From positions 124,001 through 188,000 of the forward strand of contig BQMO01000005.1 in NCBI GenBank assembly GCA_022180725.1: a DNA stretch of 64,000 nucleotides. Reading direction: 5' to 3'. Source of the stretch: Phycisphaerae bacterium. Lineage in GTDB: Bacteria > Planctomycetota > Phycisphaerae > Phycisphaerales > UBA1924. The notes beneath the pieces are model-generated. The model had not been told where the DNA came from, did not search any database, and saw only the letters and a list, made by a program, of their open reading frames with translations. The translations under genes and the position numbers were made by a program. This document shows, one piece after another, positions 1 through 64,000 of this stretch; within the stretch, counting starts at the first letter, position 1; every line of letters begins with the position of its first letter.

Positions 1-62
1 TCGGACGCATGCAGCCTCCGCAGGAAGATACGCCCTCCGCACGCCCTCGGTTGTACCGCTGA
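1..62 (+). CDS. possible 3' end of a CDS cut by the window edge
   Basis: One plus-strand frame is open from the first base and stops with TGA at 60-62. It would encode a short polar tail ending RPRLYR. Codon third positions are only weakly GC-biased, so this may be noise. Nothing else supports a gene here, and no function can be given. Confidence 0.2.
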   Translation, partial: GRMQPPQEDTPSARPRLYR

Positions 63-239
63 TTCACGCGATCATCCCGAGTCCGCTCGGAAAGTCCTCC
101 CGCGTCCTCCATCGTGCCATGACGAGGGTTCCGCCGCGCGACCCCCGCAGATTGTCCGCACGCCACGATCGGCCAGCGCACCTGGCGCGTCTGCGCGGGC
201 GGGCTGAACCCTCCCTCGAGTTTGTCCGATGGGGGGATT

Positions 240-710
240 ATGCCCGAGCACGCAACGAGCACGATCGCGCCGCCGGCGGGCCGTCGGGCCGGAACCTGGC
301 TCGATCCCCTCGGATTCGCCGCCACGCCCAATGCGCGGGGGCAGCGCGTGACCGTGCTGCTGATCGCCACCGCCTTGATGAGCCTGGCCGACCTCTACAT
401 GACCCTCCTCTTTGTCACCAACGTCGGCATGGTCGAGAACAACCCCATCGCGCGGCTGGTCATGGCCCACAACTCCGCCGCCCTGGTGGTGGTCTGGAAA
501 CTCGCCCTCACGGTCTTCGGCGTCGGGGTCCTCTTCTGGTTCCGCCGCGCCCGGCTGAGCGAAGTCGCCGCGTGGGGCGTGTTCGTCGCCATGACCTGCC
601 TCATGGTGCACTGGAACGCCTTCGCGCACGGCGCCGCCGTCATCGCCGACGATTACCACACCCTGGCCTCGGGCACCGAGACGGGGTGGGTCTCGATCCC
701 CGGCGACTGA
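240..710 (+). CDS. small three-helix membrane protein, DUF5658-like
   Basis: This is a 156-residue protein with about three hydrophobic helices (roughly residues 37-62, 79-101 and 109-130). The first helix region carries D51 and is followed by an ENNP motif (66-69), the pattern seen in DUF5658-type membrane proteins of unknown role. The ATG at 240 follows a G-rich stretch that can serve as a Shine-Dalgarno site. A TTG at 222 in the same frame is the alternative start. About 180 bases of apparently non-coding DNA precede it. It is followed after 31 bases by a lipoprotein gene with its own promoter. No catalytic motif is visible. The family assignment rests on the D...ENNP pattern only. Confidence 0.65.
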   Translation: MPEHATSTIAPPAGRRAGTWLDPLGFAATPNARGQRVTVLLIATALMSLADLYMTLLFVTNVGMVENNPIARLVMAHNSAALVVVWKLALTVFGVGVLFWFRRARLSEVAAWGVFVAMTCLMVHWNAFAHGAAVIADDYHTLASGTETGWVSIPGD

Positions 711-730
711 CGCCCACGCCCGGATTCTCG

Positions 731-736
731 TACACT
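731..736 (+). promoter_or_regulatory. -10 element TACACT of a leaderless gene
   Basis: TACACT ends 5 nt before the ATG at 742 and there is no Shine-Dalgarno site. A weak -35-like CTGACG lies 18 nt upstream. Confidence 0.5.
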
Positions 737-741
737 GGGCC

Positions 742-1182
742 ATGCGCTACGCGCTCGTGCCCGTCTGCCTCGCCGCGGCCTTGGCCGCTTCCGGTTGCCG
801 CTCGGCCCTTCCCCCCACGCTCGAAGTCCGCTCGGCCCGCGCGTCGACGGACGGCGGCGTGTCCGTGGTCACGCTCGAAATCCGCGCATCCAACCCCAAC
901 CGTGACGCGATCCCCCTCGACACGATCCGCTACGAACTCTCGATCAACGGTACGAAGGCGTTCGTGGGGGAACGCATGCCCCGCCTCTCACTCCCCGGCT
1001 TTGGGGAGCGCACGCTCCTCCTCCCGGCGGCGTGCACCCTCGACGTGACGGCGGGCACCCCGTTCCACGCCTCGGGCGAACTTGTGTACGTCCCGCCCGG
1101 ATCGTGGCGGCAGACACTCCGCGAAACCGGGCTGGGCCGCCCCTCCGTAACGTTCGAAGGTACAGGAACCGTGCGGCCCTGA
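742..1182 (+). CDS. LEA-14/WHy-domain-like lipoprotein
   Basis: A 146-residue protein with a lipoprotein signal peptide: basic start, hydrophobic core and lipobox LAASGC with the lipidated cysteine at residue 19. The mature part is a single small beta-rich domain. Its feature VTLEIRASNPNRDAIPLDTIRYELSI-type pattern (alternating hydrophobics followed by NPN and a conserved tyrosine) is typical of LEA-14/WHy (water stress and hypersensitive response) domains. The protein should sit on a membrane facing the periplasm. Its exact role is unknown; WHy domains are linked to desiccation and stress. Its start lies directly downstream of a -10 hexamer, so the mRNA is probably leaderless. The convergent zinc-ribbon gene ends 4 bases after its stop. 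Confidence 0.65.
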   Translation: MRYALVPVCLAAALAASGCRSALPPTLEVRSARASTDGGVSVVTLEIRASNPNRDAIPLDTIRYELSINGTKAFVGERMPRLSLPGFGERTLLLPAACTLDVTAGTPFHASGELVYVPPGSWRQTLRETGLGRPSVTFEGTGTVRP

Positions 1183-1186
1183 ATGT

Positions 1187-1846
1187 TCAGAGCGTCGTGC
1201 CGCAGGTGCCGCAGAACTTGGCCGTCGGCCCGGCCTCATTCCCGCAGTTGGAACAGAACTTTTTCGTCGCCGGCGCGGGCGCGGGCTTCCCGCACTCCGG
1301 GCAGAACTTGCCCGTGATCGTGGCCCCGCACTCGCACTTGGCCCCCCCGGCGGGCAGGGCCGGCTTGCCCCCGCCGTCCTTGGTGATGTCGATGTCCGCG
1401 ATCATGTCCGTCTGCAGCGCCTTGCGCTGCATCCAGTGTGCCCGTGCCTTGTTCTGGGCCGACGCCAACTCCATATCCAGGTCCGGGGCGCACTTCTGGC
1501 ACAGGTTGCGGCTCGAGTTCCAGCACGCCTTCTGGCACACCCACGACCCGCACAGTTTGCACTGATTGAACTGCTTCTTGACCTCCGCCACGCTCTCGCG
1601 CAGGGCCTCGTCGCGCTCCTTGCCGCGGAGCAGGTCGTTGCTCTGGCTCGCCGCCGACGCCGCCCCACCCAACCCGCCGAAGAAACTCGACGCCGCCCGC
1701 ATCACCCCCCCGGCCAGTCCCAGTTTGCTCTGCTTGTAAGGCGACATCAGCCCCGACCCGCAATGGTCGCAGTAGAACTCGAACTGATACCCCGTTGTGG
1801 TCGAAGCGTCGCGGTAGTTCCGGGTGAACTCGATCATCGAGGACAT
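1187..1846 (-). CDS. cytosolic zinc-ribbon protein of unknown function
   Basis: A 219-residue protein built around several CxxC knuckles. One sits near the N-terminus (C26/C29), followed by a Gly/Ala-rich segment. A central cluster contains CKLCGSWVCQKAC- and CQKC-type pairs, and two back-to-back zinc ribbons (CECG...CPECG and CSNCG...CGTCG) close the C-terminus. No signal peptide is present. The ATG at 1846 was chosen because AAGGAG lies about 7 nt upstream. Zinc-ribbon proteins of this kind often act as scaffolds or nucleic-acid-binding adaptors, but nothing in the neighbourhood identifies a partner. It is transcribed away from the next lipoprotein gene, with which it shares a short intergenic region. 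Confidence 0.6.
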   Translation of the reverse strand: MSSMIEFTRNYRDASTTTGYQFEFYCDHCGSGLMSPYKQSKLGLAGGVMRAASSFFGGLGGAASAASQSNDLLRGKERDEALRESVAEVKKQFNQCKLCGSWVCQKACWNSSRNLCQKCAPDLDMELASAQNKARAHWMQRKALQTDMIADIDITKDGGGKPALPAGGAKCECGATITGKFCPECGKPAPAPATKKFCSNCGNEAGPTAKFCGTCGTTL

Positions 1847-1940
1847 GGGCGGCTCCTTCAAACGTCCGGGTATTGTCGCACGAACGCTCGGTATCCGCAA
1901 GTCCTTTCGCCCCAAGGCTCACGGATCGGGCGTCCCACGG

Positions 1941-1946
1941 TACACT
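1941..1946 (+). promoter_or_regulatory. -10 element TACACT with a short leader
   Basis: The same hexamer as in the leaderless promoters, but 28 nt before the ATG at 1975. This leaves room for a leader carrying AAAGGAGG. Confidence 0.45.
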
Positions 1947-1974
1947 GGGGAGGCCTATTCCAAAGGAGGCCCCC

Positions 1975-2583
1975 ATGACCCTGTCGCGAATCGGCATGCT
2001 GATGGTGATCGCGCTCGCCGCCCTGTGGCTCCCAGGCTGTAAAGCCCAGGACCGCGCCATCGGCCTGCGGTACATCCCCGCCCAGGCCAGGTTCAACCAG
2101 AAAGATAAGCCCGTGATGGTCCTGATGACCAAGGAAGCGCACGGCCTGCCTTCGTCCCGCACCAACCTCCGCATCATCGGGGAGTTCACCCATCAATCCG
2201 GCAAGAAGCAGGCCGACGTCCTCTCCGCCTTCCCCATCAACGAGTGGGCACGCGGCGCCATCGCCGGCGAACTCCGCGCCGCGGGCATCAACGCCAGCGA
2301 GGCCGACGCCCCCCGCGCCGATCTGGCCAGCGTCGAATCCACCATCACCGAGATGGGCAGCAACACCAAGAACCACTGGTCGAGCTCCGAAATCACTGCG
2401 CGCGTCGTCATCGCCTTCCGCGTCGTCTCCGCCAAGGGCGTCACCGAGTTCACGAGTTCGGGCGACGGATCGGCCCGCTCGGCCCAGGGCGTGCTCCTCA
2501 ACGTCCGTGACGCCTACGAGAACGCCCTTCGCAACTGCCTCAAGGACGCCGTCCCGCGCATCGCCTCGGCCTTGAAGAACTAG
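1975..2583 (+). CDS. predicted lipoprotein of unknown function
   Basis: A 202-residue protein with signal peptide and lipobox WLPGC (lipidated C22). The start is fixed by AAAGGAGG just upstream. The mature region is a mixed alpha/beta domain with a pattern of beta strands around residues 45-60 and 145-165. It resembles outer-membrane lipoproteins that bind other envelope components, such as the YajG/LptE-like fold, but I cannot place it in a family. It lies head to head with a zinc-ribbon gene and is followed after 22 nt by an aminotransferase gene with its own leaderless promoter. Confidence 0.6.
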   Translation: MTLSRIGMLMVIALAALWLPGCKAQDRAIGLRYIPAQARFNQKDKPVMVLMTKEAHGLPSSRTNLRIIGEFTHQSGKKQADVLSAFPINEWARGAIAGELRAAGINASEADAPRADLASVESTITEMGSNTKNHWSSSEITARVVIAFRVVSAKGVTEFTSSGDGSARSAQGVLLNVRDAYENALRNCLKDAVPRIASALKN

Positions 2584-2592
2584 CCGACGCCC

Positions 2593-2598
2593 TACGCT
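2593..2598 (+). promoter_or_regulatory. -10 element TACGCT of a leaderless gene
   Basis: The hexamer ends 7 nt before the GTG at 2606. No Shine-Dalgarno site is present in the gap. Confidence 0.45.
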
Positions 2599-2605
2599 GC
2601 GCCCC

Positions 2606-3478
2606 GTGATCGCCTACCTCCACGACACGCTCGTCCCTCTCGACCACGCCCGCATCAGCCCGCTCGACCGCGGGTTTCTTTTCGGTGACGGCCTCTACGA
2701 GGGCCTCCGCGCCTTCGACGGCCGCGTGGTCGCCCTTGATCGCCACGCCGCCCGCCTCGCCGCGGGCCTGCGCGAAGCCCGCATCCCCTTCGACGCCTCG
2801 CGCCTCGCGGACCTCTGCGCGTGCCTGCTCGACGCCAACCGCCTGCGCGATGCCTTCCTCTACGTCCAAGTCACGCGCGGCTCGCCCGCCCCGCACCACC
2901 CACCCCGCTCGCGCCTCCCCGCGGAGAACCTCCCCCCCACCGTCTTCGCCTTCGCCACGCCCACGCCGAGCCTGGCCCACTACGCCGCCGTGCCCGCCAA
3001 GCACTGCATCTCGACGCCCGACACCCGCTGGCTGCGTGGGCATGTCAAGTCCATCTCGCTCATGGGCGGCATCCTCGCGGGTTACGAGGCCCACGAGGCC
3101 GGCGCCGACGACGCCATACTCGTCCGTGCCATGCCCGACGGGCGCGCCTACGCCGCCGAATCCACCTCCGCCAACCTCCTCATCGTGACGCCGCACGGCG
3201 AGATCGTCACGCCCCCGCTCGACCATGCCCCGATCCTCGCGGGCGTCACGCGCGACCTGCTCCTCGACGCCGCTCGCGCCGCCGGCCTGACCATCACCCA
3301 GCGCCCGATCCCCCGCGAGGAACTCGCCGACGCCCGCGAGGTGCTGCTCTGCGGCACCCTCACGATGGTCACCGCCGTCACCCACCTCGACGGACACCCC
3401 GTGGGCGAAGGCCATCCCGGGCCGGTCGCGACGCGACTCCTGGACCTGCTGTGCCGCACCATCGCGGCGGGCGAATGA
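2606..3478 (+). CDS. class IV PLP aminotransferase (branched-chain / D-amino-acid / PabC type)
   Basis: A 290-residue protein of fold-type IV PLP aminotransferases. Visible signatures are the N-terminal ISPLDRGFLFGDGLYEGLR region, the lysine in RGHVKSISL (about residue 150) that would hold PLP, and the AESTSANLLIV segment near residue 190. The family covers IlvE, D-alanine transaminase and aminodeoxychorismate lyase, which cannot be separated by eye. The N-terminal segment looks most like the D-amino-acid aminotransferase group. The gene starts with GTG immediately downstream of a -10 hexamer. A DUF2959 lipoprotein gene follows after 6 nt, so the two are probably cotranscribed. Confidence 0.8.
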   Translation: MIAYLHDTLVPLDHARISPLDRGFLFGDGLYEGLRAFDGRVVALDRHAARLAAGLREARIPFDASRLADLCACLLDANRLRDAFLYVQVTRGSPAPHHPPRSRLPAENLPPTVFAFATPTPSLAHYAAVPAKHCISTPDTRWLRGHVKSISLMGGILAGYEAHEAGADDAILVRAMPDGRAYAAESTSANLLIVTPHGEIVTPPLDHAPILAGVTRDLLLDAARAAGLTITQRPIPREELADAREVLLCGTLTMVTAVTHLDGHPVGEGHPGPVATRLLDLLCRTIAAGE

Positions 3479-3484
3479 TCCCCC

Positions 3485-4150
3485 ATGACCCCCGCGCGAC
3501 TCCTGCTCGGCGTGCTGCTGACTCTGGCCCTCGCCGCGTGCTCGACCTCGCCCCCGATCGCCGAGGCCTTCGTCCGCGACCGCACGGGGCAGACGGCCCG
3601 GGCCTACCGATCCGCCGTTGACACGCGCGACCAGGCCGTCACCGCCCTGACACGGGCCTTGGACATGCTCGCCGACGAGGCGCTCGAAGGCGTGCACCCG
3701 GCGACGGCCTACGACCTGGCCCGTCGCCAGATGATCCGGGTTCAATCGCGCCTCGACGCCGCCGACCGTGCCCAGGCCCTCGCCGAGACGCGCTCCCAGG
3801 ACCTGCTCGACAACTGGAAGGGCGAACTCCGCCTCTACGATGACAAGGGCCTGCGGGCCGACGCGGAGCAGCGTCTCGATCTTGCCAGGGCCACGCGCCG
3901 CACCGTGAATCAATCGCTCCGCGGCGTGCTCGACGCACTCCGCGGCGCGAGCACCGAACTCGCCGACCGCACGCTCTTCCTGAAGCACTGTCGCGACCAG
4001 GGCGAACTCCGCCCCGCGCCTGTCTCCGCTGAGGGGATGCAGCGCTACGCCAAGGCCCGCGCCGACCTCGCCGAAAAGGCCGCACTCGCCGACGCCGCCA
4101 TGCGCGACTGGCTCGCCGTGCTCGGGCAACAACCCCTGCCCACGCCATGA
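3485..4150 (+). CDS. DUF2959 family lipoprotein, copy 1
   Basis: A 221-residue lipoprotein with lipobox LAACS (C19). The mature part is almost entirely alpha-helical, with long amphipathic segments. Near residues 160-170 it has the DRTLFLKHCRDQ pattern that corresponds to DQVLFLKHNLNA in its paralogue 900 bases downstream. The family is DUF2959, whose function is unknown; the helices suggest an elongated periplasmic bundle. The gene overlaps the next one (fructosamine kinase) by 4 bases (ATGA), so they are translationally coupled. Confidence 0.7.
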   Translation: MTPARLLLGVLLTLALAACSTSPPIAEAFVRDRTGQTARAYRSAVDTRDQAVTALTRALDMLADEALEGVHPATAYDLARRQMIRVQSRLDAADRAQALAETRSQDLLDNWKGELRLYDDKGLRADAEQRLDLARATRRTVNQSLRGVLDALRGASTELADRTLFLKHCRDQGELRPAPVSAEGMQRYAKARADLAEKAALADAAMRDWLAVLGQQPLPTP

Positions 4151-5001
4151 ACGCCGACGTGTTCGAGCGTGTACTGGGACAGCGTCCGACGCGGATCGAA
4201 CCGCTCGGGGGCGGGGCCGCGGGGACCGTGGTTCGACTGCACCTGCCCGAAGGTGGCACACTCGTCGCCAAGCAGGCCCCCGCGGGGCTTGAGGTCGAGG
4301 CTGTCTCGCTGCGTCTGCTCGCCGAGCGATCGTCGTTGCCCGTGCCGAGGGTCGTACACGCCGAAGCGACGCTGCTGGTGATGCAGGACATGCCGGGGCG
4401 GACGGGCGCGGGCCAGGCCCAGGCCCACGCCGCCGACCTCCTCGCCGCGCTGCACGCCGTCACCTCGCCCGACGGCCGCTACGGGCTGGACTTCGACAAC
4501 ACCATCGGCCCGCTCCCACAGACCAACGGCTGGGCCGACGATTGGCCGACGTTCTTCGCCCATCGGCGTCTCCTCCCCTTGGCCCACGCCGCCGCCCGTG
4601 AGGGGTCGCTCGCCCCGCGCATCGCCGGACGCCTCGAGCACCTCGCCTCGCGCCTCGGCGAGTTCCTGCCGGCGACACCCCCCGCCAGCCTCCTGCACGG
4701 CGACCTCTGGAGCGGGAACATCCTGAGCGACGGCCCGCGCGTCACCGGGCTGATCGACCCCTCGCCGTACTTCGGCCACGCCGAGGTCGAACTCGCGTTC
4801 ATCCGCCTCTTCTCGACCCTCGGCCCGACATTCGAGCTCGCCTACCGCGAACAGCGTGGCGTGCCCGATGTGGACTGGCGTGAGTTCGAACGGACCCGGT
4901 GCGCCCTCTACAACCTCTACCCGCTCCTGGTCCACACCCGACTCTTCGGCGGGCACTACGCCCAGGATCTCGAGTCCTCCCTCACATCCCTGGGCCTGTA
5001 G
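4147..5001 (+). CDS. fructosamine kinase family protein
   Basis: A 284-residue kinase of the fructosamine/ketosamine-3-kinase family, which phosphorylates sugars bound to protein amines so that they detach. Key features are an N-terminal glycine-rich loop (GGGAAGTVVRL), the ATP lysine in LVAKQAP, and the catalytic loop LLHGDLWSGN around residue 185. A following DPSPYFGHAEVELAF segment supplies the metal-binding aspartate and the family's conserved YFG.REVELA-like block. The length fits the family. The gene is coupled by ATGA overlap to a DUF2959 lipoprotein gene and followed by a second DUF2959 gene. A cytosolic kinase sandwiched between paralogous lipoproteins is unusual. Confidence 0.85.
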   Translation: MNADVFERVLGQRPTRIEPLGGGAAGTVVRLHLPEGGTLVAKQAPAGLEVEAVSLRLLAERSSLPVPRVVHAEATLLVMQDMPGRTGAGQAQAHAADLLAALHAVTSPDGRYGLDFDNTIGPLPQTNGWADDWPTFFAHRRLLPLAHAAAREGSLAPRIAGRLEHLASRLGEFLPATPPASLLHGDLWSGNILSDGPRVTGLIDPSPYFGHAEVELAFIRLFSTLGPTFELAYREQRGVPDVDWREFERTRCALYNLYPLLVHTRLFGGHYAQDLESSLTSLGL

Positions 5002-5018
5002 CCCGATCCGACTTCGGG

Positions 5019-5024
5019 TATCAT
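5019..5024 (+). promoter_or_regulatory. -10 element TATCAT
   Basis: A TATCAT hexamer lies 19 nt before the ATG at 5044, leaving a short leader with GGAGG. Confidence 0.35.
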
Positions 5025-5043
5025 GCGCCCTCGGAGGTGCCCC

Positions 5044-5712
5044 ATGCTTCGTTCCACGGCGATCATCGTGCTGATGCTGGCAACGTCGGGCCTGCTCGGG
5101 GCGTGCTCCTCCGCGGGCATCGCGCTGAAAGAAAAGTTCGGTTACGCCAAGCGCGAGCAACTCGTCGACAACGTCAAGGACGCCCGCGATGCCCAGCAGG
5201 AGGCCAAGGTCACCTTCGCCAGCGCGCTCGACGAGTTCCTCGCCGTCACCAAGGTCTCCGGCGGGGAACTCGAATCGCAGTACAAGAAACTCCGCGACGA
5301 GCACGAACGGGCGCAGTCCAAGGCCGACGCCGTCCGCGGCCGCATCAAGGATGTTGACCGCGTCGCCACGGCCCTCTTCAAGGAGTGGAACGAGGAACTC
5401 AAGCAGTACTCCAGCGATGCGCTCCGCCGGAGCAGCGAGCGGCAACTCATGGACACCCAGCGTCAGTACGACCGGCTCTTCGCCGCCATGAAGGCCGCCG
5501 AGGCCAAGATGGACCCCGTCCTCGCCGCGTTCAAGGACCAGGTGCTCTTCCTGAAGCACAATCTCAACGCCCGGGCCATCGCGGGCCTCCAGGGCACCAC
5601 CGCCGAGATCGAACGCGACGTCACCACCCTCATCCGCGAGATGGAGGCGTCCATCGCCGAATCCAACCGCTTCATCGAACAGATGCAGGCCGACGCGCCC
5701 AAGGGCGGGTAG
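5044..5712 (+). CDS. DUF2959 family lipoprotein, copy 2
   Basis: A 222-residue lipoprotein with lipobox LLGAC (C21) and a fully helical, highly charged mature domain (coiled-coil-like stretches about residues 40-110 and 125-215). It matches DUF2959 throughout: a KFGYAKREQLV start, a central KEWNEELKQYS block and DQVLFLKHNLNARAI near residue 165. It aligns with the lipoprotein upstream of the kinase (3485-4150), so the two are diverged duplicates. The start is set by GGAGG 7 nt upstream. The function is unknown. It has the canonical length and looks intact. Confidence 0.8.
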   Translation: MLRSTAIIVLMLATSGLLGACSSAGIALKEKFGYAKREQLVDNVKDARDAQQEAKVTFASALDEFLAVTKVSGGELESQYKKLRDEHERAQSKADAVRGRIKDVDRVATALFKEWNEELKQYSSDALRRSSERQLMDTQRQYDRLFAAMKAAEAKMDPVLAAFKDQVLFLKHNLNARAIAGLQGTTAEIERDVTTLIREMEASIAESNRFIEQMQADAPKGG

Positions 5713-5742
5713 GCCCGGGGACCGATCGTGGGGGACTCACGC

Positions 5743-6372
5743 ATGGGGAAGTACATCACCGAGTTCGTGGGAACACTGTTCCTGGTGCTGATCGTCGGCT
5801 GCGCCGTCGCCTTCGCGGGCGCCCTCGCCCCGCTGGCCATCGGTGTGGGCCTCATGGCCCTGGTCTACATGGGCGGGCACATCTCGGGCGCCCACTACAA
5901 CCCCGCCGTCACCGTCGGCCTGCTCCTCTGCCGCAAAGTCTCTCCGCGCGACGGCGCTCTGTACATCCTCGTGCAACTCCTCGGCGGCCTCGCAGGCGCC
6001 TACCTCGCCTCCATCCTCACCGCGTCTACCTTCGCGCCCGCGCCGGGCAAGGACGTCGCCACCCCCGCGGTGATCCTCGCCGAGGCCCTGTTCACCTTCA
6101 TGCTCGTCCTCGTGGTGCTCAACGTCGCGACGGTGAAGAAGGTCGAGGGCAACTCGTACTACGGGTTGGCCATCGGCCTCACGGTGACCGCCGGCGCCTT
6201 CGCCGTCGGCTCCATCTCGGACGCGGCGTTCAACCCCGCCGTCGGCACGGGGCCGACGGTCATTCACGCCCTGCTCGGCACCGGATCATTCACGCACCTT
6301 TGGCTCTACCTCGTCGGGCCGATTCTCGGCGCCGGCGTCGCCGCCGGTGTGTTCAAGGTGCAGAACTCCTGA
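5743..6372 (+). CDS. aquaporin / MIP family channel with an atypical second NPA box
   Basis: A 209-residue membrane protein with six hydrophobic helices and two half-helices bearing NPA boxes: GAHYNPAVT in loop B and AAFNPAVGTG in loop E. It starts MGKYITEFVGTLFLV, the usual MIP opening. In ordinary water channels the second box is followed by arginine (NPAR) and helix 5 supplies histidine. Here the arginine position is valine and the helix-5 segment reads TAGAFAVGSIS with no histidine. The selectivity filter should therefore be wider and less polar, and the solute is uncertain. The ATG at 5743 is preferred over a GTG 15 nt upstream, because the protein then begins at the conserved motif. Confidence 0.85.
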   Translation: MGKYITEFVGTLFLVLIVGCAVAFAGALAPLAIGVGLMALVYMGGHISGAHYNPAVTVGLLLCRKVSPRDGALYILVQLLGGLAGAYLASILTASTFAPAPGKDVATPAVILAEALFTFMLVLVVLNVATVKKVEGNSYYGLAIGLTVTAGAFAVGSISDAAFNPAVGTGPTVIHALLGTGSFTHLWLYLVGPILGAGVAAGVFKVQNS

Positions 6373-6385
6373 CGAATCGGCGCTG

Positions 6386-6907
6386 CTACTCGTCGTCCTT
6401 CACCCCGAACTTCTCGTGCATCTGCTCGCGCATCGCCTGGATCTTCGCCACGCCCGCGGCGGCCTCGCTCGGCTTGCCGTCCAGCACGTCGCTTTCCAAC
6501 TGCAAAAGCGTCCGCGTCAGGTCGATCATCGCCCGGCGAAACTCCAGCGTGCGGGCCGCCTGCTGCTCGGCGTTGCCCTCGGCCTTGAGCGCCTGCCCCT
6601 TCGCCGCCACCGCCCCGGCCTGCATCTGGTTGATCGCCGCGAGCACCTGCGGCTTGCTGTCGGGCTTCCCGATCTCCTGCCGCACCGTCCGGAACGCCCG
6701 GTTGATCGACTTCATGGCCCCCTCGATCGACGGCCCCCCGCCGTCGCGTGGCCCGCCCGGGCCGCGCTGTCCGGGCTGGCCGGGCCGATCCCCGGGCTGC
6801 GCGGGGCGATCTCCACCCGGGCGATTCTCCGGCTGCGCGGGCGCCGCGCCCGCCACCATCGCCACCGCCAGGATCAATCCGCCCACGCCGCGCCATGTCG
6901 TTTTCAT
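6386..6907 (-). CDS. cytochrome b562-like periplasmic helical protein
   Basis: A 173-residue protein with an N-terminal signal peptide ending near APAQ, then a Pro/Gly/Arg-rich linker (about residues 26-58). A four-helix domain follows, opening with AMKSINRAFRTVRQEI and matching the cytochrome b562 family. The methionine before the SINRAFR block is in the position of the haem-ligating Met. The C-terminal helix (FRRAMIDLTRTLLQLE) lacks the expected histidine, so haem binding is doubtful. The protein should be periplasmic. It is encoded convergently to the aquaporin gene with 13 bases between the stops. Confidence 0.6.
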   Translation of the reverse strand: MKTTWRGVGGLILAVAMVAGAAPAQPENRPGGDRPAQPGDRPGQPGQRGPGGPRDGGGPSIEGAMKSINRAFRTVRQEIGKPDSKPQVLAAINQMQAGAVAAKGQALKAEGNAEQQAARTLEFRRAMIDLTRTLLQLESDVLDGKPSEAAAGVAKIQAMREQMHEKFGVKDDE

Positions 6908-6996
6908 GCTGTGCTCCGTAGAAACTCGCCGAGCATGGGCGCGCGAACACTCCGCGCCGCGCACGTCGGCCCACGCCGAACGTGCCGGCCGCCCGG

Positions 6997-8196
6997 TTAT
7001 TGCTCGTCGTCGCTGTCCTGACGCCGCTCTTCCTCGTCAAAGTCCGGCTCGGCGACGTGCCGGTAGTCGAGAAACACTGGGGGCGGCGCGTCATCCAAGC
7101 GACCCTTGGGAATCAGGGCGGAAAGGCGATGAACAACGCCCTCGTCCAGATCGCGCCGGGCCTTCCACGCGTCATACAACGGCACCTTGCCCGGCTCGTG
7201 CTCTGCATGAGAATCGTCCATGAGTTCCGCGAACCGCGTCGTGTACTCGACTTCGCGGTTCTCAATCTCCGTCGCCAATCGCGCATTGATCGGGCCGACG
7301 TCGCGCCGGTAGGCCGCCTCCAGCCGCCCGAGTTCTTCCGTCGCCTCCGCCGTCAACCCTGCCTCGGCGCGGACCTTCGCGATCAGCGTCTCGACCGCCC
7401 CGGGACCAAAGACGCGCGGCATGGCACGGGCGCGGTGCGCAGCCTCGAAGGCCGCCCGCGTCGATTCATCCAGCAGCGGCGCGATCTCCCGCACCGCCCG
7501 CCGGTTCACGTCGCGCACCCGGAACCCGGCCTCGAACAGGTCGCGCACCAGTTCCTGCATCACCGCCGGTTTCGACACGATATCGTCCTCGTCCTTCACG
7601 CGCGAGAAGACCCGCTTCAGGACCGTGAGTCGATTCACCAGCGCCCGGTCCATGTCCGCCTCGTATCGGTCGAACGCCTCCAGCACCGGCCCGGTCAACG
7701 CGACCTTCGATACCTCGGCCACATCGAACAGGTCCACGTTCGAGCCGGCCGAGAACGCGAACCGCAACCCCACCTCCCGCCGCCTTGCCCGCTCCACGCG
7801 GTCAAACCGCGCCGACTGCGCGGGCGTCAGCACCGCCTTCATGTCCTCGAAGAACGCCCTCTCCAGGGCCTCGGCCTTATCGACATACTCCAGCACCACC
7901 GCGCCCCGGTCCTTCGAGGAAGACCCGCCGGCCTCCCGGGCCGCCGTGCTCAGCGCCTCGGCCTTCGCGTTGCACGCGCGACGATTCTCGAAATACGCGG
8001 CCCGGTACCCGTCGTACAGCACGCCGACCTGCTCGCGCTGGTCCGGGGTCATCCCCGCCAACCTCGCGTACGTCGCCAGCGACCGCCGCGGCACCATCGT
8101 TCCCATCGGCCCGGCCTGGCCCTCGACGTGCTGCGCCCACGCCGGCCACGCCGAAATCATCACGCACGCCAACGCCGCCCACACCAATCGCACCAT
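6997..8196 (-). CDS. secreted helical protein with LTXXQ-like motifs, copy 1
   Basis: A 399-residue protein with a signal peptide (MVRLVWAALACVMISAWPAWAQ) and a long, charged, all-helical mature part. It contains MTPDQREQV and LTPAQSARF motifs, the (L/M)TPXQ signature of Spy/CpxP-like periplasmic proteins, and ends in an acidic tail. A second secreted protein at 45353-46501 has the same architecture, so the two look like distant paralogues. Spy-type proteins sense or buffer envelope stress; that role is inference here. The start at 8196 is set by GGAGG six bases upstream, with a TACACT -10 word beyond it. Confidence 0.55.
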   Translation of the reverse strand: MVRLVWAALACVMISAWPAWAQHVEGQAGPMGTMVPRRSLATYARLAGMTPDQREQVGVLYDGYRAAYFENRRACNAKAEALSTAAREAGGSSSKDRGAVVLEYVDKAEALERAFFEDMKAVLTPAQSARFDRVERARRREVGLRFAFSAGSNVDLFDVAEVSKVALTGPVLEAFDRYEADMDRALVNRLTVLKRVFSRVKDEDDIVSKPAVMQELVRDLFEAGFRVRDVNRRAVREIAPLLDESTRAAFEAAHRARAMPRVFGPGAVETLIAKVRAEAGLTAEATEELGRLEAAYRRDVGPINARLATEIENREVEYTTRFAELMDDSHAEHEPGKVPLYDAWKARRDLDEGVVHRLSALIPKGRLDDAPPPVFLDYRHVAEPDFDEEERRQDSDDEQ

Positions 8197-8213
8197 GCCG
8201 CACCTCCGCACCG

Positions 8214-8219
8214 AGTGTA
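8214..8219 (-). promoter_or_regulatory. -10 element TACACT with a short leader
   Basis: On the minus strand TACACT lies 17 nt before the ATG at 8196, and GGAGG falls in the leader. Confidence 0.45.
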
Positions 8220-8251
8220 TTGGGAACTAGGGCGGCCGGTTGCGACGCGGT

Positions 8252-9325
8252 CTATTCAATCTCCGGCAGCGCGCACGACCCGCCGTGCTTGAGGTGGTAG
8301 TCCTGGTGGTATTCCTCCGCGGGCCAGAACTCACCCGCCTCCGCGATCGGCACCACCTGCGTCGCCACGCCGTAGTGCAGGTACCGCGGCGTCTTCCGCT
8401 GCGCTTCGATGAACGCCGCCGCCGCCGCCTGCTGCCCCGCGTCCGCCGTGAAGATCGCCGAGCGGTACTGCGTCCCCACGTCCGGCCCCTGCCGGTTCAC
8501 CTGCGACGGATTGTGAAACTTGAAGAACCACTCCAGCAACTGCCCGTACGTCACCCGCGCGGGGTCGAACACCACCTTCACCGTCTCGGCGTGCTGCGTC
8601 GTGCCTTCGCACACTTGCTTGTACGTCGGGTTCGCCACCTTCCCGCCCATGTACCCGCTCACCGCGTCGATCACCCCCGGCACTTGCTGAAACCTGTCCT
8701 CCACCCCCCAGAAGCACCCGCCCGCGAAGTACGCCGTCTCGGTCTTCACCGGCAACGCCCCCGCCGGCAGCGCCGTGTCCTTCTCGACAAACGTCAGCGA
8801 CACGCTGTTCAGGCAGTACCGCCGACCTGTCGGCTTCGGGCCATCGTCGAAGACGTGCCCTAAGTGTCCGCCGCACCGCGCGCACAGAATCTCCGTCCGC
8901 ACCATGCCGTACGAACGATCCGACTCTTCGCGAATGTGCGCCGGGTCGAACGGCTGGAAGAAACTCGGCCAGCCCGTCCCGCTGTCGAACTTCGCCCCGG
9001 ACGAAAACAGCGGCAGGTCGCACAGCCGGCAGAGGTACGTCCCGTCCTTCTTGTTGTCGACCAGATTCCCGCAGAACGCCCGCTCCGTCCCCTTCGCCAG
9101 AATCACCGCCGCTTCTTCCGGCGTCAATCCCTTGGCCAACTCGTCGATCCGGGTCTGCCCGAGCGGCGTCACGTCCCGCCCCGACTTCGAGTACTTCACC
9201 ACAGTCTCCTTCTGCTTCGTCACCGACGGCGATTCGCCCGTGCCCGGCTGACGCGCCAGCCCCACCACCGCCGCACACGCGGCCAGCCCCAGCACGCCCA
9301 GTACCAATGTTCGCATGTTCCGCAT
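8252..9325 (-). CDS. msrBA: MsrB-MsrA fusion, peptide methionine sulfoxide reductase
   Basis: A 357-residue exported bifunctional repair enzyme that reduces both stereoisomers of methionine sulfoxide. Residues 1-25 are a membrane anchor or lipoprotein signal (GLAAC, C17). The MsrB domain (about 45-180) has the zinc cysteines C99, C102, C148 and C151, the GTGWPSF motif and the catalytic cysteine in RRYCLNSVSL (C171). The MsrA domain (about 195-345) has GGCFWGVE with catalytic C204, and a C-terminal cysteine in GGSCALPE likely to be the resolving one. The B-then-A order is the reverse of PilB-type fusions. Export implies repair of envelope proteins. An alternative start is 9 nt downstream. Confidence 0.93.
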   Translation of the reverse strand: MRNMRTLVLGVLGLAACAAVVGLARQPGTGESPSVTKQKETVVKYSKSGRDVTPLGQTRIDELAKGLTPEEAAVILAKGTERAFCGNLVDNKKDGTYLCRLCDLPLFSSGAKFDSGTGWPSFFQPFDPAHIREESDRSYGMVRTEILCARCGGHLGHVFDDGPKPTGRRYCLNSVSLTFVEKDTALPAGALPVKTETAYFAGGCFWGVEDRFQQVPGVIDAVSGYMGGKVANPTYKQVCEGTTQHAETVKVVFDPARVTYGQLLEWFFKFHNPSQVNRQGPDVGTQYRSAIFTADAGQQAAAAAFIEAQRKTPRYLHYGVATQVVPIAEAGEFWPAEEYHQDYHLKHGGSCALPEIE

Positions 9326-9397
9326 GACGTCGTCCCCGGCCACAGCCACCCCCGCGGCGACCCATTCGTACGCCCGCATCCCGCGCCGGGTTCTCCC

Positions 9398-11401
9398 CTA
9401 CTCCACCCCCACCACCGCCGCGCCCTTCCCGAACACCTCCCCCAGCACCCCATGCGGCCGTTCCAGCCACAGATATCCCGCTGGCAACGCGTCCACATTC
9501 GTCAGCAGCACCGTCGCATCGCCTGCTTCCAGCCTCACCGGGGGCGTGAATGCCTCGCCCTCGTACAACGCACCGCGTGACAGCCGCACCCCGTCGATCA
9601 CGCCTTTGAAGAACGACATCGGGTTCCCGTCCGCCCCGACATCGCCCCCGATGATCAACGGCAGGGCGTTGGGCGTCCGCGGGCCGCTCCCCTGCACGTG
9701 CGACGTCAGCCGGCCGTCCACGTACAGCCGAACCTCCGCGCCATCGAACACCCCCGCCACGTGGTGCCAGACTCCCGTCCGCAGCACCGCCTGCCCCGGC
9801 CCGGCTTCCACATACTTCCCGGCCAAGTTCACGGTGAAGTTCGGCACGCCCCGGCTCACGAACAGCCCGTACTCCGAACTCTCCGTCTTGCATACCAGCC
9901 CCGTCCGCGCGTCCCACGCGTTGGCCTTGAATCGCGCCTCGAGTGTGAACGGCCCGTCGGGCAGTTCAAACCGATCGTTCCACACCCGCACCGCCGATGC
10001 TCCGTCAAACTTCAGCCCCTGGTTCGTCGCCGGCGCCGTCGGCCCGGGCAAGGCTCCCAGCGACATCGCCGCCTTGTGCCGCCGCGTCGGGAGCGTGTAC
10101 CGATGCCCCGGCATCAGCACGTCCGCGTCCACCACGAACTCCATCGGCCTGAGATACTCGTCCATGCCGAACGCCCCGCGACGGACCTCGAACTCGAATG
10201 TCCCCGACGCCCCCGCCGCGACGCGCCCGTGCCGATGATCCGGCACCGCCACCCAGCGCGCATCCGCGCTGTCGGGCATCACCGTCACGTCCGCCTCGCG
10301 CGTTGTCGGGTTCTTCACCGTCACCGTCACCGTCCGCCGCACGGCCCCCTGCGCGTCAAACTCCAGCACGCCCCGGATGCGCGGCGGCGTATCGGCCATC
10401 GCGGCGCACTGGTTCGCCAGTTCCCCCGTCAACTCCCTCACGTCCATCGCCGCCCCCACGGGGAACGACGCCATCGCCACCTGGTTCTTCCGCACCGTCA
10501 CCAACTGGTAATGGTGCAGCCACCCCGCGTCGGGCACCACCGAGCTCTGCGCCCCGCCCACGGTCGCCAGCGTCACGTACTCGATCCCGTCCCGGGGGTC
10601 GTACCGCATGCGGTGGATGTGCCCCGCGAACACCGCCGTCACGTTCCCCGCCGACTTCAACAATGCGTGCACCCGGTCCCAGTCGTCCCCGTACCCGCCC
10701 CCCAGCCATCGCGGGTGGTGAAGAAAAATGAACACATGATCGGCATCCTTCGCCTTCGCCAGCGTGTCCTTCAGGAACGCGAACTGCTCGGCGCTCATCC
10801 GCTGCGCGTCGGGCTTGCCGAAGTCCTTCTCCCCCGTCGCCGGGTTCCCCTCGTCGCTGTACAGCGCGATGAACCAGCAGTTCTTGTGCCGGAAGGCGTA
10901 CCACAGCGGGCCGAAGTTCGCCTCGTAGTCCGCCTCGTGCTCGCCCGGCGGCTTGCCGGGACCCCGCCAGTAGATGTCGTGATTCCCCGACACCGGAAAC
11001 CACGGACATCGCAACTCGTTCATGATCCCCTTGTACTCCTCGCACTGCTTCAGCCATGGCTCGGTCGTGTTGTACCCCTGGATCAGGTCCCCCACCGTCA
11101 TCACCAGGTCCGGCTCGACCAGGTTCACGTCGCGCACCGCGTCGGCCAGCACCGCCACCCCGCTCGCCGGGCCGCCCGTCCGATCGCCAAAGACCGCGAA
11201 CACGAACGCGTCCTTCTCTTGGGGCAGGGGCAGCACGATCTCGCTCTTCCGCGTGGTCACGAACCGCGCCGCGGTGGGCGCGTCGGTCTCGTGCCTGGGG
11301 TTGTGGTGGTGCGTGTGCCGCGTGTGCCCGATGTTGTCCGTCTGGCCCGCGGCGGACGCGCCGAGTACCACGCCGACAACGAAAGAGGCGATGACATGCA
11401 T
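9398..11401 (-). CDS. secreted metallophosphoesterase with C-terminal LamG domain
   Basis: A 667-residue exported protein. After a signal peptide (MHVIASFVVGVVLGASAAGQ) comes a His-rich stretch, then a calcineurin-like phosphoesterase domain (about 50-300). That domain has the metal motifs FGDRTGG, VGDLIQG, SGNHDIYW and FAGHIHRMRY; the standard GDxHG aspartate-histidine pair reads GDRTGG. A beta-sandwich linker (about 320-430) leads to a laminin-G/concanavalin-like domain (about 450-600), recognisable from FTLEARFKAN, WHHVAGVFDGAEVRLYVDG and a late GVIDGVRLSRGALYEGE segment. It probably cleaves phosphate esters on an extracellular glycan or lipid bound by the LamG domain; the substrate is unknown. 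A CGGAG element about 10 nt upstream supports this start. Confidence 0.85.
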   Translation of the reverse strand: MHVIASFVVGVVLGASAAGQTDNIGHTRHTHHHNPRHETDAPTAARFVTTRKSEIVLPLPQEKDAFVFAVFGDRTGGPASGVAVLADAVRDVNLVEPDLVMTVGDLIQGYNTTEPWLKQCEEYKGIMNELRCPWFPVSGNHDIYWRGPGKPPGEHEADYEANFGPLWYAFRHKNCWFIALYSDEGNPATGEKDFGKPDAQRMSAEQFAFLKDTLAKAKDADHVFIFLHHPRWLGGGYGDDWDRVHALLKSAGNVTAVFAGHIHRMRYDPRDGIEYVTLATVGGAQSSVVPDAGWLHHYQLVTVRKNQVAMASFPVGAAMDVRELTGELANQCAAMADTPPRIRGVLEFDAQGAVRRTVTVTVKNPTTREADVTVMPDSADARWVAVPDHRHGRVAAGASGTFEFEVRRGAFGMDEYLRPMEFVVDADVLMPGHRYTLPTRRHKAAMSLGALPGPTAPATNQGLKFDGASAVRVWNDRFELPDGPFTLEARFKANAWDARTGLVCKTESSEYGLFVSRGVPNFTVNLAGKYVEAGPGQAVLRTGVWHHVAGVFDGAEVRLYVDGRLTSHVQGSGPRTPNALPLIIGGDVGADGNPMSFFKGVIDGVRLSRGALYEGEAFTPPVRLEAGDATVLLTNVDALPAGYLWLERPHGVLGEVFGKGAAVVGVE

Positions 11402-11499
11402 GGAATGAATGCTCCGATCGCGAATTTCGCGAAGAAGCATTGTCGCACAGTTCATGCGTCGCCGCAAGGTCGCGCGCCTCGATCCCGCACGACGTCCGA

Positions 11500-12177
11500 T
11501 CAGCGTCGCCGACGCGCCAGCGTCAGCAGCCCCGCCCCGGCGAGCAGCCCGACGCCCGGCGCCGGCACATTGTGGACGACCACCTCGAAGTTGTCGTACA
11601 TCACCGTGTTGCTGTACGGCGTGCCCGTCGACGAGTTGCCCACCGCGAACCCGAATCGGATCGGGGCGCCGGTCGCGGAAAAATCGATCCCCCCGGCCGC
11701 GCCGTCGAGCCGCGTGAAATCCGCCGCGGTCACGCCCGTGATGGCATACGTACCCCAGGCCCCGCTGCTGCCCGTCACCGTGTACGCCGCGCCGAATACC
11801 GCCGTGCCCTGCTTGGCCGCCAGCACCAGCGCGTGCCCGTCACCACCCGCGCCCTGCACGAATCGGTAGTCAATCGCGAAATCAACGCTCAGGATCGCGC
11901 CCGTGGTCATCGGTTCGTACCGCGTGGCGTTCGTCGTGCCGTATCGGCTGACGCCCCACACAGTGCCGCCGCCGTTCACCGAGTTGGTCAGTTGCCGCGC
12001 CATCCCGGGGTTCCCCCCCGCCACCTGCGTCGCCGACGATGTCCCCCCGGCCGCGAGCGTCACCAGTTCAAAGCCCCAATTGCTGGGCGTGAACGTCCCG
12101 TCGGTATACGTCACCGCGGCCCCTGCCGACCCGCTCGCCAACATCACCGCCACGATGGAATACCCCAAGATGCGCAT
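11500..12177 (-). CDS. secreted PEP-CTERM-like protein
   Basis: A 225-residue secreted protein. A signal peptide (MRILGYSIVAVMLASGSAGA) precedes a beta-rich domain of about 180 residues. The tail is VPAPGVGLLAGAGLLTLARRRR: a VPAPG motif, a hydrophobic helix and an arginine run. That is the tripartite PEP-CTERM-type sorting signal in the form found in Phycisphaerae. It is probably processed by an exosortase-type system and surface-anchored. The ligand is unknown. GGGAGAG precedes the chosen ATG. Confidence 0.75.
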   Translation of the reverse strand: MRILGYSIVAVMLASGSAGAAVTYTDGTFTPSNWGFELVTLAAGGTSSATQVAGGNPGMARQLTNSVNGGGTVWGVSRYGTTNATRYEPMTTGAILSVDFAIDYRFVQGAGGDGHALVLAAKQGTAVFGAAYTVTGSSGAWGTYAITGVTAADFTRLDGAAGGIDFSATGAPIRFGFAVGNSSTGTPYSNTVMYDNFEVVVHNVPAPGVGLLAGAGLLTLARRRR

Positions 12178-12324
12178 CGTCTCTCCCTCTCTCTCCCCCA
12201 TGGACCCGTGCGTGCCGGTCGAGTCTACCGCGTCTCAACAAAAATGCAATACATTTCGAGGCTCGTCGATTCGCTCCCACGACGAATCTGCGGCCTGGAC
12301 GGATCGCCGACCAGTTATCCGCCA

Positions 12325-13371
12325 CTACAGCGTCGCCAAGTCGATCACAAACCGATACTTCACGTCGCCCTTCAGCATCCGCTCGAACGCCGCGTTGATC
12401 CCCGCCATGGGAATCACCTCCACGTCCGATGTCACCCCGTGCGCCCCGCAGAAGTCCAGCATCTCCTGCGTCTCCTTCAGCCCCCCGATCAGCGACCCCA
12501 CCACCGCGCGCCGGCGGAAGAGCATCGGGAACAACTCCAGCGGCGGGTGAGGCCGGTCCGGCGCGCCCACCAGGCACATCGTCCCGTCACGCCGCAGCGT
12601 CGCGATGAACGGGTTGAGGTCGTGCGGCGCCGCGACCGTGTTCAGCACGAAGTGCAGCGTGTTCGCCGCGCCCTGCATCTGCCCCGCGTCCTTCGAGATC
12701 ACCACGCGGTGCGCCCCGAGCCGCTTGGCGTCCTCGGCCTTGCCGGGCGAGGTCGTGAACAGCGTCACCTCCGCCCCCATCGCCGCCGCCAACTTCACCC
12801 CCATGTGCCCCAGCCCGCCCAGCCCCACCACGCCCACGCGCGTCCCCTTGCCCACGCCGAACTTCCGCAGCGGCGAATACGTCGTGATCCCGGCGCACAG
12901 CAGCGGCGCCGCCCCCGCCGCGTTCAGCGACTCCGGGATCCGCAGCACGAAGTCCTGATCCACCGTGATCGCCTTGGAGTACCCCCCGAAGGTGTGCGGC
13001 CCGGCCTGGTGCGCGTCCGGCGAGCCGTACGTCATCGTGAACCCGGTGTCGCAGTAGTTCTCCAGCCCGGCACGGCAACTCTCGCACGTCCGGCATGAAT
13101 CCACCAGGCACCCCACGCCCACCCGGTCCCCCGCCTTGAACCCGCGCACCGCCGCACCCACCTTCGTCACCCGCCCCACGATCTCGTGCCCTGGCACGCA
13201 CGGATACGGCGTCATCTTCCACTCATTGCGCGCAAAGTGCAGGTCGCTGTGACACACCCCGCAGTGCGTGATCTCGATCGCCACGTCCTTCGGCCCGGGC
13301 TCTCGCCGGGTGATGGAGTACGGCACGAGCGGGGTGGTCGCGGACAGCGCGGCGTAGGCGGGCGTGGGCAT
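12325..13371 (-). CDS. zinc-dependent NAD(P) alcohol dehydrogenase, YahK/CAD type
   Basis: A 348-residue medium-chain dehydrogenase that interconverts aldehydes and alcohols with NAD(P)H. Catalytic-zinc ligands are C40 in HCGVCHSDLHF and H62 in PGHEIVG, with a later cysteine in LLCAGITT. Structural-zinc cysteines are C93, C96, C99 and C107. The Rossmann motif GLGGLGHMG follows. The pattern is that of the cinnamyl-alcohol-dehydrogenase/YahK subgroup, usually broad-range NADPH aldehyde reductases. GGAGGA lies before the start. It is the last gene before the nonulosonate locus on the same strand, but it has its own promoter word and is probably not part of that pathway. Confidence 0.9.
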   Translation of the reverse strand: MPTPAYAALSATTPLVPYSITRREPGPKDVAIEITHCGVCHSDLHFARNEWKMTPYPCVPGHEIVGRVTKVGAAVRGFKAGDRVGVGCLVDSCRTCESCRAGLENYCDTGFTMTYGSPDAHQAGPHTFGGYSKAITVDQDFVLRIPESLNAAGAAPLLCAGITTYSPLRKFGVGKGTRVGVVGLGGLGHMGVKLAAAMGAEVTLFTTSPGKAEDAKRLGAHRVVISKDAGQMQGAANTLHFVLNTVAAPHDLNPFIATLRRDGTMCLVGAPDRPHPPLELFPMLFRRRAVVGSLIGGLKETQEMLDFCGAHGVTSDVEVIPMAGINAAFERMLKGDVKYRFVIDLATL

Positions 13372-13391
13372 GCATTCCTCCAGGGACGCAG

Positions 13392-13397
13392 AGCGTA
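13392..13397 (-). promoter_or_regulatory. -10 element TACGCT with a short leader
   Basis: TACGCT on the minus strand lies 20 nt before the ATG at 13371. The leader carries GGAGGA. Confidence 0.4.
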
Positions 13398-13410
13398 GCC
13401 CCGCGTTCGT

Positions 13411-14562
13411 TCAGTACGCACACTGCTTCCGCAGCGATACCGGCGCCGTGAAACTCGCCGCGAGAATCCCCGCGATCCGCTCGCCCGTGCGCCCGTCCCC
13501 GTACGGGTGTGTAATCGACGCGCGATCAATCCGCCGCGCCGCGTCCACACCTTCGCGCACCGCCACCGTCCGTTCCGCCTCGACGTGCACGACGTTCGCG
13601 CACCGCTCGCGCCCGGCCTGCCGACGCCCCACGTCCACCGCGGGCACGCCCAGCACCGCGCCCTCGATCAACGCCGCGGAACTGTTCCCCACCACCACCC
13701 CGCCGCTCGACGCCAGTCGCTTCAGCACACCCACAAACTCCCGTCGAGGCAGGTGCTCGCGCACCACGATCGACCCGCCCGCCTGCTCGATGGCCCGCAG
13801 CACACCCTCGCGCCCCGCGTCCAGGTTCGGGTGTAACGCCAGCACGCGCTCCCCGGTCAACGCCGCGAGCACCTGCGCCGCCCCGGCCTCCTCCGTCTCC
13901 GCGTCCCGCCCGATCGGGTGCATCACGAACACCGCCGTCGGCTCGCCCACGTCCGCCCAGCGCGCGTCGTCCGCCGGCGGGATCGTGCCCAGGTCGTCCA
14001 CCGCCGGCGACCCCACGACGTGCACCCGCGCGGGGTCTTCCCCCATCCGCACGATCCGCTCGGCGCTCGCCGCCGTCGCCGCCAGATGCAGGTGCGCGAG
14101 TTTCGTGATCGCGTGCCGCATCGCCTCGTCGGCCACACCCTCGGCCCGATCCCCGCCGTGCACGTGCGCCAGCGCGAACCCCCCCACGCTCGCCGCGCTC
14201 GCCGCCGCGAACGCCTCGATGCGATCCCCCAGCACAACCACCCACCCCGGGCGCAGCCCCTCAAACGCCCGTCCGAACCGCGCCACCCCCGCCGCCAGCG
14301 CCTCCACGTCCGCCGCCCGGCCCGTGCGCCCCGCCACCTGCATCGGCACAGACGCCGCCACCGGAAACGCCGCCTTCACCTCCCGATACGTCAGCCCGGG
14401 CGACACCAGGTGACTCCCTGCCGCTACTACCGCCAACTCCAGCCCCGGCTGCCGCGCCACCGCGCGCATCACCGGCGCCAGCAGCCCGAACTCCGCCCGG
14501 CTGCCCGTGACGACCGCGATCCGCGATCGCACGCCCGTGTCAAGATCGATCGGCCCGGTCAT
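13411..14562 (-). CDS. neuC: UDP-N-acetylglucosamine 2-epimerase, hydrolysing (NeuC)
   Basis: A 383-residue GT-B fold enzyme that converts a UDP-HexNAc to free N-acetylmannosamine (or a related sugar), the first step to sialic-acid-like nonulosonates. NeuC features are VTGSRAEFGLLAPV at the N-terminus, LGDRIEAFAA (GDR 112-114), HVHGGDRAEG (about 133-141), and GNSSAALIEGAVLGVPAVDV with GRRQAGRERCANV near 285-320. That last block is the NeuC/WecB UDP-binding region in its NeuC form. A TACGCT hexamer 6 nt before the ATG implies a leaderless mRNA. It lies downstream of neuA and neuB, separated from neuB by a large secreted-protein gene. Confidence 0.9.
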   Translation of the reverse strand: MTGPIDLDTGVRSRIAVVTGSRAEFGLLAPVMRAVARQPGLELAVVAAGSHLVSPGLTYREVKAAFPVAASVPMQVAGRTGRAADVEALAAGVARFGRAFEGLRPGWVVVLGDRIEAFAAASAASVGGFALAHVHGGDRAEGVADEAMRHAITKLAHLHLAATAASAERIVRMGEDPARVHVVGSPAVDDLGTIPPADDARWADVGEPTAVFVMHPIGRDAETEEAGAAQVLAALTGERVLALHPNLDAGREGVLRAIEQAGGSIVVREHLPRREFVGVLKRLASSGGVVVGNSSAALIEGAVLGVPAVDVGRRQAGRERCANVVHVEAERTVAVREGVDAARRIDRASITHPYGDGRTGERIAGILAASFTAPVSLRKQCAY

Positions 14563-14568
14563 GCCCCG

Positions 14569-14574
14569 AGCGTA
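14569..14574 (-). promoter_or_regulatory. -10 element TACGCT of leaderless neuC
   Basis: The hexamer ends 6 nt before the ATG at 14562 on the minus strand, with no Shine-Dalgarno site. Confidence 0.5.
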
Positions 14575-14612
14575 TCGCGCCCGCGTTCCCCTGCGCCCAA
14601 CACCCGCCGCCG

Positions 14613-17210
14613 TCACGGCCCGGCGCTGATCGTTGCCCCGATCAGGAAACTCACCTCCACCGTGCCCGCCGTCAGCCCCGATGGCACGCCCCCCGTCAGT
14701 CGAACCTGCACCGCCAGCGGCTCGTCCAGTGTTTCCGGCTCCACCACGGTCATCCACTTGTCGTCCGGGGTCCGCACCGTGGTCCCGGCCGTCATCGCGT
14801 TCACCAGCGACGCGAACCGTGTCGGGTGCACCACCGACCCCGCCGCAAGCGTCGCCGACGTCACGCCCCCGCCCGCGAACGGCTCGATCACCCGGAACTT
14901 CACCGCCTGGCACACCCCGCCGCGCGTCGCCCGCATCCGGTCGCCGTACCGCGGCAGGCTCGCCAGGTTCAGCGTCGAGGTGCCGGTGCCCGTTGATGGA
15001 AAATCCGACGCCTTCAGCACCACCGTCACCCACTCGGGGTTCAACGCCACCGTCGGGTTCCCCGTCACGGTCGTGTCCGCCCAGAGGAACGCGCCGTTCC
15101 CGGCACGCGACCAGTTCGACACCACCGCGTCCACCTGCCCGATGAACTTCGCCGCACCATCCCCGTGAATGGTCAGATTGTTGAACAGGAATCGGCTGCG
15201 CGTATCCGCCGCCGCCCCGACGCTCGGCGGGCCCGAGACCACCCGCACCAGCCCCTCCGTCATCGTGTTCGTCAGCACGCCGTCCACCACGCGCCCATAC
15301 CCGGCCGAGCGCAGCACCAGGAACGACGCCTGCCCGTCGCCGACCGCCACATTGTCGCTCGCGATCAGCCGCCGCACCGTGATCCACGCGCTGCCCGGCA
15401 TCGACGGCGCCAGCACCGCGAAACTCCCCGCCGGCGTCTGTGACCGCATCTCGCAATCGCGGATCACCAGCGTGTCCACGTTCGACTGCACCTCGATCAG
15501 GTTCGCCCCCGATCCGCTCTGCCGCAGGTTCCGCACGCCGCTCAGTTCCAGCCGGCCGATCCCCGGCATGCCCTGCCCGACCCGCACGCCCGTCATCGTC
15601 GGCGGAACGTTCACCCCGCGCACGACCGCGTTCTCCAGCCCCCACGCACCCAGGTCGATCACCGCGTACCCCGGCGACCCGCCCGTGATCGTGATGTTCT
15701 CGATCTCCAGGTTGCGGATCGGCAGGTCGTACATCCCCACATCCACCGTCGCCCGCATGCCAAACGCGTTCTCGCGCAGCCGCCCGTGAAGATTCCGCAC
15801 GCGAATCCCGTCCGCGTACGCCCCGCTCGGCCCCGCGCGCCCCACGATCCGGAACGGCTCGAAACTGTCCGTGAACGACACCCCGTCCACCAGCACGTCC
15901 GTGATCGGCCCCTCCACCATCGCCGCGTCCCAGTACGCCGGATAGTCGTACTGCGTGAACGCGATCATGTTGTCGCCGGTTGTCCCGCTGATGTCGAGCA
16001 GCTTCACCCAGGAATGCCGCCCTGAAAAGTGAAGCCCGTCGCTCTTCGTCCCTCCGTACGCCGAGGCGCCGCGGAACCGCACCCCGCGGCACACCGTCCC
16101 CTCCCCGTTGTTGAACAGCACGCAGTACTTCCCCGTCGCCCCCGTGCCCGGCGCCACCCCCACGCCCGTTTCGAACGTGATGTTCTCGATCGTCAGGTCG
16201 CGGTAGTTGACAAACCGGCACGTGTGCTGATCGTCGGGCGCCAGCGCCTCCGCCCGCGCGATCGTTCCACCCCCGCCGATCCACACATTCTCCGTCCGAG
16301 TCCCCTCGTTGAAACGGAACAGCGCCCCGCTACCGCTGGTCGCCGACGCGTACTGCGCATGCCGGATCACCCGCACCCCCGGCCCGATCCAGACCACCCG
16401 CCCCGAGGGGATCACCACCGCCGCCCCCAGGTAGTAATCCCCCGGCGCTGTGAACATCACCGCGCCGTGCGCGTTCAGCAGCGATTGCACCACGCCCGCG
16501 TCCGCCTGCGCTTCGGCCAGCGTCGGCGAGGCCGCACGCGCAACCACCCCATGATCCGCCACGTCCGCGCGGCTCGTCGCGCTCATCGGCCCGGGTGGTC
16601 CCATCGGCCCGACAGGCCCCGGCGGTCCGGTCGCGCCCGCAGGACCCGGAGCGCCCGCCGGCCCAGGCGTGCCCTCCGGTCCGGTCGGCCCTGTGGGCCC
16701 GGGTGGGCCTGTTTCACCACGCTCTCCCGCGGGCCCGATTGGACCCGGCGGCCCAACGGGTCCGGGCGGCCCCGGCGGCGCATTCAACGCCATTACCGCG
16801 TACGGCACCGCCGTCACCGCTTGCCGCGGCGTGAGCGTCTCGTACCCCGGCTCTTGCCCTTGCCCATCCCATGCCGGCCATCGCACGCGAACCTCGAGGT
16901 ACCGCGCCGACCCGTCGAACGACCCGGCCTCAAAGTCCAGCGTTGCCGCGAACTCGCCCCGCCGCAAGTCGATCGCGTTCGCCGCCAACATTGGCCCGAT
17001 CGCCGATCCTCCGTCCGCCGCGTCGAACAGCACAAACACCAAATCCGCCGCTCCCTCCACCGGCACGCCGCTCTGCTCCAGCCGCCCTTGGTACGTGAAC
17101 GCCGCGCTGATCGGCTGCCCACCCGTGCGCACCGACACCCCGGCCAACACCAGCGCCGCAGACATCATCCACGTCATCCACCGTTCTCGGACCATGTGCG
17201 ATCCAGCCAC
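14613..17210 (-). CDS. secreted protein with collagen-like stalk and beta-helix domain
   Basis: An exported protein of about 865 residues. A signal peptide (about 5-35) is followed by an FTYQGRL...[14 protein letters not shown] domain (about 38-145) that also begins the protein at 51707-53671. Then come 21 uninterrupted Gly-X-Y triplets (collagen-like, encoded at 16584-16772). A long right-handed beta-helix/pectate-lyase-like region fills about residues 225-720, with repeated short strands such as [13 protein letters not shown] and [14 protein letters not shown] beta-rich tail closes the protein. The plan resembles a trimeric phage-type tail spike on a collagen stalk. It lies between neuB and neuC. 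The GTG at 17210 is 7 nt after a -10 hexamer; an in-frame ATG at 17195 is the alternative. Its ligand or enzyme activity is unknown. Confidence 0.8.
16584..16772 (-). repeat. collagen-like Gly-X-Y repeat tract (21 triplets)
   Basis: The minus strand encodes 63 residues of perfect Gly-X-Y periodicity, rich in GPP, GPV, GPT and GPA. On DNA this is a 9-nt-phased GGNCCN-rich tract. Such tracts fold as a triple helix, so the protein is probably a trimer, and they are prone to slippage. Confidence 0.95.
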
Positions 17211-17217
17211 CCGCCGC

Positions 17218-17223
17218 ACTCTA
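17218..17223 (-). promoter_or_regulatory. -10 element TAGAGT of a leaderless gene
   Basis: TAGAGT ends 7 nt before the in-frame GTG at 17210. This is why that start is preferred over the ATG at 17195. Confidence 0.4.
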
Positions 17224-17261
17224 CCACCTCGGCCCGATTCAGCAACTGCTTCTTTCCACAC

Positions 17262-18332
17262 TCAACGCGGCGCCATCGTCGGAACCAACACATCCGCCTC
17301 ACACAGCGGCATGTCCGCCTCGACGTCCCGCGCCAACCGGCACCCCGCCACCCGCTCCATCTCATACGGCGGCAGGCCCGTGCCCGGCCTCTTGATCGTC
17401 AGGTCCGCTCGCCGCACGACTTCCCCCGCGCGCATCGCCCGAGCCGACGTCAGCGACTGCCGCGACACCCGCCGCACGTCCTGCTCGATCGCCAGCACCA
17501 CCTTCTCAATCGTGCCTTCCCTCGTCCTTGCGCCACGCCGCCACCCTTCCCGCGCGCCGCGCACGTACGCCGCAAACTCCTCCGGCCCCAGCGATGCGCC
17601 GTGATCCGGCCCCGTCGCGTTCCGGTCGTACGTCAAGTGCTTCTCCAACACCATCGCCCCCAGTCCCGCCATCACCCCGCCGAACTCCACGCCGGTCGTG
17701 TGGTCGCTGTACCCCACCACCCCGCCCGGGAACACGCCGCTGATCGCCATCATCCCCAGCGGCGCCGCGTGCTCGATCGGCGTCGGGTACGCGCTCACAC
17801 ACTGCAGCACGCCCAGCCGATCCTTCACGCCCGCCATCCACCCGAGCATCCGCTCGACTTCCGCCAGTGTGCTCGCGCCCGTGCTTACCAGCATCGGCCG
17901 GCCCGTCGCCGCGAGCGCGTCCAGCAACGGCCTGTTGATCACGTCCGGGCTGGCCGTCTTGTACGCGTCCCACGGCACGCGTTCCGCCTCGTTTACCAAC
18001 TCCACGCTGAACACGCTCACGATCGCGTGCACGCCCAATCGGTGTGCCTCCGCCGCGCACGCCTCCAGCGCCCCGATCGGCAACTCCAGCCGACGCAGCA
18101 TCGCGACCGGATCGGTCTCGCCCGCCGCCCGCTGATACGCCGCCAGTTTCGCCGCCCGGCTCATCAGCCGGTCTGCCTCGAACAACTGGAACTTCACGGC
18201 GTCGGCCCCGGCCCGCGCCGCCAGCCGCGTCAGTTCCAGCGCCCGATCCGCCGAGCCGTCGTGGTTCACCCCCACCTCCGCGATGACGTACGGCGGGAAC
18301 TCCGACCCGATCTCGCGCCCCCCGATCCTCAT
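17262..18332 (-). CDS. neuB: N-acetylneuraminate synthase family protein (NeuB)
   Basis: A 356-residue TIM-barrel enzyme that condenses phosphoenolpyruvate with ManNAc or a related sugar to give a nine-carbon nonulosonic acid. Motifs are [10 protein letters not shown] (17-26), [11 protein letters not shown] (about 44-54), the [14 protein letters not shown] segment, GYSDHTTG, and [19 protein letters not shown] near residue 245. The last is the manganese/PEP region. An antifreeze-like SAF domain (about 290-350) closes it, as in true NeuB. It overlaps neuA by 4 bases and is translationally coupled to it. The exact product (Neu5Ac, legionaminate or other) cannot be read from the sequence. Confidence 0.92.
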
Positions 18333-19060
18333 CGCGCCCCCCGCAACACCGCCTCCGCTACCACCACGTCTATCGCCGAATCAATGTCCACCACGCTCCC
18401 CTCCGGGTTGATCACCCCGCGCCGATCCTTCCCGAAGAAGGCGTGCGGCCCGGGCGGCACCCCCGGCACCTCCAGCATCAGCGCCGCCCGCGTAAGCGCG
18501 ATCACCCCGCCGTCCGGCACGTGCGCCGCCGGCAAGTCCTGCCGCCGGAACATCCCGTGATTCAGTACGTCGCCCTCCCACGGCCGAACATGCCCGCCCT
18601 CCCCCACCACCGCCGTCCACCACGGATGATGCTTCCCCACCGCCTGGTAACTCTGCACGCTGTCACACCCCGTCTCCCGCAGCAACTTCACTGCGCGGTC
18701 CGTCAGGTCCGCCGGCCGCACCGGCACATTCGCGTACAACATCACGAACGCCGCGTCTCGTGCATGCGTCGAGCGCCCCTCGTCCAACGTCCGCGCCGCG
18801 TGCCGCGCCGCATCGTCCACGCGCGCCGTGTCGCTCGCCAGGTCCGCCGGCCGCTCCACCACCTCCGCGCCCAGCTCGCGCGCCACCGCCGCCGCCCGCG
18901 CATCATCCGTGGACACCACCACCCGCGAAACCTCGCGCGACCGCTGTGCGTGTTCAACTGTCCACGCGATGCACGGCCGGCCCGCCACCTCACGCACGTT
19001 CTTCCCGGGCACGCCCTTGCTCCCCGCCCGCGCCAGGATGATCGCCGTGGCCCCCGTCAT
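18329..19060 (-). CDS. neuA: acylneuraminate cytidylyltransferase (NeuA)
   Basis: A 243-residue nucleotidyltransferase that activates the nonulosonic acid with CTP to the CMP-sugar used by glycosyltransferases. The N-terminal P-loop-like ILARAGSKGVPGKN (8-21) is the CMP-NeuAc synthetase signature. STDDARAAAVARELGAEV, RPADLASDTA and the C-terminal NPEGSVVDIDSAIDVVVAEA block also fit. Four-base overlaps with maf upstream and neuB downstream make maf-neuA-neuB a tightly coupled operon. Confidence 0.92.
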   Translation of the reverse strand: MTGATAIILARAGSKGVPGKNVREVAGRPCIAWTVEHAQRSREVSRVVVSTDDARAAAVARELGAEVVERPADLASDTARVDDAARHAARTLDEGRSTHARDAAFVMLYANVPVRPADLTDRAVKLLRETGCDSVQSYQAVGKHHPWWTAVVGEGGHVRPWEGDVLNHGMFRRQDLPAAHVPDGGVIALTRAALMLEVPGVPPGPHAFFGKDRRGVINPEGSVVDIDSAIDVVVAEAVLRGAR

Positions 19061-22000
19061 GCGTCCCCCACTCCCACCAGCGCATCACCCAGCGGCAACG
19101 GCTCGCCATCATCCTCGCTCGCCACAAGCACCCGCCGCGACCACCCGAGCCGCTCCCGCGCCGCCTCGGGCAGCGGCAACGCCTCGATCCGTGCCCCCGC
19201 CGGCGAATCCGGCCGGGCATCGATCACGCACGCCCCGCACGCCAGCAGCCACCGCGTATAGAACGGCTCCACCTGCTCCAGCACCTCATCGCGCCGCGTC
19301 ATCCGCGGCACGACCCACCGCACCCCCCCTCTCCGCGGGAAGGGGCCGGGGGGTGGGTTGACGGTCACCTCATCACCACTCGCCGCGCGCGTCGACACGA
19401 TCAACGTCTCCAACGCCGCCCGCGCCGTCTCGTACCCATCGTCTCCCGTCACCATGCCATACCCCGTGGCGTCTTCCGCGAGCAGGTCCACGCTCACCAC
19501 GTCCGCCAGCGCCAACACGCGCCGCGTCGCCGCCCCCGCGCGCGCCAGCCGTGTCCGCACGTGCACCGCGCTCGCCCCGTACGCCCGCGCCATCGCCGCC
19601 AGTTCCGTCGCCTGCGGCACGTCCAGCACATCGCACCCGTCCCCCTCGATCGTCACCGCCGGCGCATCCCCCGCCGCCATCGCCTCGCGCAGCCGCAACC
19701 CCGTCGCGCCCCGCGACGATACCCGCGACACGCGCAGCGTGAGCGCCTCCACCGGCCCCTCGCGGCGCAGCCCCGCCGCCATCGCCGCCCGTGCAACCTC
19801 CTCCGCGCCCGCCGACACCACGCCCGCGCCCAGCGCCTCGGCGAGCATCGCCAACCGTGCCGCATGCACAGGCGTATCGGGGATGAACCGTACCAGACAA
19901 TCCCGCACGCCCGGCGGCACCGCCACGCACGCCGGCTTGGCGATCGGATCACCCTGCGGCGCCACCACCTGATACCCGAGCAAGCCCCCCACCGTCGCCC
20001 CCGGTGACGCCAGCACCCCACCTACCCGCGCGAACTCTTCCACCAGCCCGCGCGACAGCAGGCACGGCGCCAAGCCCGGCGGCGCCTGCGTGAACGTCAT
20101 CGGGTGCCCCTCGGGGCGCTCTTCGTGCCGCTCGATCACCGTATCCACCACCGCCGGATCGACCAAGCACCAATCAGGCCCCAGCACCACCGCCGCGTCG
20201 ATCTCGAACTGAGCCATCGCCCCGGCACACGCCGCCGCGTCGAATACCTCGTCGTACGCCGACAGGTTCGCCACCCCGCCGCGCCAGCAGTGCCGCGCCC
20301 ACGCGCGCCCCGCCGCCACCTTCCGCCGCGCCCGATCGTCCGCGTTCCACCACGCAAACTCCACGCGAAGACCCGCCGGCAATGTCCCGGCGATCGCGCG
20401 CGTCGCCTCGACGTCGCGGCACAGCAGCGCCACGCCCCCCAGCCGCTCACTCCGCGCCAGTCGCGCCAGCATCAGTTGCAGCGCGTTCTGCCCGCCCGCG
20501 ATCGGCCTCGCCAGGTCACGCGCCACGCCCAGCCCGCCCCTTTCATGATCCACGCACACCACCGCCCACGCGCGCCGGGTTTCACGACGCGCCTTCACCT
20601 CAGGGATGGCGTCCCGTGTCACGGGTCTGCCCGTGGTCAGCGCCGCCAGGGCGTCGTCCATCATCCGCCCCGTCAGGTCCGCGGCGTCCGCCAGCCACTC
20701 CACGTTCCGCACGTCGCGCTCGATCTCCCGCGCCTGCCGCTCCAGCCCGCTCACGCCTTCCGCCTCGATCGCGCGGTCCGCCTTGTACCGGTTCAACTGC
20801 CCCGTCTGGTTCACATGCTGCACCAGCCAGTACGCCGGGTCGCCCGCCGCACGCCGCCCGATCTCGTTCACCCGCTCGATCAGTTCGTTCACTCGACGCT
20901 GGTCCATCGACGCGTGCTTCATCTCGCGCAGCACGTCCCCCGCCTCGCGGCTCAGCGTCGCGACCCGCCGCGCGCCCAACCCTAACTCCTGTAACCGATG
21001 ACGTACATCCTCCGCCGGAGATACCGTGCGGCTTGGGAGCATTCCCCGCGAGATGCTCGTCGCGCCCTTCGCGCCCCGGCACGACGCCCCGCTCAGCGCC
21101 TCCCGCAGCGTCATCGCCTCCGTGTGCCGCTTGCGGACACCGCCCTCGGTCGCGTCGATCGTCCGCAGCCCGCGCGCCGCGTCGCGTCCGAAATCCCGCT
21201 CGAACTGCACCAGGTACGTGCTCATCTGCTCGTCGGTGTAGATCCGCCGACCGTGCACGTCCTCCGCGGGACGCAGCAGGTTCCGCATCCGTGCGATCCG
21301 CTGCCACTCCAGCATCTCCAGCGTGTTGAACTCGTTCAACTCCCCCGCCCAGACGTTGTGAATCGCCGCGCCCGGTCCGTAGTACTGTCCGTCCGTGAAA
21401 CCAAGGTCCTGCCCGATCAGGATCACCGGGTCGCACCCCAGGTGCCGCGCCAGGTAGTACGCCAGGTGCGCCACCGTCGCGCCCGGCGGCAGCCGCCCCT
21501 TCGGCGTCGCCAGCCCCGGCCCCAGGATCGCGTCGAGCGTCTCGTCCCCCACGCACCGCACCGCGCCCGGCCACGCCGCCAGAATCGCCGGGTTGCACTT
21601 GGGTTCCACCACCAGCGTCACGCCCTCCACCGCCTCCCGCGTCAGCCCCTCGTAGAACCGCGCGCTGATCTCGTGATAGTCCAGCGCCGTCACATAGTCC
21701 GGCCTGATCCCCTTCGCCAGCAACGGCTTCAGCACCGTCTGCACCGCGATCACCACCACGCGCTCGCGCACCGTCGAATCCCGCAGTAGGTCCACGTTCC
21801 GCCGCAGACTCGGCCCCGCCGACACCACCACCGCCGCCCGTCCCGCGTCCACCCCCGCCAACGCCGCCACGCCCGGCGAGCCCGCGTACGCCGCGGCGTT
21901 CTGCAGCAGGTTCCGCACCGTCACGTCCATCTGCACCAGAGTCGTCACCACGTTCGTCCGCACCGCCTTCATCACCTGCGCGAACGTCGCCGCGAACCGC

Positions 22001-22539
22001 GGGCGTGTCTCACCTAACCGCGCCGTGCTCGGCGGGTGGTCCAGCATCGCCACCCCGCTCGCCAGCACCGCCTCCATCCCCTGCACCGATGCCGCCAGCG
22101 CGCCAGCATCGTCCGACGACGTCACCAGCACGACCGGACTCATCGTCAACCACGTCGAGCAATCCGCCCGCTCGAACACCGCCCGCAACAGCCCCACGTC
22201 CGGCTCGAAGACCACGATCACGCCGTGCGTCTTCACCCGCCGCGCCAGCGCCGCCACGTGATGCCCCGCGCCGAATCCCATCACCACCACCGCCGCCTTC
22301 GCGACGATGTCCACCCCCGCCGCCAACCGCTCCCCCTCCGCGATCGGCCCGCGCGCGCTCGCCAGCCGGCGCGCCAGGCCATCCACCTCGACGGTTCCCG
22401 TCAGCCCGCCGTCCGGCGCTGTCTCCAGCACGACGCCGCACGCCGGAACCGCCGCGCGGATGGCCCCCGCCGCCGCCGCGTTCCGACGCCCGAGCGCCGA
22501 GAGGTTTCGATTCAGCATCACCGCCCGATCTTCAATCAC
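19057..22539 (-). CDS. Maf-type (DUF115) glycosyltransferase with large C-terminal extension
   Basis: A protein of about 1160 residues. The first about 600 residues match motility-associated factor (Maf) proteins, which transfer nonulosonic acids to flagellin. They start with a LNRNLSALGRRN opening, then VVMGFGAGHHV, the VVVSAGPSLRRNVDLL site (about 238-252) and LIGQDLGFTDGQYYG (about 375-388). From about residue 690 there is an extra region resembling an SpsF/NTP-transferase-like Rossmann domain, followed by a stretch like the barrel of spiro-SPASM radical-SAM proteins but without any CxxxCxxC cluster. The GTG at 22539 has GGAGG 8 nt upstream; ATGs at 22557 and 22518 are alternatives. It is the first gene of maf-neuA-neuB. 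Confidence 0.82.
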   Translation of the reverse strand: MIEDRAVMLNRNLSALGRRNAAAAGAIRAAVPACGVVLETAPDGGLTGTVEVDGLARRLASARGPIAEGERLAAGVDIVAKAAVVVMGFGAGHHVAALARRVKTHGVIVVFEPDVGLLRAVFERADCSTWLTMSPVVLVTSSDDAGALAASVQGMEAVLASGVAMLDHPPSTARLGETRPRFAATFAQVMKAVRTNVVTTLVQMDVTVRNLLQNAAAYAGSPGVAALAGVDAGRAAVVVSAGPSLRRNVDLLRDSTVRERVVVIAVQTVLKPLLAKGIRPDYVTALDYHEISARFYEGLTREAVEGVTLVVEPKCNPAILAAWPGAVRCVGDETLDAILGPGLATPKGRLPPGATVAHLAYYLARHLGCDPVILIGQDLGFTDGQYYGPGAAIHNVWAGELNEFNTLEMLEWQRIARMRNLLRPAEDVHGRRIYTDEQMSTYLVQFERDFGRDAARGLRTIDATEGGVRKRHTEAMTLREALSGASCRGAKGATSISRGMLPSRTVSPAEDVRHRLQELGLGARRVATLSREAGDVLREMKHASMDQRRVNELIERVNEIGRRAAGDPAYWLVQHVNQTGQLNRYKADRAIEAEGVSGLERQAREIERDVRNVEWLADAADLTGRMMDDALAALTTGRPVTRDAIPEVKARRETRRAWAVVCVDHERGGLGVARDLARPIAGGQNALQLMLARLARSERLGGVALLCRDVEATRAIAGTLPAGLRVEFAWWNADDRARRKVAAGRAWARHCWRGGVANLSAYDEVFDAAACAGAMAQFEIDAAVVLGPDWCLVDPAVVDTVIERHEERPEGHPMTFTQAPPGLAPCLLSRGLVEEFARVGGVLASPGATVGGLLGYQVVAPQGDPIAKPACVAVPPGVRDCLVRFIPDTPVHAARLAMLAEALGAGVVSAGAEEVARAAMAAGLRREGPVEALTLRVSRVSSRGATGLRLREAMAAGDAPAVTIEGDGCDVLDVPQATELAAMARAYGASAVHVRTRLARAGAATRRVLALADVVSVDLLAEDATGYGMVTGDDGYETARAALETLIVSTRAASGDEVTVNPPPGPFPRRGGVRWVVPRMTRRDEVLEQVEPFYTRWLLACGACVIDARPDSPAGARIEALPLPEAARERLGWSRRVLVASEDDGEPLPLGDALVGVGDA
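19321..19361. repeat. GC-rich hairpin-type element inside the maf gene
   Basis: A near-palindromic run of C and G blocks encodes the odd peptide NPPPGPFPRRGG in an otherwise ordinary stretch. It looks like the CCCCTCTCC...GGAAGGGGCCGGGGGGT dispersed intergenic repeats common in GC-rich genomes, here inserted in frame. The call is from appearance only. Confidence 0.4.
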
Positions 22540-22575
22540 ACGCACGCCCTCCGCAACCATTCGCTGCCAACGCCG

Positions 22576-22581
22576 TACACT
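22576..22581 (+). promoter_or_regulatory. -10 element TACACT before a short upstream ORF
   Basis: TACACT ends 8 nt before the GTG at 22590. The spacing matches the other leaderless starts in the window. Confidence 0.4.
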
Positions 22582-22589
22582 CTCGCGGG

Positions 22590-22667
22590 GTGCGCATGAC
22601 ACCACGCCCGGACGTCACCGTCGTCCGCGCAACATCGGCCCGCCGGCCTTCACCGCTCGAATCATGA
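22590..22667 (+). CDS. possible 25-codon leader ORF coupled to the next gene
   Basis: A GTG start 8 nt after a TACACT hexamer opens a 25-codon frame. It ends in TGA at 22665-22667, overlapping the ATG of the following gene as ATGA. The peptide is Arg/Pro/Ser-rich with no visible domain. The position suggests a translated leader that feeds ribosomes to the next gene, which has no Shine-Dalgarno site of its own. It could also be a chance frame. Confidence 0.35.
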   Translation: MRMTPRPDVTVVRATSARRPSPLES

Positions 22668-23293
22668 ACCCCTTTCTTCCCCCCACGCCCCCACCGCTCC
22701 CGCCGCCCCCATTCCTCGAGCACTTCACCCTCGAATCGCCCTGGGCCGCGGCCATCCTCCTGCTCATCGCCGCGCTCCTTGCCTGGCGATTCATCCCTAA
22801 CTCGCCGCCGCACGCACGCCGCCTGTGCACCGCCCTCGCCTTCGCCCTCGCCGTGGGGCTTCTTGTGATGGCCCGGGCCGTCGAAACCCCGCGCGAACGC
22901 GTCGCGCGCCTCACCCGCGACCTTGTCGCCACTGTTGCCACCGCCGATTCCACCGCCGTGCGCGCCATCCTCGCCGACGACGCCGCCCTGTACTGGTGGC
23001 TCAACCCCGAGGGCCTTCCCCTCGCCGGCATCCTCGACCGCATCGACCGCGACTTCGCTTCCACCGGCCAATACCGCGTGCGCGACCACGCCATCCTCGA
23101 CATCCAATCCCAGTTCGACCCCCCGGCGCGCGCGCGCGTCCAGGTTCAGGTCCGCGTCACGTCCCACGCCGAGGGTGTCCCGCTCATCTCGTGGTGGCGC
23201 CTCGACTTCGAGCAACGCGACACCAACCGCTGGCTCGTCACCGGCATCCAGCCCCTGGCCATTCCCTCGATCGCCAACCCACGTGGCCGATAA
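22664..23293 (+). CDS. membrane-anchored NTF2-like protein
   Basis: A 209-residue protein with a proline-rich N-terminus and two hydrophobic helices (about 24-42 and 49-66). The periplasmic or cytosolic domain of about 120 residues has the helix-sheet pattern of NTF2/SnoaL-like folds: VARLTRDLVATVATADSTAVRAILADDA, then strands ending with GVPLISWWRLDFEQRDTNRWLVTGI. No catalytic residues stand out, so a ligand-binding or stabilising role is likelier. Its stop is immediately followed by the convergent DUF721 gene. Initiation is probably coupled to the preceding short ORF. Confidence 0.6.
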   Translation: MNPFLPPTPPPLPPPPFLEHFTLESPWAAAILLLIAALLAWRFIPNSPPHARRLCTALAFALAVGLLVMARAVETPRERVARLTRDLVATVATADSTAVRAILADDAALYWWLNPEGLPLAGILDRIDRDFASTGQYRVRDHAILDIQSQFDPPARARVQVQVRVTSHAEGVPLISWWRLDFEQRDTNRWLVTGIQPLAIPSIANPRGR

Positions 23294-23653
23294 TCACACG
23301 GACCCAAGATCAAGCCGAACCCGCCGCAGCGGCGCAGTACACCGCGATCGCAACGCATCCAGCCCGCCGCTCCGCAGCCACCGGTCCACCTCGTACCGGA
23401 CCGACGCATCCGGCACACGAACCACCAGCACGCCGCCCGGACTCAATGACAACACCTCGCCAATCGCGGCCTCCCCCACCCGTGGCGCGAGTTCTTGCCA
23501 CGCCGATTCGATCCCCCCTGCGGCCCGCCGTTGCTTCTGGACCCCGCGCGTCAGGCGATCCAGTTCGCCCGAGATCGTCATATCGCGTCCCCGGCTCGCA
23601 CGGTACCGACGCAGCCGCTCCAGCACTCGATTGGGTTGCTCGCGACGTGCCAT
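23294..23653 (-). CDS. DUF721 / DciA-like protein
   Basis: A 119-residue protein with a basic helical N-terminus and a small C-terminal domain. That domain has the DUF721 pattern: an ESAWQELAPRVGEAAIGEVLSL segment, then GVLVVRVPDASVRYEVDRW. DciA proteins of this family help load the replicative helicase DnaB in bacteria without DnaC. It lies within 2 kb of parB at a strand-composition switch, which agrees with a replication role. The start follows TAGGAT by 5 nt. A GGGGAGG motif 11 nt upstream could instead serve as a distant ribosome site. Confidence 0.7.
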   Translation of the reverse strand: MARREQPNRVLERLRRYRASRGRDMTISGELDRLTRGVQKQRRAAGGIESAWQELAPRVGEAAIGEVLSLSPGGVLVVRVPDASVRYEVDRWLRSGGLDALRSRCTAPLRRVRLDLGSV

Positions 23654-23658
23654 GCCCC

Positions 23659-23664
23659 ATCCTA
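23659..23664 (-). promoter_or_regulatory. -10 element TAGGAT of leaderless DUF721 gene
   Basis: The hexamer ends 5 nt before the ATG at 23653 on the minus strand. Confidence 0.4.
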
Positions 23665-23689
23665 CCTCCCCTTCCAGCCCCGCTCTTGC

Positions 23690-23695
23690 TACCCT
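23690..23695 (+). promoter_or_regulatory. -10 element TACCCT of a leaderless ABC ATPase gene
   Basis: The hexamer ends 9 nt before the GTG at 23705, without a Shine-Dalgarno site. Confidence 0.45.
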
Positions 23696-23704
23696 CTGCA
23701 CCGC

Positions 23705-24808
23705 GTGTCCACCGCCATCGACATCTCCGATCTGCGCAAGGTCTTCCCCCCCACCGCCGGCGTCAAGGCCGCCGCCGCCGTCGACGGCATCTCCCTCTCC
23801 ATCGAGCCGGGGGAACTCTTCTTCCTCCTCGGCCCCTCCGGCTGCGGCAAGACCACGCTCCTTCGCATGATCGCCGGATTCATCGACCCCACCGCCGGTT
23901 CGATCCGCTTCCGTGACACCACCGGCACCCGTGATGTCACGCATCTCGCGCCGGAGAAGCGAAACACCGGCATGGTCTTCCAGAGCTACGCCCTCTGGCC
24001 GCACATGACCGTGGCCCAGAATGTCGCCTTCGGCCTCGAGATCCGCAAGGTCCCCGCCCCCCAACGCACCGCCCGCGTCGCCGAGGCCCTTGCCGCCGTT
24101 CGCATGGAGCCGTACGCCGATCGCCGCCCCACCCAACTCAGCGGCGGGCAACAGCAGCGCGTCGCCCTCGCCCGCGCCCTGGTCATCCGCCCAAGCGTCC
24201 TGCTCCTCGACGAGCCGCTCTCCAATCTCGACGCCAAACTCCGCGTTGAACTCCGCAGCGAGATCCGCCGAGTCTGCAAATCCGCGGGTATTACCACCGT
24301 GTACGTCACCCACGACCAGAAGGAGGCGCTCAGCATGGCCGACCGCATGGCCGTGCTGAACGCCGGCAAGGTCATGCAGATTGGAACGCCCCGCGAGATC
24401 TACCGACGCCCCCACTCCCGCTTTGTCGCCGAGTTTCTCGGCGAAACCAATATAATTACTGGTATCGTTCGTGGTCACACCACAACGGGCATCACGGTGG
24501 AGTGCAGGGCCGGCGTGCTCGCCGCTTCATTACCGGCCTCACTTCCGCCCATCGGTTCGCGCGTCGTCCTTTCCGTGAGACCAGAATCAATTCGCATAAA
24601 CAATGTTCCTGCAAGCACTTACAGTGCTGTGCTTGTCGATGCAACCTACCTTGGCGATATCGCGCATTACACGCTGAGCCTCGGCGATGACGAGCGTATT
24701 CGGTGCTCCGTGATCAACCCAGGCGTGCGGCACGAGGCCATTCAGAACGGTGCGACGTTTGCAATTGAAGCCGACCCGAGCGACGTCATCGTTGTAGCGG
24801 ACGATTGA
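23705..24808 (+). CDS. ABC transporter ATP-binding protein, MalK/PotA-like
   Basis: A 367-residue importer ATPase. Walker A is GPSGCGKTT, the signature is LSGGQQQRVALARAL, Walker B is VLLLDEPLSNLD, and the switch is VTHDQKEA. The C-terminal about 120 residues are the TOBE regulatory domain (RPESIRINN). This architecture drives uptake of sugars, polyamines or iron. No permease or binding-protein gene is adjacent, so the partner must be elsewhere. The coding sequence is unusual: the ATPase half is about as GC- and C-rich as its neighbours, while from about 24440 the TOBE half drops to near 48% GC, with AT-ending codons. That suggests a recombination junction. Confidence 0.9.
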   Translation: MSTAIDISDLRKVFPPTAGVKAAAAVDGISLSIEPGELFFLLGPSGCGKTTLLRMIAGFIDPTAGSIRFRDTTGTRDVTHLAPEKRNTGMVFQSYALWPHMTVAQNVAFGLEIRKVPAPQRTARVAEALAAVRMEPYADRRPTQLSGGQQQRVALARALVIRPSVLLLDEPLSNLDAKLRVELRSEIRRVCKSAGITTVYVTHDQKEALSMADRMAVLNAGKVMQIGTPREIYRRPHSRFVAEFLGETNIITGIVRGHTTTGITVECRAGVLAASLPASLPPIGSRVVLSVRPESIRINNVPASTYSAVLVDATYLGDIAHYTLSLGDDERIRCSVINPGVRHEAIQNGATFAIEADPSDVIVVADD

Positions 24809-25282
24809 TCATCCTTCCCTCGTCTGCTGGCGATCACTCATCCACGTAATGACCCCATCTCGAATATACCCTTGTCGTTTGATCCAATGTACCAGCATCT
24901 TTGGCACCACCGTGTCTTCATCCAGTTCGTCGACATGCACCCATCTAAACTCGATCTTCGGTTCACGACTGATTACGGCCATCTGGCCATCGGGCAGTTC
25001 CGCGTGGAACACGATGTTGTACTCATGGCGAAGTCTGCCGTTCTGCTGAAAAATATGCTCATGAACAAGGCAGCAGCTTCCAATCTTTGGGGCGAGGCCC
25101 GTCTCCTCTGCAAACTCTCGTGCGAGCGCGTTCTCGGCACGCTCGCCAAACTCAACATGTCCACCCGGCAAATAGCAGTGTTGACCAGCAACTGACCGAC
25201 AAAACAGGACGTGTTTCTCGTGGAACACCAGGCCCCGGGCAATGACTTCCAACCTGTCGGTTCGCGTTTTTTTGCCAGTCAT
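24809..25282 (-). CDS. Nudix hydrolase
   Basis: A 157-residue Nudix hydrolase with the box GHVEFGERAENALAREFAEE followed by TGL (GX5EX7REUXEEXGU satisfied). Such enzymes cleave nucleoside diphosphates linked to another group; the substrate cannot be predicted. The start at 25282 follows a GGTGG-type site. It is divergent from parB, with 57 bases between starts. Its GC content is clearly below the window average. A parS-like 16-mer lies inside the coding region near the N-terminus (VFHEKHVLF). Confidence 0.88.
   Translation of the reverse strand: MTGKKTRTDRLEVIARGLVFHEKHVLFCRSVAGQHCYLPGGHVEFGERAENALAREFAEETGLAPKIGSCCLVHEHIFQQNGRLRHEYNIVFHAELPDGQMAVISREPKIEFRWVHVDELDEDTVVPKMLVHWIKRQGYIRDGVITWMSDRQQTREG
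25212..25227. promoter_or_regulatory. parS-like 16-mer TGTTTCTCGTGGAACA
   Basis: This is a near-palindrome differing at two positions from the ParB-binding consensus TGTTTCACGTGAAACA, and also at two positions from TGTTCCACGTGGAACA. It lies inside the Nudix gene, about 115 bases upstream of parB. It may be a genuine centromere site or a coincidence of coding sequence. Confidence 0.4.
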
Positions 25283-25339
25283 AATTTCCACCGGTCGCGA
25301 TCCAGGTCTGGACGCGCGTAGCGCGCTTGAGGAGTGAAC

Positions 25340-26332
25340 ATGGACGGACAGAGCCGTAAAGTTATGCCATCGGGACATGATTCATCAAAGCCGCGCCGGC
25401 TCGGCCGAGGGTTGAGCAGCCTGCTCAGTATCGGCGTCCCTATTTCGGTTGAACCAGCGCCAGATGCAAACAGCGATAGTTCCAAGCATTATACGAATAT
25501 TACGTTATCGGACTTTACACACGTTCCCACGGATTCCATCGTTCCAAGTCCGTTTCAGCCTCGGCAAGCCATGGATGAAAAAGCTCTTGCGCGGCTGGCC
25601 GATTCCATCAAACGTTCGGGAGTCTTGCAACCAATCCTTGTGAGGCGGGTCGGTAGCAGTGGGGGATACGAGCTAGTTGCCGGAGAGCGGCGATGGCGTG
25701 CGGCTGTCCTGGCGGGTTTTCGAGAGATCCCTGCAATCGTTCAATCGCTCTCGGACGAAGAGGCGGCCGAGCACTCGCTGGTAGAGAATGTACAACGCGA
25801 AGACCTCAACCCGATGGATCGTGCTTGGGCATTGCGGAAACTCGGCGAGCGCTTCGGGTTGACACAGTCCCAGTTGGCCGAACGAGTCGGCTTGGAGCGG
25901 TCGAGCGTGGCGAACCTGATTCGCCTGACCGAACTCGAGCCGGAGATTGCCGGGATGATCGCGGATCAGCGGCTGACGGCGGGTCACGGGAAGGCGCTGC
26001 TGGGCGCACCGGCCGGCACAGCCCGGGTCGCGCTCGCGAGGAAGGCCGCGGAGTTTGAGATGAGCGTGCGCAGCCTGGAGAACCTCATTCAGACCGGGGA
26101 CGCGGCGGAATCGGGCGCCGGGGTGTTCAAGGGCCAACAGCCGACGAACACCAAGGACGAAGCTCGCTTGGCCGTGCTCGCCGACTTACAACGCCAGATC
26201 GGTCAGCAACTGGGCACCAAAGTCAACATCGTGACCGATCGCCGTGGAAAGCGTGGGCGCATCATCATGGAGTTCTACGGCCTGGATCATTTCGATTCAC
26301 TTATGTCGCGCCTTGGTGTCAAGACGCATTAG
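25340..26332 (+). CDS. parB: chromosome partitioning protein ParB
   Basis: A 330-residue ParB. It has the N-terminal RRLGRGLSSLL tag (19-29), the part that contacts ParA in other bacteria, and the SPFQPRQ opening of the CTPase domain. The CTP-binding GERRWRA box is at 115-121 and ENVQREDLNP at 149-158. A helix-turn-helix (about 165-215) and a C-terminal dimerisation region follow. It binds parS and loads SMC near the origin. GAGGAG precedes the ATG. No parA is adjacent on either side, which departs from the usual parAB pair. The first third of the gene is low-GC while the rest returns to the local average. Confidence 0.93.
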   Translation: MDGQSRKVMPSGHDSSKPRRLGRGLSSLLSIGVPISVEPAPDANSDSSKHYTNITLSDFTHVPTDSIVPSPFQPRQAMDEKALARLADSIKRSGVLQPILVRRVGSSGGYELVAGERRWRAAVLAGFREIPAIVQSLSDEEAAEHSLVENVQREDLNPMDRAWALRKLGERFGLTQSQLAERVGLERSSVANLIRLTELEPEIAGMIADQRLTAGHGKALLGAPAGTARVALARKAAEFEMSVRSLENLIQTGDAAESGAGVFKGQQPTNTKDEARLAVLADLQRQIGQQLGTKVNIVTDRRGKRGRIIMEFYGLDHFDSLMSRLGVKTH

Positions 26333-26365
26333 CGGCACACGTATTATTACATGATAAGAGAACGG

Positions 26366-26398
26366 GCCGCGTACTCGAAAAGTACGACGCCGCGTACT
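26366..26398. repeat. short direct repeat and GTAC hairpin between parB and next gene
   Basis: GCCGCGTACT occurs at 26366-26375 and again at 26389-26398. Between them GTACT/AGTAC arms (26371-26385) can form a small hairpin. The flanking stretch 26341-26360 is AT-rich. This may be a binding site or the end of the parB transcript. Confidence 0.35.
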
Positions 26399-26458
26399 AC
26401 GCTTGCGCGAAGCGGAATAGTGATGAGCCGCACCGCACGAACAGGAGTTCACGACCTC

Positions 26459-26893
26459 ATGGCCAAGCGAACCCAGCACAACGCGAGTCTCGCCGGAGTT
26501 TCCCTCACCACCCTGCAGCGAGAAATAGAGCGTCGGCACGCGAAGGGGCGCGTCCTTCGCCGCAAGTTGCACGCCTTACACGCACGAGCCGCGAAGATCG
26601 AGTCGCAACTCCGTGAATACGCGGCGCTCGACGTGTCGTTCGGCGTGACGAGGAAGGGCGCCTCGCCCGCGCGGCGTACGGCGGGCGGCATGCCACGGCG
26701 CGGCAGTCTGGCGATGTCGCTTCAGGCCGTGCTGCGGGGCAAGCAGATGGGCGTGACCGAGGTCGCCGAGGCCGTGAAGAAGGCTGGGTATAAGACCAAC
26801 TCTGATAACTTTCGAACGATTGTGAACGCGTGCCTCATCAAGCACAAGAATCTATTCAAGAAGATTGCCCGCGGGAAGTACACCGCGGTGTGA
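26459..26893 (+). CDS. coiled-coil plus winged-helix protein, planctomycete type
   Basis: A 144-residue basic protein. An N-terminal coiled coil (about 15-65, TLQREIERRHAKGRVLRRKL) precedes an Arg/Pro/Gly linker. The conserved C-terminal module (about 82-144, MSLQAVLRGKQMGVTEVAEA, KAGYKTNSDNFRTIVNAC, IARGKYT) looks like a winged-helix HTH. I recall many copies of this module in planctomycete genomes; no function is established. It may be a nucleoid or regulatory DNA-binding protein. AGGAG lies about 11 nt before the chosen ATG; an ATG at 26423 is possible. A strong terminator follows. Confidence 0.6.
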   Translation: MAKRTQHNASLAGVSLTTLQREIERRHAKGRVLRRKLHALHARAAKIESQLREYAALDVSFGVTRKGASPARRTAGGMPRRGSLAMSLQAVLRGKQMGVTEVAEAVKKAGYKTNSDNFRTIVNACLIKHKNLFKKIARGKYTAV

Positions 26894-26921
26894 TTCGTGG
26901 AGTGGAATCCGGGGTGGCCTC

Positions 26922-26961
26922 AAAGCAAACGCCTCGCGATCTGAATCGCGGGGCGTGCTTT
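26922..26961. terminator. bidirectional intrinsic terminator
   Basis: A 12-bp stem (26929-26940 with 26945-26956, one G-U pair, loop CTGA) is extended by AAAGC/GCTTT arms across a 2-nt bulge and followed by TTCTTC. It separates the convergent coiled-coil/HTH and small lipoprotein genes. Confidence 0.8.
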
Positions 26962-26984
26962 CTTCTCGATTCGTGTAAATCGGT

Positions 26985-27245
26985 TCAGTGCGGAATGGCG
27001 TTGGGCGCGAGGCGCGTCGGGCGGTCGAGGTGCGCCCCGCGGTAGAAATCGCCCTTCATCTGCCGCCAATCCATGTTCCAGGTGTGCCACTTCATGTTGT
27101 CGATGTCCGCCGGACGCTGCGTGAGCGTGGTCAGTTCGGGCGTGAGGTCGTGACGGATGCTGCGGGCGCTCGTGCTCGAAGAGCACCCGACGGCGCCCAG
27201 CAGGCCGGCGGCCGCGATCACGAACAGGCAGGTACGAATCTTCAT
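26985..27245 (-). CDS. small predicted lipoprotein
   Basis: An 86-residue protein with signal peptide and lipobox GAVGC (C21). The mature part is short, polar and rich in Trp, Asp and Arg (MKWHTWNMDWRQMKGDFYR), without a recognised domain. It should be membrane-anchored in the periplasm. Upstream lie two perfect palindromes (27262-27273 and 27280-27292) that could be operators for this gene. Confidence 0.6.
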   Translation of the reverse strand: MKIRTCLFVIAAAGLLGAVGCSSSTSARSIRHDLTPELTTLTQRPADIDNMKWHTWNMDWRQMKGDFYRGAHLDRPTRLAPNAIPH

Positions 27246-27261
27246 GTCGAGGCCTCCGGGT

Positions 27262-27273
27262 CCCCACGTGGGG
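27262..27273. promoter_or_regulatory. perfect palindrome CCCCACGTGGGG
   Basis: A 12-bp palindrome 17 nt upstream of the small lipoprotein start, on the side where an operator or leader hairpin would lie. It shares only the CACGTG core with parS. Confidence 0.35.
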
Positions 27274-27279
27274 GAGGTC

Positions 27280-27292
27280 ATTGTGGCACAAT
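27280..27292. promoter_or_regulatory. palindrome ATTGTG-G-CACAAT
   Basis: A perfect 6+1+6 inverted repeat about 35 nt upstream of the lipoprotein start. It is of operator size and spacing, but no regulator is identified. Confidence 0.35.
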
Positions 27293-27326
27293 CCATGCCA
27301 AGCGTCAAGTTGCCGTAGTTGGGTTT

Positions 27327-27354
27327 GGGTTTCGGTAGTAGTATCACGAAACCC
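27327..27354. promoter_or_regulatory. inverted repeat GGGTTTCG-N12-CGAAACCC upstream of clpB
   Basis: Perfect 8-bp arms with a 12-nt spacer lie about 210 nt before clpB. It could be an operator for a stress regulator or a transcript hairpin. It is not the CIRCE sequence. Confidence 0.35.
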
Positions 27355-27566
27355 GACTGACCGTAGGGGCCGATTGCTCGACTGGCCGCGCTTGGCGTGT
27401 CCATGCTGCCCGAATGGCAGCGTCCGCGGCTCAGGATCGTAGACTCGGCCTGTTTGGGGCTTCCGCGAACACACCGCGAGCGTACAAAGTTCCAATAGGC
27501 AAGTTCATCCCGGCGCGCCTGTTGCACTGGTTCCCCAGGCCGCGACAGATGCGGCGGGAGGTTCCG

Positions 27567-30269
<2,703 letters not shown>

Positions 30270-30322
30270 TGTCGTGCCCGCCGACAGCGGCGGCGGTGCA
30301 TTGCGGCAATACGTCCGCTTCC

Positions 30323-30943
30323 TTACGGGCGCGGCTCGTCCTTCCACCGAGTCTCGAGCGCGTGCTCCACACCCAGGTGGTCCAGCACTTTGCCCACCAC
30401 AAAGTCCACGAGGTCGTCCACGCCCTTGGGGTGGAGATAGAACCCCGGGTTGGGCGAGCAGATCGTCGCGCCCGCCAGGGACAGTGTCTCCATGTTGCGG
30501 ATATCGATGAGCGAGAGGGGCATCTCGCGGTGGCAGATGACGAGGCGACGGCGTTCCTTCAGGCACACGGCGGCAGCACGGCAGAGGAGGTTGCTCCCGC
30601 TGCCCGTGGCGATCGCGCCCAGCGACGCGCTCGAGCAGGGCAGCACGGCCATGCCATCGTGCAGGAACGACCCGCTGGCGATCACCGCGCCGACGTCCTT
30701 GTTTGGGTGGACGATGAGGCGCTTGGCGAGGCGAGAGGCCGCCTTGCTCTTGGCCTGCGCGGGCACTAGTTCCGCGAGCGTGAGGTTTTTGATGCCCGCT
30801 TCGTCGAAGAGGAGGCGACGGCCGTAGTCGGAGACGACGAGGTGCACCTCGGCCCCGCCTTCGAGTAGAAGGTGGAGGAGGCGAAGGGCGTAGCACGCGC
30901 CCGAAGCGCCGGAGACGCCGAGCACGAAGCGGCGGTGGGGCAT
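30323..30943 (-). CDS. ubiX: flavin prenyltransferase UbiX
   Basis: A 206-residue flavoprotein that makes prenylated FMN, the cofactor of UbiD-type decarboxylases. Motifs are GVSGASGACYALRLL (9-23) for phosphate binding, a conserved serine in IASGSFLHDGMAVLPCS (about 89-105), and the CHREMPLSLI segment (about 137-146) corresponding to RETPLS of the family. No ubiD lies in the window. A TACCCT hexamer 5 nt before the ATG implies a leaderless mRNA. It is convergent with clpB, with 53 bases between the stops. Confidence 0.9.
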   Translation of the reverse strand: MPHRRFVLGVSGASGACYALRLLHLLLEGGAEVHLVVSDYGRRLLFDEAGIKNLTLAELVPAQAKSKAASRLAKRLIVHPNKDVGAVIASGSFLHDGMAVLPCSSASLGAIATGSGSNLLCRAAAVCLKERRRLVICHREMPLSLIDIRNMETLSLAGATICSPNPGFYLHPKGVDDLVDFVVGKVLDHLGVEHALETRWKDEPRP

Positions 30944-30948
30944 GGGGA

Positions 30949-30954
30949 AGGGTA
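30949..30954 (-). promoter_or_regulatory. -10 element TACCCT of leaderless ubiX
   Basis: On the minus strand the hexamer ends 5 nt before the ATG at 30943. Confidence 0.5.
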
Positions 30955-31048
30955 CGCGGCGGGGGCGTGAGTCATAGACTTGCGCGACGCCGGCGGGACT
31001 GGACGATGGCCACGCCGCGGGACGCGTCGAACGAGGAAGGAGCCGACC

Positions 31049-31723
31049 GTGAAAACGCCGCGCGTGATGGGGCTGGTCCCCGTGCTGATGGTGGGGGTGG
31101 TGGGGGTCGTGGGGCTCGTGGGGGGGCTGGCGGGGTGTCAGCAGTACGTGTCGTCGCCGGGGGTGCCGACGGCGAAGGGGATCCCGGAGAATCCGAACAA
31201 GCCGGCGGCCTTGACGTGCATGGTCGAGGCGGTGCGGTACGTGGCAACGCGGTATCCGCCGGGAGACATTACGTACACACCGGACAAGCCCAGCGCAGCG
31301 CTGGAGGCCCCGTACGAGTTGGCGATCAACCCGCCGCGGGGGCTGCGGAAGAGTTTTTACGAGCGCCTGGTGAAGCAGGTGGGGCCGAAGGCGAAGGCGA
31401 TCGCGCCGGAGAACGAGCACGGCCAGATGCCGGTCTTCCACGTGACCCGGGTGTGGATGCGGTTCCAGTCGGCCACCGTGGACGTGCTGAGGCCGATGCC
31501 GGAGTTGGGGCCGGGGCCGGACGGGAAGCCGATTTATCAGGTGGTGACGGTTCGGCTGGAGGGTGGAATGTCGCCTTGGCGTGTGGTGCACGCGCGGGCG
31601 TGGGAGCCGCAGGGCGTGGAGATTCCCCCGGCGTACTACCTGCCGCTGGAAGAGCGCGTGGATCAGTTCGAGGCGACGATGGAGGAGGACCAGAAGTCGC
31701 CCCCCGGGCGCGGGTCGTACTAG
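31049..31723 (+). CDS. predicted lipoprotein of unknown function
   Basis: A 224-residue protein starting at GTG with an excellent GGAAGGAG site upstream. The signal peptide is long and valine/glycine-rich, ending in lipobox GGLAGC. The mature domain is alpha/beta, with a VEAVRYVATRYP helix near residue 65 and a strand-rich C-terminal half (VFHVTRVWMRFQSATVDVLRP). I recognise no family. It lies just upstream of pyrB, which has its own promoter word. Confidence 0.6.
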   Translation: MKTPRVMGLVPVLMVGVVGVVGLVGGLAGCQQYVSSPGVPTAKGIPENPNKPAALTCMVEAVRYVATRYPPGDITYTPDKPSAALEAPYELAINPPRGLRKSFYERLVKQVGPKAKAIAPENEHGQMPVFHVTRVWMRFQSATVDVLRPMPELGPGPDGKPIYQVVTVRLEGGMSPWRVVHARAWEPQGVEIPPAYYLPLEERVDQFEATMEEDQKSPPGRGSY

Positions 31724-31735
31724 CGCGGCGGCGGG

Positions 31736-31741
31736 TACACT
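31736..31741 (+). promoter_or_regulatory. -10 element TACACT of leaderless pyrB
   Basis: TACACT ends 8 nt before the ATG at 31750. The 14 nt before the start differ by one base from those before the GTG at 59756. Confidence 0.5.
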
Positions 31742-31749
31742 CTGCCCGC

Positions 31750-32733
31750 ATGGCCAAGCGACCCGCAAGCGCGCCGGTGACCAGTGATCTGCTGGGGCTT
31801 CAGGGCCTGTCGGCATCGGCGCTGCGCGAGTTACTGACGGCGACGCGCGAGTTGGCCACGCGCGGCGTGAAGGGCGACGAACTGCGCGGACACATCGTGG
31901 CGAGCCTGTTCTTCGAGGACTCGACGCGGACGCGGACGAGTTTCGCGATCGCGGTGAAGCGGCTTGGGGCCGAGGTGGTTGAGTTGATCGGCGCGGGCTC
32001 GAGCGTGAGCAAGGGCGAAACGCTGATCGACACGGCGAGGAACGTCGAGGCGATGGGGGTGTCGGCGTTCGTCGTGCGAGCGAAGCAGGCGGGGAGCGCG
32101 GCGATGATCGCCCGGGCCGTGGGGCCGCCCGTGATCAACGCGGGGGATGGAAAGCACGAGCACCCGACGCAAGGCCTGCTCGACACGTACACGCTGGCGG
32201 AGGCGAAGGGGCGGCTGGAGGACTTCGACCTGACGGGGCTGCGCGTGGCGATCGTGGGGGACATCGCGAGTTCGCGGGTGGCGCGGTCGGCGGTGGCGGC
32301 GTTCTCGACGCTGGGGGCCAAGGTCGTGTGCGTAGGCCCGCCGGGCATGGTGCCGGGCGGGTTCGCGGCGCTCGGCGCGACGGTGGGGGGGTCGCTGGAC
32401 GGCGTGCTGCCGGCGATGGACGCGGTGATGATGCTGCGAATTCAGTTCGAGCGCCATGGCGAAGGAAAAACGCCCGCGCCCGCGGGGGCCGAGGCGCCCA
32501 AGGCTTCGCCCATCGCCTCGGTGCGTGAGTATCGCGAGTTCTACGCGCTGACGCCCGAGCGGGCGGCGAAGATGAAGAAGGGGGCGGTCGTGATGCACCC
32601 CGGACCGATCAACCGCGGGATTGAACTGGACGAAGCGGTGGCGGACGGCCCGCGGTCGGTGATCATGCGGCAGGTGACCCACGGCGTGCTGGTGCGGATG
32701 GCGGTGCTGCGGTGGTGTCTGGGGGCGCGGTGA
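31750..32733 (+). CDS. pyrB: aspartate carbamoyltransferase catalytic subunit
   Basis: A 327-residue enzyme of pyrimidine synthesis joining carbamoyl phosphate and aspartate. Carbamoyl-phosphate motif FFEDSTRTRTSF is at about 54-65. HPTQGLLD lies near residue 139, the aspartate-side MMLRIQFER near 230, and HPGPINRGIE near 285. No regulatory subunit gene is adjacent, consistent with the unregulated trimer type. The start is directly downstream of a -10 hexamer. The stop overlaps the GTG start of the next gene (GTGA). Confidence 0.95.
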   Translation: MAKRPASAPVTSDLLGLQGLSASALRELLTATRELATRGVKGDELRGHIVASLFFEDSTRTRTSFAIAVKRLGAEVVELIGAGSSVSKGETLIDTARNVEAMGVSAFVVRAKQAGSAAMIARAVGPPVINAGDGKHEHPTQGLLDTYTLAEAKGRLEDFDLTGLRVAIVGDIASSRVARSAVAAFSTLGAKVVCVGPPGMVPGGFAALGATVGGSLDGVLPAMDAVMMLRIQFERHGEGKTPAPAGAEAPKASPIASVREYREFYALTPERAAKMKKGAVVMHPGPINRGIELDEAVADGPRSVIMRQVTHGVLVRMAVLRWCLGAR

Positions 32734-34502
32734 GCGGCGGCGCGGGCAAGGCCGAGCCGGTGCTGAGGCTGCTGCGCGAGGGACGCGTGGACCAGGCGCA
32801 CGCGGCGTGCCTGCGGCTGGCGCGGGCCAATCCGAACGACGCGGGGCTGGCGCTGCTGATGAGCGACCTTTGTGCGCAGCGGGACGAGATAGCGCCGGCG
32901 GCGCACTGGGCCAACCGGGCGGCGGAGATCGCGCCGCGCGACCCTGAAGTGCTGGCACGAGCGGGGTACGCGTGGTATGTTGCGGGCGAGAGCGCCAAGG
33001 CCGAGACGGTGCTGACGCGGGCGCTAACGCTCGTGCCGATGCATGCACGGGCGCGAGCAACGATGGCGAACGTGCTGGCCGAGGGGCGGCGGTTCACGGC
33101 GATGCTGGCGCTGGCGCGCGAGGGGTGGGCGCTGGACCCCGCGAACGCGGAACTCGGCGGGCTGGTCGCCGGGGCGCTCCTGAACCTGGGGCGTGCGAGT
33201 GAAGCGGCGGGAGTGCTGCGCGACCTCGGCGAGGCACATCCCGACAACGCGGGCCTGGCGGGCGGGCTGGCGATGGTGCTGAACTACGTGCCGGAGATCG
33301 ACCCGGCGGAGGTATCAGCGGCTCACCGGCGCTTCGGAGAGTTGCTCGCGCGGAGTGTGCCGGCCGGTGCGTTCGTGCACGCGAATACGCGCGAGCCCGA
33401 TCGGCGCCTGCGCGTGGGGCTTGTCTCGCCCGACCTGCGGTCGCACTCGGTGGCGTGGTTCGTGGAACCGATCCTGCGGCACCACGACGCGGCCCGACTG
33501 GAGATGGTGGTGTACCAGACGAACCACGAGGCCGACGCGGTAACGGCGCGACTGCGCCCGCTGGCCGACGCATGGCACGTGATGGACCGCGCGACCGACG
33601 CCATGCTGGCACAGTACGTGCACGCGGACGGGGTGGACGTGCTGCTCGAACTGTCGGGGCTGACGCACGGGCACAGTTTGGGGGCGATGCGGCAGCGCCC
33701 CGCCCCGGTGCAGATGACGTACCTGGGGTACCCGAACACGACCGGATTGCGCACGATCGATTGGCGGCTGGTGGATTCGCAAACAGACCCGCCCGGGGCC
33801 GAGGCGCTCGCGACGGAGCGGCTGCTGAGGCTGGACCCGTGCTTTCTGTGCTACCAGCCGCCGGGCGAGGCGCCGCCGCCGAGCGTGCGGAGCGCGGGGC
33901 CGGTGGTGTTCGGGTCATTCAACACGGCGCAGAAGATCAACGACGTGGTGCTGGCGATGTGGGTGAAGGTGCTCGACGCCGTGCCGGGGTCGAGGCTGGT
34001 GCTCAAGAGCGTGAACTTCGAGGACGGCCCGTTGCGGGACGACGTGCGGGCGAGGTTCGTCGCGTGCGGCGGGGACTCGGCGCGGCTGGACGTGCTCCCG
34101 CCGCAGAAGGAGCGGGGCGGGCACCTCGCGGCGTATGGGGGCCTCGACATCGCGCTCGACCCGGTTCCCTACGCGGGAACGACGACCACGTGCGAGGCGT
34201 TATGGATGGGCGTGCCGGTGGTGACGCTGGCGGGGCAAGCACACGCCGGGCGGGTGGGGGCGTCGTTGCTGGCCGCGGTGGGGCGTGGCGAGTGGGTGGC
34301 GAAAGACGAAGCCGAGTATGTGCGGATCGCGGCGGGGTTGGCGGCGGATGCGGCGCGGCGGTCGCATGAGCGCACGGCCCTGCGCGAGGCCATGGTGCGT
34401 TCGCCCCTGTGCGACGGGCCGGGCTTTGCCGAACGGTTTGAGCACGCGGTACGGTCGGCGTGGCGTGACTGGTGCGCGAATCACGGGCCGCCGGGTGTGT
34501 AG
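32730..34502 (+). CDS. TPR protein with SPINDLY / O-GlcNAc transferase-like domain
   Basis: A 590-residue protein. About five TPR-like helix pairs occupy residues 5-190 (for example AKAETVLTRALTLVPMHARA). The rest is a family-41 glycosyltransferase domain: RRLRVGLVSPDLRSHSVAWF, a DGVDVLLELSGLTHGHSLGAM segment, PVQMTYLGYPNTTGLRTIDW, VFGSFNTAQKIN, and a late DPVPYAGTTTTCEALWMGVPVVTL block that binds UDP-sugar. Bacterial homologues modify protein Ser/Thr or act on flagellins and adhesins; the target is unknown here. Its GTG overlaps the pyrB stop, so translation is coupled to a pyrimidine gene. Confidence 0.87.
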   Translation: MSGGAGKAEPVLRLLREGRVDQAHAACLRLARANPNDAGLALLMSDLCAQRDEIAPAAHWANRAAEIAPRDPEVLARAGYAWYVAGESAKAETVLTRALTLVPMHARARATMANVLAEGRRFTAMLALAREGWALDPANAELGGLVAGALLNLGRASEAAGVLRDLGEAHPDNAGLAGGLAMVLNYVPEIDPAEVSAAHRRFGELLARSVPAGAFVHANTREPDRRLRVGLVSPDLRSHSVAWFVEPILRHHDAARLEMVVYQTNHEADAVTARLRPLADAWHVMDRATDAMLAQYVHADGVDVLLELSGLTHGHSLGAMRQRPAPVQMTYLGYPNTTGLRTIDWRLVDSQTDPPGAEALATERLLRLDPCFLCYQPPGEAPPPSVRSAGPVVFGSFNTAQKINDVVLAMWVKVLDAVPGSRLVLKSVNFEDGPLRDDVRARFVACGGDSARLDVLPPQKERGGHLAAYGGLDIALDPVPYAGTTTTCEALWMGVPVVTLAGQAHAGRVGASLLAAVGRGEWVAKDEAEYVRIAAGLAADAARRSHERTALREAMVRSPLCDGPGFAERFEHAVRSAWRDWCANHGPPGV

Positions 34503-34747
34503 GTCGGGGTCGGGATGTTCGGAGAGCGGCCCGTGTTCGGCCCGTGTTCCGGTCGGCATTGCCCTCATAACCGGAAATTACGGAATTGTCGGCCCAGATG
34601 GATTATTCGGGTGGCACGACCCGGAATCGTGTTGTATGTATTCGTTGGAGGAATCCGCTTTACGGCGCGGAGAGACCAAGGCCGGGCGCCCTGACTGCGT
34701 GGGGGCGCCGGGTCTTCGTACGCGCCGACGGGTTCAGAGGAGGTCCG
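34503..34747. other. 245-bp intergenic region with leader hairpin
   Basis: There is no convincing gene. The 5' half is less GC-rich. Arms GGCGCCC (34685-34691) and GGGCGCC (34703-34709) form a leader hairpin about 40 nt before the next start. It could be a terminator remnant or a leader structure of the secreted-protein gene. Confidence 0.4.
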
Positions 34748-35515
34748 ATGTGTAATTCTCGGATAGCTCGGGTAGCCATGCTCGCGGGGTTGGCCGCGTC
34801 GATGTCGGCCTATGCCGGCGTCGCATCCTTCGGCGTGGCGCCCAACGGCGAACCGCCGTTGCCGATCCCCGGCGGGGGAGGCGGGGGCGGGTACGACGAT
34901 CGCGATGACGGCATGCCCTTCGATGGGGTTGTGGCGGGCGATTCGGCGACGATGTCGCTGAAGATGTACGACATGAACGGCGGGGTGGTCAGCATCAACG
35001 CCGGAGGTGATCTGAGTGTGGGGCGCGGGCCGTCGTTCAAGAATCTCGGCCTGAACCGCAACGGGCCTTCGTCGGTGCAGGGATCGTGGGACAGCGTGAT
35101 CTCCGGCAACCGCATGTACATCATCGCGATGTTCCGGCTGACGAGCATTACGGACCAGTTCATGCCCCCGGGGGCGAACAACAACGGCGTGCCGGCGTTC
35201 GCGTGGACGTGGAACTTTGGGACGCTCGATCCCATCACGTGGGCGCCGTACGTGACCAGCGTGCAGATCGCGCAGGCGCAGGCGTACTTCTCGAACGACC
35301 TGGGCGTGTCGTACACCAATGGTTCGGTGGATTTCACCGGCAACCTGCCCTCCGGGCAGTGGGTGCCCGGGAGCGATCACGGGCTGCTCCTGCCGACCTT
35401 CGGCGATGGGACCAACGCCGTTCTGCTGTCGTACGAACTGAACATCGTGCCCGCACCATCATCGCTTGGTGTGCTGGCAGGGGTTGGATTGCTGGCGTGT
35501 CGGCGGCGGCGATAA
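34748..35515 (+). CDS. secreted PEP-CTERM-like protein
   Basis: A 255-residue secreted protein. The signal peptide ends near SAYA, and a glycine run follows (PIPGGGGGGGYDDRDD). A beta-rich domain spans about 60-225. The C-terminal tail VPAPSSLGVLAGVGLLACRRRR is a VPAPS-type sorting signal. It probably undergoes exosortase-type processing. The domain itself is not recognised. AGGAGG immediately upstream sets the start. A bidirectional terminator follows. Confidence 0.75.
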   Translation: MCNSRIARVAMLAGLAASMSAYAGVASFGVAPNGEPPLPIPGGGGGGGYDDRDDGMPFDGVVAGDSATMSLKMYDMNGGVVSINAGGDLSVGRGPSFKNLGLNRNGPSSVQGSWDSVISGNRMYIIAMFRLTSITDQFMPPGANNNGVPAFAWTWNFGTLDPITWAPYVTSVQIAQAQAYFSNDLGVSYTNGSVDFTGNLPSGQWVPGSDHGLLLPTFGDGTNAVLLSYELNIVPAPSSLGVLAGVGLLACRRRR

Positions 35516-35539
35516 CGGCACGCGAAACGCGTAGATTTC

Positions 35540-35573
35540 CGAGACCCCCGCGCCCGTGCGGGGGTTTCGTCTT
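35540..35573. terminator. bidirectional intrinsic terminator
   Basis: A 12-bp stem (35540-35551 with 35558-35569, one G-U pair) with a 6-nt loop is followed by TCTTTT. It serves the PEP-CTERM-like gene and probably the convergent bactofilin gene. Confidence 0.85.
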
Positions 35574-35574
35574 T

Positions 35575-35967
35575 TCAGGATGGCCCGATGCGCACGTCAC
35601 CCGTGAGGACGCCGCCGTGCTCGACGACGACGGCCGCGGCGTGAACGTGTCCGCGGAGCGACCCTCCGGGGCGGACGAAGATCGTCCCGCGAGTCCGCCA
35701 GTCACCCTCGCACGCCCCTTCGACAACGATGTCGCCGGACGCCTCGACGAGCCGGCCGAGCGCCACCGACTTGGGTTCGATGGTGACGCTCCCCCCGGTG
35801 GCGATCTTCCCTGTCCATTCGCCGCGGATGGCGACATGGTCGAACGACATACCGCGGTAGCAGTGGGGGCAGGTCGTGTTGCGGGCGGCGGCGCTGAGTT
35901 GGAGCAGCTTCCCGCAGTGCACGCAGGGCACGTCACGCACGGGGCTGGGCCGGGTCGCGTGGAACAC
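35575..35967 (-). CDS. bactofilin-like protein with N-terminal zinc ribbon
   Basis: A 130-residue protein fusing a CVHCGK...CPHCYRG zinc ribbon (about 15-40) to a short beta-helical polymer-forming (bactofilin, DUF583) domain with repeats such as GEWTGKIATGGSVTI and GRLVEASGDIVVEG. Bactofilins assemble cytoskeletal filaments; the ribbon may recruit partners. It starts with GTG. The next bactofilin gene lies 24 bases upstream on the same strand, so the two form an operon. Confidence 0.75.
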   Translation of the reverse strand: MFHATRPSPVRDVPCVHCGKLLQLSAAARNTTCPHCYRGMSFDHVAIRGEWTGKIATGGSVTIEPKSVALGRLVEASGDIVVEGACEGDWRTRGTIFVRPGGSLRGHVHAAAVVVEHGGVLTGDVRIGPS

Positions 35968-35991
35968 CGTCGATGCTCCGCTGTGTGCGGG

Positions 35992-36486
35992 TTAGTCCGC
36001 GCCCGCGACGTCCTTCATCCACGAGGGGGATTTCAGCGGCTGGTTGAGCCAGTCCGCGGCGGATGGCTCGGCGTTCCAATCGACTTTGACGGGGGCTTTG
36101 GCCGCGACGATCTTGATCTCGGGCATGCTCGCAGGGGTGCTCGACGGTTCAAGCGGACGCGGATCGGCGCTCACCCCGACGCGCCCGGCGAAGACGGCGC
36201 CTTCGGCCACCGAGAACGCCCCGGCGACCACGTCGCCCCGGACCTGGGCCTTGGGGCCCAGTTGAAGTTTTTCCCGGGCGACGATGTCCCCGGTGTGCGA
36301 GCCGTCGATGAAAACGCGGTCGGCCTCGAGCGTGGCCGTGCAGACCCCGCCCGCGCCGATGTGGATCTCCGTGGCCCCACGGATGGCGCCCTCGAACGTG
36401 CCGAGGATGCGACATGGCCCGCGCAACTGAAGATCACCCTTCAGCACGCATTCGGGACCGAGGACCGTGGGTGTCGCGTCGTTCAT
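35992..36486 (-). CDS. bactofilin (polymer-forming cytoskeletal protein)
   Basis: A 164-residue protein with a central beta-helix of short repeats (VLKGDLQLRGPCRILGTFEGAI, then VFIDGSHTGDIVAREKLQLG) typical of bactofilins. The C-terminal tail of about 50 residues is disordered and ends in a Trp-rich segment (ADWLNQPLKSPSW). Bactofilins form stable filaments that scaffold cell-shape enzymes. GGGAGG upstream sets the ATG. It is the first gene of the two-gene bactofilin operon. Confidence 0.85.
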   Translation of the reverse strand: MNDATPTVLGPECVLKGDLQLRGPCRILGTFEGAIRGATEIHIGAGGVCTATLEADRVFIDGSHTGDIVAREKLQLGPKAQVRGDVVAGAFSVAEGAVFAGRVGVSADPRPLEPSSTPASMPEIKIVAAKAPVKVDWNAEPSAADWLNQPLKSPSWMKDVAGAD

Positions 36487-36571
36487 GGGAACCTCCCTGA
36501 ATGAGAAAGGATCGGCTACCCCACGCACGAAGCAATAGTTATCGGCCCGGGCCCGGACGTTCCGACAGGGG

Positions 36572-37663
36572 CTAGCGCACCAAGGACATGACGACCTCGA
36601 AGGCGATGAGAAGGATGATGATCCACTCCAAGACCTCCATGCGACGCGTGGCCTGGCGGTCGTGAACCTTGGTGTAGATGCTGTCGAGCGTGTGGAGTTT
36701 GCGGAGAATACTCGCGTCCCATTCGGGCAGGTGCAGGCGCGTGGCCACGAGGCGGTAGAGGCGGGCCAGGTATTGGTCGCCCACGAGTTTCAGGGCGTTG
36801 TTGACGCTCTCGAAAAGCATGGCCGAGTCGGCCTGATAGGTCGCGATCCGGCGGAGGTCCGCCGCCGTTCGGTGAGAGAGCAGACCGCGCACGCCCCCGG
36901 GACGCTGCACGGCCAAGGCGGCGCTCTCCAGGGCACGGTCCAGTTGCCCGTCGAGGAACCGCATTTCGAGCAGTTCGACGTTGGAGAACTCGAGCACCGC
37001 CAGCGCGTCTTCCTGCTCGCGCCCCAGCAGGAGCGAGGCGTTCCAGTCGATGATCGCGGCGTCGTGCGTCGCGTACGAGAGGCGCACCCCGAGCGTTTCC
37101 TCGATTTCCTGCCGGGACAGGTCCGGTTCGCCCGCGCGCAGGAGCCGGGCAACGGCGTCCGGGTACTGGTCGGTCAACGTCGCCGCCGGGGTCTCGCCCA
37201 CCCAGGACTCGATATGCCAGGCGATGTAGTCCTCGACCATGCCGACCAGCGCCGGGCGGGAAACCGCCGGGCGGATGCGTTCGAGCAGGTCGGCGGCGAC
37301 GCGGCGGGAGTCGGCGAGCAGCCCTTCGTGCTCGTGCAAGGCCGCGGCGAGGGGGAACTGGGCATCCAACGTGCCGACGACGGGGAATCGCCACGTGAGG
37401 TTGACCGCGCCGAAGTCGTACAAGACCGCCTCGACCTCGCCATGACACGCCACGCCGGCGATGGTTTGAACCGTGACCGGGCGGCGCACGCGGAGCGGTT
37501 CGGGCTCGTACTGCACGTAGCGCGGCGCCCGCGGGCCGGGGCGAAGACCACCGCGACGCGCCCCCTCGGCGGCGAGGCACGCCTGGGCCTGATCCAGATC
37601 GATCCCGAACCCCAGGTCGTACGCGAACATCACGTGGCACGTGCCGCGGGTGATGGTGACCAT
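36572..37663 (-). CDS. RMD1/DUF155 family protein with C-terminal membrane anchor
   Basis: A 363-residue protein of the family that includes mitochondrial RMD1/RMND1. A YDFGAVNLTWRFPV-like segment near residue 82 corresponds to the family's F.yG..V.W block. DWNASLLLGREQEDALAVLEFSNVELLEMRFLD (encoded near 36970-37070) is the conserved helical core. The C-terminus ends in one transmembrane helix (VLEWIIILLIAFEVVMSLV). In mitochondria relatives support the translation apparatus; the bacterial role is unknown. TACGCT 5 nt before the ATG indicates a leaderless mRNA. Confidence 0.75.
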   Translation of the reverse strand: MVTITRGTCHVMFAYDLGFGIDLDQAQACLAAEGARRGGLRPGPRAPRYVQYEPEPLRVRRPVTVQTIAGVACHGEVEAVLYDFGAVNLTWRFPVVGTLDAQFPLAAALHEHEGLLADSRRVAADLLERIRPAVSRPALVGMVEDYIAWHIESWVGETPAATLTDQYPDAVARLLRAGEPDLSRQEIEETLGVRLSYATHDAAIIDWNASLLLGREQEDALAVLEFSNVELLEMRFLDGQLDRALESAALAVQRPGGVRGLLSHRTAADLRRIATYQADSAMLFESVNNALKLVGDQYLARLYRLVATRLHLPEWDASILRKLHTLDSIYTKVHDRQATRRMEVLEWIIILLIAFEVVMSLVR

Positions 37664-37668
37664 GGCGC

Positions 37669-37674
37669 AGCGTA
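37669..37674 (-). promoter_or_regulatory. -10 element TACGCT of the leaderless RMD1-like gene
   Basis: The hexamer ends 5 nt before the ATG at 37663 on the minus strand. Confidence 0.5.
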
Positions 37675-37680
37675 GCGGCG

Positions 37681-38766
37681 TCAGCCCACCAGCATCGCAT
37701 CGCCGTAGGAATAGAAGCGGTACCCCTCACGCAGGGCCTGGGTGTAGAGCGCCACCAGCCGCTCGGCCCCGCCGACCTTCGCCGCCACCATTGCCATCAG
37801 GGTCGACCGCGGCAGGTGGAAGTTGGTCAAGAGCCGATCCGTCCAACGCCATCGGAAGCCGGGCGTGATCAGCAGGCGCGTGGCGGACCATTGCCCGGGC
37901 ACGGCCCCGAACAGGCCCGCGGCGTAGGTCTCCAGCGTGCGGGCGGCGGTCGTGCCCACCGCGACCACGCGGCCGCCGTCATTGCGCGTTCGACGCACCG
38001 CCTCGGCCGCGGCCTCGCTCATGAAGCACCATTCCTCGTGCATCGGGTGCTGCTCGACAAACTCCGTCTCGACGGGCTTGAAGGTGCCGGTGCCCACGTG
38101 CAGGACCACCTCGGCCGTCCGAACACCCATGGCGCGCAGCGCGTCGAGGAGCGCCGGGGTCAGGTGCAGCCCGGCGGTGGGGGCGGCCACCGAGCGCGCG
38201 TCGTCGCCCGCGAACACCGTCTGGTAGCACGCCTGGTCGACCTCGTCGGGCACAACCAATCCCGTGTGCTCGCGCGCCCGCAGGATGTACGGGGGGAGTG
38301 GAGTCAGCCCCACGCGCCGCAGCACATCGCGGGGCGTTTCGCCGGGGCGACCCTCGACTTGCACCTTCCACGCGCCCGGCTCGCTCTCGACGCGCGTGCC
38401 CAGGACGAGGGCCGCGTGGGCGTCGGCGCCGTCGGCGGTGTGCAGGGTGACGCGCATGCCCGACTTCAGGCGTCGTGCCCGCAACAGCACCACCCAGCCC
38501 GCGTCATCGTCGCGGAGGTACAGGCCTTCGGCCCGGCCGCCCGTGTCGGCCCGCACGCCCACGAACCGGGCCGGGGCCACGCGGGTGACGTTGAGTACGA
38601 GCAGATCGCCCGATCGAAGGAACGACGGCAGGTCGGTGATGCGGGTGTGCACGGGCGGGCCGTCGTGAGGCACGACCATGAGTCTGGCCGAGTCGCGCGG
38701 CTGCGCCGGCGCCGTGGCAATGGCGCTCTCTGGCAACTCGTAATCAAGATCTCGCACAGGGAGCAT
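37681..38766 (-). CDS. queA: tRNA ribosyltransferase-isomerase QueA
   Basis: A 361-residue enzyme that transfers and isomerises ribose from S-adenosylmethionine onto preQ1 in tRNA, giving epoxyqueuosine. QueA features are YELPESAIATAPAQPRDSARLMV at the N-terminus, DLLVLNVTRVAPAR, PTAGLHLT near residue 194, VVLHVGTGTFKPV, HEEW and the final TNFHLPRST. A TACGAG word lies just upstream, but no clear ribosome site is visible. A prepilin-like gene is divergent on the other side. Confidence 0.93.
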   Translation of the reverse strand: MLPVRDLDYELPESAIATAPAQPRDSARLMVVPHDGPPVHTRITDLPSFLRSGDLLVLNVTRVAPARFVGVRADTGGRAEGLYLRDDDAGWVVLLRARRLKSGMRVTLHTADGADAHAALVLGTRVESEPGAWKVQVEGRPGETPRDVLRRVGLTPLPPYILRAREHTGLVVPDEVDQACYQTVFAGDDARSVAAPTAGLHLTPALLDALRAMGVRTAEVVLHVGTGTFKPVETEFVEQHPMHEEWCFMSEAAAEAVRRTRNDGGRVVAVGTTAARTLETYAAGLFGAVPGQWSATRLLITPGFRWRWTDRLLTNFHLPRSTLMAMVAAKVGGAERLVALYTQALREGYRFYSYGDAMLVG

Positions 38767-38898
38767 GGGGGGCACTCGTACCAGAAACACAACGAATACA
38801 AACACGCCCCGGACACGCGAGGTGTATCGAATAAACTCACCCTGATTCCGTGGGGAGCCGGGGCCTGACGTGCAACCGTGATAGGATGTCGGGCGTAC

Positions 38899-38904
38899 TA
38901 TAAT
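38899..38904 (+). promoter_or_regulatory. -10 element TATAAT
   Basis: A consensus -10, rare in this window, lies 42 nt before the ATG at 38947. The leader carries GGGAG. Confidence 0.5.
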
Positions 38905-38946
38905 CGTTCGGGTTGTGTGCTGCGGGGCTGTGGCGGGAGCGAAGCC

Positions 38947-40032
38947 ATGAAGACGGCGAGGATGCGGCGTGGTCGCCCGGGGTTCAGTCTGGTCGAACTC
39001 CTGGTCGTGCTGGCGATCATCGTGCTGGTGATCTCGATCATCGTGCCCGCGCTGGGGCGGGTGCGCAACGCCGCCCGCAAGCAGGACACGCGTTCGCGCG
39101 TGGAGGAACTGACCAAGGCGATGCAGTTGTTCACGCTGGACAACCGGCGGACGCCCGGGTACTTCACGCAGGCCGAGATGGGGATGGTTGACAACGCGAC
39201 GCGCGGGTTCAGCCAGTCGCAGAACGTGATGCTCGACCTGGCGGGGGGCATCACGACGCAGACGGGAGCGGGGATCGTCTCGGTCGGCCCGATGAACGAC
39301 GCGAACAAGCGCGTGAACGTCAACGTGAACCTGTCGGGCACGGGCAACTCCGGCTCGGCCCAGGGCATCAACAAGGCCGCGTACTACAACCCCGGGGACA
39401 AGTACTACCGCAAGCAGGACGGCGTGGAAGGCGGGGACCGCACCGGCGTGCCCGAGCATGCGCAACTCCCCGAACTCATCGATGCCAACGGCGCGCCGCT
39501 GCTGCTCTGGGTGGCCGACTCGGTCGCCACCGGGCCGATCAACGTGCCCACGGATTTCGCCCGCGACCAGTGGGCGCTGAACAACCCTCCGGCGCGGTTC
39601 TACTGGAACTCGAACGCGGCGATGCTGAACGGCTCGCCCGGGATCGGGACGCGGCGCATCCTACAGAGCGGGACGAGCGGGAGCCTCCTGCACCAGAGCG
39701 TGCCGGGCAAGTCCATCAGCCTGGTCGGGCTGCTGGGCAACCCGGGGTCGCCCAAGGCCTTCACAAACGCCGATGCACTCCCGGCGATCCTGCCCTCGGC
39801 CTCTCGCGGCGCGTTCCTCATCCAATCCGCCGGCGAGGACGGGGTGTACCTGGGCAAGGTCGACCGCGGCGGGAAGCAACTGAGCACGCCCCCGCTGCCC
39901 GTAGCCCAGACGCTGTACTACGGGCTGAACTTCCGCAACCCGGACAACACGCCCATCACCGACTCGAACGGCAACACGAAGTCGGCGGACGTCATCGAAA
40001 ACTTCGACGACGTCATCTCGTGGGGCAGTTGA
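38947..40032 (+). CDS. prepilin-type secreted protein (type II secretion / pseudopilin-like)
   Basis: A 361-residue protein with a class III signal. A short basic leader ends in G12, then FSLVELLVVLAIIVLVISII with the conserved Glu at +5; a prepilin peptidase would cleave after G12. The exported domain is large for a pseudopilin and contains asparagine/glycine-rich loops (VNVNVNLSGTGNSG). It matches the planctomycete group of DUF1559-like or similar N-methylated surface proteins only in architecture. It may be a minor pseudopilin or a surface filament subunit. Confidence 0.75.
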   Translation: MKTARMRRGRPGFSLVELLVVLAIIVLVISIIVPALGRVRNAARKQDTRSRVEELTKAMQLFTLDNRRTPGYFTQAEMGMVDNATRGFSQSQNVMLDLAGGITTQTGAGIVSVGPMNDANKRVNVNVNLSGTGNSGSAQGINKAAYYNPGDKYYRKQDGVEGGDRTGVPEHAQLPELIDANGAPLLLWVADSVATGPINVPTDFARDQWALNNPPARFYWNSNAAMLNGSPGIGTRRILQSGTSGSLLHQSVPGKSISLVGLLGNPGSPKAFTNADALPAILPSASRGAFLIQSAGEDGVYLGKVDRGGKQLSTPPLPVAQTLYYGLNFRNPDNTPITDSNGNTKSADVIENFDDVISWGS

Positions 40033-40074
40033 GGCGGGGGCCGGACCGACCTCACGCAAAGCACCGTATTTTGC

Positions 40075-40080
40075 TAGGGT
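40075..40080 (+). promoter_or_regulatory. -10 element TAGGGT of leaderless comEC
   Basis: The hexamer ends 6 nt before the GTG at 40087, with no Shine-Dalgarno site. Confidence 0.4.
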
Positions 40081-40086
40081 ACGGGC

Positions 40087-42582
40087 GTGGAGCACGACGC
40101 CGACTCCAGCCCGATCGTTGCGACGCGCCGTCGCGCCCTGGTCGCGTTCACCGCGGCATCGCTGGGGCTGTTCGCCGCTCGGTTCGGACCGATGCTCCCG
40201 TCATGGGGATGGCTCGCCGCGGCGTTGCTGATCGCGGGCGTCGCGGGGTTCCTTCGCGGCGTGTGGCTTCGCGCGGCGCTCGCCGTAGCGATGTCGCTGC
40301 TCGCGGGCGGTTGGTTCACCATGCGCGTGCTCGAACGTCCGGCCGATTCTTTCGCGGCGATGTTCGAGCCGGACACACCGACCGTCGTTACGCTGCACGG
40401 CGTGGTGACGGGCGTGCCGACGCCGATCACACGCCCGGCGGTGGGTCTGGCGCGGTTCGCGCCGCCGATGGCTCGCTGGCGGCTGGAGTTTGACGCAACG
40501 CAACTCGAGATTGAAAAGGGCCCGGTGCCCGCGACGGGCCGGGTCTGGGTGCGCGTGGCGGGAGAAGCGCCGCCGTCGGTTCGGGTCGGCGATGCCGCGC
40601 GGATCACGGGCACGCTGACCATCCTCGGCCCGCCGGGCAACCCGGGGGAGGAGGACATCCGTCTCCTCGCGGCACAGCGCGGCTTCGTGGGGACGCTGGC
40701 ACTGACAACCCGCGAACTGATCGAGCCGATCGCGGCCGAGGCGGGGCCGTCGTCGCGGGCACGGGCCTGGCTGCTGCGCTCGCACGAGGCGCTGCGGGCA
40801 TGGGCGTCGAACGCGGTCGATGCGTGCCTTGTTGACGCCGATGACCGCACGCGCTTCCTGGTGCGGGGGCTCATCCTGGGCGACTTCGACCCGACACAGC
40901 GCGACCTGCGCGACGCGTTCGCCCGGCAGGGGCTGGTGCACGTGCTGACGATCTCCGGGTTTCACCTCGCCGTCATGGCGGCGTTCGCGCTCTTCGCCGT
41001 GCGCCTGACGGGGGACCGGGGTTGGGTCGAGCCGATGGTGGTGGGGGTGCTGGTGCTGGCGTACGCGGCGGTGGTGCCGGCGTCGTCGCCGATCCTTCGC
41101 TCCGCAACGATGGTGCTCGCGCTGCTTCTCGCCGAGGCCTGTGGAAGACGATACGACCGCGTCACGGTGCTGCTGTGGATCGGCGTGGGCCTTCTGGCGT
41201 GGCGGCCTCTGGATCTCTGGAACCTGGGGTTCCAACTCAGTCTGGGGCTGACGGGCGCCTTGCTGTGGCTGGGAGAGCGGTTCGGGCGCGTGGTGTGGCG
41301 CGAGGAAGTGCGGGGGCTTGTGGCGCCCCGCGAGCCGAGCGCGTGGCGGGCGTGCAAGAGGTGGGTGAAGCAGTCGGCGTACGCGGCGCTGCTGTGCTGG
41401 CTGGTGGGCACGCCGGTGCTGATGCACGCGGTGGGGATGGTCAGCCCGCTGGCGGCGCTCGCGACGATGGCGGTGACACCGATCATCGTGCTGATGTTGT
41501 GGGTCGGGTACGCCGGGGTAGTGATCGTGGGGGTATTCCCGCAGGCGGATGGCCTCGTCGCGGCAGTGCTCTCGTGGCTGGCGCGCGGCGCGTCCGGCGC
41601 GGTCGCGTGGTTCGATGCCCTGCCGGGGAGCGTGATCCGCGTGCCGCCCGTGAGCGGGTGGTGGGCACTGGCCGCGACGGTCGGCATTGTCGCGCTGGTG
41701 CGATGGGGCACGCGGCGGCACGCGTGGTGCTGGGCACTGCCGGCGGTGTTGCTCGGCTGGCTGGGTGTGGAGTGGTCGCTGGCGGGGCGCCTGCCCGCGG
41801 GCGTCGTGGTGCGCATAGACATGTTCGACGTCGGCGACGGCTCGTGCTATCTCGTGCGTTCCGGGCGCGAGGCGATGCTGTGGGACGCGGGCGGTCAGGG
41901 CCGTGGGGGCATGATGCACCCGACGGTGGCGTCGTGCCGGACGCTGGGCGTGTCGCGCGTGTCCACGCTGGCGATCACCCACCCGGACGTGGACCACTTC
42001 GGCGCGGTGGAAGGTCTCCTCGGACCGTTGCACGTGCGGCGGGTGATCGCGCCCGAACGATTCATCGAGCAGGCACGCGTGAACGAAACGACGGCGAGCA
42101 CCGCGACGAAGGCGGTGTTCGCCGCCGGGGCGGAAATCGTTGTCGCACAGGAAGGGGACGAGGCCGTGTTCGGCGACGTGCGCCTCGTGGTGCAGTCGCC
42201 CCCGCCGAACGCGGCGTGGTCCCTGGACAACGATCACTCGCTGGTGGTCTTGCTCGAATGCCCGACCGACGCCGGCCCGCGCATCGTGCTCCTGACGGGC
42301 GACATCCAGGACGCGGGGATCGAGCATCTGCGAAGACGCGGCGCAGGACACGTGGACGTGATCGAGGCCCCGCACCACGGCTCGGCGAAGCCCGCGGCGA
42401 TCCACTGGCTCGCGGACCTCCGGCCCGGCGTGGTGCTGCAATCTACCGGCCGAGCGCGGCGGGGTGATCCACGTTGGGCCGGTGTGCGCGAAGCGTGCGT
42501 CTGGCTCAGCACCGCCGAGCGGGGGTGGGCGTGGGTCGAGGTTCGGCGTGACGGATCGGTGCGCTACGGCACGATGCACTGA
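40087..42582 (+). CDS. comEC: ComEC/Rec2 DNA-uptake channel protein
   Basis: An 831-residue inner-membrane protein that carries single-stranded DNA into the cytoplasm during transformation. Two or three N-terminal helices and an OB-like DUF4131 segment (about 40-210) come first. The competence core follows, with LVHVLTISGFHLAVMAAFAL near 280-300 and about eight further helices. A C-terminal metallo-beta-lactamase domain (about 575-831) has THPDVDHFG, LTGDIQ and APHHGS, so the nuclease-type metal site looks intact. No other com genes are in the window. Its 3' end overlaps the convergent GT4 gene by 19 bases. Confidence 0.92.
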   Translation: MEHDADSSPIVATRRRALVAFTAASLGLFAARFGPMLPSWGWLAAALLIAGVAGFLRGVWLRAALAVAMSLLAGGWFTMRVLERPADSFAAMFEPDTPTVVTLHGVVTGVPTPITRPAVGLARFAPPMARWRLEFDATQLEIEKGPVPATGRVWVRVAGEAPPSVRVGDAARITGTLTILGPPGNPGEEDIRLLAAQRGFVGTLALTTRELIEPIAAEAGPSSRARAWLLRSHEALRAWASNAVDACLVDADDRTRFLVRGLILGDFDPTQRDLRDAFARQGLVHVLTISGFHLAVMAAFALFAVRLTGDRGWVEPMVVGVLVLAYAAVVPASSPILRSATMVLALLLAEACGRRYDRVTVLLWIGVGLLAWRPLDLWNLGFQLSLGLTGALLWLGERFGRVVWREEVRGLVAPREPSAWRACKRWVKQSAYAALLCWLVGTPVLMHAVGMVSPLAALATMAVTPIIVLMLWVGYAGVVIVGVFPQADGLVAAVLSWLARGASGAVAWFDALPGSVIRVPPVSGWWALAATVGIVALVRWGTRRHAWCWALPAVLLGWLGVEWSLAGRLPAGVVVRIDMFDVGDGSCYLVRSGREAMLWDAGGQGRGGMMHPTVASCRTLGVSRVSTLAITHPDVDHFGAVEGLLGPLHVRRVIAPERFIEQARVNETTASTATKAVFAAGAEIVVAQEGDEAVFGDVRLVVQSPPPNAAWSLDNDHSLVVLLECPTDAGPRIVLLTGDIQDAGIEHLRRRGAGHVDVIEAPHHGSAKPAAIHWLADLRPGVVLQSTGRARRGDPRWAGVREACVWLSTAERGWAWVEVRRDGSVRYGTMH

Positions 42583-43745
42583 GCGATGACCTCTGAATGA
42601 AGCGCCCAGAAGTGCTCGAAACTTGCGCGGATGGAGTGCGCCCGCATGAACTCCGCGGCGCGACGGCCCATCGCGGCGCGCCGCGGGGCATCGATCGCCA
42701 GCGTCACGATCGCATCGGCCCACGCGGCGGCGCGCTCGCCGGGCACGATCATCCCCGTCTCGCCATGAACCACGATTTCGCGCGGCCCGCCGGCATCGCT
42801 CACGATCGCCGGAAGGCCCGACGCCTGCGCCTCCATCACGGCCTGCCCCAGCGTGTCGGTACGGCTGGGGAAGACGAAAAGGTCGGCGCCGGCGTACGTC
42901 GCGGCGAGCGCGGCGTCGTGTCGAAAACCAGTAAAGACGTGCCGCGTGCCACGGAGCGCGCGTTCCATCTCGGCGCGGTACGGCCCATCGCCGACAACAA
43001 CCAGTTCAGCGTCGACATTGGCCTCTCGCAGTCGCATATCGGCGAGCGCCCACGCCTGCGCCAGCAGGGGCAGGTTCTTCTCGACACTGACCCGCCCGAC
43101 ACTCAGCACGCGGAGAACGCCCGGCGTGAAGCCCGTGAGCAACGGGTCGTGGGCCGAGGGGGAAAACGTTTCGGTGCGGATGCCCGGGGTGAGGGCGGCG
43201 ATGCGGTCGCGTGGCACGCCGAGTCGTTCGACCTCGGGGACAAAGCCCCGGCTGCGGGTGAGGACGCGCTCGAAGGGGGCGTAGAACGCGCGCATGGATG
43301 CGTGGCAGATGGCGCCGGCGGATTCGTCGAACAGCCGCTCGACGTAGGCCGGGAAGTCGGTGTGGTACGTGCCCACGAGCGGCACCCTCAGCCGACGCGC
43401 GATGAATCGTCCGAGCAGCCCGACCGGGCCGGGCGTGCTGACGTGCACGGCGTCGGGGTGGAGCGCCCGGGCCGCCGCGAGCATGGCCCGCGTGGGGGGC
43501 AGCACGAGCTCCAGGTTCGAGTACCGGGGCATGGGCATCGCCACGATGGGCGGAAAGACGCGGAGATTCGCCGCCGGCTCGCACGGGAAGTTCGTCGAGG
43601 TGAACACGATCAGTTCGCGGTTTGCACGGCGGGCCTCGGCGGCCATGTCGCGAATGAACCGCGACACGCCGTTCACGTCCGCAAGGGTGTCGGTGAAGAG
43701 CAGCACGCGCGGGCACGCGGTGTCCGCGGTCGGCACGTCGGGCAT
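42564..43745 (-). CDS. GT4 family glycosyltransferase
   Basis: A 393-residue GT-B glycosyltransferase. The N-terminal domain begins VLLFTDTLADVNGVSRFIRDMA with the GV..F acceptor-side motif, and includes HVSTPGPVGLLGRFIARR and GTYHTDFPAYVERLF. The C-terminal half has VLSVGRVSVEKNLPLLAQAW and the E-x7-E donor site inside DTLGQAVMEAQASGLPAIVS. This resembles the GT4 group that adds sugars to diacylglycerol or phosphatidylinositol. The acceptor is unknown. A GAGAGGTTCC site precedes the ATG. A small zinc-ribbon gene lies 32 bases upstream in the same direction. Confidence 0.88.
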   Translation of the reverse strand: MPDVPTADTACPRVLLFTDTLADVNGVSRFIRDMAAEARRANRELIVFTSTNFPCEPAANLRVFPPIVAMPMPRYSNLELVLPPTRAMLAAARALHPDAVHVSTPGPVGLLGRFIARRLRVPLVGTYHTDFPAYVERLFDESAGAICHASMRAFYAPFERVLTRSRGFVPEVERLGVPRDRIAALTPGIRTETFSPSAHDPLLTGFTPGVLRVLSVGRVSVEKNLPLLAQAWALADMRLREANVDAELVVVGDGPYRAEMERALRGTRHVFTGFRHDAALAATYAGADLFVFPSRTDTLGQAVMEAQASGLPAIVSDAGGPREIVVHGETGMIVPGERAAAWADAIVTLAIDAPRRAAMGRRAAEFMRAHSIRASFEHFWALHSEVIAQCIVP

Positions 43746-43777
43746 GGAAGGAACCTCTCGGCGTGTCGGGGCCGTCG

Positions 43778-44020
43778 TCACCACAGCCCCCGCGTCAGCA
43801 ACGCGAGCACGAAGAGGGCGAGCAGGCCCGCGGCGACCCAGGCGATCCAGGCCCGGCCATGCGCCGGCCCCGCGCCCAGCGCATGGCCGCACTTCCAGCA
43901 CAGTTCCACGTCGTCGTACAGCGTGGCGCGGCAGTGGGGACAGGTCACCGTCGCGTCGCCAAACGCCTCCACGTCGGATTCCTGCGGGGATTCGTCGAGT
44001 TCGTCATTGCGGCGCGGCAT
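43778..44020 (-). CDS. small zinc-ribbon membrane protein
   Basis: An 80-residue protein with one zinc ribbon (TCPHCRATLYDDVELCWKCG, about 25-45) and a single C-terminal transmembrane helix (WIAWVAAGLLALFVLALL). The ribbon should face the cytosol. TACGAT five nt before the ATG at 44020 favours that start over an in-frame ATG 24 nt upstream. It probably shares a transcript with the GT4 gene. Confidence 0.65.
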   Translation of the reverse strand: MPRRNDELDESPQESDVEAFGDATVTCPHCRATLYDDVELCWKCGHALGAGPAHGRAWIAWVAAGLLALFVLALLTRGLW

Positions 44021-44025
44021 GACCC

Positions 44026-44031
44026 ATCGTA
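44026..44031 (-). promoter_or_regulatory. -10 element TACGAT of a leaderless gene
   Basis: The hexamer ends 5 nt before the ATG at 44020 on the minus strand. Confidence 0.45.
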
Positions 44032-44113
44032 GAAAGAATCTCACCGCGGTGACGCCAAGTACACGGGCGGTGGCGTGGGATTGGATACGCCGTCCCCCGG
44101 CCCAAGATCCCGC

Positions 44114-45277
44114 TTACCCCGCCGTGTCCTTGTGGGAAATCCGCTTCGGTGACAGAAACCCAACCGGCCACCGCGAACAGCCACTCAACGAGAGGTCGGC
44201 GAGCACTTCGCCCATGACGCTGGCAAACTTGAAGCCGTGCCCCGAGCAGGGCGACGCGACGATGACGCGTGCGTGCGCGGGGTGCATCCCGAGCACGAAG
44301 TGCCCGTCGGGCGAGTTGGTGTAGAGGCAGGCGCCCGCGCGGAGCATCGGCCCCGCCGCCCCCGGAACGCGCCGGCGGAGAAACTCGGCGACACGCTCGA
44401 CTTCGGCGGTTTCGGGTTCGCGCGATGGGGTGTCGGGGTCGGTCGCTTCGCCGGGCACGTGCCGCGCGGCCTTGACGCCCTCGCCGCCAGCGCCGGCCGG
44501 AAAGCCGTAGTAGAGCGAGCCGTCGGCGTCTTCCATCGCCCAGACGGGTTGGTCCGTCTGCATCGAGGTTGATGGAGGACCATCAACCTGGGTGGCACGG
44601 GGAGAGAACCACGCGAAGGTTTGCTTGGTGACCCGCAGCGGCACGCCCAGGCGCGCGAGCGTGGGCATCCACGCGCCGGCGCAGAGGACGAGCGAAGCGG
44701 CGGCATAAATGCCGTGGTCGGTCTCGACGGTCACGCCGCGCGAATCCGCGGCCCAGCGACGGACCGGCTCGCGCTCGCGCACGATCGCGCCGTGCGCGAC
44801 GGCGAGGCGGGCGTGGGCGCGGATCGCCCCGTCGGCGTGCAGGTAGCCGCCCTCCGGCTCGAAGAGCGCCCGGTGCCCGGCGGGGATCACGAAGCCGGGG
44901 AACCGGGCGCCGGCCTCGGCCTCGGAGAGCGACTCGACCCGCAGCGCGTGGAGCGCGGCGGATTCGAGCGAGCCTCGCACGAGCGGGCCGTGCGCAGGCC
45001 CGGCGTAGAGCACGCCCGGCGTAAAGAGCACGCGCGACCCGGACGCGCGTTCGAGGTCTCGCCAGAGTTCGTACGCCCGCGTGAGCAGCGGCACATAATC
45101 CGGGTGCTCGAAATAGGCTTTCCGGATGATGCGCGTCGCTCCGCCGTGCGAGGATTGATCGTTGGGGATCGTGCCGCGGTCGAGCGCCAGGACGCGGGCG
45201 CCACGGCGCGCGAGGTGATACGCCGCCGCGGACCCGGCGGCGCCGACCCCCGCGAGGATGACGTCGTACGCGTTCAC
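44114..45277 (-). CDS. solA: SolA / monomeric sarcosine oxidase-type flavoenzyme
   Basis: A 387-residue FAD enzyme oxidising N-methyl amino acids (sarcosine, N-methyltryptophan). The dinucleotide motif is VILAGVGAAGSAAAYHLARRGARVLALD (6-33). SSHGGATRIIRKAY (about 42-55) is the MSOX/MTOX fingerprint. A cysteine in GACLYTNSPDGHFVLG near residue 335 is where FAD is covalently attached in the family. It starts with GTG, 6 nt after a TACGCT hexamer. The last 20 residues are polar and atypical. The natural substrate is not predictable. Confidence 0.88.
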   Translation of the reverse strand: MNAYDVILAGVGAAGSAAAYHLARRGARVLALDRGTIPNDQSSHGGATRIIRKAYFEHPDYVPLLTRAYELWRDLERASGSRVLFTPGVLYAGPAHGPLVRGSLESAALHALRVESLSEAEAGARFPGFVIPAGHRALFEPEGGYLHADGAIRAHARLAVAHGAIVREREPVRRWAADSRGVTVETDHGIYAAASLVLCAGAWMPTLARLGVPLRVTKQTFAWFSPRATQVDGPPSTSMQTDQPVWAMEDADGSLYYGFPAGAGGEGVKAARHVPGEATDPDTPSREPETAEVERVAEFLRRRVPGAAGPMLRAGACLYTNSPDGHFVLGMHPAHARVIVASPCSGHGFKFASVMGEVLADLSLSGCSRWPVGFLSPKRISHKDTAG

Positions 45278-45283
45278 GTCGCG

Positions 45284-45289
45284 AGCGTA
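45284..45289 (-). promoter_or_regulatory. -10 element TACGCT of leaderless solA-type gene
   Basis: The hexamer ends 6 nt before the GTG at 45277 on the minus strand. Confidence 0.5.
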
Positions 45290-45352
45290 GGACGAGCGGT
45301 CAGCCGCGCGATGAACGAGATCGCCCCTGACGCGGCCACCTTGGGCCGAGAC

Positions 45353-46501
45353 TTACCACCACCATCCCTCGCGTCGCCAATCATCGTCGTCGCCCTTGGC
45401 CTCGTCCGTGCCGTCCTCGAACCGCGTGCGCTGTTCGGGGGTCAGCGCGTCGAGCGCCTTCTTGATGGCATCCGCCCGGGCCTTGGCGTACGTCTGGTAC
45501 GCCGCGTTGTAGGCCCGTTGGTGTGCTTCGGGGTCGATCTGCTCGCCGTTCTGCTGCCGGGCGAGCATGTCGAGGTACTCGGATGCCTGACGGCGGAAGT
45601 CTCGCTCGGCTCGGGCGAACGCCGTCCGCATCGCCGCCTTCTGTTCGTCGGTCACCCCGCTCACGCGCATCAGTTCGCGCAGGCGCCCGTCCTGCGTCAG
45701 GTTCCCGAACCACCCCGGCATCGGCTCGACGGCCCGCAGGATTTCCTCGCTCCGCTCGCCTCCAAGCCGACTCGCGAGCATCTGCGCGTACGACTTCTGC
45801 ACCCGCCCCATGCGGTCGGCGATGTCGCTCATCTTCTGCTGTTCGGCCTGGTTTTCTGCGTCGTCGCCGTCCTCGCGTCCCCAGCGCTGGGCCGACCACC
45901 GCGGGCGGGCCTTCAGGAGCGCGCGGTACTCGAGGATCAGCACGTCCACGTCGTGCTCGTACTTTTCCAGCGCGGGCGCCACCGCCTCGGCCTCTTCCGT
46001 CGAGAGCCCCATGCTCCGCACCAGGCGCGCCAGGTCCGTGTTGGTCGCCCCCTTCTCCTCGAACCATTGCAGGATAATCCGCCGACGCGCCCGCTCGAAC
46101 TTCTCCCAGTGTGCGGCCTGGTCCGCGTCGAGGAGACTTTTCGCGTCGCTCAGGAACTGGCGTTCAACCTTCTCGCTCTCCGCCGCGTGCCGGGCCTGAA
46201 GATCGGCGAAGGTCTTCCGATCGGCCTTCCCGTCGTCGTTCTCCACCCACAGGTTCTGCTCGATGAGCATCCCCGCGCGCTGGAACTTGCGCTCGAGCAC
46301 GCCCAGCTCGGCCTTGGCGCCCCGGGCCAGGTCGCGCACCAGCGCAAACTGGTCGGGCGTCAGCCCCAGGATGTCCTTCATCGCCCGCGTCTCGTCCGGG
46401 CCGATGATCCACGACCCCGGGCCGAAGTACGGCGTAAGGGTGTCCTGGGCGCGGGCGAGGGCGGCGGTGAGAAGCACGAGGACGGCGGCAACGGCGCGCA
46501 T
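45353..46501 (-). CDS. secreted helical protein with LTXXQ-like motifs, copy 2
   Basis: A 382-residue protein with a signal peptide (MRAVAAVLVLLTAALARAQ) and a charged, all-helical mature region. It carries GLTPDQFALVRDLA, GVTDEQKAAMR and LTPEQRTRFE, the repeated LTPxQ motif of Spy/CpxP-like proteins, and an acidic/Trp tail. Overall plan and motif spacing resemble the 399-residue protein at 6997-8196. It probably acts in the periplasm; the role is unknown. Confidence 0.55.
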   Translation of the reverse strand: MRAVAAVLVLLTAALARAQDTLTPYFGPGSWIIGPDETRAMKDILGLTPDQFALVRDLARGAKAELGVLERKFQRAGMLIEQNLWVENDDGKADRKTFADLQARHAAESEKVERQFLSDAKSLLDADQAAHWEKFERARRRIILQWFEEKGATNTDLARLVRSMGLSTEEAEAVAPALEKYEHDVDVLILEYRALLKARPRWSAQRWGREDGDDAENQAEQQKMSDIADRMGRVQKSYAQMLASRLGGERSEEILRAVEPMPGWFGNLTQDGRLRELMRVSGVTDEQKAAMRTAFARAERDFRRQASEYLDMLARQQNGEQIDPEAHQRAYNAAYQTYAKARADAIKKALDALTPEQRTRFEDGTDEAKGDDDDWRREGWWW

Positions 46502-46585
46502 AGTTGGGCCCCTGGAGTCACAACTGTACCGGTACAGACACGCCGAGGATGCACCTGCCAGGCGCCGGGATACGCAGGGTGCGGG

Positions 46586-48130
46586 TTATCCGTCCACCAC
46601 GTGTGCCGGCTTGGGCGTGTCCTCGGTCACACGCTCCCGCGTCACCTTGCCGCCCACCTCGGCCAGGCTCAGGATGTGCGGCTCGTCGTTCACCCGCATC
46701 AGGATGTGCACGGGGCGGCCCCAGAGGTGCCGCAGCGCGCGAAGTGTTTCGGTCGCCTTCACCGCGTCCACTTCGACGCCCGCGAACTTGTGGGCGAGCA
46801 CGAGTTCACCCCGGTTCAGGTAGTTGGCGTCCACGCAATAGATGAACGGCTGCCCGGCGTTGGTCAGGTGGTGCAGCAGGGTCTGCTTCACGCGGGCAAA
46901 GTCACGTGATACGACCTTGATCTCACCGGTCTGCGGGTCGCGCTTGTGCTGGTACATCTTGTGCCGCTCGACGAACTCCTCGGTGAGGAACTCGTCGATG
47001 AAGGCGACGTCGTTGTAGATGCGGCGGACCTCGAAGATCTTCGCCCGGCCCTTCATGGACTTGTCGTCGAAGGCCTCTTTTGCGCCGATGTCGGGGAGGT
47101 CTTCCCATCGCGGGCCGTGCTGCCCGCGGTCCCACCGCCGCTCGATGTCCTTGAACAGTTCGACGCCGATCTTGTACGGGTTGAAGCCCCCGGGGGGCAT
47201 GTGGACGACGCCGCTGTGCTGGTCGGCGTAGTGCACGATCTCCTTGGCCTCCAGAAAGTGCTGCGTCATGAGTTTGCTGTGCCAGTACGTGGCCCAGCCC
47301 TCGTTCATGACCTTGGTCATGCCCTGCGGTGCGAAGTAGTACGCCTCGTCGCGGATGATGCCCAGCACGTCCACCTGCCAGTCGGCCAGCGGCGCGTTCC
47401 GCATGAGGAAGTGCAGCACATCCCGCACGGGGTGGTCGGGGTGTCGGGCTTTGGCGGCCTTCTTCTCCTCGTCGTGGGCCTTGCGCTGGCGGTCCATCTC
47501 CGCCGGCGGGTTGATGAACGGGTCCATGTAGTCCTTGGCGGGGAGTTTCTCGGCATGAAACCCGTCGCCCTCCTCCTCGCCACGCTCAGTTCTCCGCTCC
47601 CCGGCACCCTTGTACACGCTGTGCGGGTCGATCAGGTTTTCGAGCGCCAGGCACGCGTCGATGAACCGCTCGACGGTATCGTGCCCGTGCTTCTCGATGT
47701 GCCGGCGGACGCGGGTGGCGTGGTTGGCCATCTCGTCCATCATCTTGCGGTTGGTCTTCCCGAACCACAGGTTGTTCTTGAAAAAGTCGGCATGGCCGTA
47801 GACGTGGGCCATGACGAGTTTCTGATCCGTGACGCTGTTGGACTCTTGCAGGTAGGCGTAGACCGGGTCGTTGTTGATGACCATCTCGTAGATGCGTCCC
47901 ATGCCGTAGGCGTCGCGCTTGGAGAGTTTCTCGTACTCCATGCCGAAGCGCCAATGGGGGTAGCGCGTGGGGAACCCGCCGTACGCGGCGATCTGGTTCA
48001 TCACCTCGAAGGGGAGCACTTCGTAAACCACCTCGTAGAAGTCGAGGCCGTACTCGACCGCCTTGGCCTTGATGGCCCGCATGTGGGCAAGGAGTTCGGG
48101 GGAGAGATCGGTATGGGGGGTGGAGGGCAT
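46586..48130 (-). CDS. SpoVR family protein
   Basis: A 514-residue cytosolic protein of the SpoVR/YcgB family, intact over its usual length. It shows GLDFYEVVYEVLPFEVMNQIAAYGGFPTRYPHW-type N-terminal blocks, the VMAHVYGHADFFKNN segment near residue 110, and MNEGWATYWH near 290. Known in Bacillus for cortex formation and widely conserved in non-spore-formers, its biochemical role is unresolved. Elsewhere it usually sits with a PrkA-type kinase and a DUF444 protein; neither is present in this window. GAGGGAG lies before the ATG. Confidence 0.92.
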   Translation of the reverse strand: MPSTPHTDLSPELLAHMRAIKAKAVEYGLDFYEVVYEVLPFEVMNQIAAYGGFPTRYPHWRFGMEYEKLSKRDAYGMGRIYEMVINNDPVYAYLQESNSVTDQKLVMAHVYGHADFFKNNLWFGKTNRKMMDEMANHATRVRRHIEKHGHDTVERFIDACLALENLIDPHSVYKGAGERRTERGEEEGDGFHAEKLPAKDYMDPFINPPAEMDRQRKAHDEEKKAAKARHPDHPVRDVLHFLMRNAPLADWQVDVLGIIRDEAYYFAPQGMTKVMNEGWATYWHSKLMTQHFLEAKEIVHYADQHSGVVHMPPGGFNPYKIGVELFKDIERRWDRGQHGPRWEDLPDIGAKEAFDDKSMKGRAKIFEVRRIYNDVAFIDEFLTEEFVERHKMYQHKRDPQTGEIKVVSRDFARVKQTLLHHLTNAGQPFIYCVDANYLNRGELVLAHKFAGVEVDAVKATETLRALRHLWGRPVHILMRVNDEPHILSLAEVGGKVTRERVTEDTPKPAHVVDG

Positions 48131-48204
48131 GGGCGGACTCCCTCTGGCATATCGGCGGAACGCCGCTCTTCTCTACGCGGGATTCCGCCGGTTGGGTCGG
48201 ACGA

Positions 48205-48648
48205 TCAGCCGAGCAGGAGCGTGAACGCCGCCAGATCGACCGCGACGAGGAGCCAGAGGCCGATCACGAGCACAAGTCCCCGTGGTTTCGGCCATCGCTG
48301 GACGCGTCGCCGCCCGCGGACCCAGGCCACCAGGAGCGGGCAGAACGCGACGAAGGCGAGGCCGGTCGTCACGTAGAAGGAGTCCATGCCCTGAAAGGAG
48401 CCGTCAAGGATGCAGCGCGCGACGGCATAGACCAGCAGCAGCCCGTTGAACCCTGTTCCGAAGCAGCAGGCGATGAGCCCCGCGATCCACGCGGCCAGTT
48501 TGGGCTCGGCCAGGCGCACCGCAAGTACAAGTTCCTGATGGCACTCCGGGCAAACCGCTCCAGGCAGGCCTCGCAGGTTGTACCCGCACCCCGGGCAGGA
48601 GACGTCGCGACCATGAAGAAACTCGCGCAGATGGGCGGCGTTGTCCAC
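48205..48648 (-). CDS. zinc-ribbon membrane protein
   Basis: A 147-residue protein with an N-terminal zinc ribbon (CPGCGYNLRGL...CPECHQEL, about 18-40) and three transmembrane helices (about 53-76, 91-110 and 124-145). The NLRGLPG motif between the CxxC pairs is common in planctomycete ribbon-membrane proteins of unknown role. It starts with GTG, 6 nt after TACCCT. Confidence 0.6.
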   Translation of the reverse strand: MDNAAHLREFLHGRDVSCPGCGYNLRGLPGAVCPECHQELVLAVRLAEPKLAAWIAGLIACCFGTGFNGLLLVYAVARCILDGSFQGMDSFYVTTGLAFVAFCPLLVAWVRGRRRVQRWPKPRGLVLVIGLWLLVAVDLAAFTLLLG

Positions 48649-48654
48649 GGCGGC

Positions 48655-48660
48655 AGGGTA
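48655..48660 (-). promoter_or_regulatory. -10 element TACCCT of a leaderless gene
   Basis: The hexamer ends 6 nt before the GTG at 48648 and abuts the stop codon of the upstream protease gene. Confidence 0.45.
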
Positions 48661-50154
48661 TCAGGGAGAACCGATCGTAACGGCTCCCCCGCACGGGATG
48701 ATCGTCATCGCCTTGGTGATCGTGGGGTTCACGGTCGTGCTATTGCGCAAGTAGAGATTTGGGGACTCCACGGTGCCGGTGCCGGGAATCTGAATAGCGG
48801 CGATACCCTCGGCGAGCGTGTTGTACGGGAAGGCGTAGGTGCCGATCTCGACGATCGGCGCGGCCCCGATCTCGACATAGATATCCCACCGGGTCAGTTC
48901 GTAGTTTTCCATCGAGTTATCGCGGTTGTTGATGGCCAGATGGTTGTCGGCGGCGTTCGCCACGCCGGTAGCCGTGCCCTGGAACGAGACGGCGGGGTTC
49001 GAGTAATACATGATGACCGAGCCGGGCGGGTAGGCCATGACCGTGCGGTACTGGGTGCCGTTGGTGCCGTTGAAGCGCCACCCGCGGCCATACGGGGGAG
49101 TCGGGTCGCAGTCGATATTGCCCGAGTCGTGCCCGCACCCGGTGTTGTGGCCTGATTCGTGGGCGTGGGTGAAGTCGCTGGTGGCGCGGGTCCAGTCGAG
49201 TGTACCGAAGGCTGAGTTGGCACCCCCGCCACACCAGGCCAGCCCGCTGCCCACGGTCGTGTACAGCATGACCATGTCGGCGTTGACATTGTCGCGGGTG
49301 GTGTGCACGCCGTCGATCCAGCCGTCGCTGGTGTTGGTGAGCCGATCAAGGTCCGTGTCGTTGTTGACCTCGGTGTAGGAAACCTCGGTGCATGAAACCA
49401 GACGCGCCCGGGCCGGGCAATCGGAGTTGATGTACGAGGTGCTCGTCTGATCGATGGCCAAGGCCGCGACAGCGCGGATGGCGCTGGTCCCCCCGGCCTC
49501 GTCGCGGGCGGCAGGGGTATAGACCACCATCATGTCGAGCATGGGTGTGCCGCCGCCACATCCACCGCCGTAACGGTCGTCGTAGCCCGGCGGGGCCGGG
49601 GGCAGATAGTCGTCGTCGTCCTCGGCTCGTTCAAGGGGCGGCTCGGGCGGGGGCGTCGGGCTGCCCTCGCACGGCGGGAGGTCCGCGTCGTTGAATCGGT
49701 AGATTGTGTAGATCCCGTTCCCCATGAAGCGAAGGCCGTACGCAACCCCGAGCGACGGCGCGCGGAGCGAAAGGGCGATGGCGTCGTCAAAGTACGAAAC
49801 CGCGAAGTGGCCGTCCTCGGCCTCGGCGAGCGAACCGGCGATGATCCGGCGTCGTTCGTGCGAGCCGGTCACGCGCTCGATCCGGCACGTCAGAACCCGC
49901 CCCGGCTCCGGCTCGATCGTGAACTCGTGGCCCTCGCGCGCCCGGAGCAGCACGCCCTCGTCAAGCCTCATGACACCCGTCGGGGTCATCCATGGCCGGG
50001 GAACGAACGGTTGTGCCCCCTCAAGGCGGGTGAACAGCGCGGGCGCCTGGGCCACGGGTGCCGCAGGCGCCTGGGCCTGTTCTGGAACAGGCTGCGCCAT
50101 GGTTGATATCGAAACCACCACGCTGGCCGCACATCCGAGCATGTCGTGCTTCAT
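48661..50154 (-). CDS. secreted M12-like metzincin protease, copy 2
   Basis: A 497-residue exported protease. A signal peptide (to about residue 22) and a pro-region (about 25-165) precede an acidic linker and a reprolysin-like catalytic domain (about 185-395). The zinc motif is HESGHNTGCGHD (H332, H336, H342) with E333 as the general base. A 65-residue C-terminal module (VEIGTYAFPYNTLAEGIAAI...ITKAMTIIPCGGAVTI) is shared with the protease upstream. It begins 16 bases after that gene's stop, so both are in one operon with the fibre-like protein. The substrate is unknown. Confidence 0.85.
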   Translation of the reverse strand: MKHDMLGCAASVVVSISTMAQPVPEQAQAPAAPVAQAPALFTRLEGAQPFVPRPWMTPTGVMRLDEGVLLRAREGHEFTIEPEPGRVLTCRIERVTGSHERRRIIAGSLAEAEDGHFAVSYFDDAIALSLRAPSLGVAYGLRFMGNGIYTIYRFNDADLPPCEGSPTPPPEPPLERAEDDDDYLPPAPPGYDDRYGGGCGGGTPMLDMMVVYTPAARDEAGGTSAIRAVAALAIDQTSTSYINSDCPARARLVSCTEVSYTEVNNDTDLDRLTNTSDGWIDGVHTTRDNVNADMVMLYTTVGSGLAWCGGGANSAFGTLDWTRATSDFTHAHESGHNTGCGHDSGNIDCDPTPPYGRGWRFNGTNGTQYRTVMAYPPGSVIMYYSNPAVSFQGTATGVANAADNHLAINNRDNSMENYELTRWDIYVEIGAAPIVEIGTYAFPYNTLAEGIAAIQIPGTGTVESPNLYLRNSTTVNPTITKAMTIIPCGGAVTIGSP

Positions 50155-50170
50155 GTCAGCCCCCCGCCCG

Positions 50171-51682
50171 TTAGTTCAACGTCACCGATCCGCCGCAGGG
50201 AATGATGGTCATGGCCTTGGTAATCGTGGTCTGATACGTCTGCGTACCGCTGGTGACGTAGAGCGTGGGCAGTTCGCCCGCGCCGGTGTTGGGGGTGCTG
50301 ATGGCGGCGACTCCTTCGGTCATGGTGTTGTAGGGTAACGTCGGCGTCCCGATCTCGATCCCACCATACGCGAAGTTCACGTAGATGTCGTAGCGCGTGA
50401 GTTCGAACCCTTCCATGGTGTTGTCGTTGTCGAGAATAACCCGGGCGTTGTGCCCTGACGCGGCGTTGCCGGTGGGCACGCCCATGAAGTTCACGTTCGG
50501 GTTCGAGTATTGCAGGACGCGGGTGTAGAACGACGTGGGGTAGGCGATGACGGAGCAGTAGCCGTTGGAGTCGTTGCCCGTCCAGCGCCAGCCCGCGCCG
50601 TAGGCCGGGCCGCAGGGCGGCTCGACGGCGGCGTCGTGCCCGCCGCCGTAGTTGTGCCCGCATTCGTGGGCCGTGGTGAACGTCCCCGCCATGCGCCAGT
50701 AGGCCACGGTGTTGAACGGGCTGCCCGAATAGGTCGGCGCGCCCGAGGGGCAGTACCCCAGCCCGCTGCCGTAGTCGAGCACGAGTTCGACGATATCGGC
50801 GTTGACGTTATCGCGGGTGGTGTGCACGCCGTCGATGAATCCGTCGTTGGTGCTGCGCAGGCGCGGCAGGTCGGTGTCGTGGTCGCCCGCGCCGGTGTAG
50901 TTGATCAGGTCGCAGTAGACCAGCCGCATGCGGGTGCTCATGCTGCTGGCGATCGCCGCGGTGTTGAAGTGATCGACCGCAAGGGCGGCCTCGGCCCGCA
51001 TGGCCGACGTGCCCCCGATGCCGTCGCGGGCCGCCGCGGTATACACGATCATGATGTCCGCCACGGGGTTCCCCCCGCCGCACCCGCCCGGGTTGCGATC
51101 GTCGTACCCGCCGGGCGGCATGGGTGGAACCTCGTCCGGGGGTGTGATCCGCGGGGGAATCTCGCCCATGGGCAGCGGGGTACCTTCCGGCACGAGCGCG
51201 TCCTGGTTCACCTTCCAGACGTGGTACGCACCTCCCCCGGCGAACTGGAGGCGGTAAGTCGCGCGGCGCGAGGCGACCTGGAGCGTCATGGCGGTCGCGT
51301 CGTCATAGGTGAGGAACGCCGCGTACCCCGACTCGTCGGTCAGGTGCCGCAGACGGACGATGTGGATGTTCGGCGCGGGCCGCTCCACGGATTGGACGAT
51401 CCAGACGTCGCCCTCCTGGCGTTCGGGCGCGATGACCACGCCGTCGCCGACGCGAAGCCGGGCCAACGCGGCCTGGTCGAGTCGGATCGATTTCACCTGG
51501 ATCATGTCACCCGGCACGAACGCCGGAGCCGCGACGGCCTCGTCGTCGATGAACAGCATCGGCGTCGGCCCTTGCGGGATCACAACATCTTCGGGCGGCG
51601 CGACTTGCTCGGGCTGCGCCATGGCCAGCCCGGTGGTCGCGAGCAGCGCGGCCGTTGCCCATCGTGATGAAGTTCTCGTCAT
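50171..51682 (-). CDS. secreted M12-like metzincin protease, copy 1
   Basis: A 503-residue exported protease, paralogous to the next gene. The signal peptide ends near TTGLAMAQ and is followed by a pro-region (about 30-180). The catalytic domain has HECGHNYGGGHD (H339, H343, H349; base E340) preceded by the MIVYTAAARD opening strand. The C-terminal module (IEIGTPTLPYNTMTEGVAAI...ITKAMTIIPCGGSVTL) looks like the first turn of a beta-helix. AAGGAGG sets the start, 24 bases after the fibre gene's stop. Duplicated secreted proteases beside a fibre protein suggest a joint surface function. Confidence 0.87.
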   Translation of the reverse strand: MTRTSSRWATAALLATTGLAMAQPEQVAPPEDVVIPQGPTPMLFIDDEAVAAPAFVPGDMIQVKSIRLDQAALARLRVGDGVVIAPERQEGDVWIVQSVERPAPNIHIVRLRHLTDESGYAAFLTYDDATAMTLQVASRRATYRLQFAGGGAYHVWKVNQDALVPEGTPLPMGEIPPRITPPDEVPPMPPGGYDDRNPGGCGGGNPVADIMIVYTAAARDGIGGTSAMRAEAALAVDHFNTAAIASSMSTRMRLVYCDLINYTGAGDHDTDLPRLRSTNDGFIDGVHTTRDNVNADIVELVLDYGSGLGYCPSGAPTYSGSPFNTVAYWRMAGTFTTAHECGHNYGGGHDAAVEPPCGPAYGAGWRWTGNDSNGYCSVIAYPTSFYTRVLQYSNPNVNFMGVPTGNAASGHNARVILDNDNTMEGFELTRYDIYVNFAYGGIEIGTPTLPYNTMTEGVAAISTPNTGAGELPTLYVTSGTQTYQTTITKAMTIIPCGGSVTLN

Positions 51683-51706
51683 GGTGCACCTCCTTGTAAA
51701 CACGTG

Positions 51707-53671
51707 TTACTGGAGGTTGACCAAGACGAGGACCATCCCTTTTTCACCCTTGGACAAGCGCGACATGGCCTTGCCGATGGTCGCGCCGTGGGCGCGGTCA
51801 TGATCGACCACGGGCATGGCGTACCCCGGCGTATCCGAGGTCGTCAGCAGGTCGCCCGGCTCCACGGCGGCGAGCGTCGCATCAACAAAGGTCCACACGC
51901 GGCCTGACAGCGCGATGGGCTTGGCGTTCTCCTGCCCCTCGAACTGCCCGAGCACCATGCCCGCGGAAAGTTCGTTGGCGCCCGAAACGATGCCCGCGAC
52001 GCGGCGGTTGTACGCGCCCGCGGCGATCTCCATCCCGCCCTCGTGCTCGTCGTCGATCATGACGACCATGCCCGGCTCGATGGTCTGGGCCGTGTCCTTG
52101 AACTCGAAGTTCTCGGCGAGATCGGCCCCGCCGCGGATGGTGAGCACGCCGACGCTCGCCGTGCCGACGACATAGAGCGCCGCCCCGCCCGAAACGCCCG
52201 TGTCGAAGTATCCGCCGTACCCATCGACGCTGTACCCGCGCACGCCGTTGCCCGTGCCGCTGTTGTACCCGTAGATCGCGGTGACAGCACTGCCGCTCGT
52301 GGCGTACACACCGTAGCCGGTAGCGCTGGTGAAGTACCCGCCCCAGCCGCCGCCGGCGTGCGAACCCCAGACGCCGATGCCCGAACCGCTGGTGCCGTTG
52401 TTCTGCCCGCGCACGCCTGTGGAGAACCCGCCGGGCGCCGTGGAGTTCATGACGCCGTGCACGGCGAAGGCGTTGGCGGTGGTCGAGTTGTTGCGGGCGT
52501 AGATCGTCGGGGCGACGCCGGTGGTGGTGTCGTTGAGGGCGTACAGGCCGTACCCATCGGGACTGTTATTCTCGCAATACAGGCCGTAGGTCGTGCCGCT
52601 GGTGGCGGTGTTATTGAAGTACCCGCCATAGCCCGAGGTGCTGTTGTTGACGATGTAGGCGCCGTACGTGGCGCCCGTGCCGGTCATGGAGGCGTAAAGC
52701 CCGCGACCGCCGGGCGTTTCGTTGGTCGTGTAGAAGGAGTACCCGAGGCCCGTGGTGCCGTTGAGGAACGCGCGCACGCCGTAGCGGGTGGAAAGCCCTT
52801 CCACCGTGAAGGTGCCGCCGTAGGCGAGAACGCCCGCGGTCGTCACGATGTTATTGACGCCCAGCGTGGTGCCGCCGTTTCCGTCGATCTGCAACGCGAA
52901 CCCGCCCAGGGTGGTGCGTTCGATCTGCAGATTGGCCGACGGAGCACCGGCAGCGCCCATCTTGGTATTGGCCGTAAACGTGTTGACGGCGCTGAACGTG
53001 TTGGTGGCGTTGCGCAGCGCGACGTTGGCGGAGAGCAGCGAGTCGGAGAGCGTGCCGGTTGAGATGTTCGAGGCGTTGAGCCCGGTCAGGTTGGCGCCGT
53101 TGCCGAAGTACGTGTTGCCGACGTTGCTGAACGTGAGCACGCCCGAGTAGGCCCCGCCGAGGCGGCCCGAGGGCAGCGTGCCGCTCGAGAGGTTGCTGGC
53201 GTTGGTGTAGAACGACGAGCCTTGCCCGCCGAGGTTCAGGGCGTTGCTCGCCGTCGCCGCCGTGCCGGAGTTCGCGGCGTACCACGCGTGCGGGGCGGAG
53301 GTCAGTTCCTGCCGCGGCGCGAGCGTGGTGTACCCGCCCCCGCCGCTCGGACGCACGTCGATCTCCAACCAGCGCTTCGTGCCGTCGAACGCGGCGGCGC
53401 CGAAGTTCAGCGGGGTGGTCGTGAACTTGCCGTTCGTGACGGCCAGGGTCTGCGTAAGTTGCGCCCCCTGCTGCACGCCGCCCACCGAGGCGTTGTACAG
53501 GCGGAAGCGGAAATCAAAGTTCCCGTTCGCCGGCGTCCCGCCATCGCTCAGTTCACCCTGGTGCGTAAACCCGGGGTCGATCGCCTGGGCCTGAACGTTG
53601 GACGTGGCCAGCCCGGCGCAGCACGCGAGCGCGAGCGGAAGAACACGGACGATCGATGATGCACGAGCCAT
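51707..53671 (-). CDS. secreted fibre-like protein with YG repeats
   Basis: A 654-residue exported protein. A signal peptide (to about 29) precedes an FTHQGELSDGGTPANGNFDF domain (about 34-140), homologous to the start of the protein at 14613-17210. A low-complexity Asn/Ser/Thr-rich region follows (SNLSSGTLPSG, NVALRNATNTFSAVNTFTAN), as in phage tail fibres. About ten irregular YG(A/G/L/V)Y repeats occupy about 320-530. The C-terminal domain (GGADLAENFEFKDT onward, with RRVAGIVSG and GDLLTTSDTPGYAM) resembles tail-fibre-type terminal domains. It is probably a trimeric surface fibre. GGGGAGG precedes the start. It heads an operon with two metzincins. Confidence 0.8.
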   Translation of the reverse strand: MARASSIVRVLPLALACCAGLATSNVQAQAIDPGFTHQGELSDGGTPANGNFDFRFRLYNASVGGVQQGAQLTQTLAVTNGKFTTTPLNFGAAAFDGTKRWLEIDVRPSGGGGYTTLAPRQELTSAPHAWYAANSGTAATASNALNLGGQGSSFYTNASNLSSGTLPSGRLGGAYSGVLTFSNVGNTYFGNGANLTGLNASNISTGTLSDSLLSANVALRNATNTFSAVNTFTANTKMGAAGAPSANLQIERTTLGGFALQIDGNGGTTLGVNNIVTTAGVLAYGGTFTVEGLSTRYGVRAFLNGTTGLGYSFYTTNETPGGRGLYASMTGTGATYGAYIVNNSTSGYGGYFNNTATSGTTYGLYCENNSPDGYGLYALNDTTTGVAPTIYARNNSTTANAFAVHGVMNSTAPGGFSTGVRGQNNGTSGSGIGVWGSHAGGGWGGYFTSATGYGVYATSGSAVTAIYGYNSGTGNGVRGYSVDGYGGYFDTGVSGGAALYVVGTASVGVLTIRGGADLAENFEFKDTAQTIEPGMVVMIDDEHEGGMEIAAGAYNRRVAGIVSGANELSAGMVLGQFEGQENAKPIALSGRVWTFVDATLAAVEPGDLLTTSDTPGYAMPVVDHDRAHGATIGKAMSRLSKGEKGMVLVLVNLQ

Positions 53672-53845
53672 GAGAACCTCCCCGGTTTGAATGCGGATAC
53701 CCCCAACACGCGCTCCGACGGCCTCCGCCGGGAGTCACGGTCACCACTAGTAAACCAATTTCACAGATTCGTGCAAGTCCGTAATCACAAGAACCGAGGC
53801 CATGCTGGCCTCCGGGCACGCCTCGGTGAGCGCAACCGCCGCGCC

Positions 53846-54748
53846 CTAGTCCGGCACCGCGACCACAAAACTAGGTTGGACAACCCCTTCCGGGTTCGCA
53901 CGAGTGCGCACTCGGATCGGCGCGCCGTTCACCAGGTTGAATGGATATTTTTCCCGTAGAAGTTTGAGCAGAGGGCTTTCTCGCCCCGGACGGGTCGTGT
54001 CGTACTCCTTCTCTGAGAAAACGCCGACCGTCACCATGCTGCGCCTCGGGCCGTGGTAATAAAACGCCTCGTCCCCGTCCTGCCGCAGGCGACGGGCTGC
54101 CTCTTCCGCGGCTTTGCGAATCTCGGCCAAGTCCTCGGGCAACGCGTCCTTCCCGTCGGCCCGTTCATACGCCGCAATCTGAAGCGTGAACGCCGCCCGC
54201 TTCCCCACGCGCTTCTTGAGCGTCGCCAAATCCATCTCACCACCCACGACCGCGGAGCCTTCGAACGCGGGCGGAATCAGCATCGCGCCGGCGTACGGCA
54301 TCCGACCATCGATTTCGAGCGTACGGATACGACGCAGTTCCGCGAGCGCGCTCTCGTCCGTCGCCGACGCGTACGAGCCGTACGTCACCGCCAGCACCTT
54401 GCCTTGCTTCTCGAGCCGGGCCGCGTGAAGCCCTGTCTGCATGCGCACCGTGCCGACGAGTTGCATGGTCGCGATGTCGTCGGCGCCCGCTGCGGCTACG
54501 GCGAGGAGCAGTTTCCATCCGCCGTCCGCGGGGGCGTTTGAGCCGGCCTTGGGCGCGCCGAAGATCGCCGAGGCCTCGCCGGTAAACCGGTCTGACGGCG
54601 ACGGTCCCGCGGGCTGGCGCGGCGCGGTCTGACACGCGAACATCACGACCGCACAACCGACAGCCACCAGGCCGGGCACACTCAAAAGAACGAAATCTTT
54701 TTGCCCGGTCCGCTGATTGGTTATTGTCTGTAAGTATTTAGAACGCAT
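53846..54748 (-). CDS. membrane-anchored protein with SPOR-like C-terminal domain
   Basis: A 300-residue protein with a short cytosolic N-terminus and one transmembrane helix (about 20-41, VLLSVPGLVAVGCAVVMFAC). The periplasmic part has two similar halves. The second (AAFTLQIAAYERADG...EEAARRLRQDGDEAFYYHGP) has the SPOR-domain pattern of a strand, two helices and a strand pair, which binds denuded peptidoglycan at division sites. The assignment is by pattern only. The first codons are noticeably AT-rich. It is divergent from flgM. Confidence 0.55.
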   Translation of the reverse strand: MRSKYLQTITNQRTGQKDFVLLSVPGLVAVGCAVVMFACQTAPRQPAGPSPSDRFTGEASAIFGAPKAGSNAPADGGWKLLLAVAAAGADDIATMQLVGTVRMQTGLHAARLEKQGKVLAVTYGSYASATDESALAELRRIRTLEIDGRMPYAGAMLIPPAFEGSAVVGGEMDLATLKKRVGKRAAFTLQIAAYERADGKDALPEDLAEIRKAAEEAARRLRQDGDEAFYYHGPRRSMVTVGVFSEKEYDTTRPGRESPLLKLLREKYPFNLVNGAPIRVRTRANPEGVVQPSFVVAVPD

Positions 54749-54968
54749 GGTGTTAGCGTCGTGTTCGTGCCGCCGTGCGATTGTGGAGGGGCGCGAAGGA
54801 CCGCGCCGATACCTTGTCCCGTCAGGCCACGGACCCACGGCCCGGACGAAGACGGGACGCCCCAAGCGTACCCGCGCCGGCACGGCTGCCGGGGAGCAAT
54901 GTCTTGGGTGGATTGGATGCACGGGCCCCCATCCTGTGCCCGGAAAGAACGACGAAGGAGTGCCGAGC

Positions 54969-55253
54969 ATGGACATGGAGATCAACGCGTGCAACGCCGC
55001 CGGGCTTGGACGTGTCGCCGATGCGGCCCCGATGCGGGCCGCGCGCCACCCCGACGCTGACGTATCCGCCCCTCGCCGTGGAGCCGACCGCGTGGACCTT
55101 TCCCCCGACGCCCAACTGCTGGCCTCGCTGCGCGACCTGCCCGCGCGCCAGGACCTTGTCGACGCCATCCGCGGAGAGATCGCCCGCGGGGAATACGACA
55201 CCCCGGAGAAACTCGACGCCGCCCTCGAGGAACTCCTCCGCGACGTGCTGTAG
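54969..55253 (+). CDS. flgM: anti-sigma-28 factor FlgM-like
   Basis: A 94-residue protein with a disordered, basic N-terminal half. The C-terminal half (DRVDLSPDAQLLASLRDL, RQDLVDAIRGEIARGEYDT and a final ALEELLRDVL helix) matches FlgM, which holds the flagellar sigma factor until the hook is complete. GAAGGAG upstream of the ATG decides the start within a longer open frame. No other flagellar genes are adjacent. It implies a flagellated organism and gives context for the Maf/Neu locus at 13-22 kb. Confidence 0.8.
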   Translation: MDMEINACNAAGLGRVADAAPMRAARHPDADVSAPRRGADRVDLSPDAQLLASLRDLPARQDLVDAIRGEIARGEYDTPEKLDAALEELLRDVL

Positions 55254-55267
55254 CGCCGTCGCACACC

Positions 55268-55903
55268 TTACCGCGACAACTCGACGACGAGGCTCCCCTT
55301 GGGTTCGTTCCCCACGGTGACGTGTCCGTACGCCTTGGGCTGCTCCTGGTGCTCGGCGGAGTAGTTCACGACGCGCGTAAAGCCCGCCTGCGCACAGAAG
55401 TCCTGCATCACCGAAAACGAGTACCCGAACTTGTGCTGCCCGTCGACGAACAGGTGGTTGATCGCCTGCCCGAGCGGGTCCTTGAACGATCGCGGATAAT
55501 GATCCTCGACTTCGCCCCGCGCGATCTTCAGCGCGTGCTCCATGCACGGGACGGCCACGCGCGCCACGCCCTGGTCCGTGAGCACGCGGCGAATCTCGCC
55601 CAGCAGCCGGATCGCCTCGTCGGGAAAGAGATGCTCGAGCGTGTGGCTGAGCCAGATGAACGCCACGCTCCGGTCCTTGAACGGGAGTCGGTTTCGCAGG
55701 TCGAGCCACAGGTCCATTTTTCGAAAACGGTTCCCGTCACAGTTGATCATCCCCGGCACGTAGGTCGCCCCGCACCCGAGGTTGAGGTAGTGCCCCTCGG
55801 GGTGCCGCGGCGTGGCAAAGCGCACGCGGGCCGACCAGGTCGACGGCAGGCACGCCCAGCGGTTGAAGAAGAACAGAACGTCCTTGATCTGCTGTCGGAT
55901 CAT
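55268..55903 (-). CDS. SAM-dependent methyltransferase (Methyltransf_11 type)
   Basis: A 211-residue class I methyltransferase-fold protein. LNLGCGATYVPGMINCDGN (about 40-58) is the SAM-binding loop. LPFKDRSVAFIWLSHTLEHL near 73-92 is the post-II/III motif, and LLGEIRRVLTDQGVARVAVP follows. Proteins of this type often modify glycans or lipids; the substrate is unknown. TACACT lies 8 nt before the ATG (leaderless). It converges on flgM, with 14 bases between the stops. Confidence 0.82.
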   Translation of the reverse strand: MIRQQIKDVLFFFNRWACLPSTWSARVRFATPRHPEGHYLNLGCGATYVPGMINCDGNRFRKMDLWLDLRNRLPFKDRSVAFIWLSHTLEHLFPDEAIRLLGEIRRVLTDQGVARVAVPCMEHALKIARGEVEDHYPRSFKDPLGQAINHLFVDGQHKFGYSFSVMQDFCAQAGFTRVVNYSAEHQEQPKAYGHVTVGNEPKGSLVVELSR

Positions 55904-55911
55904 GCGGCGGG

Positions 55912-55917
55912 AGTGTA
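55912..55917 (-). promoter_or_regulatory. -10 element TACACT of a leaderless methyltransferase gene
   Basis: The hexamer ends 8 nt before the ATG at 55903 on the minus strand. Confidence 0.5.
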
Positions 55918-55951
55918 GCGGGAGCCGCCCCCGCGTTGGGATGCGCGCCGA

Positions 55952-55957
55952 TACCCT
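55952..55957 (+). promoter_or_regulatory. -10 element TACCCT of leaderless purT
   Basis: The hexamer ends 5 nt before the ATG at 55963, with no Shine-Dalgarno site. Confidence 0.5.
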
Positions 55958-55962
55958 CGCCC

Positions 55963-57186
55963 ATGACCATGCCGACGCTGATGCTGCTGGGCGCGGGTGA
56001 ACTGGGCAAGGAAGTGGCGATTTCCGCGAAGCGCCTGGGGTGCCGGGTGGTCGCGGTGGATTCGTACGACGATGCCCCGGCGATGCAGGTCGCCGACGCG
56101 CGCGAGATCGTTTCCATGCTCGACGGGGACGCGCTCGAACGCGTCGTGCGATCGCACCTGCGCCCCGGGCCGGGGTGGTTCATCGTGCCCGAGGTCGAGG
56201 CCATCCGCACCGAGCGCCTGCTCGACCTCGAGCGGGCGGGGTTCCACGTCGTGCCCTCGGCCCGGGCAACCAACCTCACGATGAACCGCGACGCGATTCG
56301 TGCTCTGGCCGCCGAGACGCTCGGGCTGCCCACCGCGCGCTTCGCGTACGCCGAATCCGCCGCCGATCTCCGCGCCGCGGTCCGCGACACCACGGGCCTG
56401 CCGTGCGTGGTGAAGCCCGTGATGTCGAGCAGCGGGAAGGGGCAGTCCGTGGTGCGCCGCGCGGGCGAAGTGGACCGGGCGTGGGCGTACGCCGTGTCGA
56501 ACATGCGCGGCGACCGCCCGCGCGTCATCGTCGAAGAGTTCATCGACTTCGACTACGAGATCACGCTGCTCACGGTGCGCCAGCGCCCCCGCGTCGCCGG
56601 GAAGCGCCTGGCCGAGAAGGACCGCACGATCTTCGTCCGCCCCATCGGGCACCGCCAGGAGCGGGGCGACTACCAGGAATCGTGGATGCCCTGCCCGATG
56701 AAGCCCGCGCTCGTGCGCGAGGCCCAGCGCATGGCCCGCCTCGTGACGGCGGAGATCGCCGGGAAGGACGGCGCCGGGTTGTTCGGCGTGGAGTTTTTCG
56801 TGAAGGGCAACCGCGTGATCTTCTCGGAGTTGTCGCCCCGCCCGCACGACACGGGCATGGTCACGCTCGTGAGCCAGAACCTCAGCGAGTTCGACCTGCA
56901 CGTGCGGGCCGTCCTGGGCCTGCCCATTCCCGCGATCCGGTACGAGCGAGCCGCGGCCAGCGCGGTCATCCTCGCGCACCACGCCTCGCCCACTGCCCCG
57001 GCGTATGTCGGGCTGGACAAGGCCCTGGCCGCACCGGGTGTCGAGGTGCGCCTCTTCGGCAAGCCCTCGACGCGCATGTATCGACGGATGGGCGTGGCCC
57101 TCGCGGTGGCGACCTCGGCCAAGGCCGCCCGCGCCGCCGCGACGCGCGCCGCACGCCTCGTCCGCGTCGTCCCGGCAAGTCCATAG
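55963..57186 (+). CDS. purT: formate-dependent GAR formyltransferase PurT
   Basis: A 407-residue ATP-grasp enzyme that uses formate and ATP to formylate glycinamide ribonucleotide in purine synthesis. Signatures are LMLLGAGELGKEVAISAKRLG (6-26), EVEAIRTERLLDLE, the ATP-binding SSSGKGQSVVR, EEFIDFDYEITLLTVR, and GLFGVEFFVKGNRVIFSELSPRPHDTGMVT near 265-295. The C-terminus is extended by an Ala/Arg-rich tail. The length and motifs are complete. Confidence 0.95.
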   Translation: MTMPTLMLLGAGELGKEVAISAKRLGCRVVAVDSYDDAPAMQVADAREIVSMLDGDALERVVRSHLRPGPGWFIVPEVEAIRTERLLDLERAGFHVVPSARATNLTMNRDAIRALAAETLGLPTARFAYAESAADLRAAVRDTTGLPCVVKPVMSSSGKGQSVVRRAGEVDRAWAYAVSNMRGDRPRVIVEEFIDFDYEITLLTVRQRPRVAGKRLAEKDRTIFVRPIGHRQERGDYQESWMPCPMKPALVREAQRMARLVTAEIAGKDGAGLFGVEFFVKGNRVIFSELSPRPHDTGMVTLVSQNLSEFDLHVRAVLGLPIPAIRYERAAASAVILAHHASPTAPAYVGLDKALAAPGVEVRLFGKPSTRMYRRMGVALAVATSAKAARAAATRAARLVRVVPASP

Positions 57187-57198
57187 CGGGTGGTTGCT

Positions 57199-57217
57199 CC
57201 CCTCCCCTCAGGAGGGG
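57199..57217. repeat. hairpin CCCCTCC/GGAGGGG after purT
   Basis: Seven-bp arms with a 5-nt loop lie 13 bases after the purT stop. There is no T-tract on the plus strand, so it may be a weak terminator or a dispersed GC-rich repeat. Confidence 0.45.
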
Positions 57218-57241
57218 GCTTGGTGGTCGCCCTCTTGGGTA

Positions 57242-57262
57242 GCCCGGCACTCCGTGCCGGGC
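57242..57262. repeat. perfect hairpin GCCCGGCAC-TCC-GTGCCGGGC
   Basis: Nine-bp arms with a 3-nt loop, embedded in a TAGCCCGGCACTCCGTGCC-type string that looks like a dispersed palindromic repeat of the REP kind. Only one copy was noticed here. Confidence 0.5.
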
Positions 57263-57356
57263 ATGGCACGCCTTCCTTCCCCTTGTCCCCACCGAGATCC
57301 GCCGGCACGAGTGTCGAGTGTGGTGGCAGGTAGCGCCGAGTTTGTTCTCCCGTGCG

Positions 57357-57388
57357 GCCGAGATCGACGGCTCGGCGGCGATCTCGGC
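57357..57388. repeat. inverted repeat GCCGAGATCG-N12-CGATCTCGGC
   Basis: Perfect 10-bp arms flank a GC-rich 12-nt spacer. It could be an operator or a repeat remnant. No gene overlaps it. Confidence 0.45.
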
Positions 57389-57796
57389 GCCAGCGCGACT
57401 CGTCGAGCACCCTTCATCCCCAACATCGTCCTAGAGACAGACCGACGCCGCGCCCTCGGCGATCGAATATGCCGTCCGCACATGGCTCCGGCGATGCGAC
57501 GGCATGGGGTCGTGGTGGCGGCGGGTGTCCGTGGAACGAGGGCACCGTCGGCGGGTGTGCTCGTCTCGAAGCCCCATGTCGTACCCACCGCGGTCGTGCG
57601 CCTCGGCCGGTTCATGCCGATGCCGCTCGGTTATCGCCGCGGCTATCTCGTGGTTGACCAAGAAAACACGGGAAATCCGGCTTGCATTCCGCGTGCCGTG
57701 ATGCATGATGGACCCGGGATGTCGCGGCCGAGGATGAACGGGTGCAATGGCACCCTCCCGGCGGCGTTCCGCCTGCGTTCCATGGGGAGCGTTCAC

Positions 57797-59668
57797 ATGA
57801 GCGGCACGAGCATCCAGACGCGACGCGGGCAGGCCACGATCTTCTCCATCTTCACGTTGGGGCCGGGCATGCTTCTCCTGGGCATGGCGGCGGCGTACAT
57901 GGCCAGCGCGGCGTTGCCGCCCGTGCCCGTCCCGCCACAGAACCCGATCACGGAAGAAAAGCGCGTCCTTGGAAAGATTCTGTTCTGGGACGAACAACTC
58001 AGCACGAGCAATGTGGTGTCGTGCGGCACGTGCCACGTGCCCAATCGCGCCGGGGCGGACAACCGAATCGCGCGGAACTCGGGGAACGACAACGTCCTGA
58101 ACACGCCCGACGACATCCTCGGCTCGGCGGGGGTGATCCGCTCGGACGTGAACAACAACTACCTGCGCGACGCGAAGTTCGCGCTCAACCCGCAGATCAC
58201 CGGTCGGGCGGCCAACTCGCTGTTCGTGTCGGCGTACGCCATCGACACCTTCTGGGACGGCCGGGCACGCTCGCAGTTCGTGGACCCCGAAACGAACCAG
58301 GTGGTCATCCCCGCCGGGGGGGCGCTCGAAAGCCAGGCCGTCGGCCCGCCCGTGAACTCGGTGGAGATGGCCCACGACGCGATGGACTGGTCGCGGTTGA
58401 CGACGAAACTCGCCTCGGTGCGCCCGCTCGACCTGGCGACGGATATTCCGCCCGACGTGGCGTCGGCCCTGGCGGACCGCCCGAGTTACCCCGAACTCTT
58501 CCGCCGCGCGTTCGGTGACCCGCAGATCTCGGCGCGGCGGATCGCCTTCGCCATCGCGACGTACGAGCGCACGCTGATCGCCGACCAGACCCCGTTCGAT
58601 GCCTTCCGCGCGGGCGTGCCCGGGGCAATGACCCCCAACCAGGTCAACGGGTTCAACCAGTTCCAGAACCACAACTGCAACGCGTGCCACAGCCTGGCCG
58701 GCGACCTGTTCACCGACAACTCGTTCCGCAACATCGGGCTTCGCCCCGTGAACGAAGACCTCGGGCGGCAGATCGTGACGGGCAACCCGGCCGACCGCGG
58801 CAAGTTCAAGGTGCCCAGCCTGCGCAACGTGGGGCTGAAACTCACGTTCATGCACAACGGACAGTTCCAGACGCTGCAGGACGTGCTGGCCTTCTACGCC
58901 CGCGCCCCCGGCGCCCCGCCGCAGTTCCCGGATAACCGCGACCCGCTCATGAACACCATCGTCCCGCTGCCCCCCAACGAGGCGGCGCAGATTCAGGACT
59001 TCATCCAGAACGCGCTGACCGATCCGCGCGTGGCGGCCCAGTCGTTCCCGTTCAACAAGCCGACGCTCTTTGTCGATCGCCCACAGGACCGCGCCACGCT
59101 GCTGGGCGGGGGCGTGGCCGGGTCCGGGGGCGTGATGCCCCGGATCATCGTGCAGGCGCCCTCCATGATCGGCAACATGAACTACCGCGTGGGGCTGGAC
59201 GCATCGCTGGGCGGATCATCGGCCATGCTCGCGCTTTCGTCGAACCCCCCGGTGAACGGACGGATCACGCCGCAGACCCTGCTCGGGCCGGTGGCGTCTT
59301 CGGGCACCGGCGCGGGCACGGGCACCGCGACCTTGCACTGGCCGCTGACGCCCGGCACGGTATCGCCGGGCCAGGTGCTGTATGCCCAGTGGATCGTGAC
59401 CGATCCCGGTGCGCCCAGCAGCCAAGCGCTCTCGAACGTGGCGCGGATCCCGTTCTTCTGCGGGTCGTATGGCTGCCCGCCCGCGTGCAACCCGGACGTG
59501 AATGGCGACGGGGCCTCCAACGGTTTCGACGTCATGTGCCAGGAACTCGCCGTGGGCGGCGACTTCTCGTGCTACGTGCTGCCCGACGCGGACTTCAACG
59601 GCGACGGCGCGGTGAACGGGCTGGACGTGCTCGCGGTCGAAGAGGCCGTCGGCGGGCAGTGTCCGTAG
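57797..59668 (+). CDS. dihaem cytochrome c peroxidase-like protein with dockerin-like tail
   Basis: A 623-residue exported protein of the CcpA/MauG family. A signal segment (about 15-40) precedes the N-terminal haem site C76-G-T-C79-H80. The second site is C294-N-A-C297-H298, followed by KFKVPSLRNVGLKLTFMHNGQFQTLQDVLAFY, typical of the family. After about residue 440 a beta-rich region leads to two EF-hand-like calcium loops (DVNGDGASNGFDV and DFNGDGAVNGLDV), a dockerin-like ending also used by Phycisphaerae surface proteins. It probably reduces peroxide or oxidises a partner at the cell surface. GGGGAG before the ATG sets the start; the ATG at 57782 is less likely. Confidence 0.87.
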   Translation: MSGTSIQTRRGQATIFSIFTLGPGMLLLGMAAAYMASAALPPVPVPPQNPITEEKRVLGKILFWDEQLSTSNVVSCGTCHVPNRAGADNRIARNSGNDNVLNTPDDILGSAGVIRSDVNNNYLRDAKFALNPQITGRAANSLFVSAYAIDTFWDGRARSQFVDPETNQVVIPAGGALESQAVGPPVNSVEMAHDAMDWSRLTTKLASVRPLDLATDIPPDVASALADRPSYPELFRRAFGDPQISARRIAFAIATYERTLIADQTPFDAFRAGVPGAMTPNQVNGFNQFQNHNCNACHSLAGDLFTDNSFRNIGLRPVNEDLGRQIVTGNPADRGKFKVPSLRNVGLKLTFMHNGQFQTLQDVLAFYARAPGAPPQFPDNRDPLMNTIVPLPPNEAAQIQDFIQNALTDPRVAAQSFPFNKPTLFVDRPQDRATLLGGGVAGSGGVMPRIIVQAPSMIGNMNYRVGLDASLGGSSAMLALSSNPPVNGRITPQTLLGPVASSGTGAGTGTATLHWPLTPGTVSPGQVLYAQWIVTDPGAPSSQALSNVARIPFFCGSYGCPPACNPDVNGDGASNGFDVMCQELAVGGDFSCYVLPDADFNGDGAVNGLDVLAVEEAVGGQCP

Positions 59669-59741
59669 CCGCGCGGCCGCCCGGCTCGCCGCTGGAGCCC
59701 AGCGACACGCGGCGTGATCGCACGGCCTCGTGTCGCCGTGG

Positions 59742-59747
59742 TACCCT
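59742..59747 (+). promoter_or_regulatory. -10 element TACCCT of a leaderless gene
   Basis: The hexamer ends 8 nt before the GTG at 59756. The interval CTGCCCGC is identical to that before pyrB. Confidence 0.5.
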
Positions 59748-59755
59748 CTGCCCGC

Positions 59756-61060
59756 GTGGCGACGATGTCCTCCGATCAACATGTTCGGCTGCGGGTGCTG
59801 GCGGCGCTGGTGGCCCTGGCCGCCGCGTGGTTCGCGTACCGCGGGCCCGTTCGGGCGCTGCGCGAGGGGAACTACGACGCGGCGCTGGTGTACGCCTCGG
59901 CCCGGGCGTGGCTCACCGGGCACAATCCGTACGTCGGCGCAGACGCCTCGTCGGCATGGCGGGCGGCGGGCGGACCGATCGAGCGTGACCCCATGTCCAC
60001 CCGCGCCCAGGCGGTGCTGCTGTACCCCCCGGCGACCTTCGTGGCGCTCGCACCCGTGGCGGCGCTGCCGTGGAACACGGCGGAGATCGCATGGACGGCC
60101 ATGAACGCCGCGCTGTGGGTGCTCACGCTCGCGTGGTCGGCCCGGCTGGCGGGGTTGACGTGGGGAAGTACCGCGGGACGCACGTACTGGGCGCTGGGGT
60201 TGGCCTTTGCGCCCGCGCACACGTGCGTCGCCCACGGACAAACCGCCGTGCTCGCCGTCGCGTGCGCCGCGGCGGGGGTGCTGCTCGCGGCGCGAGGGCG
60301 GGGAGCGTGGGCGGGCGTGCTGCTGGCGCTCGGGGCGGCGGTCAAGCCCCAAGTCGCCGCGCTGTACATCGTCCACCAGGCCGGTCGGCGGCGATGGCTG
60401 GTCGCGGGCGTCGCCGTGGCGGCGGTGGGGGTGATCTTCGCGCTCGGGGCATGGCGCATGTCCTCGGCGGGGGTGGCCTGGTCGCCCGCGTGGAAAGGCA
60501 ACCTCGACGCCTTCACCTCGCTCGACGACGGCAACCCCACCAGCACCAACCCGCTCCGGTTCCAACTCATCAATCTCCAGTACCTGCTTCACACGTTCAC
60601 CGATGACGCGGGATTCGTGCGATGGGCGACGGTGGGCATCGTGGCTGGCCTGTGTGCGGCGTATTTCGCGGCGGACCTGGGCAGATCGACGCGCCGCGGC
60701 GATCTCTCGGCCCTGGCCATGGTGGGGGTGGCGTCGCTCCTGGTGACCTACCACCGGGCCTACGACGCGGCCATTCTGGTCTTTGCGCTGGCCTGGGCGC
60801 TCGCGGTGCTCGGCGACGCCGAGGCCGGGGGCAACGCTCGTCGGTGGGCGTGGGCGGCCCTGGCGTGCGTGCTGGTGTTCATGGTCCCCGGGGCTTCGGC
60901 GCTCAACGCCGTGCAGGGAAGGCTGCCCGCGTGGCTGACCGGCTCGTGGGCGTGGGAGTCCCTCGTCATGCCCCATGCCGTGTGGGCGCTGCTCGGGCTG
61001 GGCGGCGTGCTGATCGCGTCGCGGGCGGGAGAGGCGCGCTCGGCTGAAACACCGGCGTAG
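59756..61060 (+). CDS. GT87-like (DUF2029) polytopic glycosyltransferase
   Basis: A membrane protein of about 434 residues and nine to eleven helices. The extracytoplasmic loop after helix 1 carries NYDAALVYASARAWLTGHNPYV, the DF..Y..A...L.G.NPY motif of DUF2029/GT87 mannosyltransferases, with an aspartate as likely catalytic residue. LLYPPATFVALAPVAALP and AVKPQVAALYIV are further family blocks. Such enzymes use polyprenyl-phosphate sugars. The GTG at 59756 is preferred from promoter spacing; the ATG at 59765 is the alternative. Product and acceptor are unknown. Confidence 0.8.
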   Translation: MATMSSDQHVRLRVLAALVALAAAWFAYRGPVRALREGNYDAALVYASARAWLTGHNPYVGADASSAWRAAGGPIERDPMSTRAQAVLLYPPATFVALAPVAALPWNTAEIAWTAMNAALWVLTLAWSARLAGLTWGSTAGRTYWALGLAFAPAHTCVAHGQTAVLAVACAAAGVLLAARGRGAWAGVLLALGAAVKPQVAALYIVHQAGRRRWLVAGVAVAAVGVIFALGAWRMSSAGVAWSPAWKGNLDAFTSLDDGNPTSTNPLRFQLINLQYLLHTFTDDAGFVRWATVGIVAGLCAAYFAADLGRSTRRGDLSALAMVGVASLLVTYHRAYDAAILVFALAWALAVLGDAEAGGNARRWAWAALACVLVFMVPGASALNAVQGRLPAWLTGSWAWESLVMPHAVWALLGLGGVLIASRAGEARSAETPA

Positions 61061-61072
61061 ACCCGATGGACC

Positions 61073-61339
61073 CTATTTCTTCTTCGTGTAGTACTCCAGG
61101 TTGATCTGGATGTACTTGTTCCACTCGGCGGGGACGTCTTCCTGCTGGAAGATGGCCTTCACGGGGCACTCATCGACGCAGAGGGCGCAGTCGATGCAGG
61201 TGTCGGGGTCGATATAGAGTTGGGTGGCGGCGGCGAAATCCGGCTCGTTCTTGGTGGGGTGGATGCAGTCGACCGGGCAGACGGCGACGCAGGACGTGTC
61301 CTTGGTGGCGATGCAGGGTTCGGTGATGACGTGGGGCAT
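61073..61339 (-). CDS. ferredoxin of the two-cluster (FdxA-like) type
   Basis: An 88-residue electron carrier. The second half has a canonical CIDCALCVDECPVKAI [4Fe-4S] motif. The first motif reads CIATKDTSCVAVCPVDC: the second cysteine of the usual CxxC start is threonine. This equals the [3Fe-4S] arrangement of Azotobacter-type seven-iron ferredoxins, where that cysteine is not a ligand. The tail is basic (YYTKKK). It faces away from speA and is convergent with the GT87-like gene, with 12 bases between the stops. The partner reductase is unknown. Confidence 0.88.
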   Translation of the reverse strand: MPHVITEPCIATKDTSCVAVCPVDCIHPTKNEPDFAAATQLYIDPDTCIDCALCVDECPVKAIFQQEDVPAEWNKYIQINLEYYTKKK

Positions 61340-61704
61340 GGGGTGAGGGTTCCGTCTCGGCCTCCGGGGGGGTGCTCGGCCGCCCGGGTGGATTTCAAGT
61401 CTACGCCCGCGAGATGGGCTTGCTCCGCGCCGGGAAGACGGTATTGTTTTGGCGGTGGTGGCATTCGCGCGGCGTGGCTCCGGCAGAGCGACGGCTGGCG
61501 CGGGTCGGTGGCGACCGCCGGTGGCGGTTGGCGGCGTGAGCATGGGACGGGATGACGATCCGAACCCGGCACGCCGACGAATAGCCCGAACGTGAAGCCG
61601 CCCCGTCGTGCCGTGCACATGCCACGCGCCGACGCCGCCGACCGCACCGCCCGCTTCGCCGCGTACGACGCGATCCCGAAGCGGGCCCGTGAGTTTCCAC
61701 CACG
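61340..61704. other. 365-bp divergent intergenic region between ferredoxin and speA
   Basis: It should hold both promoters. A TAGACT word on the minus strand near 61400 could be the ferredoxin -10. No Shine-Dalgarno site is visible before speA, and open frames crossing the region have no supported start. Confidence 0.4.
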
Positions 61705-63708
61705 ATGGCCACCATCTCGCCCGCCCGATCCGCGTTTCTTCATGGTCAATGGACACCCGCCGACGCCGCCGCGCTGTATGGCGTGGGCGACTGGGGCAAG
61801 GGCTACGTCAGCGTGAACCCCGCCGGGCACGTCGCGGTCATGCCGACGAAGGACCCGAATCGGCAGATCGACCTGCACGAGGTGATCGAGGGACTGCGCG
61901 AGCGCGGCATCCACACCCCGGTGCTCGTGCGGTTCAACGACATCCTGACGCACCGTCTGAAGGAAATCCGCGGGGCCTTCGACGCCGCCATGGCCGAGCA
62001 GGGCTACGCCGGGGGCTACTCCTGCGTGTACCCGATCAAGGTGAACCAGCAGCGGCACGTGTGCGAGCAGGTGGCGAGCCTGGCGGTGGAACTGAACTTC
62101 GGACTGGAGGCCGGTTCCAAGCCCGAACTGCTCGCGGTGCTGGGGTTGTCGGCGACCGCGGGCGGCCCGGGCGTGAACGGCATGCCCATCATCTGCAACG
62201 GGTTCAAGGACGACGAGTTCATCGAGACGGTGACGCTGGCGACCAAACTCGGACGCAACATCATCCCCGTGGTCGAGAAGTTCAGCGAACTCGAACTCGT
62301 GGTCAAGCACGCCCGGGCGTACGGCATACGCCCGAAGATCGGGCTGCGGGTGAAACTCTCGGCCCGCGGGGCCGGGCGGTGGGAAGGCTCGGCGGGGGTG
62401 CGCAGCAAGTTCGGCCTGTTCGTCTCCGAGTGCCTCAGGGCCGTGGACTACCTCAAGGCCCACGACATGCTCGACTGCCTGAACCTGCTCCACTGCCACG
62501 TGGGCAGCCAGTTGTACGACATCAAGGTGCTGAAGAACGCGGTGAACGAACTCGCCCACGTCTACTGCGAACTCAAGAAGATGGGCGCGGGGCTGTCGAT
62601 GCTCGACATCGGCGGCGGGATGGGCGTGGACTACGACGGCTCGCAGAGCGCGTGGTCGAGCAGCATCAACTACACCGTGCAGGAGTACGCCGCGGACGTG
62701 GTCTACCGCGTCAAGAGCGTGTGCGACAGCGCGGGCGTGCCGCACCCGCGGATCATCAGCGAATCCGGTCGGGCGATGGTGGCCTACTCGTCGGTCCTGG
62801 TGATGGACGTGCTGGGCACCAGCAAGTTCGAGAACACGCTGGACACCGAGGCGATCGAGAAGGCCCTCGCCAAGGAAACCCAGCCCCCCAAGCCGGTGCT
62901 CGACCTGCTCGACGCCTACCGCAGCATGACCGATCGCAACCTGCTCGAGATCTACCACGACGCGACCCAGGCCCGCGACGAAGCCATGAGCCTGTTCAGC
63001 CTGGGGTACATGTCCCTGCCCATGCGCGGCGTGGCCGAACAGATCTTCTGGGCCACGTGCTGGCGCCTGCTGGAAAAGGCCGGCAAGAAGGGCGAACTGC
63101 CCGAGGAGTTCGAGGGACTGCCCGAGCTGCTGAGTGACATCTACTTCTGCAACTTCTCGCTCTTCCAGTCCATGCCCGACTCGTGGGCCATCGACCAGTT
63201 GTTCCCCATCCTGCCCATCCACCGTCTGGGCGAGGAGCCGACCCGCCGGGGCATCCTCGCGGACATCACCTGCGACAGCGACGGGAAGATCGACCACTTC
63301 GTGGACAAGCGCGTTGAGAAGAAGACGCTGGAACTGCACGAGGTGCGCCCCGCGCCCGGCAGCGAGGCCGACGGCGTGGTGGGCGTTGAGCCGTACTACC
63401 TCGGCGTCTTCCTGCTGGGGGCGTATCAGGAGATCCTGGGCGACCTTCACAACCTGCTGGGCGACACCCACGCCGTGCACATCTCGCTGGACGATCACGG
63501 CGGGTGGGAGATCGACGAAGTCATCGAGGGCGACACGGTCGAGGAAGTGCTGGCGTACGTGCAGTACGACGTGCCGGACCTGAAGAAGGCGATGCGGCTG
63601 GACATCGAGGCCGCCTGCCGCCAAGGCCGGCTGACCCTCGCCGAGGGCAAGAGCCTGCTCAAGTACTACGACGATGGGCTGGAGGGGTACACGTACCTCG
63701 AAGGGTGA
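61705..63708 (+). CDS. speA: biosynthetic arginine decarboxylase
   Basis: A 667-residue PLP enzyme converting arginine to agmatine, the first step of the agmatine route to putrescine and spermidine. The opening WTPADAAALYGVGDWGKGYVSVN and K112 in YPIKVNQQ (PLP lysine) are typical of SpeA. So are LLHCHVGSQLYDIKVLKNAV, LDIGGGMGVDYDGS, and the SpeA-specific C-terminal half with SLPMRGVAEQIFW and HISLDDHGGWEIDEVI. The length is full. The start lacks a clear ribosome site. No other polyamine gene lies in the window. Confidence 0.96.
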   Translation: MATISPARSAFLHGQWTPADAAALYGVGDWGKGYVSVNPAGHVAVMPTKDPNRQIDLHEVIEGLRERGIHTPVLVRFNDILTHRLKEIRGAFDAAMAEQGYAGGYSCVYPIKVNQQRHVCEQVASLAVELNFGLEAGSKPELLAVLGLSATAGGPGVNGMPIICNGFKDDEFIETVTLATKLGRNIIPVVEKFSELELVVKHARAYGIRPKIGLRVKLSARGAGRWEGSAGVRSKFGLFVSECLRAVDYLKAHDMLDCLNLLHCHVGSQLYDIKVLKNAVNELAHVYCELKKMGAGLSMLDIGGGMGVDYDGSQSAWSSSINYTVQEYAADVVYRVKSVCDSAGVPHPRIISESGRAMVAYSSVLVMDVLGTSKFENTLDTEAIEKALAKETQPPKPVLDLLDAYRSMTDRNLLEIYHDATQARDEAMSLFSLGYMSLPMRGVAEQIFWATCWRLLEKAGKKGELPEEFEGLPELLSDIYFCNFSLFQSMPDSWAIDQLFPILPIHRLGEEPTRRGILADITCDSDGKIDHFVDKRVEKKTLELHEVRPAPGSEADGVVGVEPYYLGVFLLGAYQEILGDLHNLLGDTHAVHISLDDHGGWEIDEVIEGDTVEEVLAYVQYDVPDLKKAMRLDIEAACRQGRLTLAEGKSLLKYYDDGLEGYTYLEG

Positions 63709-63879
63709 CCGTCGGCGAGGATCGTGCTTATCGGGCGTGAAGTGCGGCGAACCGAATCCTTCGGGAACAACGCCCGGCCCAGCCGATGATGCCTGCACTC
63801 CACGCTGGGCGCGTGAAAGCACGGGCTTTGTGCCGCGTTCATGGCATGTGCCGGTCGTGGGGTTGCGGGAACCCCGGTA

Positions 63880-64000
63880 ATGCGCCTGGGCTGGAAAACC
63901 GAGACGTTGACTCAGCCGATGCTCTTCCGACGCGCGATGGACGTGTTCGGAGGGAGCCTCTTGGGCCAACTCAAACTGCACTTCGACGACGCGCCGGAGA
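63880..64000 (+). CDS. possible 5' end of a CDS running off the window
   Basis: An ATG at 63880 opens a frame that continues to the window edge (40 codons, MRLGWKTETLTQPMLFRRAM, then VFGGSLLGQLKLHFDD). The amino-acid mix is plausible and third positions are mostly G/C. No ribosome site or family is recognised, so this is tentative. Confidence 0.3.
   Translation, partial: MRLGWKTETLTQPMLFRRAMDVFGGSLLGQLKLHFDDAPE

Follow-up and report, generated by a model that had tools for sequence, protein, structure and literature searches.

The window (the whole stretch of DNA analysed, 64,000 nt) comes from a Phycisphaerales MAG of 3.54 Mb in 30 contigs, 95% complete. Its nearest named relatives are Phycisphaerales MAGs, in agreement with an earlier note on this DNA that called it a probable planctomycete. 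Five genes on the minus strand, all read in one direction, form the locus under study; coordinates are those of the window.

19057 to 22518, minus strand: maf (fused), 1153 aa, with the ATG start at 22518 or, alternatively, at 22560 or 22605
18329 to 19060, minus strand: neuA, CMP-nonulosonate cytidylyltransferase; CTP_transf_3 (73 bits)
17262 to 18332, minus strand: neuB, nonulosonate synthase; NeuB (191 bits) and SAF domains
14613 to 17195 (ORF from 17261), minus strand: secreted collagen-like gene; Collagen (32.5 bits), signal-peptide-like start
13411 to 14562, minus strand: neuC, hydrolysing UDP-GlcNAc-type 2-epimerase; Epimerase_2 (188 bits)

The Pfam matches of all five genes (PF01973 for maf, and those listed) exceed the Pfam cut-offs, and maf/neuA and neuA/neuB overlap by 4 nt each, so the compact run of maf, neuA, neuB, a fibre gene and neuC described previously is borne out by gene calls and Pfam. 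Its end had been placed at 22539; the locus itself stands, but this position is not among the ATG starts of maf. NeuC passes the TIGR03568 cut-off (278.8 bits), while NeuB and NeuA match NCBIfam relatives (TIGR03569 and PseF, respectively) with scores under the equivalog cut-offs. The nearest solved structures of NeuA are CMP-Neu5Ac synthetases, and those of NeuC are hydrolysing 2-epimerases, the closest of which are annotated as diNAcBac 2-epimerases.

Gene order in related loci

Gene order was compared across 63 related maf loci with a downstream sequence of 4.5 kb or more. On the same strand, maf is followed by neuA in 58 loci, by neuA and neuB in 52 (a recurrence that exceeds chance), and by all three of neuA, neuB and neuC in 41. 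Where the three trail maf, neuB and neuC are mostly separated by 200 nt or less; in some relatives, neuB or neuC lies away from the maf locus. The conserved order is maf-neuA-neuB-neuC, without the fibre gene.

The collagen-like gene between neuB and neuC was seen in this genome only, with no match in any of 80 related loci, nor at six neuB loci of the same genus. It was rejected as a component of the system, and its earlier inclusion as a locus member is not upheld. Its product starts with a signal-like N-terminus and contains collagen G-P-P repeats, and no Pfam family matches its long C-terminal region. An alcohol dehydrogenase gene downstream of neuC, likewise without a match in the same 80 and six loci, was also rejected.

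The second half of the Maf protein

What the earlier note overlooked is the length of this Maf, roughly double the usual one, and the second protein attached to it, here called NTR, which has a nucleotidyltransferase fold and a radical-SAM-like fold.

20770 to 22518, minus strand: Maf glycosyltransferase part (aa 1-583); PF01973 121 bits, 5mu5 by profile and fold
19057 to 20592, minus strand: NTR part (aa ~643-1153), fused to Maf; hhalign to stand-alone NTR, AF2 pLDDT 88.9
19849 to 20586, minus strand: nucleotidyltransferase-like domain of NTR (aa ~645-890); Foldseek, WRGG and G-x-D-W motifs
19189 to 19779, minus strand: radical-SAM-like domain of NTR (aa ~914-1110); Foldseek matches SuiB and BlsE, no CxxxCxxC

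A profile comparison links the Maf part to 5mu5, a solved Maf structure (E = 1.9e-12), and 5mu5 is also the best Foldseek match of its AF2 model (pLDDT 87.4; E = 9.2e-17); human ST8SiaIII, a sialyltransferase, appears weakly among the Foldseek matches. With a PF01973 core in a Maf-like fold, linkage to nonulosonate genes and occurrence in flagellated genomes, the protein is assigned to the Maf family. A search against plasmids gave only one weak Campylobacter match. The Maf_flag10/PF01973 core is shared with Maf of Clostridium botulinum (PMC11339370) and with 5mu5 of Magnetospirillum, but the 5mu5 chain has 666 aa and no C-terminal NTR, compared to 1153 aa here.

By profile alignment, the 1153 aa protein is a fusion, the second half of which equals a stand-alone NTR gene of relatives: hhalign of the fused C-termini against stand-alone NTR gave a probability of 100 and an E-value of 2e-89 over 514 columns. 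Frames with an intact Maf longer than 1000 aa occur in three families of the order (f1, f4 and f5), and most other Maf frames of the class have 640-920 aa. In 18 class loci from other families, a stand-alone NTR gene (roughly 500-600 aa) directly follows maf, usually ahead of neuA. Outside the class, Maf is present in all 15 genomes of the phylum with a long NTR match, and NTR adjoins maf in nine of the ten loci examined, the tenth being a Maf-NTR fusion. In most of the other Planctomycetota examined that carry Maf, NTR is a gene of its own right behind maf. The genome with this fusion (G506) has an unfused Maf-NTR pair as well as the fusion, which is of 1169 aa and retains the SPASM cysteines (L217:3604-7110 (-), the fusion, and L218:2670-6181 (+)). 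Because it keeps these cysteines and occurs in a genome that also has an unfused pair, this second fusion, which belongs to another family, is probably independent, so that fusion would have arisen more than once.

By the logic of gene fusions, joining in one lineage and adjacency elsewhere argue that NTR and Maf are partners, physically or functionally. For the question of how Maf enzymes select flagellin, and whether they need partners to do so, NTR offers a direct candidate that can be tested: it is joined to Maf in one lineage, probably again elsewhere, and adjacent to it in many. A literature search covering few subscription journals found no description of NTR and none of flagellin glycosylation in planctomycetes.

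The nucleotidyltransferase-like domain has Foldseek matches to the cytidylyltransferase 6oew, KdsB, IspD and NeuA, and its pocket residues are strongly conserved (an invariant W-R-G-G, a D and an R). The family signature is nonetheless weak, with just two of ten stand-alone NTR copies passing NTP_transf_3. Of the same ten, seven are above the cut-off for SPASM and four for Radical_SAM, a match that is sub-threshold in the fused relatives. Profile searches with stand-alone NTR matched BtrN and SkfB, and searches of NTR against plasmids returned only radical SAM/SPASM proteins, covering less than half of the query. NTR thus has a fold in common with BtrN, SkfB and SuiB, and its stand-alone copies carry SPASM cysteines (four invariant in the SPASM region, and the tail cysteines in 15 of 15). 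Unlike radical SAM/SPASM proteins, however, every NTR examined lacks the CxxxCxxC motif, including all 69 fused C-termini and each stand-alone copy, which is why the reading of NTR as a standard radical SAM enzyme was rejected. The fused, window-type copies also lack the SPASM cysteine tail (0 of 69), so that Fe-S chemistry is dispensable there.

NTR might still be catalytic, either as a nucleotidyltransferase for a second sugar or as a SAM-dependent modifier with an unusual cluster, altering the glycan or flagellin. The conserved pocket, the four invariant cysteines of the stand-alone copies and the BtrN and SkfB matches are in keeping with such a role, but the missing CxxxCxxC, the loss of the cysteine tail on fusion and the weak nucleotidyltransferase signature make it unlikely. 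Most likely, NTR is a non-catalytic physical partner of Maf rather than a radical SAM enzyme. A more specific proposal is tentative: NTR may be an obligate Maf partner built from two inactivated enzyme folds, one from a CMP-sugar nucleotidyltransferase and the other from a radical SAM/SPASM protein, and recruited in Planctomycetota as an adaptor that presents flagellin or the CMP-nonulosonate to Maf and that, together with the P-D type of NeuB described below, makes an undescribed flagellar nonulosonate.

The NeuB specificity site and the sugar

All the catalytic positions of NmNeuB that were checked (E25, K53, Q55, K129, S132, S213-D214-H215, E234, H236, D247 and R314) are kept in the NeuB of the window, as read from an alignment in which the NmNeuB and SpsE rows were transcribed by hand with at least one error at a non-diagnostic position. 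The substrate-specificity site differs from those of known types.

17943 to 17960, minus strand: K-T-A-S-P-D motif (aa 125-130) of NeuB, substrate-specificity site; clade-specific K-x-A-S-P-D

In NeuB-type synthases, the C2-specificity site has Gly in Neu and Leg enzymes and Phe in Pse enzymes, and the Neu type has Asn or Tyr at position 184 (PMC7371886). The references used here show G-E in Neu and LegB/C-linked enzymes and F-E in Pse enzymes. At the same site, NeuB orthologues of the order have Pro in 85 of 87 cases followed by Asp in all 87. In this NeuB, Pro-Asp replaces the Gly-Glu of a Neu-type pocket, and position 184 is Ser. One Azospirillum reference, the type of which is uncertain, also has Asp instead of Glu. 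Outside the class, the residues in NeuBs beside Maf-NTR are G-E or C-E, and the P-D motif therefore looks derived in Phycisphaerae.

A NeuB tree, as suggested in the earlier note, placed the class-level NeuBs of maf loci in one clade (98/88) apart from the Neu, Leg and Pse references, within the limits of a small reference set, Leg and Pse labels taken from neighbouring genes, and an N. meningitidis row on a long branch. The separate clade was obtained, but assignment of the sugar from the tree failed, as the references were few and those for Neu and Leg were mixed. The sugar of this clade, with its altered specificity site, is not readable from the known Neu, Leg or Pse rules. One NeuB within the planctomycete clade comes from a sequence titled Verrucomicrobiia bacterium (L104); the probable cause is an error in binning or naming, or else a transfer.

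The locus encodes NeuC, NeuB and NeuA, the set of the Neu5Ac pathway, and the earlier statement that it has no dehydratase/aminotransferase pair holds, also across about 100 related loci, where no PseC, LegC or PseG relative and just a few dehydratase/epimerase-type matches were found. The same three synthetic activities, again without dehydratase or aminotransferase, make up neuB-neuA-neuC (Neu5Ac) of E. coli K1, the nonulosonate product of which goes to the capsule; the E. coli K1 NeuB, however, belongs to another clade and has a G-E pocket in place of P-D. A pseudaminic acid pathway is not indicated (no linked PseC or PseG, no equivalog match, Pro rather than Phe in NeuB), nor is a legionaminic one, as LegB and LegC have only distant relatives, located elsewhere and below the cut-offs. 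With so short a pathway, a product derived from ManNAc is favoured, but the NeuB pocket bars a firm assignment, and the Neu5Ac-like sugar proposed earlier as the simplest product is not supported, given a pocket motif unlike the Neu, Leg and Pse references.

The earlier note had taken dehydratase and aminotransferase genes elsewhere in the genome, showing a different sugar, as grounds against its proposal. The genome does have one dehydratase of the WbpM type and two DegT aminotransferases, but these are not linked to the locus, reach none of the Pse/Leg equivalog cut-offs and do not demonstrate a different sugar. They could feed a diNAcBac-like precursor into NeuC and NeuB, making the product legionaminic-type or another di-amino nonulosonate, which would fit the non-Neu pocket and the diNAcBac annotation of the nearest NeuC structures. 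This is a doubtful reading, since the three genes lie on other contigs and score far under the PseB, LegB, PseC and LegC cut-offs, their kind is rare or absent at the related loci, and the wide conservation of NeuA, NeuB and NeuC only argues for a short pathway.

Flagellin and the proposed pathway

The genome has three full-length flagellin genes and two flagellin-like genes, so the absence of flagellin, which would have spoken against a flagellar role, does not apply. The flgM gene reported near 54.9 kb was also confirmed, with PF04316 above its cut-off.

55086 to 55199, plus strand: matched part of flgM, anti-sigma factor of flagellar genes; PF04316 28.1 bits (cut-off 25)

Of the 198 genomes of the class that were surveyed, 94 have Maf, 142 have flagellin and 112 have NeuB. 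In counts that ignore shared ancestry, flagellin is present in 92 of the 94 genomes with Maf, and Maf in 90 of the 93 with a close NeuB. The Maf matches of the two genomes without flagellin are weak and partial. Within family f4, all four flagellated genomes have Maf and NeuB, and all six without flagellin have neither intact. Maf is absent from 50 flagellated genomes, so flagella in the class do not depend on the module.

This tracking of Maf and NeuB with flagellin, the flagellin genes themselves, and the fold and profile matches to 5mu5 support the nonulosonate glycosylation of flagellin in a planctomycete that had been proposed. The activities of Maf, NeuA, NeuB and NeuC, and flagellin as acceptor, are predicted from the genes of a MAG. 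The pathway would start with NeuC, hydrolysing and epimerising a UDP-HexNAc (in the simplest case UDP-GlcNAc, giving ManNAc). NeuB would condense this product with PEP, forming a nonulosonic acid, which NeuA would activate with CTP. Before flagellin is exported, Maf would then transfer the activated nonulosonate to its Ser/Thr residues, and the fused NTR would act as the partner of Maf, for example by keeping hold of flagellin or of the CMP-sugar. With a probability of about 0.8, the locus is a module for the O-glycosylation of flagellin in the cytoplasm, known in kind but new in its Maf partner.

Maf-dependent flagellin glycosylation in the cytoplasm has been shown experimentally in Aeromonas (PMC4065374), and Maf of Clostridium transfers nonulosonates to flagellin (PMC11339370). 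The Maf1/flm system of Aeromonas caviae (PMC4065374) likewise combines Maf with nonulosonate synthesis genes acting on flagellin, but it uses pseudaminic acid, whereas the present locus has NeuC, no PseB, PseC or PseG, and a Maf that carries NTR.

Closer in taxonomy are the Nemodlikiaceae, also Phycisphaerae, for which PMC6461901 mentions flagella and inferred sialic acids on external surfaces; its account of this is one sentence on surface decoration that names no Maf, NTR or NeuB type. It is compatible with a module that sialylates a cell-surface polysaccharide or another protein instead of flagellin, as are the weaker NeuB copies found in genomes without flagellin or Maf. Such a target is nevertheless improbable for the module studied here, as close NeuB follows Maf, Maf follows flagellin, and the two were lost jointly with flagellin in family f4.

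In two genomes of that family that have lost flagellin (G245 and G296), weak partial Maf matches lie inside long open frames and are possibly decaying or repurposed copies.

Class-wide, flagellins have about 500 aa where Maf is present and about 270-450 aa where it is not. Among the 150 best-scoring frames, the median length is 504 aa in genomes with Maf compared to 397 aa in the others, which suggests that an extra central region or domain of flagellin accompanies the glycosylation module. Elsewhere in the window (8252 to 9379, minus strand), a single protein joins SelR and PMSR domains, a methionine sulfoxide reductase fusion.
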